NCBI RefSeq assembly: GCF_964204645.1
Contig: NC_134031.1
Span: 1,364,001 to 1,428,000, forward strand
Length of the DNA stretch: 64,000 nt
Direction: 5' to 3'
Source of the DNA: Tubulanus polymorphus
Lineage: Eukaryota; Nemertea; Palaeonemertea; Tubulaniformes; Tubulanidae
In this document: in pieces, positions 1-64,000 of the stretch
How the letters are laid out: each line of letters begins with the position of its first letter
Numbering within the stretch: position 1 is the first letter of the stretch
The notes under the pieces: model-generated
The model's input: the letters and a program-made list of their open reading frames with translations, nothing else
What the model was told of the DNA's origin: nothing
The model's database searches: none
Program-made: the position numbers and the translations under genes

Positions 1-102
1 AAATACCTCCTCTTCCCGCACGTTGGACGAGTCGATTATTGGTGATTGTCAAGGAATAGTGTTTGTTGACATTTCAGAGTTTGCCGCAAATAATAAATAA
101 AA

Positions 103-2733
103 ATGGCAGAAATTCCGGTTTTTCCAAAAGCTGAATCAATAATAATTCACACGGGTAACATGGTGAACTGGTCGAGATTGAAACGAAAACCGAATCAACA
201 AGCAACAGAAGAGGTCGGTCAGAAGAAATATTGCAAAAAAGTTATCATTTTGTGATACGTTAGCTTATAATTGATTATTTTGATACCATGTATATATATG
301 CACCCGTACCCCTGAGTGTGATTTATGATAAACTGAATTGGAGCTATTACCTTAGTGTTGGTGCTTGTTAAGTCCATAAAACTAAACAACACTTTTAAGA
401 ACTTTTTTATGGTCGCAGAATATAAAATCCAGGATTTATTTGACTAGATTTTTAAGATTGTCTCGTTAATTTCTATTTATGTTGTATTTTCAGTTACTCA
501 GCGGAATTGATGAACAGTTACAATCGTGTAAACGGACTTTAGATTTGAACGATGTTCAAGTAAGCAAATTTTTATGTAACATTTTGAAATGATTTTCCGC
601 CCTTCTCGAGATTCAATGGATTCTATATTCCAGTATCTGACGAGGTTAGAATGTAAAGGGAATACTGTGAGAGAATGTAAGATAAACCTTGCACCGAACG
701 CTGCTACCGTTGATTGTAATTCTATTCCGTGTCCGAACGAAGACACGATCGCTTTGAAATTCAGCAATGAAGATAGAGATAATCTTAAAATAACCGGTAA
801 GGATTCATCATCATCATCAATATCACGGACTTATCGAGGCCTGTTGAGGCCTATTGGTGTCCGGCTCGTTTGGTAATTTACATAAATTTAGGTGATATTT
901 AAAATATTTCTCAATGCTCATAGTTTGATATGCACCTAGCCCATCTTAAAGATGGGCGTTAAATGTTCTTTAGATCAGTTAGAATGGTCGCCAAGTATTG
1001 TAACATTGCATGACTAGTTAAAAATATTTACAGCATTACAAGATTACAGCAGTCTTGATAATGACCCAGACAGGTCAGTTGCAGCTTGACTGTTGATTAA
1101 TCTACCCATTGGAGGATGCAGTACTGGATGCAGTATTGCCAGTAATTGCCATCAATTATCCTCTGGTTAACTGAACCAACTTTTAAACATCTGGCCACAG
1201 AAACAGTCCTTTTATTCAGTTAGTCTGATCAGTCAATGTGGTGACTGGTATTATTTGTATGTTTAGCCGAACAAGTTCTGACAATATTTAGTCTATATTT
1301 CAGTGAAGGTGTATTTGCACGAGTGTACTCCTGAATCGCTGAGTGAAGCAGTTGAAAAAGGTAAGATTATCGAGGACTGACCATGTTCTGGATATAGATT
1401 GAGAGAGTGTTTAAGTTGATATCCTAGAGTTCAATCCTAAGGTCGAATTCCTGATGAAAACTGAATACTGGGAACTAGTCCCACAGTTATGAGTTTTTAA
1501 CTAATTGAAAATGAACTAACTTTAATTTAGAGTTAACTCAAACTCACAACTGTAGAATTGGGTTCAGCTGGGTCCTGATTGAGAATTTCATTTAATTCTT
1601 TGAGTTTAAATTTCATGTTTTATTTCAGTAATGGAATCGTTGGGTACAACGTATTTAGAAACGCTACTCGTAGCACTGCCGGAAAATATCACTCAGGATT
1701 TCTCGTTGGAAGCGGTAAAACCGGTGTGGAGTCAGTTGGAGAAACTGGTGCAGGATAAACATCTTATTCACATCGGATTCTCCGATCTAAATAAACAACA
1801 ACTTGAACAAGTTTACGATTGGGCAACGGTAAGAATAGCCTCCTTCTCACACGACACCCGCATCATTCACAACTTCCTTGGTTTACACCAGCCTGGATTC
1901 AGTCGGGTCCAATAAAGATACAGTGAAAATAGAACCCTGCTTTACGCTTACCGGTAACCGTTGATGAAGCACTTAGAGTCAGTGTTTTAACGATAATAGA
2001 AAATCCATAAAAAAGAGTAAAAAATGTTTCCTGTAGCTAATATTTCATTCGACGTTAATCATTAATCATCTTCAAGAATACTGAATAGGAATATTTTACT
2101 TTTTGATGACAATTTCTGCATTTGTTTGTATTTTTCTGAATATTTCCAGGAAAAGCCGAGTATCGATCAAGTAAATCTTGCTTCGTGTTGCGTGATGCCA
2201 CAAGATTTAGTAGATTTCGCTAAACTGAATTTGATACAGCTGTTGAGCCACAATGACCCGAAAGGTAAAATCTAAACCCACTTCCTCAGTTTTACACATT
2301 GAGTTTCGACTCCAGAATTGGATTTAGTTATATCCAATGTTTTAACGCTCGAGGCAAATAAAAACCTAAAAACTATGGAATTGGATCGAGTTCCAAAAGT
2401 TGTGAGTTAAGATTCATCTCGGAATTAATTCATTGAAAATGAACTGATTTCAAATTATGAATCAAATATTATCCCAAGAACCGTGGAACTGGATCCAAGT
2501 CAGAAACTGTTACAATTATTTAATGAACTCAACATCATCTAATCTTTTTTCCAGATATTTTGCCGGCTGAATCATTCCGTAAGAAACTTCAGGAGCATTT
2601 CACGCAAGCTGACTCAGATAACTGGCAGCCGTACTGGACTGTCAGATACTCGGGTATCGTGAAAGGACGAGGCGTCATTCACAGTAAAGGCTACATAACG
2701 AAAGCAATACGTGATATAAAAAATCGCAAATAA
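103..2733 (+). CDS. GCLM: Glutamate-cysteine ligase modifier (regulatory) subunit, 7 exons
   Basis: GCLM binds the catalytic subunit GCLC in the cytosol, raising glutamate affinity and easing glutathione feedback inhibition in the first step of glutathione synthesis. Exons: 103-213, 494-559, 634-796, 1304-1360, 1629-1828, 2150-2264, 2555-2733. All have GT-AG borders and matching phases and give 296 residues, close to the about 274 of vertebrate GCLM. Family landmarks are visible in order: HTGNMVNWSRL near the N-terminus, YLHECTPESL, the aldo-keto-reductase-like IGFSDLNKQQLEQVYDWA, NLASCCVMPQDL, LLSHNDPK, and a C-terminal RYSGIVKGRGVIHSKGYI segment. The start is the first ATG, preceded by AAATAAAA. 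The upstream promoter is mostly outside the window. Identification is by recognised family motifs, not a database search. Confidence 0.94.
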
Positions 2734-5700
2734 TGAACAATTGTCAATTATAACTTAATTGTTTGTTTTACCAGTATAAATTCAGTGTTTCCCATATGCT
2801 GGGATTTTAAAGGGGCTGCATTCAATGTATAGCGTGTGACATCATGGCTGCTGAAGAAGCAAGGCCCAAAAAATACCTGAAAATTAAGCTTAACTTTTGG
2901 TGTAATCTTCTATTTTTCACATTAGCTCGATATATTTCAAAGGAATTTTCAGTATTGATAGAATATTGACATCCACTCTGGTAGGGGCAGCAGATATTTT
3001 ATGAGGGGTGGCTGATCTTCAGAGGGGTGTATGTAAAAATGAAACGGGTTGCTGTCCCTCTTAAAAACCTGTTGTGGAGAACACTGTATATTTTGCACAG
3101 GCATATATAATGTGCTATTTTTATTCTATATGAAAAGCGAGTTAATTATATTTTAAACGCTGTTTGCGATATACCTGGTGTTGTGCAGCACTCGTATGTA
3201 GATACATGTACATAAAATGTACATTTCACGATAAGAATTGATTATGTTGCAATACATGGTAAATTTATGATGACAAATATCCAGGACCCAGTTCCACAGT
3301 TGTGAGTTAGAGTTGACTCTGAGTTAAAGTTAGTTCATTTTCAATGTTTTAACCCAGGGTCAAATCTTAACTCAGAACTGTGGAACTGGACCCAGGGTTC
3401 TTACAGATCAGGGAATTACGGATTCAATTTCTGCAGAATTCTGACTCTTTTTGGAAATCAGGGAAAATTCAGGGAATCTGAATATTTGATGTTCTTGTGA
3501 TGCCAGTAATCAGGGAATCAGGGAATTATTTAAGGGTCAAGGAAAAAGAAGAGCATTGTGTATTCCCCGATCTGTAGTTAGAAACCTGATTTATGGAAGA
3601 AATAATGCATTAAATATTCATATATATTATCAAATATTCATTAAGACTAGTCTTAATGAATTTTTGATAGTAGCGGTATGTATTTTGTTTTTGAGAAATA
3701 TAGCTAATGTTTATATTGATTCACAATATATTGGAATTCGTGTGAGTGATCCTGAATGTGAATACAAGATGAACAGGGGTGTCGCGGGTTCGAACCCAGT
3801 AATTACTGATACTGATTCAAAGTGGTCGATGCTGAATAGAGGTCCCAGTAATTACTTACTCAGATTCTCAGTGGTCGGCCTTGATGAGAATATACTTGTC
3901 CCGGGTAATCGGACAAGTGCTTAGATCGCACCCTGTTTAGTAATTAGTTCCTCACTAATCCAACTGACCTCATGATGCATGGAGGAATGATACCTTCAAA
4001 CTAACGGAGAAGCCACTGAAGAAATGTCATTAGATGAAAATTTACTTTATTTCAGAAATGCGTCAATATTTACACATTGATGAATATAATTTCATATATT
4101 GAATTTTAATCAGATGACCGGCCACTGAAGAGTATCAATCAATGTTTTATAATACAGAAATCATCATCATCATCATTTTCATTCACTGACGAATATTTAC
4201 AACAATCTACAGATAAACATCTCATACAAACAAACAAACAAGCACTTGACTAAACAAAAAACAACCTCAATCATGATAACAACACATAGAATACCGGTAA
4301 CCGTACCACCCGCCCGCCCGCCCTTAAATCACAGGAATTATGATTTTTGCTGGAACAATAGAGTTGTTAGAAGTATGTACCCTGGTTGAAGACAAAACCT
4401 GAAAAAAATGTCGAAACTGACAAGGTTAAAATATCAACAAATTAGTTCAGAGCCCTGAAGCTCTGAATTTTCAGTATCAAGTTAAAAACCATTTTCATTC
4501 CTTGGTCTTTATCTATAAATAATTCAGCAAAGGGTTAAAACTTTTCAGTTGTTTTATTGTGGGTTTGACATGCTACGAATATCGACCTCTTCAAAACCTG
4601 AAAAGTTAGCATTCCGCCGAATGAAGACAGTAATAATCGATTAAAAGCTATTATTCACTGTCTATTTGTTTAACACCTATAACACCTATCACTGAGATAT
4701 ATGTTCAATAATAATGATATATGATGATAAATATCTCCAATTTCAGTCAGAAAAATTTGCTTTGATAATAGAAAACGTTTTGGTAAGATTTTAGAACCAG
4801 TTTGTTCACAACCCGTACTGTACAACCCTAGGAAGTTTCGCAATACAGTGGAACCTTGTTATAACGAACTCGGATATAGCTATTCATCGGTTATTACAAA
4901 CATAATTTCATTGTGGATATCACTAACCTTTAGTTATAACGAACAGGAGCAAGTTGCTGAAAAGTGGTTAGAGTAAACCAGTGGATAGTTGTCATAGCGA
5001 CAATTAACAGTTCATTCTTACTATCGTATTCATACGCCGCTTATCTATAACCAACTTTTTCGCATCTGGCCCCAGATTTCCTAGTCTCCTGGCTCCAGTT
5101 CCACAGTTGTGAGTTAGAGTTAACTTTGAGTCGAAATTAGTTCATTTTCAATGAGTTAACTCTGGGTCAAACACACAATTGAGGAACTGGGGTCAGAAGT
5201 TTGTTGTAACGAGGTTCTACTGTATTTCATAATTAGCACCGATCTTCTTCATTGATTAATGAATATTGTGGTGCTGAAAAAGTGTGTGCTTTAAAATAGG
5301 GACAAAACCTTGTGTTACAAGTAAACATCAGTGATAAATTACACATAATAATTCTCTCAGCACCCTCAAGTAATAACAATCAGTACAATGGAAGTTATAC
5401 ATAATACAACTAGTTTATGGCAACTGGGTCCAGATCATCAGGAAAGGTTTACAGCAAATATCATCAAGACCCAGTTCCAGAGTTCTGCATTAGAATCAGA
5501 CTGCAGAGTTAAACATTTGAAAATAAAATGATTTCCACTCAATAAACTATGGAACCAGTTCTTAGAATATCATCAGGATAAGAAGAAAATTACAAATAGA
5601 CGTTAATGATTTGGAGTTCATTTTTAGCGGTAGTTGGAGCATTCGAGGTGGGATATGAGATACAGGGAATGAAACTAACTCAATATTATAGAATTGTGAA

Positions 5701-6165
5701 TTATTGCAACCTGAGATTTATCAATGCAAATATGGATGAAATAAAAATGAGAAATTGAAAGAAAAACTTCTACGAAGCAGCAACAGCAGCAGTTAGAGCT
5801 GAATTATTTACAACAGGTTTTCACTTCACAATCTGAGCCTAGTTTCAAATCAGGCGTTTGTCTTGTTAACAAAATTTAAATTTCAAAACTTTGTATGTAC
5901 TTTGTACAGAAAGCTGGACCCAGTTCAACAGTTGCGAATTCAGACTTGACCCTACGGTTTTTAACAATCCGAAATCAACTAATTGAAATCTACAGAGAGG
6001 AACTGGGTCCTGAATTAAAAGGTGGGCAGTGGTCTATCAGCCACAGTGTAACTATCATATTGAGACTAACTATATCAGAAACAAACGGAACTCAGTTCCA
6101 CAGTTGCTGCTTAAATCTGACTTTCAAGTTCAAAATCTCAACTGACGACTGTGGAACTGCATTCA
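1469..6165. repeat. Dispersed short foldback repeats with GGACCCAGTTCCACAGTT-like ends
   Basis: Roughly 100-bp imperfect palindromes whose ends resemble GGACCCAGTTCCACAGTT and its complement lie at about 1469-1578, 2308-2510, 3287-3397, 5085-5200, 5470-5575, 5917-6015 and 6088-6165. They share a TTCATTTTCAATG-like centre. Related copies lie at 55350-55515 and 57970-58100. Some sit in GCLM introns, others between genes. They look like a non-autonomous inverted-repeat element; no coding capacity is visible. The short open frame at 5895-6179 is built from two such copies. Confidence 0.7.
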
Positions 6166-6724
6166 TAAACTATCTTTAACTAACAACTTGTCGTTTTATC
6201 ACAGAAATAAATTCATAAAAGCAGTAAAATATTCAATGGTTAAAATCGATCAACTTTCGCTACATGAAAATTCATCGAGTCTTCGTGAATTTCTGTTGGT
6301 CGAAGCAACGATGACGTTACGAGTCTATATTAAACCTACACTGACCCGATAACAAAAGCTTTGTAATAGTCAACATGATCGAAAGATTAGATTCGCATAA
6401 CTTTCGTAATAAATAGCTTAATCTGGATGAGTCGAGTTACATTATCTTATCATCGGAAAAAATATACAGGCCGTATTTACTTTGAAGTTCGATTTGATAT
6501 AAAAACAATATCAGAGAAATCTGACCCTAAGATTTTAACTGGTTTCAAATTTCAAGAACACGTATTCAATATAAATCCCTCCATTTCGTGGAATGCTTCA
6601 CAATTTCCAGGAAGATCTCGGTCTAATGTTCTTCCATTTCCTGGAAATATTTCGGCGTTCTCGTAACAATTCCTGAAAATGCGTCTGCTCAAGAAAGTCA
6701 CTAATTTCACTATTATCGACCGGC
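2734..6724. other. Intergenic interval between convergent GCLM and RABL6
   Basis: No supported gene. It contains the GCLM 3' untranslated region, five of the foldback repeats listed separately, a tRNA B-box-like stretch at about 3783-3797, a purine/pyrimidine-biased repeat around 3395-3550 with several CAGGGAATT copies, and a C-rich CCCGCCCG run at 4310-4322. The 122-codon open frame at 3556-3924 overlaps the B-box-like repeat, has no family resemblance and is not called. Confidence 0.6.
3750..3910 (+). repeat. tRNA-derived SINE-like fragment
   Basis: A consensus RNA polymerase III B box (GGTTCGAACCC) sits at about 3786-3796, but no tRNA cloverleaf can be drawn around it. It is followed by a repeated CCCAGTAATTACT-type motif. 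The likeliest reading is an old tRNA-derived SINE fragment rather than a tRNA gene. Confidence 0.35.
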
Positions 6725-8469
6725 TCAAATCGTTTCATATTCCTCGGTTCCTAGAAATGCTTCTAATTCGTCAATTTCTTGCGGTTCCCTTTTCTTTTTT
6801 TTCTTCTTCTTTTTCTCTTCTCCCCCGACGCCGCTATCCTGGTCTTTGTCTTTATCTTTGGTTCTTCGATGTTTCTTTTTCGTTGTTCGTTCTTCTCCCT
6901 TCAAACATTCGCAGGAAAAATAAAGAAAATCTTGATACAAATTTCAGGATATAAATCAGGGGGTTCTTAAAGATTAGAAGTTCCCCCAAATTTCCCAAAC
7001 CCATGACCTACCATAAAATAAACACAACATACAAGTGTAATGTTTATTTTACGATTGCCGGAGATTGATGACAATATAATAAAATAATGATAATATAACT
7101 TAGGAGAGATAGCTCTCGGACAGCTTCAGAAAATTACTGAGCTCTGACAAGAAAAGAGTCTGAATTTCCGAGATTCCCTGATTTCCCATATTTGCCAGAA
7201 AAACTCTTTCCGTGACACTAATAATCAATACCCACCTCTTCTTTGTCTTTAGTTTTACTCTTCTTTTTCTTCTTAGCTTTTTTCACAGTTTCTCGATCGG
7301 TGTCGGTGTCCTGAACACTTGACGCCACAAAATCACTGTTAGTTGATGGCGTCACACCTTAATACAGAAAAATATCTAATTACAAAACAAGTTCCCCGGC
7401 GACTTTTCCCTGACATGTACTTTTTTTTCTCTGACTTGACCTGCTAAGAATCATAGATGGAAACTGTTTGATGTTTACGCCCAATCTAGCAATCTCAACA
7501 AATTTCCCTGACTTTTCCCTGGTTTTTAGCTGCTTTTCTTTACACAAGATTCCCTGACTATCATGCCCAGACTTTGTTTAAAAAAAGAATATTCCCTGAG
7601 TATCATGCCCAGACTTTCTGAATATTCCCTGAATATCATGCCCAGACTTTCTGAATATTCCCTGAATATCATGCCCAGACTTTGTTTAAGAAAAGAATAC
7701 TCCCTGAATTTTAACTGATTTCCAAGTTAAGCGGCCACCCTGTTAGATATAGTAAGAAGACCATCATCTAAATTTCAGCGCTCTCAAAAATCCTGCTACC
7801 AGGTCACTCATGATTTCTGTCAGTAAAGAGCTGTAGTAGTATCTACTTACTGGGACTCACTGAAGACAATCCTTTCTCTAATACGCTGAGATCTTCAAAC
7901 TGTAACGCGAGTCCGGGATGTTCCATCACATCATTCGTCATTTTACTCGAATCATCATCATCAGACTGAACGCCGGCTACTATCGATCCGTTGACCTTCA
8001 CATTCTCCAATCCGGCGACCTTCGCCTGTTCAAGGTCGTCGCTATCGATATCCTCGTCTGCGAGTATTTTAATCGGCGCGTCTCCGCTTCCGTCGTCGTC
8101 CGAATCCGACAACGAAATACGACGCGATTTTTTACCGTTTATAGAAACCTGCTGCGTCATCGTCGGTTCAGCGGCCGATTTTATCACAGTTTGTGTTTTT
8201 GATTTCGATGACGTTTCCTCATCACCGAGCGACTGATGTTTACTATATTTCGTCTCCGCGGCGACGACGTCCATTGTTGTCGTTAAATCGAGAGACATTT
8301 TTTGTTTTGATTTAGAAGTTTTTGAAATTTCCTTTTTAGTCGATTTGTTTTGACTGGTTGTCACGACGGCGGTTGTAGGTGTGATCTCATCGTCGATATC
8401 CGACACCTCGACCTCCACAGCAGACGACACAGATGATGAATTTCTGCTGCGGCTGATTTTATTTGACTG

Positions 8470-8506
<37 letters not shown>

Positions 8507-11500
8507 GTCTCCTCTTCATCCTCGCTATCTAAATCATCTTGAAACCCGGCAACCATCGGATTGACGCCTTCATCATCACTGAATATAGAACAAACTCCAT
8601 TGTGTCAAAATCTCTCTGAAATCGTATGATTCTAATTCCAGGGTTCTAACAGATCCAAAATTTCCAGATATTTCCCTGACCTATGAGCAAAAATTCCCAG
8701 ATTAAACCATCAGATACTCTGAGCAGTCCTTTCCCTGGTTTTCAAGAATAGTTAGAATTTTCTGATTTTTTCTGTCCAAAACCCAGTAATTCACTACTCA
8801 CCTATCATCACTAACGTCCTGACCCCCGGCGGTGCCGCCGTTTGTTCGTGATTTTGAGATCTCTTCTTTCGCCGTGTCGTCGAGGAAACTCGTGTCTAAT
8901 TGTTCATCGGGTTTAAAGTCGTCAACGCTGGAGACTGTCTGTCGACTGTCACTGTGCGATACAACAGCTGAAATACAAACACAACAGTCATCAAAATCAA
9001 TATCTCTTAATTGAGGATTCCAAAAATACCAGGGCTCAGTTTCATAGACGTAGGAAAAAAACCTGTCAATCTGAAATCTGTCAGTTATAACCACGGTTTC
9101 TCATTGTTATATTGTGGTTGAGGACCTTTGATACCCAGTCTATGAAACTAGGCACTGTAAATCAAATAGCTACAGTCAAACTAGCTTCAGACAATACATT
9201 ACTGAAGTCGCCTCTATTTTAGAGTCTCAAAATTTCTATTCGCAATTCAATTTATTAAGCGTAACTCGTCATTTCGGTATGTTATTGACATATAGGTTGT
9301 CCCAACTAAAACAAGCGAGTTTGATCGTCGATATCAATGTAATATTCGTTGTCCCTCTTAGACAAACCTTGGAGTAATCAATGATTACTCCAACGACAAA
9401 CACATGCTGAGAGCAGACTTTTCATGATGGGAGAAATAAAGCATCCACCAGCCAGGTAATTAAAGCAGAAACAGATTCAACCACAATCTAAAACAAAATT
9501 AACAATTTCGCTTTTGCCACTTTCAAATGGTTGTTAAGTTAATTCTGAGGAGGGATCAGTGTGTGAGACTTCGGATGAAACGCAATCTAGAAACCATGCA
9601 AAAAACTGAAACAGTCGCTGCATGCCTCGAGCTGCTATCAAAATCAATCTAACCAAAAACTAATCTATTCTAGAAACACAGAAAAGATACCATGAAATCC
9701 TCCGATGACATCACACAGGGATCTGAGCGGAGGTTTAGTTACACAGACTGAGTTCAGGTGGAAATACAAGCATTTGAAATCCTGAGACCAGAACACATAT
9801 GATACACAGACACACATAGATAGTATCTATCAACCAATCAATACGCGGTAAAAATTCACCTGCGAATATATTAACTGATTCAGCTGATTCAGCTTCAGGA
9901 GTGCTGAGTACAGAACCATCTGAAACTATTAAATACAAATAGACAATCGCAGTCTCTGCTTCTTTCAGCTACATCAGTGCATCATGCTTTAGATTTACAC
10001 ATAAATTTGAAGTTTATAACTCTTCATTGTTTTGAAGTTGCAACATTTGGTTTGGTGCATACTAGACACTAGTGCTAACCTGGTTCGTCCTGTTTAGGTC
10101 AAACCAGTTTAGGTTTCAAGTGCAGCAGCATTCAATGACAGAGAGTGATTGAATGTTCACGAATTTTGGTAAAAACCAACCATCGGAAATATCTCTTTTG
10201 ATCGACGGTGCTTACCGTTGCTACTACTCGATTCTGGAACTTTGTTTTTGCTGCCGAACAATCGTGACATGAATCCGCCGCCGGTGGTTTTCGGAGGTTC
10301 ACTAGGAGTGGCTGGTAGTGATATCGAGGCAGGAGGGATACTAGGTGCATTCACAGCTGCTGGTGTCGTAGGTTGCGATATGTTTAACCCGGGTATCGGC
10401 TTCGCAGGTGGTGCTACAAAATACGAAATACTCTATTTCTTCAAATATAACTTATGGAAGATATAGATGTGATTCATGTTGCTCTAAACAAAATCAGCTG
10501 AACTGGCTGAATCAGAAGATTCATATCCCTGTTTTCAGGGTTTTTGCAGATCATGAAATGCAAAATTCCCTCTATTTCCCCACATTTTCATCGACCCTCG
10601 ACCAAAATTTTCTTAAACTCAATGATAAGATATCCTCAGTTTGGGGGGGGGGGCTGTCTCTTATCAAAAGGTTCCTTGCGCAAGACACCAAAAATCAAAA
10701 TTCCCTGACTTTTTCCTGATTCTCAAGAAGAGTCACAATTCCTCCCAGAGTGAACTGTATGAACTGTGTAATTATACCTGCTCTGATCGGTGTAGGTTCT
10801 ACAGGAACTGGTTTTGGACTGATATTAATCGCTGATGGTTTGCCGTTCGCGAGGAGGGCAGCAGCAGCAGCCTCTCTAGCGGCCTTCTCCTCGGCCTCTT
10901 TCTTCTGAGCGGTGACTATCGCTGCCTCTGATAACTTCTCTTGTTGCTGTCGTCGTTTGACGGTCAAAGCATCGTTAAAACTGAAACACACACACAGATC
11001 ACAGGTAGAAAGTTCAGTTAACCGAGAATCAATTACAGAAGTGATAAACATATAAATATCATCTTTTATAATGGGTAAAAACGGTTTATACTAAACTCAT
11101 TCAAATAAATAAAACTAAAGATTTTCACATCAGGTCCAAGTTAAACGGGAGTCACAGTTTTATTCATTTGATTTACATGTTAGAAAATGAGATCTATTTT
11201 GCTTTATGGATTTTCTGCAAATCTTATAGATATTCTCACTCATAGCAACTGTCTATAATTTCAATGTATATGAAATCAATGACGTAATTTTACTATTCAT
11301 TTTTCATCATGTAATTTTCAATGGCAATAGATTTGTTTTTAGTGAATTAGTGAACAGTGATCTAACGAAGCTGATTCGATTTTAACAGTGTTTTGTTAGT
11401 AAACAAAAATTCATAGAATTCATCAGATTAAGCACATCCCATTCCGTCAGGGTCCAGTGGCTCGAGAAAGGTTCGTTAATGTTAACCAATGTTTAAAATT

Positions 11501-14500
11501 CATGGTTATTCAAACATTGGTTTATAATATAATTCTTGATCAGTATTTAATAGCATTATTCTAATCATTTTTGAATTGGAGATCAGATTAACTGAGATTT
11601 GCTGTCAGGTCAAGGATGAAGCTATTAACGATTAAATATTCTATTTTTCGAATAATTAGCGCGACGGCAAAAAACTTTTTTACATACAATGATTTGGGGA
11701 ATAATCCAACTCTAGGGTTCGATTGTCTGTATTGAGATAAAAAAATACATTCAATAATAAACAACTGATCTGATCACGATTGGTAGAACACTATATCCGT
11801 GTTGACGCGATGAGGAGAGAATCCCACAATGATAATAAAAAGTCCGAATAATGAAACTTCGAGATAGTAGTTTATTTCAACGTTTCGACTATATCCTAAT
11901 AGTCAACTTGTATTCACCTTTGTTTTAATTTAAGTGCCCCCTAGTTTGTCTTTCTTTTTACTACTGACTTTAAGTTTCATTTATATTTATACTCACTATT
12001 GTTGTTTATAATTACCCCTTAGTTTGCTTCCCTTTAATCTATTTTAGCGTGTAATTGTTTCTACGTTAATTTTCCTTTAGTTTGTATCATCTCTGATTAC
12101 TTGAATTAGTCTCTTTGTCCCTGGATTGTATATATATCTCATAATTTCTGTAGTATCTCATTATTCCTGAAGATGACTATTAGGATATAGTCGAAACGTT
12201 GAAATAAACTACTATCTCGATGTTTCATTTTTCGGACTTTTTATTATCATTGTGGGATTCTCTCCTCAACTGATCTGATACAGACAGATGACAGACAGAC
12301 AGGTAGGCAGACGGACGGTCAGTTTGATTTTACTTACACATCATAGTTTTGCTCCTCTGATTCTTCATGTATGTTTAACTCTTCTAAAGTGCTGTCGATA
12401 TCTGATGAATTCAATTCTAACTGTTTGAGCAAGGTCTCGCGCTGAAAACATTACGCAAACAACGTAACATGAAATATTCCGTTTTAAATCTCTAAATGTC
12501 TCCGAACTCGCTCGGCAATCTTTACCTGCAGTTGTAAGAACGGTAAATTGAAAAATCTGTGAAGATATTTCAGACCGAAACCATTTCGCATTGAAGATTC
12601 GGCATAGCGCACGACCCCTGCATCGGCAGGCCTAAAAAACAATACAAAAACACATTGAGTCCGCGTTGTAAAAATCATATAAAATCCCACATTATGAATA
12701 AATAATAGTCAGAAATGAGTATTCCAGAAGATGAAAATTAGGATATCCAAACATTGAATGAATTACCAGCCTAAGGACTCATTTTTTTATTTTCAGTGTG
12801 GGGTTTTAGCAATAGTATTTGTATTGTTTATGCCTGCGTAAATTACCTATCAATTTCTTCAATAAAATATCTAACTTTGTCCTCTGATATTGTTCGATGG
12901 TGTCCCATGTCCCTGTGATTGGCTAATATTAATATTGGTATATGGTTTGGCACTTTTGGTACTTCGCGTTCTATGTAGTCGTAAGTCCTGTAAAAAAAAG
13001 AAATATATATATATATATGTCAAAATTTGTATTTCCAATAACTCAATATTCAGTGATAATTTCACGACGATAGTTCCGTGTATATACAGTATAGAGCTGA
13101 CTAAACTTGAAATTCATGTGTTATAAATGTATATTTAAACAGCTTGGTTTCAACACTGCAAGCAATGTATCATATACGTAACTAGAATTGAAAAGCACGG
13201 AGGACATAGAAAAACTTACCACGATTTAGTGATATCAAATACCATGACGACGCCATGAGTTCCTTTATAAACATCGACGAATTCAGCGTCTAAACACGGG
13301 TCTTCATATGACTTAAATAATAACACATATCAAATCTTATGAATAATTTATAACAAATATAAAATGAATTCCTACAAAAGTTCTGTCCACCAGCGTCAGA
13401 TGTACAGTTTTATACCCATTTTTGTTCTATATATAGATCAAATAACTTAAGATTATGATTTTAAACTTTTCCCAGATTGCAGCCCAGTCAAATACTTACG
13501 TTCTGTTCTGCATTATCGAGTTTTAATCCGTCAACTTTCTTCTTTTTTCGTCCCTTATCGACGACATCCCACACTTCAACTTTCACCACATCATCAGTGG
13601 CTTTATAATTCCATTGTATACTAGCCACCTATGAATAACACCGATATAACACTTTTACTGGTACCCACCTTAACAAAATAAGTGAAACCATCAACTTTGT
13701 CAAAGAGGCTTCACCAGCGACAGTGCTCAATTAAATTGATGAATCTTGCACTTTTTTCATAATCTTTCAATACAATGATTTATGCACTTCGATGCAAAGA
13801 AATACACTTCTGATTTTTAAAATCATTTTAGGGGTCGATAGCAACTTGGCTTAGAGGACGGGACTATAGTCACAGGGGCGGCCAATAGAGACCACATTTT
13901 GCCACCTATAGTCATGCTGGCCGAATTAAACTGCTGGATATCAACTCATCTTAAACACCGGTAAGAGAAAAGTTGGATTCATAACAGTTCAGCGGTGTTA
14001 ATATTAAATGCAGATTAATGTAACAGCGATGTGAATACCTGTATCTCCTCTGTAGGGATATACTCTTCTTTATATTTTTGTCCTTGTAGTCTTAGAAATA
14101 AACATGTTTTTCCGACATTTCGATCGCCTTTGATTATGATTTTCACTGAAATGCAAAAAAATCAAAATTCAGCGCTTGTAATATTCATAATTAATTATGA
14201 CTCGTAGCAACTGATATTGATCTCAGCATTTCAGAGTTAATGAACATAACCCACATTTGATGATTTAACAATTTATTCTAAAACAGTTTTGAAGTTTTGA
14301 CTAAACCTAGCAAAATCAGCGAAATAAAAATAAATTATCTTTATTTGTGATAGACTCAGATCAGGGATGAATTGATAATTTTCCGCAAATTCAGATAATG
14401 TCAGATTCAAGACGGACAACCTATGAATGAATGAATATAGAATAAAGTATCTATTAGACAGCTGGTGCCGTTCGTTCGTTACAGCTGTTACTGCTCAGAT

Positions 14501-15257
14501 AACGACGTCATAAAACAGTATTTCAAATTTACGTACAACTTATTGACGTCGATCAATGTTTGTTTCTTCAACTCATCAAACATGCGTCAGATTCGTTAAA
14601 ATACTAAAATTCAATAATAAAACCTCTCTTCGCTATCGATATAGCGATATGTGTACAGGGAGAGATAGACCTTTTCAGGCCCCTCCCTCAGTTCACATAA
14701 ATTATCTATGAATTTCTCCCTCCCCCCATTAAGCCCTTTACCTAGTCCTAGGCATATATAAAACTCAACCCAAGTTCTATCTCATCTCGGTGAATTTCGA
14801 GGTTATTTTCCTACAAAATTTATCGGACAAAATGTAGAACGTAGCTCGAGAAGGTGTTTATTTATTATCAATACTTGATTCCGAGCAATAAAATGAGTTG
14901 GGAATCAACCAAAATACTGAGAAGGGTGACCCGGGAGTTCCAGATATGATTCTAAGAAAAAAAGACTACTAGGGCTGGGCCGGGCGGGAAATTGGTAGGC
15001 CTAAAGAACTAATTTTGGAACTGTTGTTAAGTCAAGACACTCGATCTGATTTAGTAGGTGGTGCGCGTGTTTTGATGATACTCACTGTTATACTGAACTC
15101 CTCGAGCAAATTTCCGCTGTAACGAAGCCGACATGGCCTGCATGCCGCCCCGGACAGTCGAGCCCACGGAACTCGCGCCGGTTCCATCACGCTCCGCGCC
15201 CGTAGGGCTACCACGTTCATTGTTACTACTACCACCCAGTAACTTTCTAAAAAACAT
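6725..15257 (-). CDS. RABL6: Rab-like GTPase RABL6 (PARF), 14 exons
   Basis: RABL6 is a large Ras-superfamily protein with an N-terminal GTPase fold and a long disordered tail; the vertebrate protein binds the ARF tumour suppressor and promotes proliferation. Exons (5' to 3'): 15257-15086, 14145-14039, 13628-13500, 13311-13220, 12987-12847, 12631-12526, 12441-12338, 10980-10778, 10413-10216, 9919-9860, 8967-8802, 8578-7851, 7357-7236, 6898-6725; 833 residues versus 729 in human. Seen: P-loop GDRNVGKT (about 64-71), WDVVDKG in the switch II position, [14 protein letters not shown] in place of NKx[30 protein letters not shown], the [10 protein letters not shown] block, a polyglutamine run and a lysine-rich end with DELEAFLG. 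The ATG at 15257 gives the family start MFFRKLLGG; an acceptor-like TTCCTACAG just upstream suggests a 5' untranslated exon. The first border of exon 14 is the least certain. Confidence 0.94.
7380..10735. repeat. TTCCCTGA-type interspersed repeats in RABL6 introns
   Basis: Related low-complexity blocks rich in TTTCCCTGA and CAGATCNNNAAATT-like words recur at about 7380-7720, 8636-8785 and 10524-10735, with an opposite-strand relative at 3395-3550. Within 7555-7700 a TGAATATCATGCCCAGACTT word is repeated three to four times in tandem. A G9 homopolymer lies at 10642-10650. They are intronic; no function is evident. Confidence 0.5.
8471..8506 (-). repeat. CAG/CTG trinucleotide run coding polyglutamine in RABL6
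   Basis: About eleven CTG units on the + strand are read as CAG on the coding strand and give a run of eleven to twelve glutamines within the acidic disordered region of RABL6 exon 12. Length is probably polymorphic. Confidence 0.9.
11775..12266. mobile_element. Foldback retroposon-like element with 13-bp flanking direct repeats
   Basis: Inverted arms of about 100 bp lie at 11811-11912 and 12166-12268. The direct repeat CAACTGATCTGAT occurs at 11762-11774 and 12267-12279, consistent with a 13-bp target-site duplication. About 36 bp separate the left duplication from the left arm. The right arm carries CCTGAAGATGACTAT / ATAGTCGAAACG, a hairpin resembling the hammerhead ribozyme core. The central 250 bp has no open frame. 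It lies in a RABL6 intron. A long TSD and one-sided 36-bp extension fit a Penelope-like or other retroposon better than a cut-and-paste MITE; this is inference. Confidence 0.65.
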
Positions 15258-16903
15258 ATCCACAACTGTAGGAAGCCCACTGATTAGAAATGTGGGTCAA
15301 ACAGATGGTAGGCACTGAGCCTACTGAATATCTAATAAACAAATAAGACAACCCGGAAGTGATTTGTCGACGTCTTAAATCCTTGTTTTCCTCCGATTTC
15401 AGAAAGATTTCACTGTAAAACAGCCCTGAATAAAACGATTGTAGAACGAGCTTTGTCTATTTTACATTTTCCTCGGTGGGATTCGGCGCTGGCGACTTCA
15501 GAATTCAAGGAAATCACGGTAAACTTCAAGAAAAATCAGAAATGTCTTATCCAGATCAGACCGAGCAACACCCGTCAAAACAATTATACCTCGCCGCCAG
15601 AAAACAGTACGCAGATAAATCTATCCTTTTGCAAGTTGCAATCATTTGATGCCATTAGGTCTTCGTTTCTAAAGCGAAGAATTATTTTTCTGATAAATTT
15701 GTAATGGTAAGATAAATATTCTTATCTTTAAAAAAGTTACATTTATATATTATTACGCGGGAACTATTTACCATTTATTCGACTGCCAGAGTAGAGTATG
15801 ACCTGAAAACGTGGCAGCACTGTACGGCAGTTTGTTTATTTCGTCTAGTCGCGGTCTAGAGGTGCCGCGGCTCCGACGTCATCGATGACAGTTCCGTTTA
15901 TTCATAAACACCTAACGTCATTAGTACCAAGTTTCCACGTTTTAACGCAATAAATGTCAACCAAACACCATTTCGATAGATTAGCCTAAAAATGACACAA
16001 AACACCGTGGGAACGGTGGGAAAATCTCAGTCAAACCGGGCCGAGTCCCGCCTTTCTTTTGGCCCAGAAAACTATTTCGAACCGGTTACGCACAAAAAAC
16101 CTTCATAAAGTATTGAAATCTATTAACTTTATTTTCAGCCAGAAAATAACAACGATATCAAGATAGGTTCAATCGGATCTTGCCGATCATGTATCATCCG
16201 ACTAGGAAACCTAGATTTAGTGATAAATTTGAGAAGTATTTGACAATTTGTATCCGATCGAATTACGCTCAATGGTTTCTGAGGAACTGGTGTAATGAAG
16301 TTCGCCCCAAGTGCTCCCAGACACGCGAGTTGATATTTGATAATAGAGTATATCGACACAAAACTAAACACAAGTCAAACACATAAATTTCCGTGATATA
16401 TGTCAATATACGCGTCGCACACAACACACAATTACAGTGACAGATTACTGCAATTGAATTCAGTACTGGGAGCGCGCTATAGACCATATACACACGTCTG
16501 CGCAATCATAATGCCTTGAACCAGTCAGGCGGACAGTTAATTTCAGCACAACTTGGAGCACTGGTGCATACACATAACTAACAACCGTTATTTGTTTAAA
16601 ATATACTGTTACACTGAATTGTTTTTGACGCTTTGACCAGTACTGACAGAGTCGAGGGTGTCCCGTGTGACGTCACAGCAACTAAACTCCCGGCAGTACT
16701 GTGTACGTGCTGCGCTGCGTGGTCGCTCCTAGTAACGACTGTCTTTCATGGCGATAGATCTGTGATCTGAAGAGTCCGGTTCATTGTGCGTTCACACAGT
16801 TATTGATACTTCGATTTAAACGCGATAAGTGGCAAGTAGTAGAGGAAATCGTAGATCGTCATTAGAACCACCCGTTGGGAATTGCTACAGTCACAACATC
16901 ACA
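15258..16903. promoter_or_regulatory. Divergent promoter interval of RABL6 and CIMIP2B
   Basis: The two genes start back to back about 1.65 kb apart. CpG-containing stretches near 15830-15890 and 16630-16800 contrast with the AT-rich surroundings and are the likeliest core promoter areas. An acceptor-like TTCCTACAG at about 15266-15274 (read on the - strand) implies a RABL6 leader exon further right. Open frames at 15453-15704 and 16135-16505 show no protein resemblance and are not called. No TATA box can be assigned confidently. Confidence 0.5.
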
Positions 16904-19900
16904 ATGCCGATGCCACCGCAAGGAAAGAGTATTCTAATGACTCCAGACCCATACCATATTCCTGGGTAAGCATTTTTCTTTTTTCTTTTAATGAAAATAT
17001 TTTCAACCCAACATATATCCCTGAAAAACAATGATTTTTAGATTCGTGTTACATATATATATAATTCTGGGTGTGATCAGATAATGAATGCTACTCGGGT
17101 TGGGTTCGTAATTGGAAGCCGTTATTGCCACCAGACAACAAACACTGCAGGCACCGTGTAATAATGAACGCCAAACATAGACTTTATTTCAGCGCAGATA
17201 CTTAATTGATAAAATAAAAAATTCATAAATGTAGTTCGTGACATATGATATAAACCTATATAAATTCCAGCTCGACTGAGCGCATTAACGAGCCTTATAA
17301 ATCAGGAGTTATAGATCTTTATAGAACAATATATCAAATAAAGCTGTACATATTAATAATAACTGTTCGTGTGACATTATTCCCGAATATACCAGTTCTA
17401 TAGTACTGCGCTAAATGACATAATGCGTTCACGCTTCGCGAACCTTCAATTGCAAATGATTGTTAATTGATATGGTTTAGGAGCAATCGATAGTGTTTTG
17501 CTGCAGGTTGAGAACCGTATCTAGAGATCAATGTCACCAATGCAACGGACAAAATCGAGCATCGACTGCAACTTGTAATCACCGATAAACAGCCTCTGAA
17601 AGATTTATGATTTCTGTCTTGCGTATTGTCGGCGTACGTTATGGAATTCTTGTTTAATGCGTGGAGAAATGATAAACCTATATTCACGAATTCCAACTGA
17701 TTATATATAATACTCTCTCTACGACTCGGAAGAAGCTATACTTGTGCCGATAAAAAATACTCACCTTGTTCAGCTATGCCTCACGTGTTTTCACGTCTTC
17801 ACGTCTGAAGGTTTATGGTACATCAAGTGTTGACTTGATATACACAAAACGGTGTCAACTTGCATTTACAAAATTCAAGATATTGTTTGCTTGAATATTT
17901 AAATATTATTAGAATGTACATAACATTTCAGTTCGTGTTTAAGTTAAATATCTTAACTAATGTCTCATCATTAAAACAAGCCGAAACGTTTTCTAAAGTC
18001 TGTTTTCCGTGAGCGGTTTCCAGCTTTTCCGGCTGGAAACCGCTCATGAAAACTGACCGAAAACAGGAAAGTGCTCCTGCAAAGTTTCTCAGCGGGAAAT
18101 AGCTGGAAACCGTTAAAACCAGCCCCTTAAAACTCAGTGAATGGATGTCGTATATACATTTGAGATTATATAAACTTTTCAGTTATGGAGGATTCTGTCC
18201 GCAGTTCAAGTATCAAATCGGAGATACATTCGGTCGGACCACTTCTCGTCTGTTGACCGATCCGAATTGCGCCAGTTCCAAAAATCTGGTTCTAGCCGAG
18301 ATGTACGCGGCAAGAAAGCCGAATATAACCACATCTTTGGGAGATAAGGAAGCGATCGTTAAAGCTCGTACTCGGAGCTGGGGAGATCAGAAACTAGCTG
18401 AAAGTATGGTCCCAGGATATACCGGTAAGACTTTTGGGAAATTGACAGAGAAAAGTGCAATTTGTATGTGTGAATCTTGGAATTCACATGTGAAAAGACC
18501 AACTAAATTCTTGAAAATCTGTTACACTGAAGTCTGGGGTAGAATGCATAGAGATTTATTTTAAATGAAATATATGAATTTGAAATTCATTTTAAATAAA
18601 TAAATCTCTTTGAAATAAATCTCTGAAGAAAGAAGAATTTTACCTGAAGCGTCATTGACCCTTAATGGGTATTTTACGCACAAACCACAGAGAATAACTC
18701 TAGATTTCGATATTTCGATATTACTTTCAGGATTTATTCCCAAAAGTCAACATTTCTTCGGTAAACGATATGCGGAGAATTGTGTGAATGCTATTTCTGA
18801 TTTTGAAACCGATCAGTTGACCCATCGTGAGAAGATGGCTACATTGGCGCGAGCGAAAACTCTCGGCTCAGAAGCTGTAAGTATTGTGTCTAAGTAAATC
18901 GAATCGAATCGAATCTGAGATGACGGGGATTTATAAAAGAAAACATTTATTTTTCTATATTTCAGTTGCTTCCGTCGCGTAGACTGGGGGCTAGCGCTCC
19001 TCTGAAACCGATCGCGCGTTCTCCTAAACCGTACATCTCACCGAATACCCATCATCACTCCATGTCGCCTTACTACATGACTAACGACAATACACAGAAA
19101 AACTTCATGTCAGGTCAGTACAGTACCGAGGTGCGACCAGTTGTTCTAAAACCGACGCTAAGCGGTTTTGCTGACAATTCAAAGTCATTTAACCGCTTTT
19201 TGAGCAACTGGTCCCAGGTCCCGTAAAAAGGTCGTATTTCTATCATAAGGGCTGTCTCGTGTGCGAGTTTCTGCTCATAGAAATACTTTCAAAGCATATA
19301 TCTAAAGCATTTTAAAAAAATCCAATAAACATGGAACTCCACTTGTATATTCGAATAACTATGAAAACCATTTTCAATAAAAGGAAACATAATGTGGAGT
19401 TGGCAGTCATTTCCAATTAAGTGAAAAAATATGTAAAATGCAATTTCCAAATTCATTATTCATGGTTTACATTATGTAGGTAAATCTATCAAGAATGAAA
19501 TCTATTGTCCTCATCGTGTAGAAGCGACACTTGTTTCATTGAATTATTGTTTGTTTGTTTCAGGATACACGGGATTCGTGCCTAGATCTCGAGGATTGAT
19601 CGGTCGCGGTTACCCGATTATAACTCACTTCGCTCTCAACGAATTCACTGATGACATCGGTAAACACAAACACGTCGCATCGGCTCCGGTTCAGGTTCAC
19701 CGAGCTGAGGTTTTTAAACTAGACTCGACTAAGATTTATCCGACAGAAAATGGATTAGTTCCACATTACACCGGACATATACCGGGTAAGTATCTGATTT
19801 TCCTTATTAAAAGAGAAGATACACAATATCCGTGTATGATGATGACGACAGAAATCCCACAATAACAAAACCAAAATTGAAAAATCCTATATCAGAATGA

Positions 19901-20271
19901 TTGTATTTGAGGAGCGACGTTTCGGCTAACAACTGTTAGCCATCATCAGGCGTACTGAATCATCTTCAACAATCATTCTGATATAAAATTTTTCAATTTT
20001 GGCCTTGTTATTGTGGGATTTCTCTCGTTTCTTTTTCTAGTTTCAATCTGCACAGATGTCGCCAGTATGTGGACATTGCAGGCGGCCTAGATGCTTTTTG
20101 GTTATCATTTTCAGAATACACTCAATGAAAAATTGTTTCTGATGATGAATTCTTCAAATATTCATTTTCGTTTCAGGTCAAAAATTCCGCTACGGTCAAA
20201 CTTTCGGACACAGCACACAAGACTCATTGGTCCGGTCGAACACAACCTCACAAATACCTATATCTGTTTAA
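16904..20271 (+). CDS. CIMIP2B: Ciliary microtubule inner protein 2B (FAM166B), 6 exons
   Basis: CIMIP2/FAM166 proteins lie inside the doublet microtubules of motile cilia and stabilise the lattice. Exons: 16904-16965, 18183-18424, 18731-18876, 18966-19113, 19564-19785, 20177-20271; 304 residues, phases consistent. The protein shows four copies of the family box, roughly PGYxGxxPxxxxxxGxxF/Y: YGGFCPQFKYQIGDTFG, YTGFIPKSQHFFGKRY, YTGFVPRSRGLIGRGY and YTGHIPGQKFRYGQTFGHST. The order, the NFMSGYTGFVPR segment and the C-terminal box match FAM166B. The first exon (MPMPPQGKSILMTPDPYHIPG) is short and followed by a 1.2-kb intron. Polyadenylation signals AATAAA follow at 20744 and 21042. No oddities seen. 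Confidence 0.91.
19846..20032. mobile_element. Small foldback element in CIMIP2B intron 5
   Basis: Inverted arms begin AGAAATCCCACAATAACA and end TTATTGTGGGATTTCT, with inner arms containing ATCAGAATGATTG and its complement. On the - strand at 19950-19915 it reads CCTGATGATGGCTAAC / GTTAGCCGAAACGTCG, the same hairpin plan as the 11.8-kb element but with different stem bases. No clear target-site duplication was found. It is non-coding and intronic. Confidence 0.6.
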
Positions 20272-21749
20272 TTAATTAGTGAATAGTTTAACAGTTTTTT
20301 CTTCAACCATCAAATGCTTTGCAAAGAATCCCGTCCAAAATTCAAATAATTGTTATAGAACATATCAGCAGGATAATTTGATAGCTTTTCGATACAAATT
20401 TTGTAGGATAGCAATTAGAAGTTGGAACCTACTTCTATTTTCGAATCCTTTCGCGCGTACCTCTTTCTTTAAACAAAGAAAGAAAATCATTAATTAATCT
20501 ATAGCTAACTATTTGTGACGCACGTGTACAAACATACACATGTATATAGAAACCAACGTGTACTATTGATATATATATATATATATTAAGTTATATTCTC
20601 CGATTTCAAATTTTTGAAATTGTGAAAATGCTCATCAAAGCGCTGTGTGATATTTTTAAATCTACGTATATTTTAAGCCTTGTAAATTATAAAGATTTTC
20701 ATTTTGTCCTTGTCTATGTATCATTTACTCGTTGCTGTAATGTAATAAAGTATATCTATAAGCATTCATCGTAACAGTATGTAATGATATACGTGGTCTA
20801 ATTATAGACATTAGGAGGTGATCTGACCAATCCTTTATTTCAACGAAATTAATCCATCTCCAACTTAGATAATTATTATGTTAACGGTTATGTTTTGGTC
20901 AGCTGTTAATGTTTGTTTGTTTTTTCTATTCCGCCTCCTGTACGCTGGTAGTTAACTCAATATTACGTGCGAATGTCTATTGTCGTCGATGTATTGTATG
21001 TGTTTAACTTGCACAGTTATTGTACCGGGTGAACTGCTGATAATAAAACAAATTTAGTTTTTCATTTTGAAATATGGCTTTCCGTTTTAATGGTATGTAT
21101 TTACTTTAATGATAAACAATAAATAATCAACAGCACAATCTTTCAATTAGCGCCTGTTTCATAGTGTTCACGAGCGCGTGGGCTGAGGTATTACAGGTAT
21201 TACTAACTAATTTGAACAGGAAAGTCTTAATTGATTGAAGTCTTAATAGTTTGATTATTGCTGAAAGTACATGTTTTTATAGCACCTATAAAGGAGACCA
21301 TACTTCTATATAATATCATATATACAACGCCTATGAAATATCCGGATATAAACCATGTCTTACTGAGAGATTCAGATATAATTTTTCTGATATTTCATCC
21401 TTCTATCTCCTGATGCGGCCAGCCGTACTGTAGACAGAATATCATTTCAGCTCATTCTCACTATTCGCATGAAAAAACGGTTCGCTTCCTATGCGCCACT
21501 AGTGAAAATGTCGTAACTTCAGATTAAAAACCACCGAACACTCGGTGTTTGAAAAAATTGGTATTTTTTCATAGGACTCAATACGTAACGATGAATGCCG
21601 CCGCAGGTGATAACATGTAACCGATACTAGTAATAACGAACACCTTAGGTAATGCCAATTGTCATCCGTATGTTATGACATGTCAGTGACCACACCCGAC
21701 TGGTCACAACCCACTGATCCTACATATTTACAAATGCACATAGTCGCTA

Positions 21750-21835
21750 CAGTTTAGTGGCCTAGTGGTTAGCATTCACAGCTATCACGATGGAGAACGC
21801 GAGTTCGAAACCCGCTGCGACTAATGATGTGCCCG
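21750..21835 (+). repeat. tRNA-derived SINE head
   Basis: A box-like TGGCCTAGTGGTTAGCATT and B box-like GAGTTCGAAACCC are spaced as in a tRNA, but the acceptor stem pairs only partly and the T stem has a mismatch. This indicates a tRNA-derived SINE promoter rather than a functional tRNA gene. Confidence 0.55.
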
Positions 21836-21859
21836 CGACGTGCTGATGGTTGCTAGGAC

Positions 21860-22245
21860 AGTTTTTTGATCAGTTGATTCTGCGTCATTTTTTTTTTAAA
21901 CACAGATCGTTTATTTATCTAGTACAGGCCGCTTTATTCGGTAGAAACTTTTTTTTAGATAGAGTATAGTAAAAATTCGTTGAACATACCGAGTAGTATC
22001 CATATTTCTAAAAAGAAATACATTGTCAGGGCCTCATTCAGGGACTGGGTGTCAGTTACATAGGGTAATGACAATGTTAGGGAATGCCGTGTTATGACAT
22101 GTTATCCTCGTTTTTTGATCAGTTGATTATGCTTAATTTCTTTTCTAAACACAAATCGCTTATTTATCTAGTATAGGCCGCTTTATTCGATAGCGTTGAA
22201 CAATACCGAGTAGTATTAATATTTCTAAAAACAATATGATGTCAT
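21860..22245 (+). repeat. Diverged direct duplication, about 245-bp offset
   Basis: The segment beginning TTTTTTGATCAGTTGATT and containing TTATTTATCTAGTACAGGCC and CCGAGTAGTAT at 21860-22015 recurs with changes at 22112-22240. Both copies are non-coding. It is probably a local duplication or two insertions of one repeat. Confidence 0.6.
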
Positions 22246-22614
22246 AAAAAAGCTTTCAGTCTAACAGCAGTTCGAGTAACAATATCACAATTTTGTGCTA
22301 AAAAACCACCGATAGAATCAGTTTATCAAGGCCGCGCTTGAACCTCCTTAAACATATCAGAATTAAAGGAATATTAAAGAATTTGCAGTTTCTAAACACA
22401 TTATTACGCCAGGAATTTGTTTTCATGTATATTGAAAGATGAGGTGTGTAGGGTAAGTCTTGTCTCACTGTCTAGATCTACAGTTTCCAAAGAGTTGGTC
22501 GTAATATTTGGCTGAGGGAAAATGCTTTTCTAAGTATTCCAGAGTTAATAGATCGTAAATGTTAATGTGCTCTCTCCAGTCCGTGTCCTAGTGATAATCC
22601 GTCTGTAAAATATG

Positions 22615-23355
22615 GATCCTCTGCAGCTATGTGTAAAATATAGCTCTGCAGCCAAGTGTTTAAAATATAACTCCTCAGCTAAGTGTTAGATATAGCTCCT
22701 CTGCTGTGTAAGATATAGCTCCTCTGCTATGTAAGATATAGCTCCTCTGCAGCTATGTGTAAGATATAGCTCCTCTGCTGTGTAAGATATAGCTCCTCTG
22801 CTGTGTAAGATATAGCTCCTCTGCTGTGTAAGATATAGCTCCTCTGCTGTGTAAGATATAGCTCCTCTGCTATGTAAGATATAGCTCCTCTGCTATGTAA
22901 GATATAGCTCCTCTGCTGTGTAAGATATAACCCCTCTGCTGTGTAAGATATAGCTCCTCTGCTGTGTAAGATATAGCTCCTCTGCTGTGTAAGATATAGC
23001 TCCTCTGCTGTGTAAGATATAGCTCCTCTGCTGTGTAAGATATAGCTCCTCTGCTGTGTAAGATATAGCTCCTCTGCTGTGTAAGATATAGCTCCTCTGC
23101 TGTGTAAGATATAGCTCCTCTGCTAAGTAAGATATAGCTCCTCTGCTATGTAAGATATAGCTCCTCTGCTGTGTAAGATATAGCTCCTCTGCTGTGTAAG
23201 ATATAGCTCCTCTGCTATGTAAGATATAGCTCCTCTGCTGTGTAAGATATAGCTCCTCTGCTATGTAAGATATAGCTCCTCTGCTATGTAAGATATAGCT
23301 CCTCTGCTGTGTAAGATATAGCTCCTCTGCTGTGTAAGATATAGCTCCTCTGCAG
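22615..23355. repeat. 23-bp minisatellite, about 30 copies
   Basis: Tandem copies of a 23-bp unit containing AAGATATAGCTCCTCTGCT, with GTGT/ATGT variants at one position; units at the left edge (22615-22750) are more diverged and irregular. Because 23 is not a multiple of three and the unit lacks - strand stops, the array yields a long spurious - strand frame (22893-23573). Confidence 0.95.
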
Positions 23356-24065
23356 CTTTGAGTTTCACAAAGCTTTTCTGCTAACAAAACGCAAATCCAA
23401 GAAATCCTTCCTGATTTTCGAATTAACGAACGATGAACAACAAACAAATTCACAAATTCACAAAATACAATCAATTCATCATTTATTAATCTATTTAAAT
23501 ATATCTTTAAATAAATTGCAACAATTATATTCATCAATTCAACATTTGACAGTGAGGTAATTCTGAGCACCAATCATCACTTATTATTCAGTCAGTTACA
23601 GTTCAAACTATTTTTGATGACTAAATACTCGAAAATAAATGCAAGGCAAAATATGTAGTGTCACTGCACCACAATGAATAGACAAACTCAAGTCATCATT
23701 AGTTGTGATGATCATTTTGTCGACGACTTATCGAAATTATGACTTGTATTCTAGTGAACTGAATTAAAAATACAAATTAGGACTGAAAATAGTGGTGATT
23801 TAAACGATGACGACTTCTTTGAGTTTGACTGTAGTGGTCTTAATACTGTTTAAAAGTCTCTTGTTTCAGGGAATATTCAGCATTTTAAACAGCAGGAATT
23901 AACTTATCATTTAACCCTTTACAAGTAAACGCGTACGACCCTGAGTTCAATCAATGAGGATACTGGAATACCTACTGCGGCAATCGAGGATTCCACCTGT
24001 GGCAGTTGAGGGATAGCACAGGATCCTCATTATCAATCAAATAGTTATAATATACGAGTGAGTTG

Positions 24066-25780
24066 TCATAAAAAGATCTGTTTACCGACTGGTAAACCGG
24101 TGCTAGTATTCATTACTGGTAGATTATGACGATTAGTTCGTATTCTCTGCGGATTGACCGCTGCACTGACCACTGGTCGACACAGGTCGACTTTACTCGA
24201 CTGAATGTGAAACGCCGGAGTGATCCACGTACCGCAGCTGCATCGGTCGCCGCACCAGTTAAACGAACCTAGTTTACAGTGACATTTCGGGCAGGCCAAC
24301 TGAAAATACACGAAAACATAAACTTTCCTTGACACAAATTGATCTAATCGCAGGTTACAATAAGAGTACAGACAACAATGCTTACTTTTCCTTCTAAAAC
24401 CATGATAGCTTCTGACATCCATTGAACTGGTTCTATAAACAGCGATTGGTTACACGCATCTGATGTACCTGCTGCTGCTGCTGCTTGATTGGGTTTCTGT
24501 TTTAAGTAATGAGCTCTCCAATCGAATGCAGCATCTCCCTGACCGACTTCATGACTCTGAATGCCTGTCGCTCTAAACAAAGGCCGCCTACAAACAGTTT
24601 ACATCAATGTACAGTGAATTGTAGCCAGAGTTTATATAGAGTTCAGAGTTTCCACTTCATTCATGATGCATAGATTAATAGTAGTTACTACTGACCTGCA
24701 TTTGCGACATTTATATATCGTTTCAGAGCCGTTTTGATTCAAATTCGGATCTGATGCCATCATATCTTCACTCAATTCTGTCTCCTGCCTCGCTGTAAGT
24801 GAAAATAACCCGACAAATAGTCTTCATCATGTATAATAGTACTCAGAGACTCCAGAGTCAGACTCTTAACTCCAACAACTCCAGAATCTGATTCTTACCT
24901 TCTTTCATTGATTGAGCCCATAGTTTTAAGCGATACAGTTTGTAACCTTCATGCGTCAGATCTATTCTATTACCCATAGCTTCAAACAGTTCCAACTGAT
25001 TCATGAAACCCGCATTAGGTCTGACAAAAAATTAAAGTTTTTTTAAATAAAAGTTTTTTTTAAATCAAGTTTCATCAATTAAGTAAAATGTTCGGTATTT
25101 TTACCTGATTGTCGGTCGTTTATTCTGTAACTTCTTGTAAATTTCATTCAATGACTCTTTGTCTCTGTACATCAGATACGCTATCATTATAGTACAGCTA
25201 CGAGACTGACCTGCATAGCTAGAATGACACATACATTAGTGACACAGAGTTAATATTGTAGGCCCAGCTGCGGTCATAGCTTAAGCTGTCCAAAAGTGGT
25301 CTCAAATCACTAAGCTAAGGTTTATTAGATTGGCTATAGAACTAAGATGATCTTAGGACGATTGAGTGTAGAACAAAAAAGAGCTTAAACTGATAGTTTA
25401 ATAAAATAAACTTCAAATGTAAACCCTGACAGGCTGACTGCAGCACAGGCTGTGATATAGAGCCTGATGACTTACCAATGAACTAAAACAGATCCGTTTT
25501 TCTTAGACGCATCATCCATAAATTCGAAACACTCATTAAAATGTCGCAGTAAATCGGTATCCTCACTGTCTAACAGATTGATGTATTTATACGCCATGTT
25601 TTTGATGTATATTTTACTCAGCGGTCGGCAGTCTAGTGTGAGTATATGAGTGACTCCGAGACTCCGGAGTTGATCGGTTTGAGTCGCAGCGTTCAGGTTC
25701 CCCAGATATAATCCATCGCCTACCGCTGATAGATCATCTATCGATTTATCCGCGGGCTTAGGATCCTTTTTATTAGCCAT
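24066..25780 (-). CDS. DUSP12: Dual-specificity protein phosphatase 12, 6 exons
   Basis: DUSP12 (Yvh1 family) couples a dual-specificity phosphatase domain to a C-terminal zinc-binding domain; Yvh1 acts in late 60S ribosome maturation and stress responses. Exons: 25780-25476, 25218-25105, 25020-24899, 24792-24696, 24587-24386, 24299-24066; 357 residues versus 340 in human. Seen: VGDGLYLGNLNAATQ at the start of the phosphatase fold, the Cys-loop HCYAGQSRS at about 101-109 (nucleophile Cys102, Arg108), YKCRKCR near 206-212, FIEPVQWM, and the zinc region CPKCHCKLGSFNW followed by CSCGTWITPAF from residue 283. The catalytic loop is split by intron 1 right at the cysteine codon. The initiator ATG at 25780 is the only one in frame before the domain. 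Confidence 0.94.
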
Positions 25781-26418
25781 AATTTAAATCGAAGGCGAAG
25801 AGTTGAATCCTGAAAAAAGAGCGAACGAAGTCGAAGAAGAGAAGATGGTTAGTTTAAAAGGAAGGCTTCCCGGGAGGGCTTATTCAGGTATCCGACAGAT
25901 ACTCACACATCTATCGAATTATTCTGTCAAATAACTGTGTCGTTGTATTTCTTAATTAGTAACGATCACTATTAATATTATATTGATTGATTTTAGGAAC
26001 CCGGAAGTAAAAATTAGGGGCACGTATTCGTTCGCGTACGGCAGAGGCAGGAGCTGATCAATGCAAATTCTAATATGATAACTTTATTCTGCCATTTCGA
26101 GGAATTTCGCTTATGGCCGTCTATATGATATACTGGCGTAGGGAAACCGCTTTACGATGAAGATTTTCAGAAAGTATGTCGCAACGTTTGTTATGTTTTG
26201 AAATTAGGAACAGTTTAACACTCATACACTGAATAAACTTTGATACTCACAAGAGCATGTTTTGAAATGCCTTTTCCGGTTTGTTATCAATTAAGTGTAC
26301 GGACACTTTTCCCGCAGAGCCGTGGCGATCAGAGAGGACGCGAGCGGGTTCTGTCGGTCCAGACCGTAGTTGGACGGGCAGTTAGAGTTCCACTGGTAGC
26401 AACTCCAACCAAATTATA

Positions 26419-26600
26419 ACTTCTTGATGTCTCCGCATGATTTTGATTCCCCCGAGAGAATTATTCTGGATGTCCTGCGTCCTATCACTGCAGTGGCCCT
26501 GATGCTCGGCGTGTCCCAGACAACCTTTCGCCGTATGCCACCGGCCCAAGGGGTGACCTATTTGGTCAATCTGAAGATTGCGTATGAGTGGCCTAGATAG
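26419..26600 (+). pseudogene. Possible transposon-derived helix-turn-helix fragment
   Basis: A short frame reads SPERIILDVLRPITAVALM followed by LGVSQTTFRRM, then a stop soon after. The LGVSxxTxxRR pattern resembles the helix-turn-helix found ahead of integrase/transposase domains in many invertebrate repeats. Sequence on both sides is GC-richer than its neighbours. No catalytic domain remains, so the assignment is weak; it could also be chance. Confidence 0.25.
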
Positions 26601-26904
26601 AACGATATTTGAAGGATCGCGTTGGACATTATCTACAAGAGTCTATGTTCACATAAGATGATGATGGACGCAAGCGTGCCACGACCACCAACAAACTACT
26701 ACATGTTTGTACATGTTTATGTAACATCTTATAACATTCATATTCATTCAATCTCGATAAATATTTTTTTCACCGCGAAGAAAAAATCTTAATAAAGACA
26801 AAGATATCAAACTTCAATATATCGTTTATTTCTGTTTAACAATCATTGAGTGTAAATAACAATACTACTAACTACAATTCACCATTCTGTTCTCCGTCGC
26901 TGCA

Positions 26905-27205
26905 GCCAGCAACAGATCAATGGACGAAGTGACCAATATCAGTAACAGATCAATGGACCAAGTGACCGATATCAGCAACAGATCAATGGACCAAGTGACC
27001 AATATCAGCGACAGATCAATGGACCAAGTGACCAATATCAGTAACAGATCAATGGACCAAGTGACCAATATCAGTAACAGATCAATGGACCAAGTGACCG
27101 ATATCAGCAACAGATCAATGGACCAAGTGACCAATATCAGCAACAGATCAATGGACCAAGTGACCAATATCAGTAACAGATTAATGGACCAAGTGACCAA
27201 TAGCC
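26905..27205. repeat. 33-bp minisatellite, about 8.5 copies
   Basis: Tandem 33-bp unit containing AGATCAATGGACCAAGTGAC with few substitutions. As the unit is eleven codons and stop-free in frames of both strands, it produces mirror-image spurious open frames (26868-27200 - and 26920-27234 +). Confidence 0.95.
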
Positions 27206-27736
27206 TTGTTCAAATCCTTCTTGAGAACCTGTGAAATATTCAGAATAAAGAAATACACTTCAATAACGTCATGATACGCGCAGTAATACGTTAGTAGAGA
27301 GCGTCGGCTTTCAAAACGTGCAGAACTATTGTTTTTGAACTAAAGAGTATAAATATTTTTATATCCTAAGACTAGTCTTAAGTTATTAGATTGGCTATAG
27401 AACGAAGGTGGTCTTAAAATGGGCCCTGAAAATTTGGGCCCTATTTGCCGGACAATAATTAGCAAAATGGCATTCAAAAATAGTTGTCGACATTTAACAG
27501 TTTAAATCATTATTGTCATTCGTGCTTGACATTAGAACGATTGAAAAAATGGAATCGAGAAAAAATGAATTTTTCAAATCTAGAAATTAGAAAATATATG
27601 ATAAAAATGTAGCGTTTAATGGATGTATACATCGAAAGCGTTGTGGTACCTTTTCTTTTTGCACCTAAATGAAATAAATGTTAAATCAATAGGAATTTAG
27701 AAAAGAGTTTATATGATTTTCGCAATGTTTTTCTTG

Positions 27737-28489
27737 TTACATTTCACGAAAAGAAATACGCGTACCGGTATCTCCCGCACGGATTTTAGTCACTGGTAAA
27801 TCATTCTTGTCGGTAATCCAACCTGTATCCGATCTCCAAACCTGATCGTTAGCATCACAGTTACACGCTAAACCCGGTCTAAAACAGCTGTCAGTCATCC
27901 CGCAAGCGCATTTCCCGCTGAACGAAGCCCCGCCCCAGTTATATCTCTTCTGGCCGTCGATATTCTCCCAGTATGTGATGTGGCGAGTTTCTGAACCGGC
28001 AGAAATTGTAATAGTGGCGCTGTAACATCTCCAGGTCAGCTTCTGTTTACAGCGACTCGATTCAGCTTTCAAATCCATCAGGTCGTAAAGTTCGATGTGT
28101 TGATATCTGATTTTTTGTTGGTATTCTCCGGCCCCCTCGTAGCCGGATACCGCAACTTCCTTGTCTTTGAAGTCGTGATCTACAAAACGAAAATCATGAT
28201 TCGAAAAGGGAAAATAATTCAGGACCCAGTTCCAAGATATGAGTTCTCAGAACTACGCTTTGCTGAATTGAGGAAAGCCCTTAGTTCACCTCAAACCAGA
28301 ATTGTATTTTTCGCAGATGTAAATATATGATTGAAATATAATCATTATCCTTACTGATTATAGTGACCCCGATTCCGCCCTCCATTTGCATATCACACGT
28401 AACCAACATGGCCAAACCTCCGATTAGAATTTCAGCCAAACAATTATCAACCATTCCCAGAGATTTCCACGATTTACAGGAAGTTTGCA
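27737..28489 (-). other. Exons 29-30 of the TSP1 gene: CNTNAP-like fibrinogen domain
   Basis: Exons 28489-28355 and 28179-27737 encode a C-terminal module with TCDMQMEGGIGVTII, NHDFKD, then CKQKLTWRCYSA, HITYWENID, KCACGM, CNCDANDQVWRSDTG and LPVTKIRAGDTG. The order YW...CxCG...CNCDxxxxxWxxDxGxLxxKxxLPVxxxxxGDT is that of the fibrinogen-like region of contactin-associated proteins and related fibrillar proteins. The stop codon is at 27737-27739. Confidence 0.82.
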
Positions 28490-31400
28490 CTGAAAAAGAA
28501 AACACAAGCACAAGCGATAACATCAACAACTGAGACACAGAAGATTCATTTAAATTTCACAACAAAACATCGTCGGCATAGGACGGAAATCTACATCAGA
28601 ACTTCAATCTTAGATATTTAAGTGTCTCAAGTTTCACGTGTAATTTCCTACATAAATTACTTGCACATTTATTTGTGCGAATCCATGGATATGATTTACT
28701 CACAGGGTGTACAGCTGTACCGGTGACATTTCTCAGTTTGCCTGGTATCACCAGAACAGGGTAAGGTTTGATAAAGAGTTGAATTCAGTTGACAGGATCG
28801 CTGTCGATTACGGATTCCACCGCCACAGGTTACAGAACACGTTTCCCACGTGGCCCACGCACTCCACGTTCCTTCAACTATCAAAACACAAATAAATCAG
28901 ATTTTCTTTTTCTAATTTCGAAAATGAGTAATTATTCATCGTACTTTCTTAGATTAATGAGTATTATATACGGTGACTAGTATGGATCTGGTCTAACTTT
29001 TTCTGAGGAAAACACTTGATAAGTTTATGTAGATACGTGTTAAATTCCTCTAAATGATAGATAGAAGCTACTTACGCGGACAGGGGTTAATGTTACATTG
29101 TACGGTTTCGTGTCGCGGACCGACGCATTCTGTACCACCGTGAAACGGCCCCGTGCACGTGCGATTTCTACGAGTTCGACCCGTCCCGCAACTCTTGTCA
29201 CAGGGCGTCCAAATCGACCACTCTTCAAATCGACCATCCACTGCGGCAATAGAAAATATATTAGTATCAAATACATAAAGTATAACAATCACGTTGTTTG
29301 TTGCTAAAAGTAGCTGAACGTCGGTTACACATTTTCGTTCCTTTAAGTTCTATAACCGTTATGTCAAAAAGTTTTATTTCTAAATCTAACAGATGCTGTA
29401 ATTCATGAAAAAAAATCCGATATCATTCTGTTTCACATTCTCATTCACAACATATACAGGTGATTTAGGTGAAATATTTCATATTGATGAACATTGAGCG
29501 CAGTGATCTGAGAGGGGTCGGGAAGGAGGGGGTTAAACAACGCTAGCGTCAGGGATGCGTGCGACAGGGGGCGCGCGTGAATAAATCAACAATAAGCGAC
29601 ATCTATTGATGAACCTTTGCAGTCTGGGTTCGCGCATATAGCCGTCTGGTCGGCTGGTCCAGCGCATGGCTGTTCATTATTAACGAGACATACGCGTGTT
29701 CTGGAGCGCGTCTGAAACCCACAGGCGCCTGCGCAATCAGACCAGTCAGACCATGGTTTATAGTAACTTGCAACTGTATTGAAAATCATTAAAACGATCA
29801 CAGTTCGAGCACCAATCCATACAGAAAGATAGATTTGTTAAAGAATATATTTCGGAACTCGTACCTGGACAGAGATGTGTATTGCAGGTAGATATCTGCG
29901 TCGATTCTCCGATGCAGTCTTTACCGCCGAACCGCGGTGCAATACAGACCCGGAATCTCTGTTTGTATCCGGTCTCACAGGTTTTATTGCATTGACCCCA
30001 ATCGCTCCACATTTCCCAAAATCCATCCACTACAACAGCAAGTAATACACATAGCCAAACTCCCTGGTTAGCCATTAACCATTACATATTACATTAAGAA
30101 ACCATGCACAGAGCAGAGCCGTCGGAAGGAATTATTCAGTGGCGAGGCTTATTTCTGAAGGATGGTCTGGGGACGGAGATGCGTTTTGGGGCCATTTTAC
30201 GGTCTCATTCACAGAAGCATGAGAAGTCGTGAACCAACCACCTAGTACAGAGAACGACCAGCGGTACAGCGGTACAGCGGTACAGCGTGCTTTTGAAACA
30301 ATTTTTTGTTATGCAAAACAGTGGGGCGGCTTTGCAGAGTATCGGGGTAGAAAATGAAAGAATTATAAGATGAGACAAATCGATGATATACGAATTTCAG
30401 CACGTGATACCTGGACATTCCTGTGAGTTACATTGGTCAGACTGTTCACGTGACCCTAAACAGTCGATACCTCCGTGAAACGGCCCGATACAATGACGAT
30501 ACCGTTTGGAGATTCCTCCCCCGCAGGAGACAGTGCAACTACTCCATTGCGACCATTCGTGAAATATACCATCAACTGAAAATAACATCCCAGAAAATAT
30601 TTACAACCAGCATAAAATTGTTCTTTTTGAAAAAAGTATGATGGTTTCTTTCTAAAAAAATATCCATCGACGAAAATAAATGAAGTATTTCAAAATGATG
30701 GTTGCACTGAAGTAATCGTTGGCGGTGTCTGTCAAACGAACCCGGACAGTTGTGGGTGTTGCATTGTTTTTCATCTACGAACAATCCTTGACAGGCGATA
30801 CCGCCGAAATATGGTCCATCACAAGATCTATTCCTGAACCTGAAACCACCTCCGCAAGTCTCGTTACAACTTCCCCACGACGACCACTGCGAGAATTCAC
30901 CGTTCACTGAAATATCAACAAATTCTTAGCGTGAATAAATCGCGTTAATCATGTGAAAGACTAAATAAAAAGCGCATAGTTGAGATAATCGACCTGGACA
31001 TGGTTTTATCGTGCAGTTTAGCGAATCTTTCATTTTCTGCTTGCACGGTTTTCCACCGTAAAACGGCCCGACGCACGAGCGTAGTCGATGTACTTGACCC
31101 TGGCCACATGATGCGCTACAGTACGTCCAAGCTGACCATTCAGACGGTACCCCATCCACTAGAGAAATAATAATTATACATTCATGATTATAATCTGAGG
31201 ATTTTGATTGTTTTATTTCTCTAAACAGAAGAATCTTTTTCGAATTATACTTAGCGATGATGACAATACACTGAATAGCGAAATATATGTAGGTAGCCTG
31301 TGTAAACGTTTCTACAAAATTAAGCAGCATTTATTCATTTTTATCAAAAACATGCCTGGACATTCGAGTACGATGCATTGCCGTGTTTCGTATAGACTAC

Positions 31401-34400
31401 CCGGACACTGGAGACCTCCGTGGTACGGTCCTATACATGTACGATTCCGTGACTGTTGTCCAAATCCACACGTTTGACTACAAAGCGACCACTGACTCCA
31501 ATTGGTGAGAATTCCATCGACTAGAAAAGCATACATTTGCGACATATTTTCGTGCGGCTGGCGAATAAGCTCAAGATGGTTTGAGGCCGTGCAAACATCG
31601 AAAGCCAAAAACAAGGAGAAATTTAGATATTCTTTCATAAGCAACTGAATTAAAGCATCATGGAGTATATAAACATAGCGTTCAAGCTAGGTAGGAAATC
31701 TTACTGGCACACGGATCCAAGTTGCATTCTTCTATATCGGTGGACTCGCCCTCGCAGGACCGACCACCGTGATATGGACCTTCACAGTGTCGATCGCGGT
31801 GTCTCGTGGCGTTTTTACCACATGACTCGCTGCAACTGCTCCATAAACTCCACTCTAACCATTTACCATCAACTTTAAACAACATATGAACATGTATCAT
31901 TAGCAAAATCAACGTCAATTCAATACAACATGGATTAAAGATGGAATAACTGATAAGAATTATTTCAATTCAATTTCATGAATATTTCACCTGGACATGA
32001 GAAGTTATTGCACGGTTCGAATTCTTCTTCGGGGCCCTCGCAAGATTTGCCACCGTGTTTCGCGGGCGTACAAATTCTGTATCGTCGCGAGGTTCCTCCT
32101 CCGCAACTACTGTTACAATCCATCCAACGAGACCATTCACTCCAAGCACCGTTTACTGTGTGAAAAGATAAATCTGATTTAGATATTGTACTGGGAGACA
32201 CGTGCAAAAGATGTTCGCCAGGGCATGAGACTTTTTTGTTCAAGTATACAATGGATCCATTTTTTCCTTTTTTTCATTACTTTTTATAACGTAAAATTCA
32301 TGTAACTGTTGTCATTTACATAACTATCTATGATGTGACTGCGTTTTTTAGTAAAGAAATAAACTAATGAGGATAGTATTTTTCTATCTAGAGATTTTAC
32401 CTGGACAAGGGTTGTCATTACAGTTCTCACTGTGGACTGTATCCCCCGAACAAGGATTACCACCGAACAGTGGCTGGTTACATGTACGCCGTCTCAGTCT
32501 GTGGCCTCCTCCGCAAGTTTTATCACAAGTTTCCCAATTAGACCACGCGTTCCACGTGCCGTTCACTGAAACCATCATGAGATCATTTTTACAAAATTAG
32601 ACGATATGATATGAATGTTAAATCTAAGATTCGGATGATGATTACCGGGGCAACCGTCAGTATTGCACAGTTGTTCATCAATTGTGGATCCTGTACAGTT
32701 ATTCCCGTTATAAAACGGTCCGATGCATGTTCTGTTTCTAGTCCGGGTCCCGCCTCCGCAGGTTACCGTGCACGACTGCCACAAAGACCAACTTTCGAAT
32801 ATACCGTCAACTATTAGATAATCATCAGCAATTAATTAAGATTAATATTTACTGTATTGAGAGCTGTCGGGGAGCTGGGTGAAATAAATAAAGATAAAGA
32901 CAAATAGTACTTTGAAGGCGAACTAAAATCATCGTAAGCTTTCACTTCAAGTGTATCATACCCTTTTATAAGATGCATTTAAACTCCTACTCACTTGGGC
33001 ATTCGATTAAATGGCAATATATCTGTTCGAACAAATTTCCTATACACGGTTTACCATTGTGTTTGGGGGGTGTACAAACTCGGGTTCGAGCCCGAGTTCC
33101 GTTACCGCAACTGACGCTACATGCCTCCCAGACACTCCACACACCGAGAACACCGTCAACTGCGAAATTTATTACTAAGTAACTTTATCATTTTGTAAAA
33201 AAAAGTCGAAGAAATTCATGGGCTGATTCTGTGGTTAGTCTGGTGAGTTAGAAAGTATCGTCGTTATTGTGTTTACCTGGACAGGGGTGTAGGTTACAGA
33301 CTCGATGTTCGGTCGCGTTTCCCACGCAATCATCGCCGCCATTCGCTTTGCCGTGACAGACTCGCAGACGAGTCTGCGAACCACCGGCGCATTGCTCGCT
33401 ACATTGCGACCACGATTTCCATTGCTCCCATTCTCCATCAACTAAACACAGCAAAAACAGCATTAAATCACATTCTAATTGATTATCGAATACAGAAAGT
33501 CGGATAGATTTTGAATTGACACAAGAAAGATCTGAGCCTGAAGCCCGCACACAGGTATCATCCTAAGCCTGAACCGTGCACGCAGTATCATAACCTCGTA
33601 AGTTAGCTAACGACATTATAGCTGCCATTTTTTAAACTTCGAACTATCTTTATACCGATATCGTACTAACTTTTAAGTGCAGTAAAATATTGTGCGTTTA
33701 TATGTATTAGAATTTTGGACTCCTCAGAAACCGCCGAACACTCGGGGGTGATTCACAATTCAAGAGAATGATGATAAGGGAGGGTGTTATTAGTGAATAG
33801 CGACCACACTTGACTTATTCAAAATGAGAAGTGACTATATCTATTCCTACAAAGCAAATAACATGATATTTGAAATATCCACTACATTTGTGGCTAAACA
33901 TACATTCTACCAGACAACACCAGTCTACAAGCTACCATACTTACCATTCTCAGTTACAGCATACTTTTATCTGAGCTTATGTTATTTCATCAATGCAAGT
34001 GTTAAGGTTTTTTTTAAATAATTTATGATGTAAATCACAGTTTAAAAAATATATCGAAATTAAAATGCGCGCTACAAAATCCTTGCCTTGTTTAAAAATG
34101 TGACACCAATCATTGTAATTTTCATGCATTCAAATCCTGATTTACACGATCATATGATTAGTAACAACAATAACAACATTTTAGATTATTGATAATATAT
34201 TTGTTATAAGAAAATATATAAAATTCTGAAATAGTCAAATTGTGACTTAAATGAAGTGCAAATACCTGGGCAGGGATGTGTGTTACAGGATTGTTGATCG
34301 GTCTCGTCCCCGGGACACTGAGCACCGCCGTAAAACGGACCGTTACACTGGCGACTACGAGCCTGAGTTCCATTACCACACGACACCGAGCACTGATCCC

Positions 34401-37400
34401 AGCTTCCCCATTCATTCCAAACACCATCGACTAGAAATTGATAACGATCATTCAGCGTGCAAACACTTTTTCAGGTGGTTCTTTGGGTCCGGTTCCTCAA
34501 AAGTCGGTTAAACTCTAAACAAACAGTTGAATATTTTACCGACTTTTGAGCTACCGGCCTCAGGGCCATCACCAAAGAATATCTAATCTCCAAACTCCAC
34601 AAATGTGTATTTTGTTAGTCTTAGGTTAAATGAACAAAACTTAAGGTGAGTTTCTTTTTCTCGAGATGGAAGGACAGCTTACTTGGACAGTTGACTAGTT
34701 CACATTCCTCGGTGTCTGTATCGTTACCAGGACAGGCATTTCCGCCGAAATACGGGCCATCACATTGACGAGTACGATAGCGAGTTCGGTTTCCACAGGT
34801 GGCGCTACATTGAGACCAATCACCCCAGTTCAACCATACACCATCAACTGATTAGTACAGATAGAAATATCAATGTAACACGGGGAAATATAGGAAAACA
34901 TAAATGCTATGAATTTAGTAGGAAGACGAGACTTACTGGCGCATGATCTGATGTAACAGAATGCAGTGTCTGTGTTCGATCCGGGACAAGCTTCACCGCC
35001 GTGAGCCTGGCCGTAACACTTACGGGTTCGTGTTTTAGTTCCGTTACCGCAGGTATGACTACATGGATCCCATGAACTCCACGGTTCCCATTCTCCATTC
35101 ACTATTTCAGATGATAAATACCTCACATATCTTATTATGAATATGATTATTGAAATTCTGGCAGAAACAATGGCTTTGACATTTCTTCACGATCCTTGAC
35201 CTGAGTGATTTGACTTACACCTGCCACATAAAAACCGTAAATATAAAGATTCAAAGACTAAAATCTGTTTAACAGATTTTAAACTTTGAATATCGTTGAA
35301 TCTTCATATTTTGAGTTTTTTGCATATAAAATTCAAAGACCTGACACTTCGACAAACCTGGACATTCTCTCAGTTTACACGGCTGTTGTTCCTGTTTAAC
35401 GCCCGAACATTCAGTGCCGTTGTATCGCGGAGGTTCACAAGTTCTGTTCCTCGTTTGAGTCCCGTTTGCGCAAGATACGCTGCAAGCCGACCACGTCTGC
35501 CATTCGTGGAAATAACCATCAACTGCGAATAGATTTGGAGATTAATTAGAATTGAAAACCCTCAGAACACTTAAAGCCGCTTCAATTCAATGAGACGCCT
35601 ACAGCTGGTCTCCACAAACAAGGAAGGTACTGTTTAATTCACTTGAAGAAAAATCACAATATGAAGACGAACTAAGAGAGTAGTGACGTTTCGAATCGAT
35701 TCTATCAGGCCATATTCTAAACTGAATCGATTCGATACGTCAAAAGATGTTCTCCTAATATCTCTTTATAATGTGAGTTTTTCTTCAAAAGACGTGTACA
35801 ATCATGGACTCTAAAACGAAGAGTCCATGGTACAATCTAACACTGGTAGTTTCATAGAAACAGCTCATACATTTCATCATAGTTTGACAAGTATTTGAGG
35901 AGCTACTATGACTATTGTTTGAGAGTCCATGTTGTGACTTCTACATTAAGAGACGACAGATTTATACCTGGACAGTGATGAGTATTACAATCACGTTCAT
36001 CACGACTGTTACCAGTACAATTCTCTCCTCCGAATTGGCCATAATTGCATTCACGGACTCGAGATTGGCGTCCAGTACCGCATGTTTTATTACAAGGTGT
36101 CCACGGCGTCCACTGCCTCCAATTTCCTTTCACTAGAAAATATCGAATATTTTACATCAAAAGATTTTATAACAAAACTTGTAAGAATATCATAATATTT
36201 GGAGATAGTTGCATAGTCATGGCTTAGATTAAAGGCCAGTCTCAGACCTTCTTTTGGACCTAAGTCGCGACTGTGCAACTGGACCCTATTGGTTTTATGA
36301 TTATTTACCAGGACAGTTATGCGTATTACAATCTTGTACCATAGTCTCGTCTCCTGTGCAGTTATTGCCTCCGTAAAAGGGTCCGTTACACGATCGTGAT
36401 CGCTGCTGTTTACCGCCATCGCAATCACGATCACACGCTCCCCACGCCGTCCACGCGTTCCAAATACCATCGACTACAAGTCAAACAATCGATGATATTA
36501 CACAAATAACTGATTAAAAAAACTGAAAAATTTAACTATTCATGTATGATGTTAGATTTAATATTAATTTAAAGACCCATTGTATACAAATTTAAAAGAT
36601 TAAAAACGGAATTTATTTTTTCAAGAATTAAAATCTAAATTTAAGGGACCCGATGTCACAACTGACGACAACTTTTTCTATACTGAGTTCGAAACATTGT
36701 GTCTTTTTATCTCCTTTTTTAATTCTTGATAAATGAATTTCAATTTTGATCTTTTGAACTTGTATATCATAGTGGCTCCTAATCGTATCAAACAAATACT
36801 TCGGTCTGATCGTCGCTCTAGAAAAATAGAATATTTCCTTTTATGTATTTCATAGATATGTCTACTTACTCGGACAATAGTGAGTGTTACAAAGTTGAGT
36901 TTCATTTGACGAACCGTCGCACCATTTACCATCATGTTGAGGAGTTTGACATTGACGAGTTCGAGTCTGTGAACCGTTACCACACGACAGACTACACTGA
37001 CCCCACGTACTCCAGACCAACCAGACACCGTCAACTTTATATACATACATATCAATTTTCATAAAACAATCATAACTGAAGCCACCTTTCGAAGCGAATA
37101 TGTGTAAAGCAAAGCGTAGTAGATTTACAAATAGCATGACATCAAAAAATCGTATAAATTCATTTTCTTAAAATCATGTGCGATATGGAAAAATAATGCG
37201 TGGAAATTCGAAATACGTTAGTAACATCAGAAAATTGGAGTTTTCAATTCTCCATTTGTATGTAAAAGACCCACAGTATTGATGTTTAACGACGAATATT
37301 CTGATAATGTGATGTTTCGGGAGCGAGTTTATGGGTAACAGTGGACTACACTTTCGGGTAGAATGTTTTTACAGGAAACATCAGATTATTCAGAGATTTA

Positions 37401-40400
37401 TTTGAAAAATGAACGTCAAAACTTAATAATACATATTTGTCATCAATCTTTAATATCGTGGATATTTTATATACACTTCATAGGTTGCGACATGTCTCAA
37501 TTGATTTCGTTTCTTTTTACTGTTAAGATGAAGTAACGACATATATTAAAATCAAATACAGTTCATTTAGAATTATGTTTCATCGAAATGTAAATTTTTT
37601 AACCAGTTTGTAGAAATTATTTTTAATTATACGAATTTTATACTTTATTAAAAGTTGTCAACATCAAATCTTGTTCTTAAATCTGATCGAATGTGAATGA
37701 TGTGGAAATGTTACTGTTTGAAGAGGTACCCGCTGAGGAGGTACCCGCTGAAGAGGTACCCGCGAGATGTACACGGCACTAAATCGAGATTGTTGAACTT
37801 ACCAGGACACGGTTTAATGAAACACGGTTTTGATTCGGTGTCGATCCCGGGACACGGTGTTCCTCCGTTTGTAGCGGAAGGATAGTCGCACTTGCGCGTG
37901 CGCAGTGACGTACCGTTACCGCATTGTTGATCGCAAACTCCCCAACCGGACCACGTGCCCCAGATACCATTTACTGGAAATTATTCAAACTAAGCATCAA
38001 TGATTTCTAGAATAAGATGATTGATCGAAGTTCGTTCTATATCGAATGGAATAACATCGATATGAACATTTCATCTTATTACGAGATTTGCTTTTATTTG
38101 TTTCACACGGAAATTGTAGCTTCCGCGAAAACCTACATTACGAAAGAAGAGAAAGAAATATTTCCTTGAGTTAATAGGTTATTAAACTTTTGACCAAATA
38201 GTCATCTTCACGAATACTGAGGTCATGCATTTCACTCGTTTTTCTGTTTTATTGTGGGTTTTTAGATTAGAAAATGGAATGAGAAAAAGCATCAAAATGA
38301 ATAAAAGTTTGCAGAAATGAAATACTCACCGATGCATTGAACTGCGGCACCACCGGTACCATCGGTACAAGTCTGCTTTGAACGCCAACCGTCGTGTTCA
38401 CAATTCTGAATCGCTATTTCATTTCCTTTACACTTTATACCAGACATTATATAGGGTTCAGTTCTAGGACCGAATAGGGCATCAGCTTTGTCAATTACTT
38501 TAAAAGAGAGAACATAGATAGTGTACACGTGATAGCCGTATACGTGAGGCTAAGTCTAGGTTCCGAAAAGGGGAACCTTTACTTCTTTTGGTTTTCAGAT
38601 CAACTTTAAAATTTTTCTCTCTTAACAACAAGTCTCAAATTCGTTTATAAATATAGTTTCGTTATCTCTTTATCTGTTTTTGTATTGCGTCTTTGACGTC
38701 ACGATGTAAACACATTGAATGAATCTAAAAGATGGACGATGGACGTTACCTTTGAACGAATCATTCAATCCCAGTTGACGACAGACGACACTAGCGTCAT
38801 TCATATCCCAGTTCTTATTACAAACTTGACCCCATCTCTTATCCACATCGTTATAAATCAGAACTCTTCCCTCTCCGTAAACTTTACCTCCAACGAGCTG
38901 TATCGGGACTGAAATTAAACCCGCAGTTTTATTAGATTACCTCATTCTCAATGGAATCTTCCGAAACATTGGGATTCATCATTGTTACCGTTGCTACAAG
39001 TGGTGACCTGACACGGTCCGGATTCTTTCGAACCGGCCAGACAACCTTGGTCTGATGGTTGAGCGCCGTTTGGTCCGACATGTAGACATTGACGAGTCCT
39101 GGTCCGTGTTCCCGGACCACACGTTGTATTTGAACTGCAATCTCCCCATGTGCTCCATTCATCCCAGACTAAAAGAAAAATAACAGAAGCAGTTGAACGA
39201 CGTTTGAAAGCAATAAGTTTGAAAACCAGTAGTAAATTTAATTTTTAACGTTTCGACTGTATCCCAACACCCGAAGTCGTCTTCAAAAAAAGATGAGAAA
39301 CAGGTAAGTTTTAGATTCGATGTTACATTTACCTGGACAAGGGCCTTCTTGACACAGGGCGATTTCAATCGGATACCCGTAGCATTGTAACTGAGTGAGT
39401 GTAGCATCGGTGAGTTTATCCTTACAAACTCGCGAACGAGACTTCCAACCAACTCCGCAACTTACAGAACAAACCGACCAATCAGACCATTTATCCCACT
39501 CTGGATTCAATGCTGTAATTATTGAATTCAATTATCGACTTCAAGATTTCAACTTATGAAAATGAAACCAAATTTCTGGCATTAAAAAAGACTATTTGTA
39601 ACATATTTCAAAATCACATATCTTTACTTAAGCTTAATGCCAAGATGATGACCATTACATGAAATATGATATAATATGTGCTATGATTACCTTGCGTGTC
39701 ACAGTTCTTCCCAGTCCAATGACTACTCGGGCAAACACACTTGTAATCCAGTCCATTGCTTACATCATCGATACAAACTCCACCATTCTTACACGGATAC
39801 CGAGCACATGGTCCCCATAATTCCTAATTGTTTTAATGTGTAAAAGAATAAAATGTTCTTTGGTATTTTTTACCCAAGCGAATTCTTTGTTTTAACTTAG
39901 AAACCTATCATCGTCAAACTATTTTCCAGGGGTCAGTTGCTCAAAAGTTGGTTAGAATCGTGGCCAAACACCATCGTAGAAATGCAATTCAGTATTTCTC
40001 CACCAGTTAACTAACTATAACCAACATTTGAGCAACTGACCCGAGTTATATATCTATATGCTTACGTCAGGAGCGATGAACGCATCTTTCGGATACAGAT
40101 CAAAATGAGGCGCCGTCTTGATGCTGGTTTTCTCTGCTTGGGTTAGAGCTGTTTTGTACATGTGACACGCGTGTTCATCTTCACTGAACGCAAAACTTTC
40201 ACAATCCATGTCCTTCTTACAATAAGCGGCACATTGCGTCGCTATATAGGTATTGTCAAATATCTTATATTCCAAGTCGGTCATTTTCGACGCCTTAACG
40301 ATTTCGGCTTGTTCATTGACGGTTATTTCATTCCAAATAAATCCAGATTCATCGAACATCGGAAGCTTTTCGATGGTCGTACTTCTGACCGATCTAGTCG

Positions 40401-40689
40401 TGTGTCGTCGGGTGGTTTTAGTGGTCGGGGATTTACTAGTGAAATGTGTACTTTGAGCGCTCGAATCATTCGTCGATGATTCATTCGTGAATCTCTTACC
40501 GATTGGTGATTCAAGATTTTGCCCGTCTGGTGTTGTTTTGCCGGTCGGAGTTTTGCTGGTCGATGTCGATGTTGTTTGGTTTTTTTCTACCTCTGTAGTT
40601 GTGAATGTTGATGTTTCCTCTGCCGCTAAACTGTTCAACTGCACCAATATCATCACCAAAATCTTCAGAGCCAAGAACAAACTACCCAT
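27737..40689 (-). CDS. Secreted PAN-EGF-TSP1-SRCR-TSP1x22-fibrinogen-like protein, 30 exons
   Basis: A predicted secreted mosaic protein of about 1887 residues. The ATG at 40689 gives a signal peptide (MGSLFLALKILVMILVQLNS), a Ser/Thr-rich linker, a PAN/apple-like domain (to about 208), one EGF-like domain (209-252), two TSP1 repeats (253-372), one SRCR domain (373-481), 22 more TSP1 repeats (482-1695) and a C-terminal fibrinogen-like domain (1696-1887). No transmembrane helix follows, so it is probably extracellular matrix or haemolymph. All 30 exons join in one frame with phase-1 borders after exon 2. TSP1 modules carry WxxWxxW (C-mannosylation) and CSxSCG (O-fucosylation) motifs. The combination resembles no single named vertebrate gene; TSP1 arrays recall hemicentin, SCO-spondin or properdin. 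Function is unknown; adhesion or pathogen binding is inference. Confidence 0.88.
35604..35790. mobile_element. Foldback element in TSP1-gene intron
   Basis: Arms CTTGAAGAAAAATCACA (from about 35642) and TGTGAGTTTTTCTTCAAAAG (to about 35790). Imperfect 11-bp direct repeats AGACGCCTACA (35593-35603) and AGACGTGTACA (35790-35800) flank it, again with about 38 bp between the left repeat and the left arm. On the - strand, 35709-35684 reads CCTGATAGAATC/GATTCGAAACGTC, related to the hammerhead-like hairpin of the other elements. Confidence 0.5.
36572..36785. repeat. Foldback repeat, also present near 52.1-52.4 kb
   Basis: Begins CATTGTATACAAATTTAAAAG and ends in its inverted counterpart, with AACATTGTGTCTTTT inside. 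The same ends and inner words recur at about 52110-52430. It lies in an intron of the TSP1 gene and is non-coding. Confidence 0.6.
37718..37764 (+). repeat. 15-bp tandem repeat, three copies
   Basis: Three tandem copies of GAGGTACCCGCTGAA-like sequence in the intron between TSP1 exons 7 and 8. No function apparent. Confidence 0.8.
38330..38908 (-). other. Exons 5-6 of the TSP1 gene: SRCR domain
   Basis: Exons 38908-38750 and 38497-38330 together encode one scavenger receptor cysteine-rich domain: IQLVGGKVYGEGRVLIY, WGQVC, NDASVVCRQLG, then IKCKGNEIAIQNCEHDGW and a final AAVQC. The intron after RQLG is at the usual place for SRCR domains. This single SRCR is wedged between TSP1 repeats 2 and 3. 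Confidence 0.88.
39691..40689 (-). other. Exons 1-2 of the TSP1 gene: signal peptide, PAN-like and EGF-like domains
   Basis: Exon 1 (40689-40066) ends in phase 0. After the signal peptide comes a Thr/Ser/Lys-rich stretch of about 80 residues, probably O-glycosylated, then a PAN/apple-like pattern with TQCAAYCKKDMDCESFAFS and HACHMY. Exon 2 (39823-39691) encodes a six-cysteine EGF-like module with CKNGGVC and a final CVCPxxxxGKNC. A foldback repeat with GTTGCTCAAAAGTTGG ends sits in the intron between them (39925-40045). Confidence 0.8.
39925..40045. repeat. Foldback repeat with GTTGCTCAAAAGTTGG ends
   Basis: Inverted ends GGGTCAGTTGCTCAAAAG and CATTTGAGCAACTGACCC enclose about 85 bp. Shorter or diverged relatives occur at 4925-5085, 19130-19225 and 34480-34560. 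It is a second small inverted-repeat family, distinct from the CCCAGTTCC family. Confidence 0.65.
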
Positions 40690-41429
40690 CTTCAGTTCCT
40701 TGTTCTTTCAGCGGATTCTTTTCATTTACCAGATTCAACAAATAGTCCGTTTTATATTACTTACTACTTACTACTGTGTCTAGCTAAGTTCTAAAATAAC
40801 GAATGATACCTCGAGATCTCGTACGCAATCAACAGTCGCCCGATCAGGTATTTAATTATTAACGAGAAATGTTGGCGATTCGTAGCGAAAATTGATGAAA
40901 TTCTGGCGTGTTTCGTGGTCGTAAAACGATTCACTGAAGAAAGATGTTAATTAAATGAAGATGAAGTATATTATATATAGTGGAACTGGTCTCAGCCCGC
41001 ACATATATTCTCTATATTGTTTGTATACACGTATATTGTCTATAACTCAATTTATGAATTATTTATTCCTAATGAAATTAAACGGACGTTCGCCTTATTA
41101 CATCATCTCATAAACAATCGCCGGAATTATTCCATGAAAATATTAATAATTCATAATTATATGCATTTTCTTCGTGTTTCGTGGCGACATTTTAGCATAC
41201 AAGATGTCCAGTTAAAAAGCTGGAAACTCTGCTACGTACAGTAAGCCATGGGCGCGTTTGAAACATCATTTATGTGTCACATACGTGTAATCCATGAATG
41301 TTGAACCGGATTTTGCAAAAACTGAGGAGAAATTGATTTCAAATTCTATTACTCATGAACCTATAGCAGGAGAACACATACCGCTATATAGCGTTTTAGT
41401 CATGATTTAACCATGTATGAATGGAGATT

Positions 41430-41825
41430 CATTCATAGGGCCAACCCTAGGATTTTCACGATTCACAACCAGGCCAACACTAGGATTTCCACGATTCACA
41501 ATCAGGCCAACCCTAGGATTTCCACGATTCACAACAAGGCCAACCCTAGGATTTCCACGATTCACAACCAGGCCAACCCTAGGATTTCCACGATTCACAA
41601 CCAGGCCAACCCTAGGATTTCCACGATTCACAATCAGGCCAACCCTAGGATTTCCACGATTCACAACCAGGCCAACACTAGGATTTTTTCCACGATTCAC
41701 AACCAGGCCAACCCTAGGATTTCCACGATTCACAATCAGGCCAACCCTAGGATTTCCACGATTCACAACAAGGCCAACCCTAGGATTCCCTCGATTAACA
41801 ACCAGGCCAACCCTAGGATTTAAAG
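41430..41825. repeat. 33-bp minisatellite, about 12 copies (copy 1 of 2 loci)
   Basis: Tandem 33-bp units containing GGCCAACCCTAGGATTTCC then ACGATTCACAACC, with scattered changes and one 3-bp expansion of the T run near 41683. The same unit in the same orientation forms a second array at 54025-54260. Unit length is eleven codons, giving artefactual long frames on both strands. Confidence 0.95.
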
Positions 41826-43689
41826 CCCGTAGCCAGGATTTTGAAAGTGGCGTTCTTAAAAGGGCACTTTTGTATGTTCTGTATCCCAGGACAGCGAGCA
41901 TCGTATGCTCAAAGCCGGAATTCTTTAGCTATTCCGCAAAAACACAAAAAAATTTTTCAGTAGTTTTGGTCAGGTTTATCTCTGGTGCGGGGCCGTTGAA
42001 GCGTTTAACTATAACGGAAAACCGACTGTTAAATCTGGAATAACGAATGTTGGTTTGGCATTACAGTTAACTCCGCTGAGCTCGTGGGGACCGGTGATCG
42101 ATTTCTGAGACCTGCACGAGAATCTCCCCTGCTAGGATTCGACCTCGATTGAAACTCGATACCGACATTGTACATTTTGACATGCGCGGTTATCTGAGAC
42201 ACTATGAAAATATCAATATCAATATCAATATCAAAATGGCGTGCAGCTTAACTGACGCGAAAAGTAAAAACCTCGCCTAATTTCAATCAAAGGCAGCCTC
42301 CTTTAAGACCCCAGAAATCAGTATTTCAATATTCGGTAAGTATTCGTAGCATTAGTTAAAATGGCGAAACATATTCCATCTTAGATATTGTGGGTAATCA
42401 TATTTCAGAGGTGAATCTATAGGCGCACATGGTGAAAATCAGTCAAGCAAGACAAGTTGAAAAACTATTAGGGGCCGATGATGAATTTATTGACCAGGGC
42501 GGATCCAGGAATTTAGAATATGGAGCACAAAACAAGCTGACAGTCGTGGGCTTGGGTCTTGCTGTGTTGTGTGGGCCTAAAATATGTTCTTAAATGATTC
42601 TTCAGTGAATTAGTTTTGCCTTGCTGGTTTACCAATGCCGTCACTTTTGAGCGAGTGCGTCCACTTTTTGGTGTCACTTTTTTATGCCAATAGTGGTGCG
42701 GATTTGTATGAGTGCAAACGGTTCATGACATGAGCGCCTAGCCGCATGCAAAGAACCGGGTTCGTGGCTATCGATTCCTCAGAGATTTCTGCCGATAACG
42801 ATAGTTTTGAAGGCCGATTTTTCCGATCCTCAATTTTAAGGCATAAACGTACGATGACCTACATTTATGACGTTTTGACGGAGATTCCTCATTAACGGGG
42901 TTCCCTATGCATCGCAACAACCAATCAGAGCTATGCACACCTGCTACGGGGTCCTGTCATCAATAGAATGTTTAGTAACACATTTTCCTTGCCTAACTTT
43001 TCTAAATCTATATTGTATGAATAGAAATATTAATTTGAAAATATTTTGCATTCTAAAATAGATTTTTGGTGCACCAGTGGTTATTTTGGTGAATAAAATC
43101 ACAGATGCCGATAAATTTTACGCAATACTTATTGGCACATAGAAAACACTAAACAGGTGAACTAGTATTGTTTAGGATATAACTAATCGTCATTGGTTTT
43201 AATGGTACGGCTTGTCCGCGGCGATCCTGTCTTTGCTTCATGACGCTCAGAATTCCTTCACCTACCGTCAAGGCCGCGCTATAGTAAACCTCTTGACCCA
43301 TGGGCAATTATTTTTATGAATTTATTTTTGTTTTCATCCAGTATCAATTTCAATACTTTCTGTTTTCATTTGTAGACGTGTTGAACCATTTTATAAAGAA
43401 TTGACATCAGAAACAGTGAACACAATGTAAGTTTATTTCATCTTTTAAATGTTTTCATCGGTTTCAGAAACGGATAATATTCATCTATTCATGTATCTTC
43501 ATTACTTTCTTTCATGTTTGATGTTGAACTCGGGAGGCAAAACCTAAACCGTAGATAGAAAGCCCTTGATAAATGAACTACAGATTGGAGCGAACAATTT
43601 AATTTGTAAGTTTGAATTTTGAATTTCATAATTCTGCAGTTATCTAAGGAAAGAAAACAATCTTTGATTTGTCTATCATAGGTATCACT

Positions 43690-44040
43690 ACAATCGGGAA
43701 CTAGGATTCAGTACAGGACAACAAGGAATCAGTGCGTTACAAATACGGCTTTCTTGGAATCGGAGCAGGACAACCAGGAATCAGTGCTTTACAGTAATAC
43801 TTCATTGGATTCTATACAGGACAAGGAATCAGTGCTTTACAATCAGACTTTCTTAGATTCTGCGCAGGAACATCAGGAATCACTGTTTTACAATAAGACT
43901 CTTGGATTCTGCACAGGACATCCGGAATCACTGTTTTACGATAAGACGCTTGGATTCTGCACAGGACATCAGGAATCACTGTTTTACAATAAGACGCTTG
44001 GATTCTGCACTGGACATCAGGATTCACCGAATGGAAATTC
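43690..44040 (+). repeat. Degenerate tandem repeat of about 57 bp, six copies
   Basis: Units contain GGATTCTGCACAGGACATC, GGAATCACTGTTTTAC and AATAAGACGCTT. The three right-hand copies are most alike and the left ones more diverged. The 97-codon frame at 43754-44047 is the array itself, not a recognised protein. Confidence 0.85.
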
Positions 44041-44289
44041 AAGATAAGTTTTATTTATCTCTTATTTGATCAGTTGTTGATTTGATTTTAAGGGACCAGT
44101 TTTATAGTGTTTGTTATAAACCATGTTTTGAAATTAAATCTTGGCTTTTACATTTGTTTATTGAATCCAATCAATTGTTTTTATATCGGTGGTGTATATA
44201 TTTGGTAAGGATTAGTTCGTGGTTCGGATTGTTATTTCAGCGATACATAAAAGAATAAAGCGGGTTTACAGGTTTTCTAAATTGATCAA

Positions 44290-44577
44290 CACAAATGTTA
44301 TTTTCAATATGAAACTGGTCCCGGATGTCAATAACACAACGTTAACTGTTATCAATCATGTTCCTTTGCCACAATCGAATGTGTTCACTGTAGATTGCTG
44401 TAGATTTCAGACTGATTGAACCGTTACAGATACATGTAACATTGTGTACAGATACTGAGTGCAGATTACTGCATTAATTCATCCTGTGATTGAACAGTGA
44501 TTTGTTCTCTCATCTTCACTATTCCCATCCGTCTAACTAAAACATCAGAAACACTTCAACTCATCTAACCGCGGGGT
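44290..44577 (+). repeat. Left arm of long inverted repeat
   Basis: Its reverse complement matches 49050-49340 with high identity near the inner edge (for example CTTCAACTCATCTAACC, and GATTTGTTCTCTCATCTTC) and lower identity outward. The arms are about 4.5 kb apart. At the inner edge the match stops exactly where the G-rich array begins. Confidence 0.85.
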
Positions 44578-44579
44578 TC

Positions 44580-44960
44580 GGGGAGGGTGGGTAGGGTTGG
44601 GGGGAGGGAAGGGGTCTGGGAGGGTGGGAGGGATGGGGTCTGGGAGGGCGGGAGGGATGGGGTAAGGGAGGGTGGGAGGGATGGGGTCTGGGAGGGATGG
44701 GGTCTGGGAGGGCGGTAGGGAAGGGGTCTGGGAGGGCGGGAGGGAAGGGGTCTGGGAGGGGGAGGGATGGTGACTGGGAGGGTGGGGAGGGTTGGGGTCT
44801 GGGAGGGCGGGAGGGATGGGGTCTGGGAGGGCGGGAGGGATGGGGTCTGGGAGGGCGGGGAAATGGAGAGGGAGGGTGGGATGTAGGGGTGGGCTGGGGA
44901 GGATGGGTGGTGGTAGGACTTAGGAGGGAGGGGTGAAGGGTCTAGGTGGGTGGGGATTTA
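44580..44960 (+). repeat. G-rich array (GGGAGGG units) left
   Basis: Irregular tandem repeat of GGGATGGGGTCTGGGAGGGC-like units, nearly devoid of C on the + strand, with many runs of three or more G. Strong G-quadruplex potential. The 79-codon glycine-rich frame at 44697-44936 is a by-product. Confidence 0.93.
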
Positions 44961-45164
44961 GGGTCAGGTACAGTCGTGGTAGTTATTTTCAGTCTTGAAC
45001 TTCAGGATATTTCAGAAAATGTGTCCCATTTTTCATTGTATAACCAATAGGATTAGTATAAAACACTTTACTGTTAGGCTTCATCACACGAGACTTGAAC
45101 ATGTAATTTTACAGTCGTTATGCATACGACAAGCTGGTTAAATGGAGTAGTTCTATTAATTTTA

Positions 45165-45235
45165 CTGGTTTATAGCGCGATTGCCTTCTATGAGACCCGG
45201 GTTTGATCCCCGGTTTGTGCGCGTAATTTCACTGT
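45165..45235 (+). repeat. tRNA-like fragment
   Basis: Sequence around GACCCGGGTTTGATCCCCGG resembles a T arm with a B-box variant (GGTTTGATCCC). No complete cloverleaf is apparent. It is probably a SINE remnant. Confidence 0.3.
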
Positions 45236-46636
45236 CACTTCTCTTAAAATCGTTAAGAGATAATGAGATAATTGCCCCTGATTTTTGAATGGGTATTTTT
45301 CAATTTTTTAGGGCCGTTATTCAAGTTGGCCACGAATGATGAGTAATTTACTCGAATAATTTTAGAAACTGCTCCCTGGTTACGATCGAAATATAGCTTT
45401 ATGAGTAATTCAATTAATCGACAATTATTTACGTAATAATTACTGACCTGACAGAGGATCGAATTCGTCAAATGAAGAATGTTTTGCTCTACTTGGAATC
45501 TGGAAGCAAGACTTCATCCAGGCTAAATTAATTATTTAGCAGATGGCGACACATTGTGGGCCCGGTGTGATAAGCGATTTTATTAACGCGTGTTAAAACG
45601 CTGTGTGAGCGCTCACCAAAATTTGGTCCGGTCTAGACCATTTAGACCGGACCAGGTACATTAGACCGGACCATTTAGACCGGTCTGACTAGTTGTCTGG
45701 TGATCGTGGCTAAAAACTCGACATAAAATCAGGAAAACTTTTTATCAATCGTTAATGATTTTATGCTAAGATGTCATAAAATCAGCGAAACAACGGCAAA
45801 ACCTTTTATTAATCGTAAATAAAGTTACGTCGAGATAATAACTCGACGTAATATGTTGAGATATATCTTAAACTGAAAATAGAATTTTTATTTCTCGTAA
45901 ATGATGTGCCCAGGACGCTTCCGGTAGGAATCACTTTAATCAATTTTCAGATCGGCAGTACGTGGCACAGATATCACTTTTTGAAGATAGATAAATATCC
46001 ATAGTAGTTAGTTATTCTAGTGTTTTCACAAATAGGGGACACATTTTCTGAAATAAACTGTATGATTTATAGGTGGAACAATGACGATACGCATTGACAG
46101 ACAGAGTGACTATTGTTCGGTTAGTTTCATTTCTCTTTGTGACAGTTCGATTATCTTGCCATTTTTCACGATCATATCAGTTTATTTGAAAGTTATTTCA
46201 TGCTCCGCAATGATTTCAAGTGTTTGAAATTTTATCAGTGCTTCAATTTGTCAGTTTACACGACGTAGCTCTTTGATTTTTGATCGATGCATTATTCCAG
46301 ACTCTAATTAGTTCCGTATTTTTGACATGATTAATTAGTACACAGATTGTGAATCTTATAGCGGGCCGCACACCAGCCTCAAAGCCGCCACAACAACTAC
46401 ACTGTGACAATTTTTCAGCGACATTGACACCGCAAACTTTTCCCGCGCACTTATAGCAACAAGCTTTATAAATTTGGTCATGTGGGTGACCTGTCTGATC
46501 AATCCAACTATGGCCAGTTTTCAAAACATGCAACGCTCAATTTCATGCATTTGTTCAGCAGTGACCATTTAATGGCTAAAAACTGCTTAATAGTATTCTT
46601 AGAGTTATCCTTAGTTTAATGCCAACTTAGTATAGT

Positions 46637-47172
46637 TACTGAACCAGGGCCATGAACCAAATGTAGACTTTGGTCACCAAACCACGGCTTTGAACCAAAT
46701 GTTGACTCTTTGGTCACCAAACCAGGGCTGTGAACCAAACCTTGACTCTTTGGTCACCAAACCAGGGCTGTGAACCAAACCTTGACTCTTTGGTCACCAA
46801 ACCAGGGCTGTGAACCAAACCTTGACTCTTTGGTCACCAAACCAGGGCTGTGAACCAAACTTTGACTCATTGATCACCAAACCAGGGCTGTGAACCAAAC
46901 TTTGACTCTTTGATCACCAAACCGGGGCTTTGAACCAAACCTTGACTCTTTGGTCACCAAACCAGGGCTGTGAACCAAACTTTGACTCATTGATCACCAA
47001 ACCAGGGCTGTGAACCAAACCCTGACTCTTTGGTCACCAAACCAGGGCTGTGAACCAAACTTTGACTCATTGATCACCAAACCAGGGCTGTGAACCAAAC
47101 TTTGACTCATTGATCACCAAACCAGGGCTGTGAACCAAACTTTGACTCTTTGGTCACCAAACCAGGGCCATG
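46637..47172. repeat. 40-bp minisatellite, about 13 copies
   Basis: Unit contains GGTCACCAAACCAGGGCTGT then GAACCAAAC and TTGACTCTT, phase constant over thirteen units with few substitutions (CTTTGG/CATTGA variants alternate in places). Non-coding. Confidence 0.95.
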
Positions 47173-48539
47173 AATGAAATATCTTAAGCTGTAAAAGTCT
47201 ATAAAAACACAATTTATTTCTGTTGTCTTCACGAATCTATTTGAGGATGAAATGATTTACGTGGAACTAATGACGTTGTTAATGTAAGAATCATCTGTTT
47301 GAGATATTGTATATCAGTGCTTCTGCTACTACTGGTTTTATTGGCAGCTGTGAGGGATTCTCTAAATCAACAAACATGTTACTGTCATTGATTTATTGCT
47401 GCCTATCTCTATAAGACATATAAATTTGACGTATAAATTTGATCCAAGTTGGAACTGATGAGTGCCAGTGAGAAGACAAATGAGAAAATGAGAAAAGCCA
47501 TAAGAAAAAGCCATATGAAAAGAAAAATATGAAGCGAAAAAAATGTAAAACAGCTTAAAATGCTGATATAAAGAGTGGGGTCCGAGAGCAATTCGAAGGT
47601 TTAGTGTCCTGCACGCTTAGAGGGCGGGCAGGGGTCTATTCCTACCTCGACTCAAAACAAATTGTGTGTGCTGAAACAAAAAAGACTGAAAAAGAAAAAA
47701 AGAAAAAATGGCAAATGATGAAATATGGCTGTAGTTTAATATGTTCCGCTGGGTTCATGTGTAAAAACACAATGAAACACATTGTTTATTATCTATTTTG
47801 TTACATATAGACATAGGCAGTTTATAAACATTGATTAATGGATCTTATGAAAAGGATTCCATAAAACAACTTGCTCGTATAAAGCCTCTAGCAGTAGCAG
47901 TAGTAGAGAGATAGAAATGTCTAATCTGACTATCAACAACAATGTCATTGGTCCACAACGGTGTTTCATAATGAGAATGATGACATGTTGAATTCGTGAA
48001 GCAACACGAATAGCCTCGCTAGTTTTTGATCTATCCGAATCGGCGATCATTCTTGTTCTTGGTTTGTGTTTGCCCTCCACACAACATTGTGAGTGTAGAG
48101 GTTTGGTCTGGTTCTCGTGAACCCTCCATACCTCCCTCATTTACCACAACGTTAGTTTAGTTTCTTAGGTTTGGTTTGATAATTTAGAGATAGACACCTC
48201 TACAACTAACTGAAACTCACTCCAATTGTTAAAGGAAATCTATTGCGGTCCTGGTTTGGTGACCTATTGATAAAGGAATCATCTATGGTAATAGTAATTG
48301 TAATTTATTTCATCATCAATTAAATCGAAACATATCAATATGAAATGCCTGTAGAAATGAGGCCTTGTGATTTTCGACACATTTGAATTCCTTCATCTCT
48401 GAGCCTGTGAATGATGCAATCGATTAAGTATTTATATTTGTTAGTTCAATTGATATGATCGTGAAAAATGGCAATTCCTTTTTGAGGTATTGTACAGATA
48501 AGTGATGTCATAGGAAGAGACCAAAGAGTTGAGGAGACC

Positions 48540-49045
48540 TGATGGGTGGGCATTGAGGGAGGGCTTGGTGGGTGGGCATTGAGGGAGGGCTTGGTGGGCG
48601 GGCATTGAGGGAGGGCTTGGTAGGTGGGCATTGTGGGAGGGCTTGGTGGGTGGGCATTGTGGGAGGGCATGGTGGGTGGGCATTGAGGGAGGGCTGGGTG
48701 GGTGGGCATTGAGGGAGGGCTTGGTGGGTGGGCACTGAGGGAGGGTGGGAGGTATGGGTCTGGGAGGGATGGGGTCTGGGAGGGCGGGAGGGAAGGAGTC
48801 TGGGAGGGCGGGAGGGGAGGGGTCTGGGAGGGCGGGAGGGAAGGGTTCTGGGAGGGCGGGCTTGAAGGGTTCTGGGAGGGCGGGAGGGAAGGGGTCTGGG
48901 AGGGGGTAGGGAAGGGGTCTGGGAGGGGGGAGGGAAGGGGTCTGGGAGGGCGGAGGGAAGGGGTCTGGGAGGGGGAGGGAAGGGGTCCGGGAGGGCGGGA
49001 GGGAAGGGGTCCGGGAGGGGGGAGGGGAAGGGGTCTGGGAGGGTC
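48540..49045 (+). repeat. G-rich array right, two unit types
   Basis: From 48540 to about 48735 a 26-bp unit (GGTGGGTGGGCATTGAGGGA plus AGGGCTT) repeats seven to eight times. From 48735 to 49045 it changes to GGGAAGGGGTCTGGGAGGGC-like units matching the left G-rich array in the same orientation. Proline-rich (-) and glycine-rich (+) frames here are artefacts. Confidence 0.93.
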
Positions 49046-49049
49046 GGGT

Positions 49050-49340
49050 TGGGAGGTTAGATGAGTTGAAGTGTTCTGATGTTTTAGTTAGACGAATGGG
49101 AATAGTGAAGATGAGAGAACAAATCACTGTTCAATCACAGGATGAAGTAATGCAGTAATCTGTACTCTGTATCTGTACACAATGTTACATGTATCTGTAA
49201 CGGTTCAGTCAGTCCGAAATCTACAGCAAAATTGTGAACACATTTAATTGTGGTGAAGGAACATCATAGATCACAGTTGTTGACAGTTGTTGTTAACTGT
49301 TATTGACACCAGTTTCTGATTGATTGAAAACTTTGAGATG
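49050..49340 (-). repeat. Right arm of long inverted repeat
   Basis: Reverse complement of 44290-44577 with substitutions and a few small indels. Identity decays outward past about 49290. It adjoins the G-rich array directly. Confidence 0.85.
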
Positions 49341-49379
49341 TTACTTGTTGCTCTGTTGTTACTGAGTATTGTTTCTTTT

Positions 49380-49539
49380 TCTTTTCAGAATGAAATAAAC
49401 GCAATAGAATCAACTATGTAAAAGGTTAAGTTCAAAGCTAATGATGAATTTCTCTACAGAATTCTCAGGAGTTTTTGTCGAGGATTTGATTTATTTTCAA
49501 ACTAAAAACTGCTGTTTTACTCTCATTTCAGAAAACACA

Positions 49540-49580
<41 letters not shown>

Positions 49581-51850
49581 GGTAAAACCTGTTTGGAAAT
49601 ATATCATCAGTATTCATTATCTATCTGTTTATTTTTCATATCACAGCAGTTTGAGGTGAGTTTTCAATCATTTTAAATCCTGATCGAAGTGGAAATTATC
49701 AACGACATATGTTTTTCATACATATTTTCAGCGGACAGAGCGTTGGAGGTTTTAGCACCCAACAGCCGACCTCAAATACGGTTAGCTTAAAAACATTGAG
49801 GAAAATGGTGAGAGATGGTTTGAAACTGCTCTTATTTCATTACAACTTCATGTAATTTATGCTTCTCTACATTTGTATTTTAGGGGCCAAAATGATGGTT
49901 AACCATTGCAAATCTGCAAACAGTAAACCTTGCATTCTACAAATTAAACAGAAGTCAGAAGTGGTTAGTTTTCTATCGATTTATTGCTGTAATTTGTGGT
50001 GTTGTATGTAAGTAATTTTCTCTACATAATTCAACCTGGTTCTTGCTTGTTATACAACTGTATGCTTCAATAATCTATGTTTTAATTTTTTCAGGGAATC
50101 ATCAGTGCTCTTAACTTTATGACATTATGGCTCTTGGAAGTGAAGTCCAGCTAGAAATGGAAATAGTCTGCATGGTCAAAATGGTACGAAACTAATCCGA
50201 TAGTCCGGTGAGTTTTTCATCACTCCATGTGCTCTAATTTGATAATAACCTAGCAATATATTATTCTATTCGGTATTTTTATATTTCATTCTCTCAAAAG
50301 CATTGAAAGAAGTGCTGCTGCTGCATCCCGTATCAAAATCTCTTCCTCGGGAAATATCGTGGACAATTTGCTACAATTCCCGGTAATCGAAACAGGTAAG
50401 AAGAATAGTTAATTCCAGAAAAGCAGACGTGTATGTCATGTTTCTTAATAACACTTATCTATTTCTCGTTACAGAATGAAATCCACATAGAACCAGAATT
50501 TACAGCTCATAAGACCCGAGTTCAGAGTAAACCTCAAACGTATTGCTAGATCCTCCTCACATGCATGCTAGTAATTCTGCAAACAAGTGAGACGAAAGCT
50601 GTGAGCTTCAATCTGAAACAGATCTCATTTCATAACAACTGAGCTGACAATTCATAGCATTTCTGCATTTGTATTTTAGGAGCCAAAATAAGCGGAACCT
50701 TAGACAGAATCTGTTACAAGTCTGGAAATGGTGAGTTTTGCTCTAATTTGATAATAACCTAGCAATATATTATTCTATACAGTATTTTTATGTGTCATTC
50801 TCTCAAAAGCTTTGTAAGAAGTGCTGCATGCTGCTGCATCACCTATCAAAATCTCTTCCTCGGGAAATATCGTGGACAATTTGCTACAATGATCAAAACA
50901 GGTAAGAAAAATAGTAATTTTCAGAATACCGGTAGCAGATATACATGTGATATATCTTTATTTAACTAATCAATTCTTTCTCTTGACAGAATAAAGTTCA
51001 CTTTAATTTACAGCTCCAGAAATCTACAGTAAGACCTGGTTCAAAGTTCACCTCGAACATATCGCTAGATTTAACTCACACGTAGCCTAACAATTCTGCA
51101 AACAAGTGAGATGAAAAGCTGTGAGCTTCAATCTGAAACAGCTCTTATTTCATAACAACTTAACTGACAATTTCTAACGTCAATTCATTTGTATTTTAGG
51201 AGCCGAAATAAGCGGACCCCTGACAGATTCACTGAAGATTTGTTAATGATGGACATTGCTTTAGATCCTCGAAACAAGCACCGGTAAATATCTCTGCAGA
51301 TTCCAGTCTCTATAAGACTTGCTCTGTTTCACTGTGAATGTATGAAGTCATTTCCTGTTAAAAAGCTTTGTCTTTTATAACCATCCAGTTCAACACTATG
51401 ATGATGAATAAGTTCTGAGCTGGAAACAGTCAACTATTTGAAATCATTCCACTAGAATTAAACACCATGGAATTACAGATAAGGTGAATTTTCAATCACT
51501 TTTTTTCTGCTCAAAGTTAGAATTATCACATCATAATTATACAACTTTTGTATTTTAGGGACCAAAATGAAGCTGGACCTTTCCAATCTGCAAACAGTGA
51601 ACATTGCGTTCTACAAATCTTTCAAAGATTGAATAATGGTGTTTAATTATTTGGAGTTCTATACGGTAACTATAAAACTCTTATGAAATTCCCACTTGAC
51701 TGCTAATTCAATCCAACATTTTCGATGTAATATTTGCAGACGCAAGTTTTCACTATTCTAGGACAAAGTGGGGACCAATCGCCATTTGACAGGGACACGG
51801 ACCAAGACGCCATCTACCTTGAGATTAAAATTGCAGAAGTCTGAAGTAAT
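49380..51850 (+). other. Duplicated exon-like modules; candidate noncoding transcript
   Basis: Blocks with splice-site-like borders recur: a TTTGTATTTTAG acceptor followed by GGNNCAAAATNA near 49875, 50676, 51194 and 51552; an (A)CAG acceptor followed by AATGAAAT or AATAAAGT near 49388, 50474 and 50990; and a block with CCTCGGGAAATATCGTGGAC then AACAGGTAAG at 50310-50400 and 50820-50905. The period is about 510 bp. Frames inside are short and not conserved between copies, so a protein is unlikely. A spliced noncoding RNA, or the remains of an exon-duplicated gene, are both possible. An AATAAA at about 53152 could end it. Confidence 0.35.
49546..49579 (+). repeat. CAG trinucleotide run
   Basis: About eleven CAG units, interrupted once (CACCAG) at the left. 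It lies in a short frame (49441-49659) without protein resemblance. Confidence 0.9.
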
Positions 51851-52109
51851 TGGCAGTATATTGAAGTTTTAAGACAAATGAAAATTTTTATATTGTGCCT
51901 GCAGTTTTAAAGTTTAAAGCCAAATGAAAATTTGTATATTGTGCTGGCCAGTGCGGACCTACTGTTGTTCTGTTTGTAATGGTTTCATTGATAGCGAATC
52001 ATGTATCCATAAAAACAATGGATTCATCCCCTGATCCGTCTCGCAATGCTGTGACGTCATTTTGCTGTAGAAATAAGCTGTTCACTAACTCAGGCGTAGA
52101 AATAGATGA

Positions 52110-52430
52110 TTAAAACCCGCTATATACAAATTTAAAAGATTAGACACGTAATTTATTTATCAAGAATCGGAATCAAATAAAACTCAAGTAAATGAAGAAA
52201 TAACTAGAACAACCTATGCACAAAATAACAAAACCTCTCAACCTGAAGCACTTAACATCCCCGCTCTACTTTTTCAATTCACCTTTTCTTCCTATTCCCC
52301 CCCCCCCTGTTTTAGTTATTTCTTCACATCTGACAATGGTCTCTAGAGAGACTCCAAAACATTGTGTCTTTTAATTCTTTTAAATTTGTACAGTGGATTT
52401 TCTTGTTATTTTGATTTTTATTGAAAATTT
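52110..52430. repeat. Foldback repeat related to 36572-36785
   Basis: Starts CTATATACAAATTTAAAAG and ends AATTTGTACAGTGG with inner arms GAAGAAATAACTA and TTAGTTATTTCTTC. It shares AACATTGTGTCTTTT with the copy in the TSP1 gene. A C9 run lies near 52300. Confidence 0.6.
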
Positions 52431-54024
52431 AAATTGAAGATTAACGATGAGCTTTCTGAGATGGATCAAGGGCATGAGATATTTTACACACTCCAAATAA
52501 TTGCATTAATTTGTAATAGCTTCTACCTCAGAATCCGGTTCCACTGTTCTGGACGTGTTTGTATAAATTTGTGTTAATAACCAGCTTAATTCGTTTTTTT
52601 TCTACGAATTAGACATTATACGGATTATAATTAATTCGTATTGTCTATGAATTATGTATAATTCGTAGAATTATCGATTTATCTGTTAATTTGTATCAAC
52701 TATGAATAAAAACCAGCTAAAAATTGTTTCCATTGGCATTAGCATTGGAACAAACTCGCTGCCACGGCCATTCATTGTTCAGACTTGACTGACAAGTAAT
52801 TGATAAGCTTGCCAATCAGTGCCAGCAGGTGGAACAATGGGATGGAATTACGCGTCGTATTTTCTTTAGTTTTTAAGAAAATGGACCGTGGATACGGCTA
52901 CGATTTACGAATTACGAAGTACGAATTAACCGATGGAAATTGAAGTGAATAACGAATTAAGAAATCGGGCATTTCATTTTTGTACGAATTAGGTAGTTAT
53001 ACGAATTAACCGTCGACGAATTAAGCGAGGTTGCCCTATTGTAAATTGACTGTGGGACTAGGTATAAGCCCATGAAAGTTGACAAATATTGACAGGTTTA
53101 CTTTTATCATGGGACTTTATTTTGTATGAACTGTTGTAATCGTGTTATTTGAAATAAAAACATATTTTCTCTGTTGTTCCATTTATGATTACAGACGCCA
53201 GCAGTTTCATAGACTCTGCGTCACGTACATGATAACCTACATCCCATAGGTTCAGTTTCATAATTAAAAAATATTCATTGATCAGGCAAATTGAAATTGA
53301 ATCGACTTATTAAGTGTTTAAGAAACAAAAAACCAAACATTGATTCCTCTATGTAAGTGAAACCGGGTCCACTCGATCCGTTTAACAAATATAGTTTAAC
53401 TGAATCCTGAATAAATATAGGAGTTTGTGAAACTGGACCTTGCAGGGAATGAAATACTCTGTACTCGCGGTGTGTGTGTATGAAACTGCTGGCTGATTGA
53501 AACTCCCGCATCAGTGACCAAATCCTGCCCGGGGTACGGCAAGCTTCATAAGTATGCTATTAACTCCTTTATCAATTTAAGACTACTTCATTAAGAGTTA
53601 GTACTACTTGTGAAACTCGACCCTGGTATGCGAGAGTTTTGAAAAGTCTTCCTTTGCCGATGCGAACGTTTTAATTCAGCCCGGCGTGCTCGGGGCGACC
53701 TAATCTAATCGGCTCACAAAAACGTTTTGCAGCCTGTCCCAGAGTTCCGATATCGCTCCCGATCTCGCTTCAGTCTGAAAAATCGGCTTTCCCTTCATCC
53801 GTGCGTGAGTTTTTCAAAAGCAAAATGGGTGATTTGATGTTATGCAGTACCGGATAGAGTTCGATCATATGCTAAATAAAGAAATTTTCATATCATTGCT
53901 TTTTTGTCTTTCAACCTTCGGAAAATAGACTTGAATCGTGCCCTGGCACGTTGTGATTGTGATACGATATATGTGACTGGTTGCCTGTCCCGAAGATATA
54001 CCGGTAACCAGTCTACGATTCCAA

Positions 54025-54260
54025 AGGCCAACCCTAGAATTTGCACGATTCACAACCAGGCCAACCCTAGGATTTCCTCGATTCACAAACAGGCCAACCC
54101 TAGAGCTTCCATGATTCACAACCAGGCCAACCCTAGGATTTCCACGATTCACAATCAGGCCAACCCTAGGATTTTCACGATTCACAACCAGGCCAACCCT
54201 AGGATTTCCTCGATTCACAACCAGGCCAACCATAGAGCTTCCATGATTCACAACTAGGCC
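54025..54260. repeat. 33-bp minisatellite, about 7 copies (copy 2 of 2 loci)
   Basis: Same 33-bp unit and orientation as the array at 41430-41825, about 12.2 kb away, with extra variants (TAGAGCTTCCATGATTC in two units). Flanking sequences of the two arrays do not look alike. Confidence 0.93.
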
Positions 54261-54887
54261 AAACAAGCGCAAACAAGGGTGGGTATGGTTCAACCTTGTC
54301 CTCTTACACCGGCAAAATTGGTCCTAAAGAAGTCAAGAGTTAAGGATAGGAAAGTAAGTCAGAAAAAACAATTTCGTTTCATTTTCACCTTATCTGAGTA
54401 AGGCCGGACCGGAACTAAATTACTTGTAATCTGATTGATGCAGTTTGCTTTGTTTTTGTCGACAGCAACAACCCCCAGTCCAAAAATCAATAAACACCAT
54501 TTCAAGCGTCAACGAATCTTATATTCTTCATGAATAAAAATACATTATGATATAAAATAGGATGGGACTTCATTAAAATCTCGAATATCAAATAGAATAT
54601 ATTATCTATTAAATGAGTACATTGTATATAATAACATATTGTAGCACAGCACCATTTAGAAAGATCACAAACTCTACACGATAAACATTGGGGTGGTTTT
54701 ACAATTGCTGACTAATTATCAAAAATTTTATTTCAATATAACTAGAAATATTAAACAAATAGGAAGTTAAAACTTATCTTAAACATTACAAAATAAAATT
54801 GTTCACAAATAATCACAGTTTTTATGGTATAGCCTAATTGAGACATTCTCCCGGTGTCAAAAATTAATTTCATGTACGTACAGTAGC

Positions 54888-57800
54888 TTATTTTGGAGAA
54901 AAGTTCAAATAATCTTCGAGCCATTTGTTTGCAGTGACTCGTTTTTCGGGTTGCGATTTCCACGAGTCTAACATCAATCGTTTCCACTCGCGCACAACCG
55001 ATTCATTGCTCCTGTCAGCAGCTATCGATTGTAAATCGGGTCGATTGGTTTCGACGTATTTCAGAAAGTCGTTTACGGTTTTTGGCGATTTAGGAGACGT
55101 CAATTCAGCGTCGTAAGCTCGATCACCGGTCCACATTTCCCACATCATCAGCCCGATCGCGTACATATCAGCCGCTGCGTGATATTCCCCAATTCGGAGC
55201 ACTTCGGGGGCAATATATCGATATGGTGTTGGGTCGTCTTTTGAAATATCCGGCAACTTTCGATGATTCGAAGAGAAATTGACCAATTTGATCATGTTGT
55301 CTTCAACAACCTGAAAATAACAAAGAATCTAATATTTCATCGAACAGACACCGAGACCCAGTCGTTCCGTATTTGTGAATAAAAACCCAAGATCACAACA
55401 TGGAAAATTAACGTATCTTATAATCTTAACTCAAAGTTTACTCTACAGCTTTGGAATCTGATTCAGAATTCAGGGTAAAACTTTAACTGACAACTGTTGA
55501 ACTGGATCCTCATTTAGGTCACCACATTTTTATAAAATAAGTTTAAACCTTATGACTCTTTAAATACTGATTTGTCTTGAATGAGTAAACTCAGGCAAAA
55601 GGCATTCTATATTTCAAGGGCATCTTTGAGTACCAGTAAAATTGTGGATTGACAAAATATCCTTTCTGGAGCAGAGCATTCAAGTAGTCTAGTACGTAGT
55701 CATAGTTCACGAAACAAGGTAGGGGAAACGTATATTGTCTGGTATTCAGACAAGGTGTATTTAACATACAGAGGAACCTCATAACAATGAACTTCTGGCG
55801 ACCTGAAAAATGTTTGTTTAGTTTTAGGACGAAATTCTGTGTTTGTATCCAAGGCCATTAACTATTGAGTAAGTCATAGCGCGTCTTACCGCAACTGTGT
55901 CGAGAGACAGGTCAAAATGTGTCATTTTCTTGTCATGCAGATATCGAAGGCCTTCGACGATTTGTCTGATGATTGAATTGATCTCACAGATTTTTGATGT
56001 CACGTCGTCGATGGTTGGTATCAATGAGATCATGTTGTATTCGCGCAGCGCGTACAGAATCGGGTCCAAAATAAAATGCATCGAATCATTGTCGACCTGC
56101 ACTATACCGTAGAACTTCACTAATCGACTGTTACACTGGTATCTACAAAACAGAATTGAATACCTTTAAATCAATTGAAAATTTTAAACGATATAGACTC
56201 TTATTGCAACTTGGTTTCCATAGACAAACGAATGTCAAAGGCAATTGATGAAAAAAAACACACAAAAAGAAGTACAACTATAAGATAATTTTGATGCGGA
56301 GCTATTTTCAAAAGCAGATTTATTTTGGAAGAGTTATGCTACTTTTAATGCGGTATGGTCAATTTTAGGATGAATGGCTTTAGTTCTCTAGAACTAGTTC
56401 ATCTGCAGTGCAATGTTTCAACCTTAGAGTCAGAATTTGAAAACAGCGGAACTGGATTCCGATCTGCATTACCTGAATATGAAAAGATACAAACCCATGA
56501 GCGTATGTCATTTCTTCATCTAAATAACAATTCATATCTTCAGGCGAAATTGGTTTTTTGTAGCTACGAATGGAAACTCGATCTGCGCCTCGTATGGAAC
56601 CATCGCAAATATCAGCGAGCAAATTCTTCATTACTTTTCTTTCACTCATAACAACATCGCTGTTGAAATACTTATGTATGCTGTTAGTTCGCTGGCTGCT
56701 GCAGGTTGACATTAAACTGAACAATTCAAAATGATAAAGTCGATTTCGAATTGTCACAATGCTATTTTTTAGACCAGGATACAAGGCAAGATCTCCTTCT
56801 TTACCCGTGCCTTTTAGTAGAATATCAATCTGTCTTTTGTCTGCTTCTATCAGTTCTGGAATTACGTCTTCCAGGTCAGTCACCATTTCAACTGCCGGTT
56901 TGAGAATATCTTGCACGTGGTCTTTCAGAGCATTCTTGCAAAAATCTTTCAACGACATTTTCATAACCTTTGAGATGAATTCTTTCGGATTTTCCTGATA
57001 GCGAACTAACATTATTTCAAAGTTCATCGCTTGTACTTGTTCTTGGATGTACAAAATGCCGTAATACATCAAACCCGGTAAACCTAAAATAAGGGCAGCC
57101 GGTGCCCATATTGGCACTGTAAGTCCAACAGCGACTTTCCTCGCTGTAGTCTTAACGCTCGAATCAACCATGTCGATGATCGCTCGCGAGACTCTTTGAG
57201 TTTGTGGACGCACAGATTTTGAAGGGTCAGCAGACGTCGTATCAACAGCATGAGTTTCCAAAACGGTTGAAATCCTATCGAGTTTCAGTAGAATATCACC
57301 GTACATTTTATTATATCTTTCAACGACTTCAGGACAAACTCGAGCAAATCTTTTCTCCTTTGATTCCCAATCGTTTATGTGACGTTTCAACTCTTTAGCG
57401 AATATTTGTTTCAGAGTTTTTTGAAAAGTGTCCACTCCTTGAATTTGTGAATTCATCCCGTCGTTGCAGCAAGAAGTACAAATATCTTCAACAACTTCAT
57501 CTGTAAATCAAAGATTTCATAAATCACCCTTGATTACCGTAAACTAAAAACATTTCTGTATGATATGCGATTTACCTTTCAGCAAAAACGCTTTTAAATC
57601 TTTGGAAATCATTTTTACTTCATCTTCGACATATTTTCTGAGTGATTTCATTTGTTTCTCTGAATATTCACTGAGTTTTTTAATGCTCGCGCGCGAATCT
57701 TCCAGCAGCCGTTTGTTATCCTCGGCCGATTTGTGGCATTTATTCATATTTCCGCTGATTTGACGAAATAACCGTTTCACAAAACTTTGAATCCAGCTAG

Positions 57801-60717
57801 ATAAAAAAGAATTCATATCTTTCAATCGCTGATCTATGAATCATGGAATTTATTTGTTCATAGAAAATCATCATCTCTGCTCTATGCTGTAAATTAATCA
57901 AAATGAAATAAAGTAGATTCCAGTCACATGGGATCTTTTTGAACCATATAAATTATCCCAACTTGAGAGCGAAAGCAGAGTTGGATGTTATATAATTCAG
58001 GGTCAGAAAAATAATATCTGACCCTAGTTGAACAGTTATCTCAAAGATAATTATTTTACTCGAACGATCATCTCTGAGTCAAACAGTTATCTTCACGAGT
58101 TAAAAAGTCTCGAAGTTCATCGGATCCAACTTGAGAGTTATCTGTTTAAATTAAGATTTGATACTTACCAATAGGAATATGTTAGTTTATTCTCAAGTCC
58201 GTTAGGAATTAAACGCTTTATTCCATCAAGCAGTGCTATGAATTCTGGAGTCATACAGCCACCAAGCTCTTTAGGATATGCATTTTCAGCTAATTCAGCT
58301 TCTAAAGCGCTGAAGGGAATCACTTGTTCATCTTGTAAACCGGTCCAAACTTTTGCCAGCTTTTTCCTGACTTTTGACAAAACCATTTCGCGATCGGCCA
58401 ACTTAACCTGAAAAAAAACCCTGATCTTACGAATTCACGTTAAACGACTTTTGTAGATGAACATTTGAATTTTCTGACTCACCAGATCCCATTGATTACA
58501 CACAAATATCGCGCTTTGAGGTAAAAACATTCTGCGATCATCTAATGACTTGAGTTCAGTAACTTTATGAAGTAAACTGACGAGCTGTAAACAATTCAAT
58601 TTCATATGATCACAAGTTTGATTAAAAAGTTTGACGGAATCGTTTGAAATGCTATGTTCAGCATATCTTACAATTTCATCATTCTCAGGTTGATGCTAGA
58701 GAACATTTTATCAACAACATGGACAGTAGATCTTCAACCCTAACAAGGTGAGTACCGACAGTAGCAGAGGCGCAAGTCATACTCCCTTAAATGCATTATG
58801 GGTTTAAGGCTTCACTGATCAGAGTTAAATAAGCTTACGCAATTCATGGCTCTTTATATTTTGAAGGACACTAGAAAATTTGTTTAACTAATTTGTTTTA
58901 GATTTCATCACTTACTCGATCTTCTTGAACTCCCAGTCTATTAGTAACATTCACTACGTAAAGGAAAGCAGACGCATTCACGAGTTCATCGATGACCATA
59001 TTAGTAAGACCAGGAACATCACCAATACCAGGACTATCTACTATCGTAATACCATCCTATGAAATACACAAGATATAAGGAGGAACCTTAAGAATGGGAA
59101 GATGACTATTAGGGTACAGTCAAAATATTGAATGAATTCTGCTCAATTCTTTAGATTTTACATTATCATTACAACACCGACTCATAGAGTGTTTCATCAA
59201 AATTGGTCTAGGGTTGGTGTCTCTAGTATCTTAACCTTACCTCCAAAAAATCATTATTCAAATATATGACCACTCTAGCGTAACGACCTCTATCGCTGTT
59301 TTCACCCTTGCGTTGTATATATTCAGCGAGATCCTCGGTGAAATCCGGACCGTCGCTCAGTAATACCTTGTCTCCTTCTCCAGGCCACGGAAAAACCTCA
59401 GCGTAGCGTTCATCAGTTTGAGATTTTGTGATTTCACAGATTGTGAATGTGTTGCTCTCGAAGTTTGATGGAAGCATGACTTCTCCGAGTAAACTATTCA
59501 GCAGCATAGTTTTACCGGCGACTAGTTCTCCTACAACATCAATTATATTCATATCAACATTAGGCTAAACAAAGATGATACCTTGTTTCTCCGCAGCAGC
59601 TGGGTCTGGCGGGTGTGTTATGGTAAAATTGATCACAATCTTTTAAGTAATGTACAGGGTAGATAGGCGGCCGGACAGGGTCAAGTTTTAAGCTCAGCAG
59701 AGCGTGAGAAACAAGGTATCAATTTTTTTCAGTCTTATTTGGCTATTTGTTCCAATGTTATTGTCCAAACCAAAACTATTAACATCTTTGTCTAAAGCAG
59801 AACATCAAGTTAAGAAATCAATCTTTTGCCCAAACACCCTTCGGTATCAGTAAATAGGCCTAGTACCAAACAAATAGTGGTTGCAGCAATAAGATCAGCA
59901 TACCGGCGATTAGAATTCTGAAATTGGTTTTTTCTAATTTAGCGATGTGTTCATCGATCAATGACATGAAGTTAGGAACGATTTCTTCCATCTCTACGTA
60001 AAGTCGATCGTCCTGACTCTGAACATCAATCATCAAATCCTTCAAATTTTCCAATGATGACTTCAATTCATTGCAACTTCGCTCATAATTCCTCGCTAAA
60101 TCTGTGAACACCTCGGCTGGCTGAAAAAAAATCAATACTTGGACCTGACTGCAGTGAACTGATATAAATCTCAGTGTAGAGTTAACGAATAAAACCCACA
60201 GTTACTTCTGTAAATAACAGTTTATTGCCTTACAGTTTCGAGGTTAAAACTAAACCTCATCTTCAGAGGAAAAAAAAAATCAAATTTTTTGTTTAAAACT
60301 AAACCTCATCTTCGGAGAAAAAGAAAATTACATTTTTTCTTCGACCTCTGAAGATGAGGTTTAGTTTAAACATCGAAACTGTAAGGAAATAAACTGTTTG
60401 TACGAATCTACTGTGGGTTTTTATTCGTTATACTTGGACCTGTTTCTGTATCGATAGCTGCAAGTATTGTCCTAATTAAGGCACTTATCTTTAAAACTGT
60501 CTTGAAAAAATGTAGACGTAAAATTACAAACCTCTCTCCTTTCATGTAGTTGTGTGTAATTATTTTTGTAGTAGTAAATACGTAGACAACGTTTCAATCC
60601 TTCCAGGTCCGTAGCTTGTTTATAGTTCGGTACAGATTTAGCGCGGCACAAATTACGCGCTTCGAAAGCGTTCAACTTTTCGATTCGCTCCAATGAAAGC
60701 TCCGTCTGCATTTCCAT
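54888..60717 (-). CDS. Dynamin-like GTPase fused to a C-terminal pseudokinase, 10 exons
   Basis: Predicted 1025-residue protein. Exons: 60717-60532, 60120-59904, 59530-59241, 59056-58916, 58584-58483, 58407-58169, 57796-57576, 57500-56495, 56142-55890, 55310-54888. The GTPase has P-loop GELVAGKT (135-142), G3 DSPG (238-241) and G4 NQWD (308-311), as in dynamin/mitofusin-type GTPases. A coiled-coil-like stalk and a hydrophobic stretch (about 588-617, GLTVPIWAPAALILGLPGLM) follow. The kinase fold at the end keeps APE (919-921) but lacks key residues: VSIR in place of VAIK (about 774-777), HFD in place of HRD (876-878), Thr883 for the Asn of the catalytic loop, NFS in place of DFG (896-898). AATAAA on this strand lies at 54732. 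It resembles DSTYK-like/GTPase-kinase proteins of invertebrates; the role is unknown. Confidence 0.86.
55311..55889 (-). other. Intron 9 of the GTPase-pseudokinase with a cryptic open frame
   Basis: The intron between the catalytic-loop exon and the NFS exon contains, on the coding strand, a TTTTTCAG acceptor followed by an open stretch of about 70 codons (to 55591) with no recognisable family. It could be a poison or alternative last exon, or chance. Confidence 0.25.
58169..59904 (-). other. GTPase domain exons of the GTPase-pseudokinase
   Basis: The P-loop is built across the exon 2/exon 3 junction (59904/59530). Residues after it, SNFESNTFTICEI, fit the switch I position with a conserved Thr. 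VDSPGIGDVPGLTNMVIDEL is the G3 region and AIFVCNQWDL the G4 region. All three nucleotide-contact motifs look intact, so GTP binding is plausible, unlike phosphotransfer by the kinase end. Confidence 0.85.
60148..60429. mobile_element. Foldback retroposon-like element with 13-bp flanking direct repeats
   Basis: Direct repeats ATACTTGGACCTG occur at 60135-60147 and 60430-60442. About 36 bp after the left one the inverted arms begin (TAACGAATAAAACCCACAG at about 60183; CTGTGGGTTTTTATTCGTTA at the right end). CTCTGAAGATGAGGTT / AACCTCGAAAC hairpins occur on the - strand (60269-60236) and in diverged form on the + strand (60346-60382). The layout equals that of the 11.8-kb element although the arm sequence differs. 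It lies in intron 1 of the GTPase-pseudokinase. Confidence 0.65.
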
Positions 60718-61738
60718 AACAACAGCTTAAAATCATCATAATACCATAGTTAGTAGCCGGCTAGAAAATACAACCCCAGACCGACCAGACACATGTACGA
60801 GATTGTCACACGATGTAAATTGACGATGTTAACAGATACTGGTAAGATTCAAGAATAGGGGACTAGAGGTTAGGATTAGGGTTAGGGTTAGGTTTAGTTC
60901 CCTAATCATCATTAATTACTATATACATTACTATCATTATATCTCATCATTATCAATTACTAATATTATAACTTAATTGATTACTATCACTACATATATA
61001 TCGCTATAGTCCCCTGAAAGGACAGGTACTGGTATAATCTTGTAACAAGGCCCTGTGAATGGTGACGATACCATTGTGTGAACAGCCCCTGTTGGTGGGT
61101 GGGTGGATTTGCTTGGGTTTAGAGCCTTCTTGAGCAGTAGGCATGATGGTAGGTGACAGATTCAAATTTGTTCATTTCATTAAAGCAATTAGAATTTATA
61201 ATTTACAGTTCAAAACTCCGATATAACATTAAGGATCTTTCCATCATATTTACTTTATCACTTTTATCACGTTTAAGGCGTTATGGGCACCATCGAATTC
61301 ATATTGTAAAGATTTCCGGGTTGGGTTTTCCCGCACCAGGAAGTAAGCTATGGACTGCGAATCGGACGTTATGCTCATAATTGCACCGGCAGGTGAGGAA
61401 GCAGGCGAGATTTCCCCGCTTGCCAGAGTATACTTCACTCACTCGCCATGGGCTCCTTCTCTAACCATTGCTTACTTTTTCGAGCGGCTGGGCATCCACA
61501 TCAGCAACGATATTAAAAAATAGAAATACAGAATTAGTTGATTGATTTAGATATCAGTGGGCGGCGCCGGGGACCATATCACTCGGAAGCGTCTGACTCA
61601 TTTTTTAAATCTCGGAATGGGCACCTGCTTGAGTAAACGTTAGTTTACTGATGTGATATTTATTACATTCTATTCAGCGTTGAAAACAAGTGTACAAATT
61701 CTCACGTTTCATTTCAGTTTTATATCAAATAGAAAATC
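60718..61738. other. Intergenic interval between divergent GTPase-pseudokinase and lectin genes
   Basis: Contains both promoter sides. A short TTAGGG-like run lies at 60866-60897. A GC-richer block at 61300-61520 has a short open frame (61250-61438, -) with no recognised family. No TATA box or other regulatory site can be assigned with confidence. Confidence 0.5.
60866..60897 (+). repeat. Short interstitial telomere-like repeat
   Basis: About four TTAGGG or one-base variants (TTAGGA, TTAGGT) in tandem. Too short to indicate a former chromosome end; a microsatellite is equally likely. Confidence 0.6.
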
Positions 61739-64000
61739 ATGGATTATTATCGGCATGGATATATTCCGTAGGTTTCACAATTAATTCGGCAGTTTTTTGA
61801 ACCTCGGTCGTCACAAAACAAGATTAGTAAATAAATGGTTGACACGTATCACACGCATTGTAGTTTTCTCCAGTGTTTTAAGTAATTGATCTTGTTCTGT
61901 AATTGATCTAAACACAATTATTTGATTTGATGTATTGTATATAATTTTAGTGGTTTGATGTTGGCAGTTACTTTGTTACTGTTCATACCATCGTTATATG
62001 CGACAGGTACGTCAAAATTATTTCACTTCCTGTTTTGACTTGGTCTCAATAGAAATAGGCTTTATATATAGGAATGGATAGATGTGCAAATACAAACGAT
62101 TTTACTTGAAAACCTATTGAGAATTACATTATGCCATTATTATAATGGGTAAGATATTAGTATATTTTCTTCAGACCCGAACACTAATAGCCCGTGCCCG
62201 TCTGGTTGGATTAGTCGGGGACGATCGTGTTATTTCATCTCGGATGAGAAGTTAACCTGGGCCGCCGCTCGGGCGAAATGTTTACTGTTAAACTCTACAT
62301 TAGCCGTAAACAGCAACCCGAATGAGAATCAGTTCTGGAAACGGCAGATTGTCGACAAAACGCGATCATGGTTCATGTTGTTTACGGAGCCTCGGTGGTG
62401 GTTGGGTGCTGCTCGCTATGGTCGCAAGGCTGAGGATGATGATATATCAACAGATACCGGTAAGAGAGAACACTTCCAAATTCACGATGAGAAATGTTGG
62501 AAATGAACCTGTATGGTGTCAAGTTGATAAACACGATGACTTGAAATGAGGAGTTTTCGCTACTAGTGCATACATACATCTTCACGTTGATCGAATCCAT
62601 CCAAACAGTTACATTGATAATCTTACCTCCATTCAATAGGATCCATATTTTCGGGATTTTTCAAGAAGGTAGCTGGATTTTTTGGACTCGGTGCCGATCA
62701 AGAGGACACCCTTGATTCCAGTGCGTAGTGGATCGAAAATCATCATTACAAAAAGTCTTATCAGTTATGCAAATTATCCTTTTTTATTTTTCATATCTAT
62801 ACGAAAGAATGGATTTGGGAAGATTGGTCGACAGCGCCTTTGACAAGATACTATTGGATTCATAAACCGGATGATTCTGATAATCTGAAATGTTTGATGT
62901 TGCGGCTCAGTGGTTTGTGGCAATCTGAAAACTGTGCCGAAAAGAACTATTACATTTGCGAAAGAACAAGCGGAGGTTAACTAAATTCATCATTACTGTG
63001 AATTCATTGCGACATATAATGAATGCAAGATTTTTTCGAACTTATTTCATTGAAAATTTCTGTTCCAAACGGATATTTTCAGAGCGATATATTCAACAGT
63101 TTTCGGAACGCCCGTCATCGCTGATTTGCCCGGGAAAGAAGCGAATTAAACTGACCACGTGGCGAATCGGTCCGGACTGGAGCGATGCGAAAGCAGACCC
63201 GATGAAATGTCCATTGTCGAATACGGCAAGTATACTTATTTACACAAAGATTAGAACTGTGAAGATTTTGTGAATAACGGCCTCGATATTCGAAAGGTAA
63301 AAAAGAGTTAAATTTAGTTTTTGTGTCAGGTTATGGACGACTGGTCGAAAGCTGTCTCAGTTTGCGACGGAAAAACGAGATGTGATTATGATTTCAAAGC
63401 TGTTTATGCTTATGACGTTTGTAACGAGGTCAAAAAGGTTTCCTACTTGCAGTATTCGTGTATTCGCCCTACAGGTAATCAGACGATCTCACTGAACTCC
63501 TGACATTCATGGTCCCGGCTTCTTGTATCAGGAATAAATTACAACATCTGCTAAACGACTCATACGTTTTAAACATTTCCGGGATTGTTCTTTCTATAAT
63601 GAAGTTCGTTTTCAGTTTGTCCCAATACGACAAAAACAGTTAAAACATGGATCACACGGAACAGAATGTGCTACGGGAGTCACACACGAGTGACCAATTC
63701 ATACGAGTCAGAATACCAGTGTCAAACATACAGCCGTTTAGGTCATCTATTAAGCATTTTAGACCCGGAAGAAAATGAATGGATAAAACCATCGTAAGTT
63801 GAATATTTCTAATCTATATTTTTAAAGATCGATTCGTCGATTAGAAAAGTATCATATTTCTTTTCGAAGTATGTATATAATCGTTAATTAGTCGTAGTAC
63901 TATGATATTGATGGAAGCTCGCACTGTCCAATCAGAATCAGCCCGTCTTGACTGGCTTTCTGCGATTAATCGTCAGTTCTGTCCCTATGTCGTCGACGAA
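61739..64000 (+). CDS. Secreted C-type lectin / SUEL lectin protein, partial (3' end outside window)
   Basis: Exons: 61739-61767, 61951-62006, 62175-62459, 62808-62975, 63083-63225, 63330-63474, 63616-63793, and from about 63898 off the end; phases are consistent. The start MDYYRHGYIP is followed by a signal-anchor-like GLMLAVTLLLFIPSLYAT. A C-type lectin domain follows: CPSGWISRGRSCYFIS, WAAARAKCLLLNSTLAV, WWLGAA, then WEDWSTAPLTRYYW and YYICERT, with WIHKPDD in place of the EPN/QPD calcium-site motif. Next is a galactose-binding (SUEL/RBL-type) domain with ICPGKKRIKLTTWRIG, CDGKTRCDYDF and LQYSCIRPTG. A second C-type-lectin-like domain begins VCPNTTKTVKTWITRNRMCY. The intron after 63225 has a GC donor. 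A role in recognising glycans is inferred from family membership. Confidence 0.85.

Follow-up and report, generated by a model that had tools for sequence, protein, structure and literature searches.

A putative DSTYK-like family member with intact GTPase motifs and a degenerate kinase domain in the nemertean Tubulanus polymorphus

Introduction

DSTYK (Dusty protein kinase; RIPK5 in some databases) is a disease gene, linked to urinary tract malformation and to spastic paraplegia SPG23. Its product has roles in STING signalling and in the biogenesis of lysosomes. Mitofusin and the bacterial dynamin-like protein are dynamin-superfamily GTPases with a membrane hairpin, in which a GTPase is followed by helices, a hydrophobic stretch and further helices. 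A third known arrangement is that of the LRRK/ROCO proteins, in which a GTPase and a kinase occur in one chain. DSTYK is found on late endosomes/lysosomes, which are enlarged and fused when it is overexpressed (PMC6981171). Mammalian DSTYK acts on STING, and the kinase-dead protein is still located at late endosomes/lysosomes, binds STING and fails to signal (PMC11933320), so localisation and binding are carried by non-catalytic parts or properties of the protein.

Here we describe a gene in a 64,000-nucleotide stretch of T. polymorphus DNA (contig NC_134031.1, positions 1,364,001 to 1,428,000; hereafter the window), for which the original prediction had proposed a dynamin-like GTPase fused to a pseudokinase, with DSTYK named as a protein for comparison.

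Results

The gene lies on the minus strand (60717→54888). Its ten exons are bounded by GT–AG sites, and the spliced model is open throughout, giving a product of 1025 residues, the length that had been predicted. Exon 1 (60532..60717) carries the start codon and residues 1-62, and exon 2 (59904..60120; 217 nt) ends within the P-loop glycine codon, in phase 1. Exon 3 (59241..59530) encodes the G1 and G2 region, exon 4 (58916..59056; 141 nt) contains G3, exon 5 (58483..58584) contains G4, and exon 6 (58169..58407) covers the end of the GTPase domain and the region after it. Exon 7 (57576..57796) encodes helical sequence; its acceptor was picked to keep the reading frame open and to match a phase-2 intron that a paralogue described below shares. 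Exon 8 (56495..57500; residues 467–800) encodes further helical sequence, a hydrophobic stretch and the degenerate kinase N-lobe. Exon 9 (55890..56142) runs from kinase beta-4 to the catalytic loop, and exon 10 (54888..55310) holds the kinase C-lobe and the stop codon. An alternative acceptor for exon 7 (57833) and an alternative donor for exon 8 (56473) were discarded, as both broke the frame. The introns have a GC content of 29–38%, GC differs between codon positions in a coding-like manner, and an AATAAA lies approximately 156 nt downstream of the stop codon. Judged on its sequence, this is a real, functional-looking gene. Two adjacent genes are unlikely at the locus, because exon 8 by itself spans helical sequence, hydrophobic stretch and kinase N-lobe; the paralogue has the same layout.

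Other features were noted in and around the gene. Intron 1 contains an inverted repeat (60216-60398; 64-nt arms, 89% complementary, 55 nt apart) which could be a small mobile element, and a minisatellite (54025-54262; 33-bp unit, 7.2 copies) follows a short way downstream of the stop codon side of the gene. On the opposite strand, a C-type lectin-like gene has exons (62153-62980, plus strand; Lectin_C, 1.2e-6) next to the start of the gene described here.

Pfam identified Dynamin_N at residues 131-272 (E 7e-14, far above chance). The three GTP-binding motifs originally described as intact were all present in the spliced product: G1 GELVAGKT at residue 135 (residues 136-142, ELVAGKT, at 59508..59528, the codon of the first glycine being split with exon 2), G3 DSPG at residue 238 (59027-59038) and G4 NQWD at residue 308 (58486-58497). 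Motifs and profile together place the protein in the dynamin superfamily. Its strongest hydrophobic stretch (Kyte-Doolittle 2.0 over 19 residues) spans residues 588–617 (VAVGLTVPIWAPAALILGLPGLMYYGILYI; 57046..57135), between GTPase and kinase, where a membrane-like segment had been proposed; among the genes compared, only the paralogue has a counterpart. The likeness to mitofusin and the bacterial dynamin-like protein is one of layout order alone, and the window protein differs from both in its C-terminal kinase fold. With LRRK/ROCO it shares the presence of GTPase and kinase in one chain; however, its GTPase is dynamin-type by Pfam rather than a Roc GTPase, and the protein gave no COR or LRR match.

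Pfam also identified Pkinase at residues 792-1017 (E 7e-23, far above chance). VSIR replaces VAIK at residue 774 (56566..56577), exchanging the beta-3 lysine for arginine; HFDLSLDT replaces HRDxKxxN at residue 876 (55896..55919), with loss of the arginine and the asparagine; and NFS replaces DFG at residue 896 (55272..55280). The losses read in the original prediction were thus borne out, as was its statement that APE (residue 919; 55203..55211) and the helical lobe are kept. The aspartate of HRD, a point which it had not stressed, is also kept, and a glutamate at the αC position is a candidate alpha-C Glu. The glycine-rich loop is unrecognisable. The protein therefore has a kinase fold without catalytic residues, as expected of a pseudokinase. 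A PDB sequence search returned generic kinases only among the 60 matches listed, and an AlphaFold model of exon 8 alone, with a pLDDT of 48, was set aside. Splicing that restores canonical residues is unlikely, since the HFD and NFS codons sit within exons and no kinase-like exon was found in the introns.

Relatives were sought in the 268-Mb assembly of the same genome using the window protein as query. A paralogue at C3:4837925–4843238 (hereafter the C3 paralogue), reconstructed as nine exons and 1060 amino acids, aligned end to end with the window protein and has the same layout, including a matching hydrophobic stretch. Both genes have one exon of 217 nt and one of 141 nt, and their shared introns agree in phase. 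Identity was 25-26% from the N-terminal region to the hydrophobic stretch and in the kinase C-lobe; the middle regions are barely alike (16%). In contrast to the window protein, from which the kinase motifs have been lost, the C3 paralogue is intact in both halves (GETGAGKS, DSPG and NKWD; GRGSFG, AVK, HRDLKLEN and DLG), with Pfam matches to Dynamin_N (4e-18) and Pkinase (4.5e-38). A relative with intact kinase motifs, for which a survey had originally been suggested, is therefore present in the same genome.

About ten related genes, DSTYK included, were found in this genome. Beyond the C3 paralogue and the DSTYK orthologue these comprise approximately seven dynamin-type GTPase genes, six with a kinase or kinase-like tail, for which exon joins are approximate. 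Two form a near-identical tandem pair (C4:24277556-24281210 and 24287032-24290682), a recent duplication, with both halves intact (GQTKAGKS, DSPG and NKID; AVK, HRDIKSSN and DFG). An intact-looking GTPase is followed at C2:29596333 by a degraded kinase (RLTDLRPNN, no DFG; Pkinase 2.9e-8) and at C2:23202870 by FHFAEYSPNN, with no DFG and no Pfam kinase match; these two genes are similar over their full length (6e-95). C9:5913602 and C5:18363464 likewise have an intact-looking GTPase, here with a kinase-like tail in an advanced state of decay (for C9, E 1e-4). At C3:18166090 a GTPase is present, and a continuation beyond it was looked for and not found. A long tandem array with several frames open and repeated RPRQFIILVLSPATIHYFGFVARDNS-like translations occupies about 6533-9999 within C3:18164501-18174500, downstream of another GTPase exon.

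The DSTYK orthologue was located at C3:7778765–7788324 with an approximate human DSTYK sequence as query, identity to which reaches 81% in one of its exons; the same query also retrieved the C4 pair. It is this gene that is the true orthologue; the window protein lacks active kinase motifs. Within C3:7777501-7790500 there are two versions of one kinase exon (C3:7781022-7781180 and C3:7780427-7780591; 66% and 44% identity to the approximate human sequence), which look like mutually exclusive alternatives for the beta-4 to alpha-D segment. The pre-kinase part of DSTYK from this genome aligned with that of the C4 protein over approximately 577 residues (E 1.9e-18, with no use of the human sequence), and a profile comparison that had the approximate human sequence among its DSTYK entries gave 8e-22; a profile built from the window and C3 proteins, two rows in all, gave only a weak match to the N-terminus of DSTYK. 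At the nucleotide motifs DSTYK has GQTSNAKA and VVMSPC, against GQTKAGKS and IIDSPG in the C4 protein. The N-terminal half of DSTYK, which had no assigned identity, thus aligns end to end with a paralogue that keeps a complete P-loop; it looks like a decayed GTPase, and is best read as one stripped of its nucleotide motifs. No description of it as a GTPase was found in the literature searched, of which coverage was partial.

DSTYK and the window protein both consist of an N-terminal GTPase-like region, a helical middle and a C-terminal kinase fold, and their genes have the catalytic-loop and alpha-C introns in common. The original pointer to DSTYK was well placed. They differ in that DSTYK has kept its kinase and lost the P-loop and DxPG, the opposite of the window protein, and in that the strong hydrophobic stretch is absent from DSTYK.

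Intron positions were compared across the family. The phase 1 intron in the P-loop glycine codon is identical in the window gene, the C3 paralogue and the C4 genes, and the phase 0 intron ten codons from the HRD histidine, in the catalytic loop, is identical in these and in DSTYK. The alpha-C/beta-4 intron is in phase 2 in all six genes checked, its position in the window gene agreeing to within a residue. The catalytic-loop intron point (residue 922 of the C3 paralogue) is crossed without a gap by some 25 other kinase matches from this genome, a count biased towards uninterrupted matches. In the GTPase tree the window gene and the C3 paralogue form a pair (96/93 support), and their GTPase is similar to that of the other GTPase-kinase genes (profile comparison, E 3e-14), with no similarity to EHD in the comparison. 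The kinase tree was less informative than the introns: a single clade uniting the family kinases was neither shown nor rejected (p-AU 0.215), and the window protein sits on a long branch, unpaired with the C3 kinase (p-AU 0.286 when the two were held together). Among the kinases tested, the best match of the C3 paralogue was DSTYK (5.6e-21).

Discussion

The gene combines the GTPase-type region, helical region and C-terminal kinase fold of a DSTYK-like protein with intact GTP motifs, lost kinase motifs and a hydrophobic stretch limited to itself and the C3 paralogue. We read it, with a probability of roughly 0.55, as a divergent DSTYK-like family member in which the GTPase is live and the kinase dead, and which is a putative GTP-switched scaffold at a membrane. 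Family membership rests on the shared intron positions together with the GTPase similarity; taken by itself, the kinase tree leaves the question undecided. The original reading of a GTPase joined to a pseudokinase was right, but the word 'fused' misleads if taken to mean a one-off event, because the GTPase-kinase layout predates the window gene and is common to the family. If the pairing with the C3 paralogue is right, kinase catalysis disappeared in the window gene independently of its loss in the C2 and C9/C5 genes, given that the sister gene has retained an active kinase.

The pair could instead have arisen by a separate joining of a GTPase and a kinase, with its likeness to DSTYK being convergent. 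The scatter of the window and C3 kinases among other kinases in the tree, the strong hydrophobic stretch found in this pair only and the poor similarity of their middle regions all point that way; an independent origin would nevertheless have to reproduce exactly an intron in the GTPase P-loop and another in the kinase catalytic loop, and given also the DSTYK match of the C3 kinase and the failure to reject a single family kinase clade, we regard it as unlikely. In some predicted pseudokinases nucleotide binding or catalysis persists in a weak or unusual form, and the window protein keeps the HRD aspartate and the candidate alpha-C Glu, with arginine in place of the beta-3 lysine. Retained activity of this kind is nonetheless quite improbable, for in established kinase chemistry the metal and phosphate contacts depend on the DFG aspartate, the catalytic asparagine and the glycine loop, and the joint loss of all three means that these contacts are gone. 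That the locus is a decaying pseudogene is very improbable: divergence has been fast (kinase end branch of 2.68, versus 1.15 in the C3 paralogue), but 1025 codons are open over ten exons with sound splice sites throughout, base composition by codon position is coding-like with an AATAAA downstream, and the GTPase motifs are intact.

As a DSTYK-like member with a live GTPase and a dead kinase, the window protein would bind and hydrolyse GTP and dimerise, with GTP driving dimerisation. The GTPase and the hydrophobic stretch may hold it on a membrane, which by analogy with DSTYK would be that of the endosome or lysosome, and the pseudokinase may act as a docking or allosteric surface, not as a catalyst, serving client proteins or an active family member. 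A role as a membrane-linked signalling scaffold is plausible, and one in innate immunity, as raised in the original prediction, is a candidate with indirect support in the action of mammalian DSTYK on STING and in the neighbouring C-type lectin-like gene. As a tentative and rather unlikely extension, labour may be divided within the family, with GTPase-only members (the window gene, the C2 pair and the C9/C5 pair) pairing with and controlling those which keep a kinase (DSTYK, the C3 paralogue and the C4 genes); pairing would occur through the GTPase or helical regions, and control would be exerted on membranes, the GTP state gating kinase output.

The larger interest is the family itself and the mirror-image decay among its relatives. 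Through relatives with an intact P-loop, the N-terminal half of DSTYK gains an identity and a function that can be tested. The window gene, in which the GTPase is kept and the kinase lost, is the mirror image of DSTYK. The family offers a natural experiment on the question of which half, GTPase or kinase, is the one that counts.
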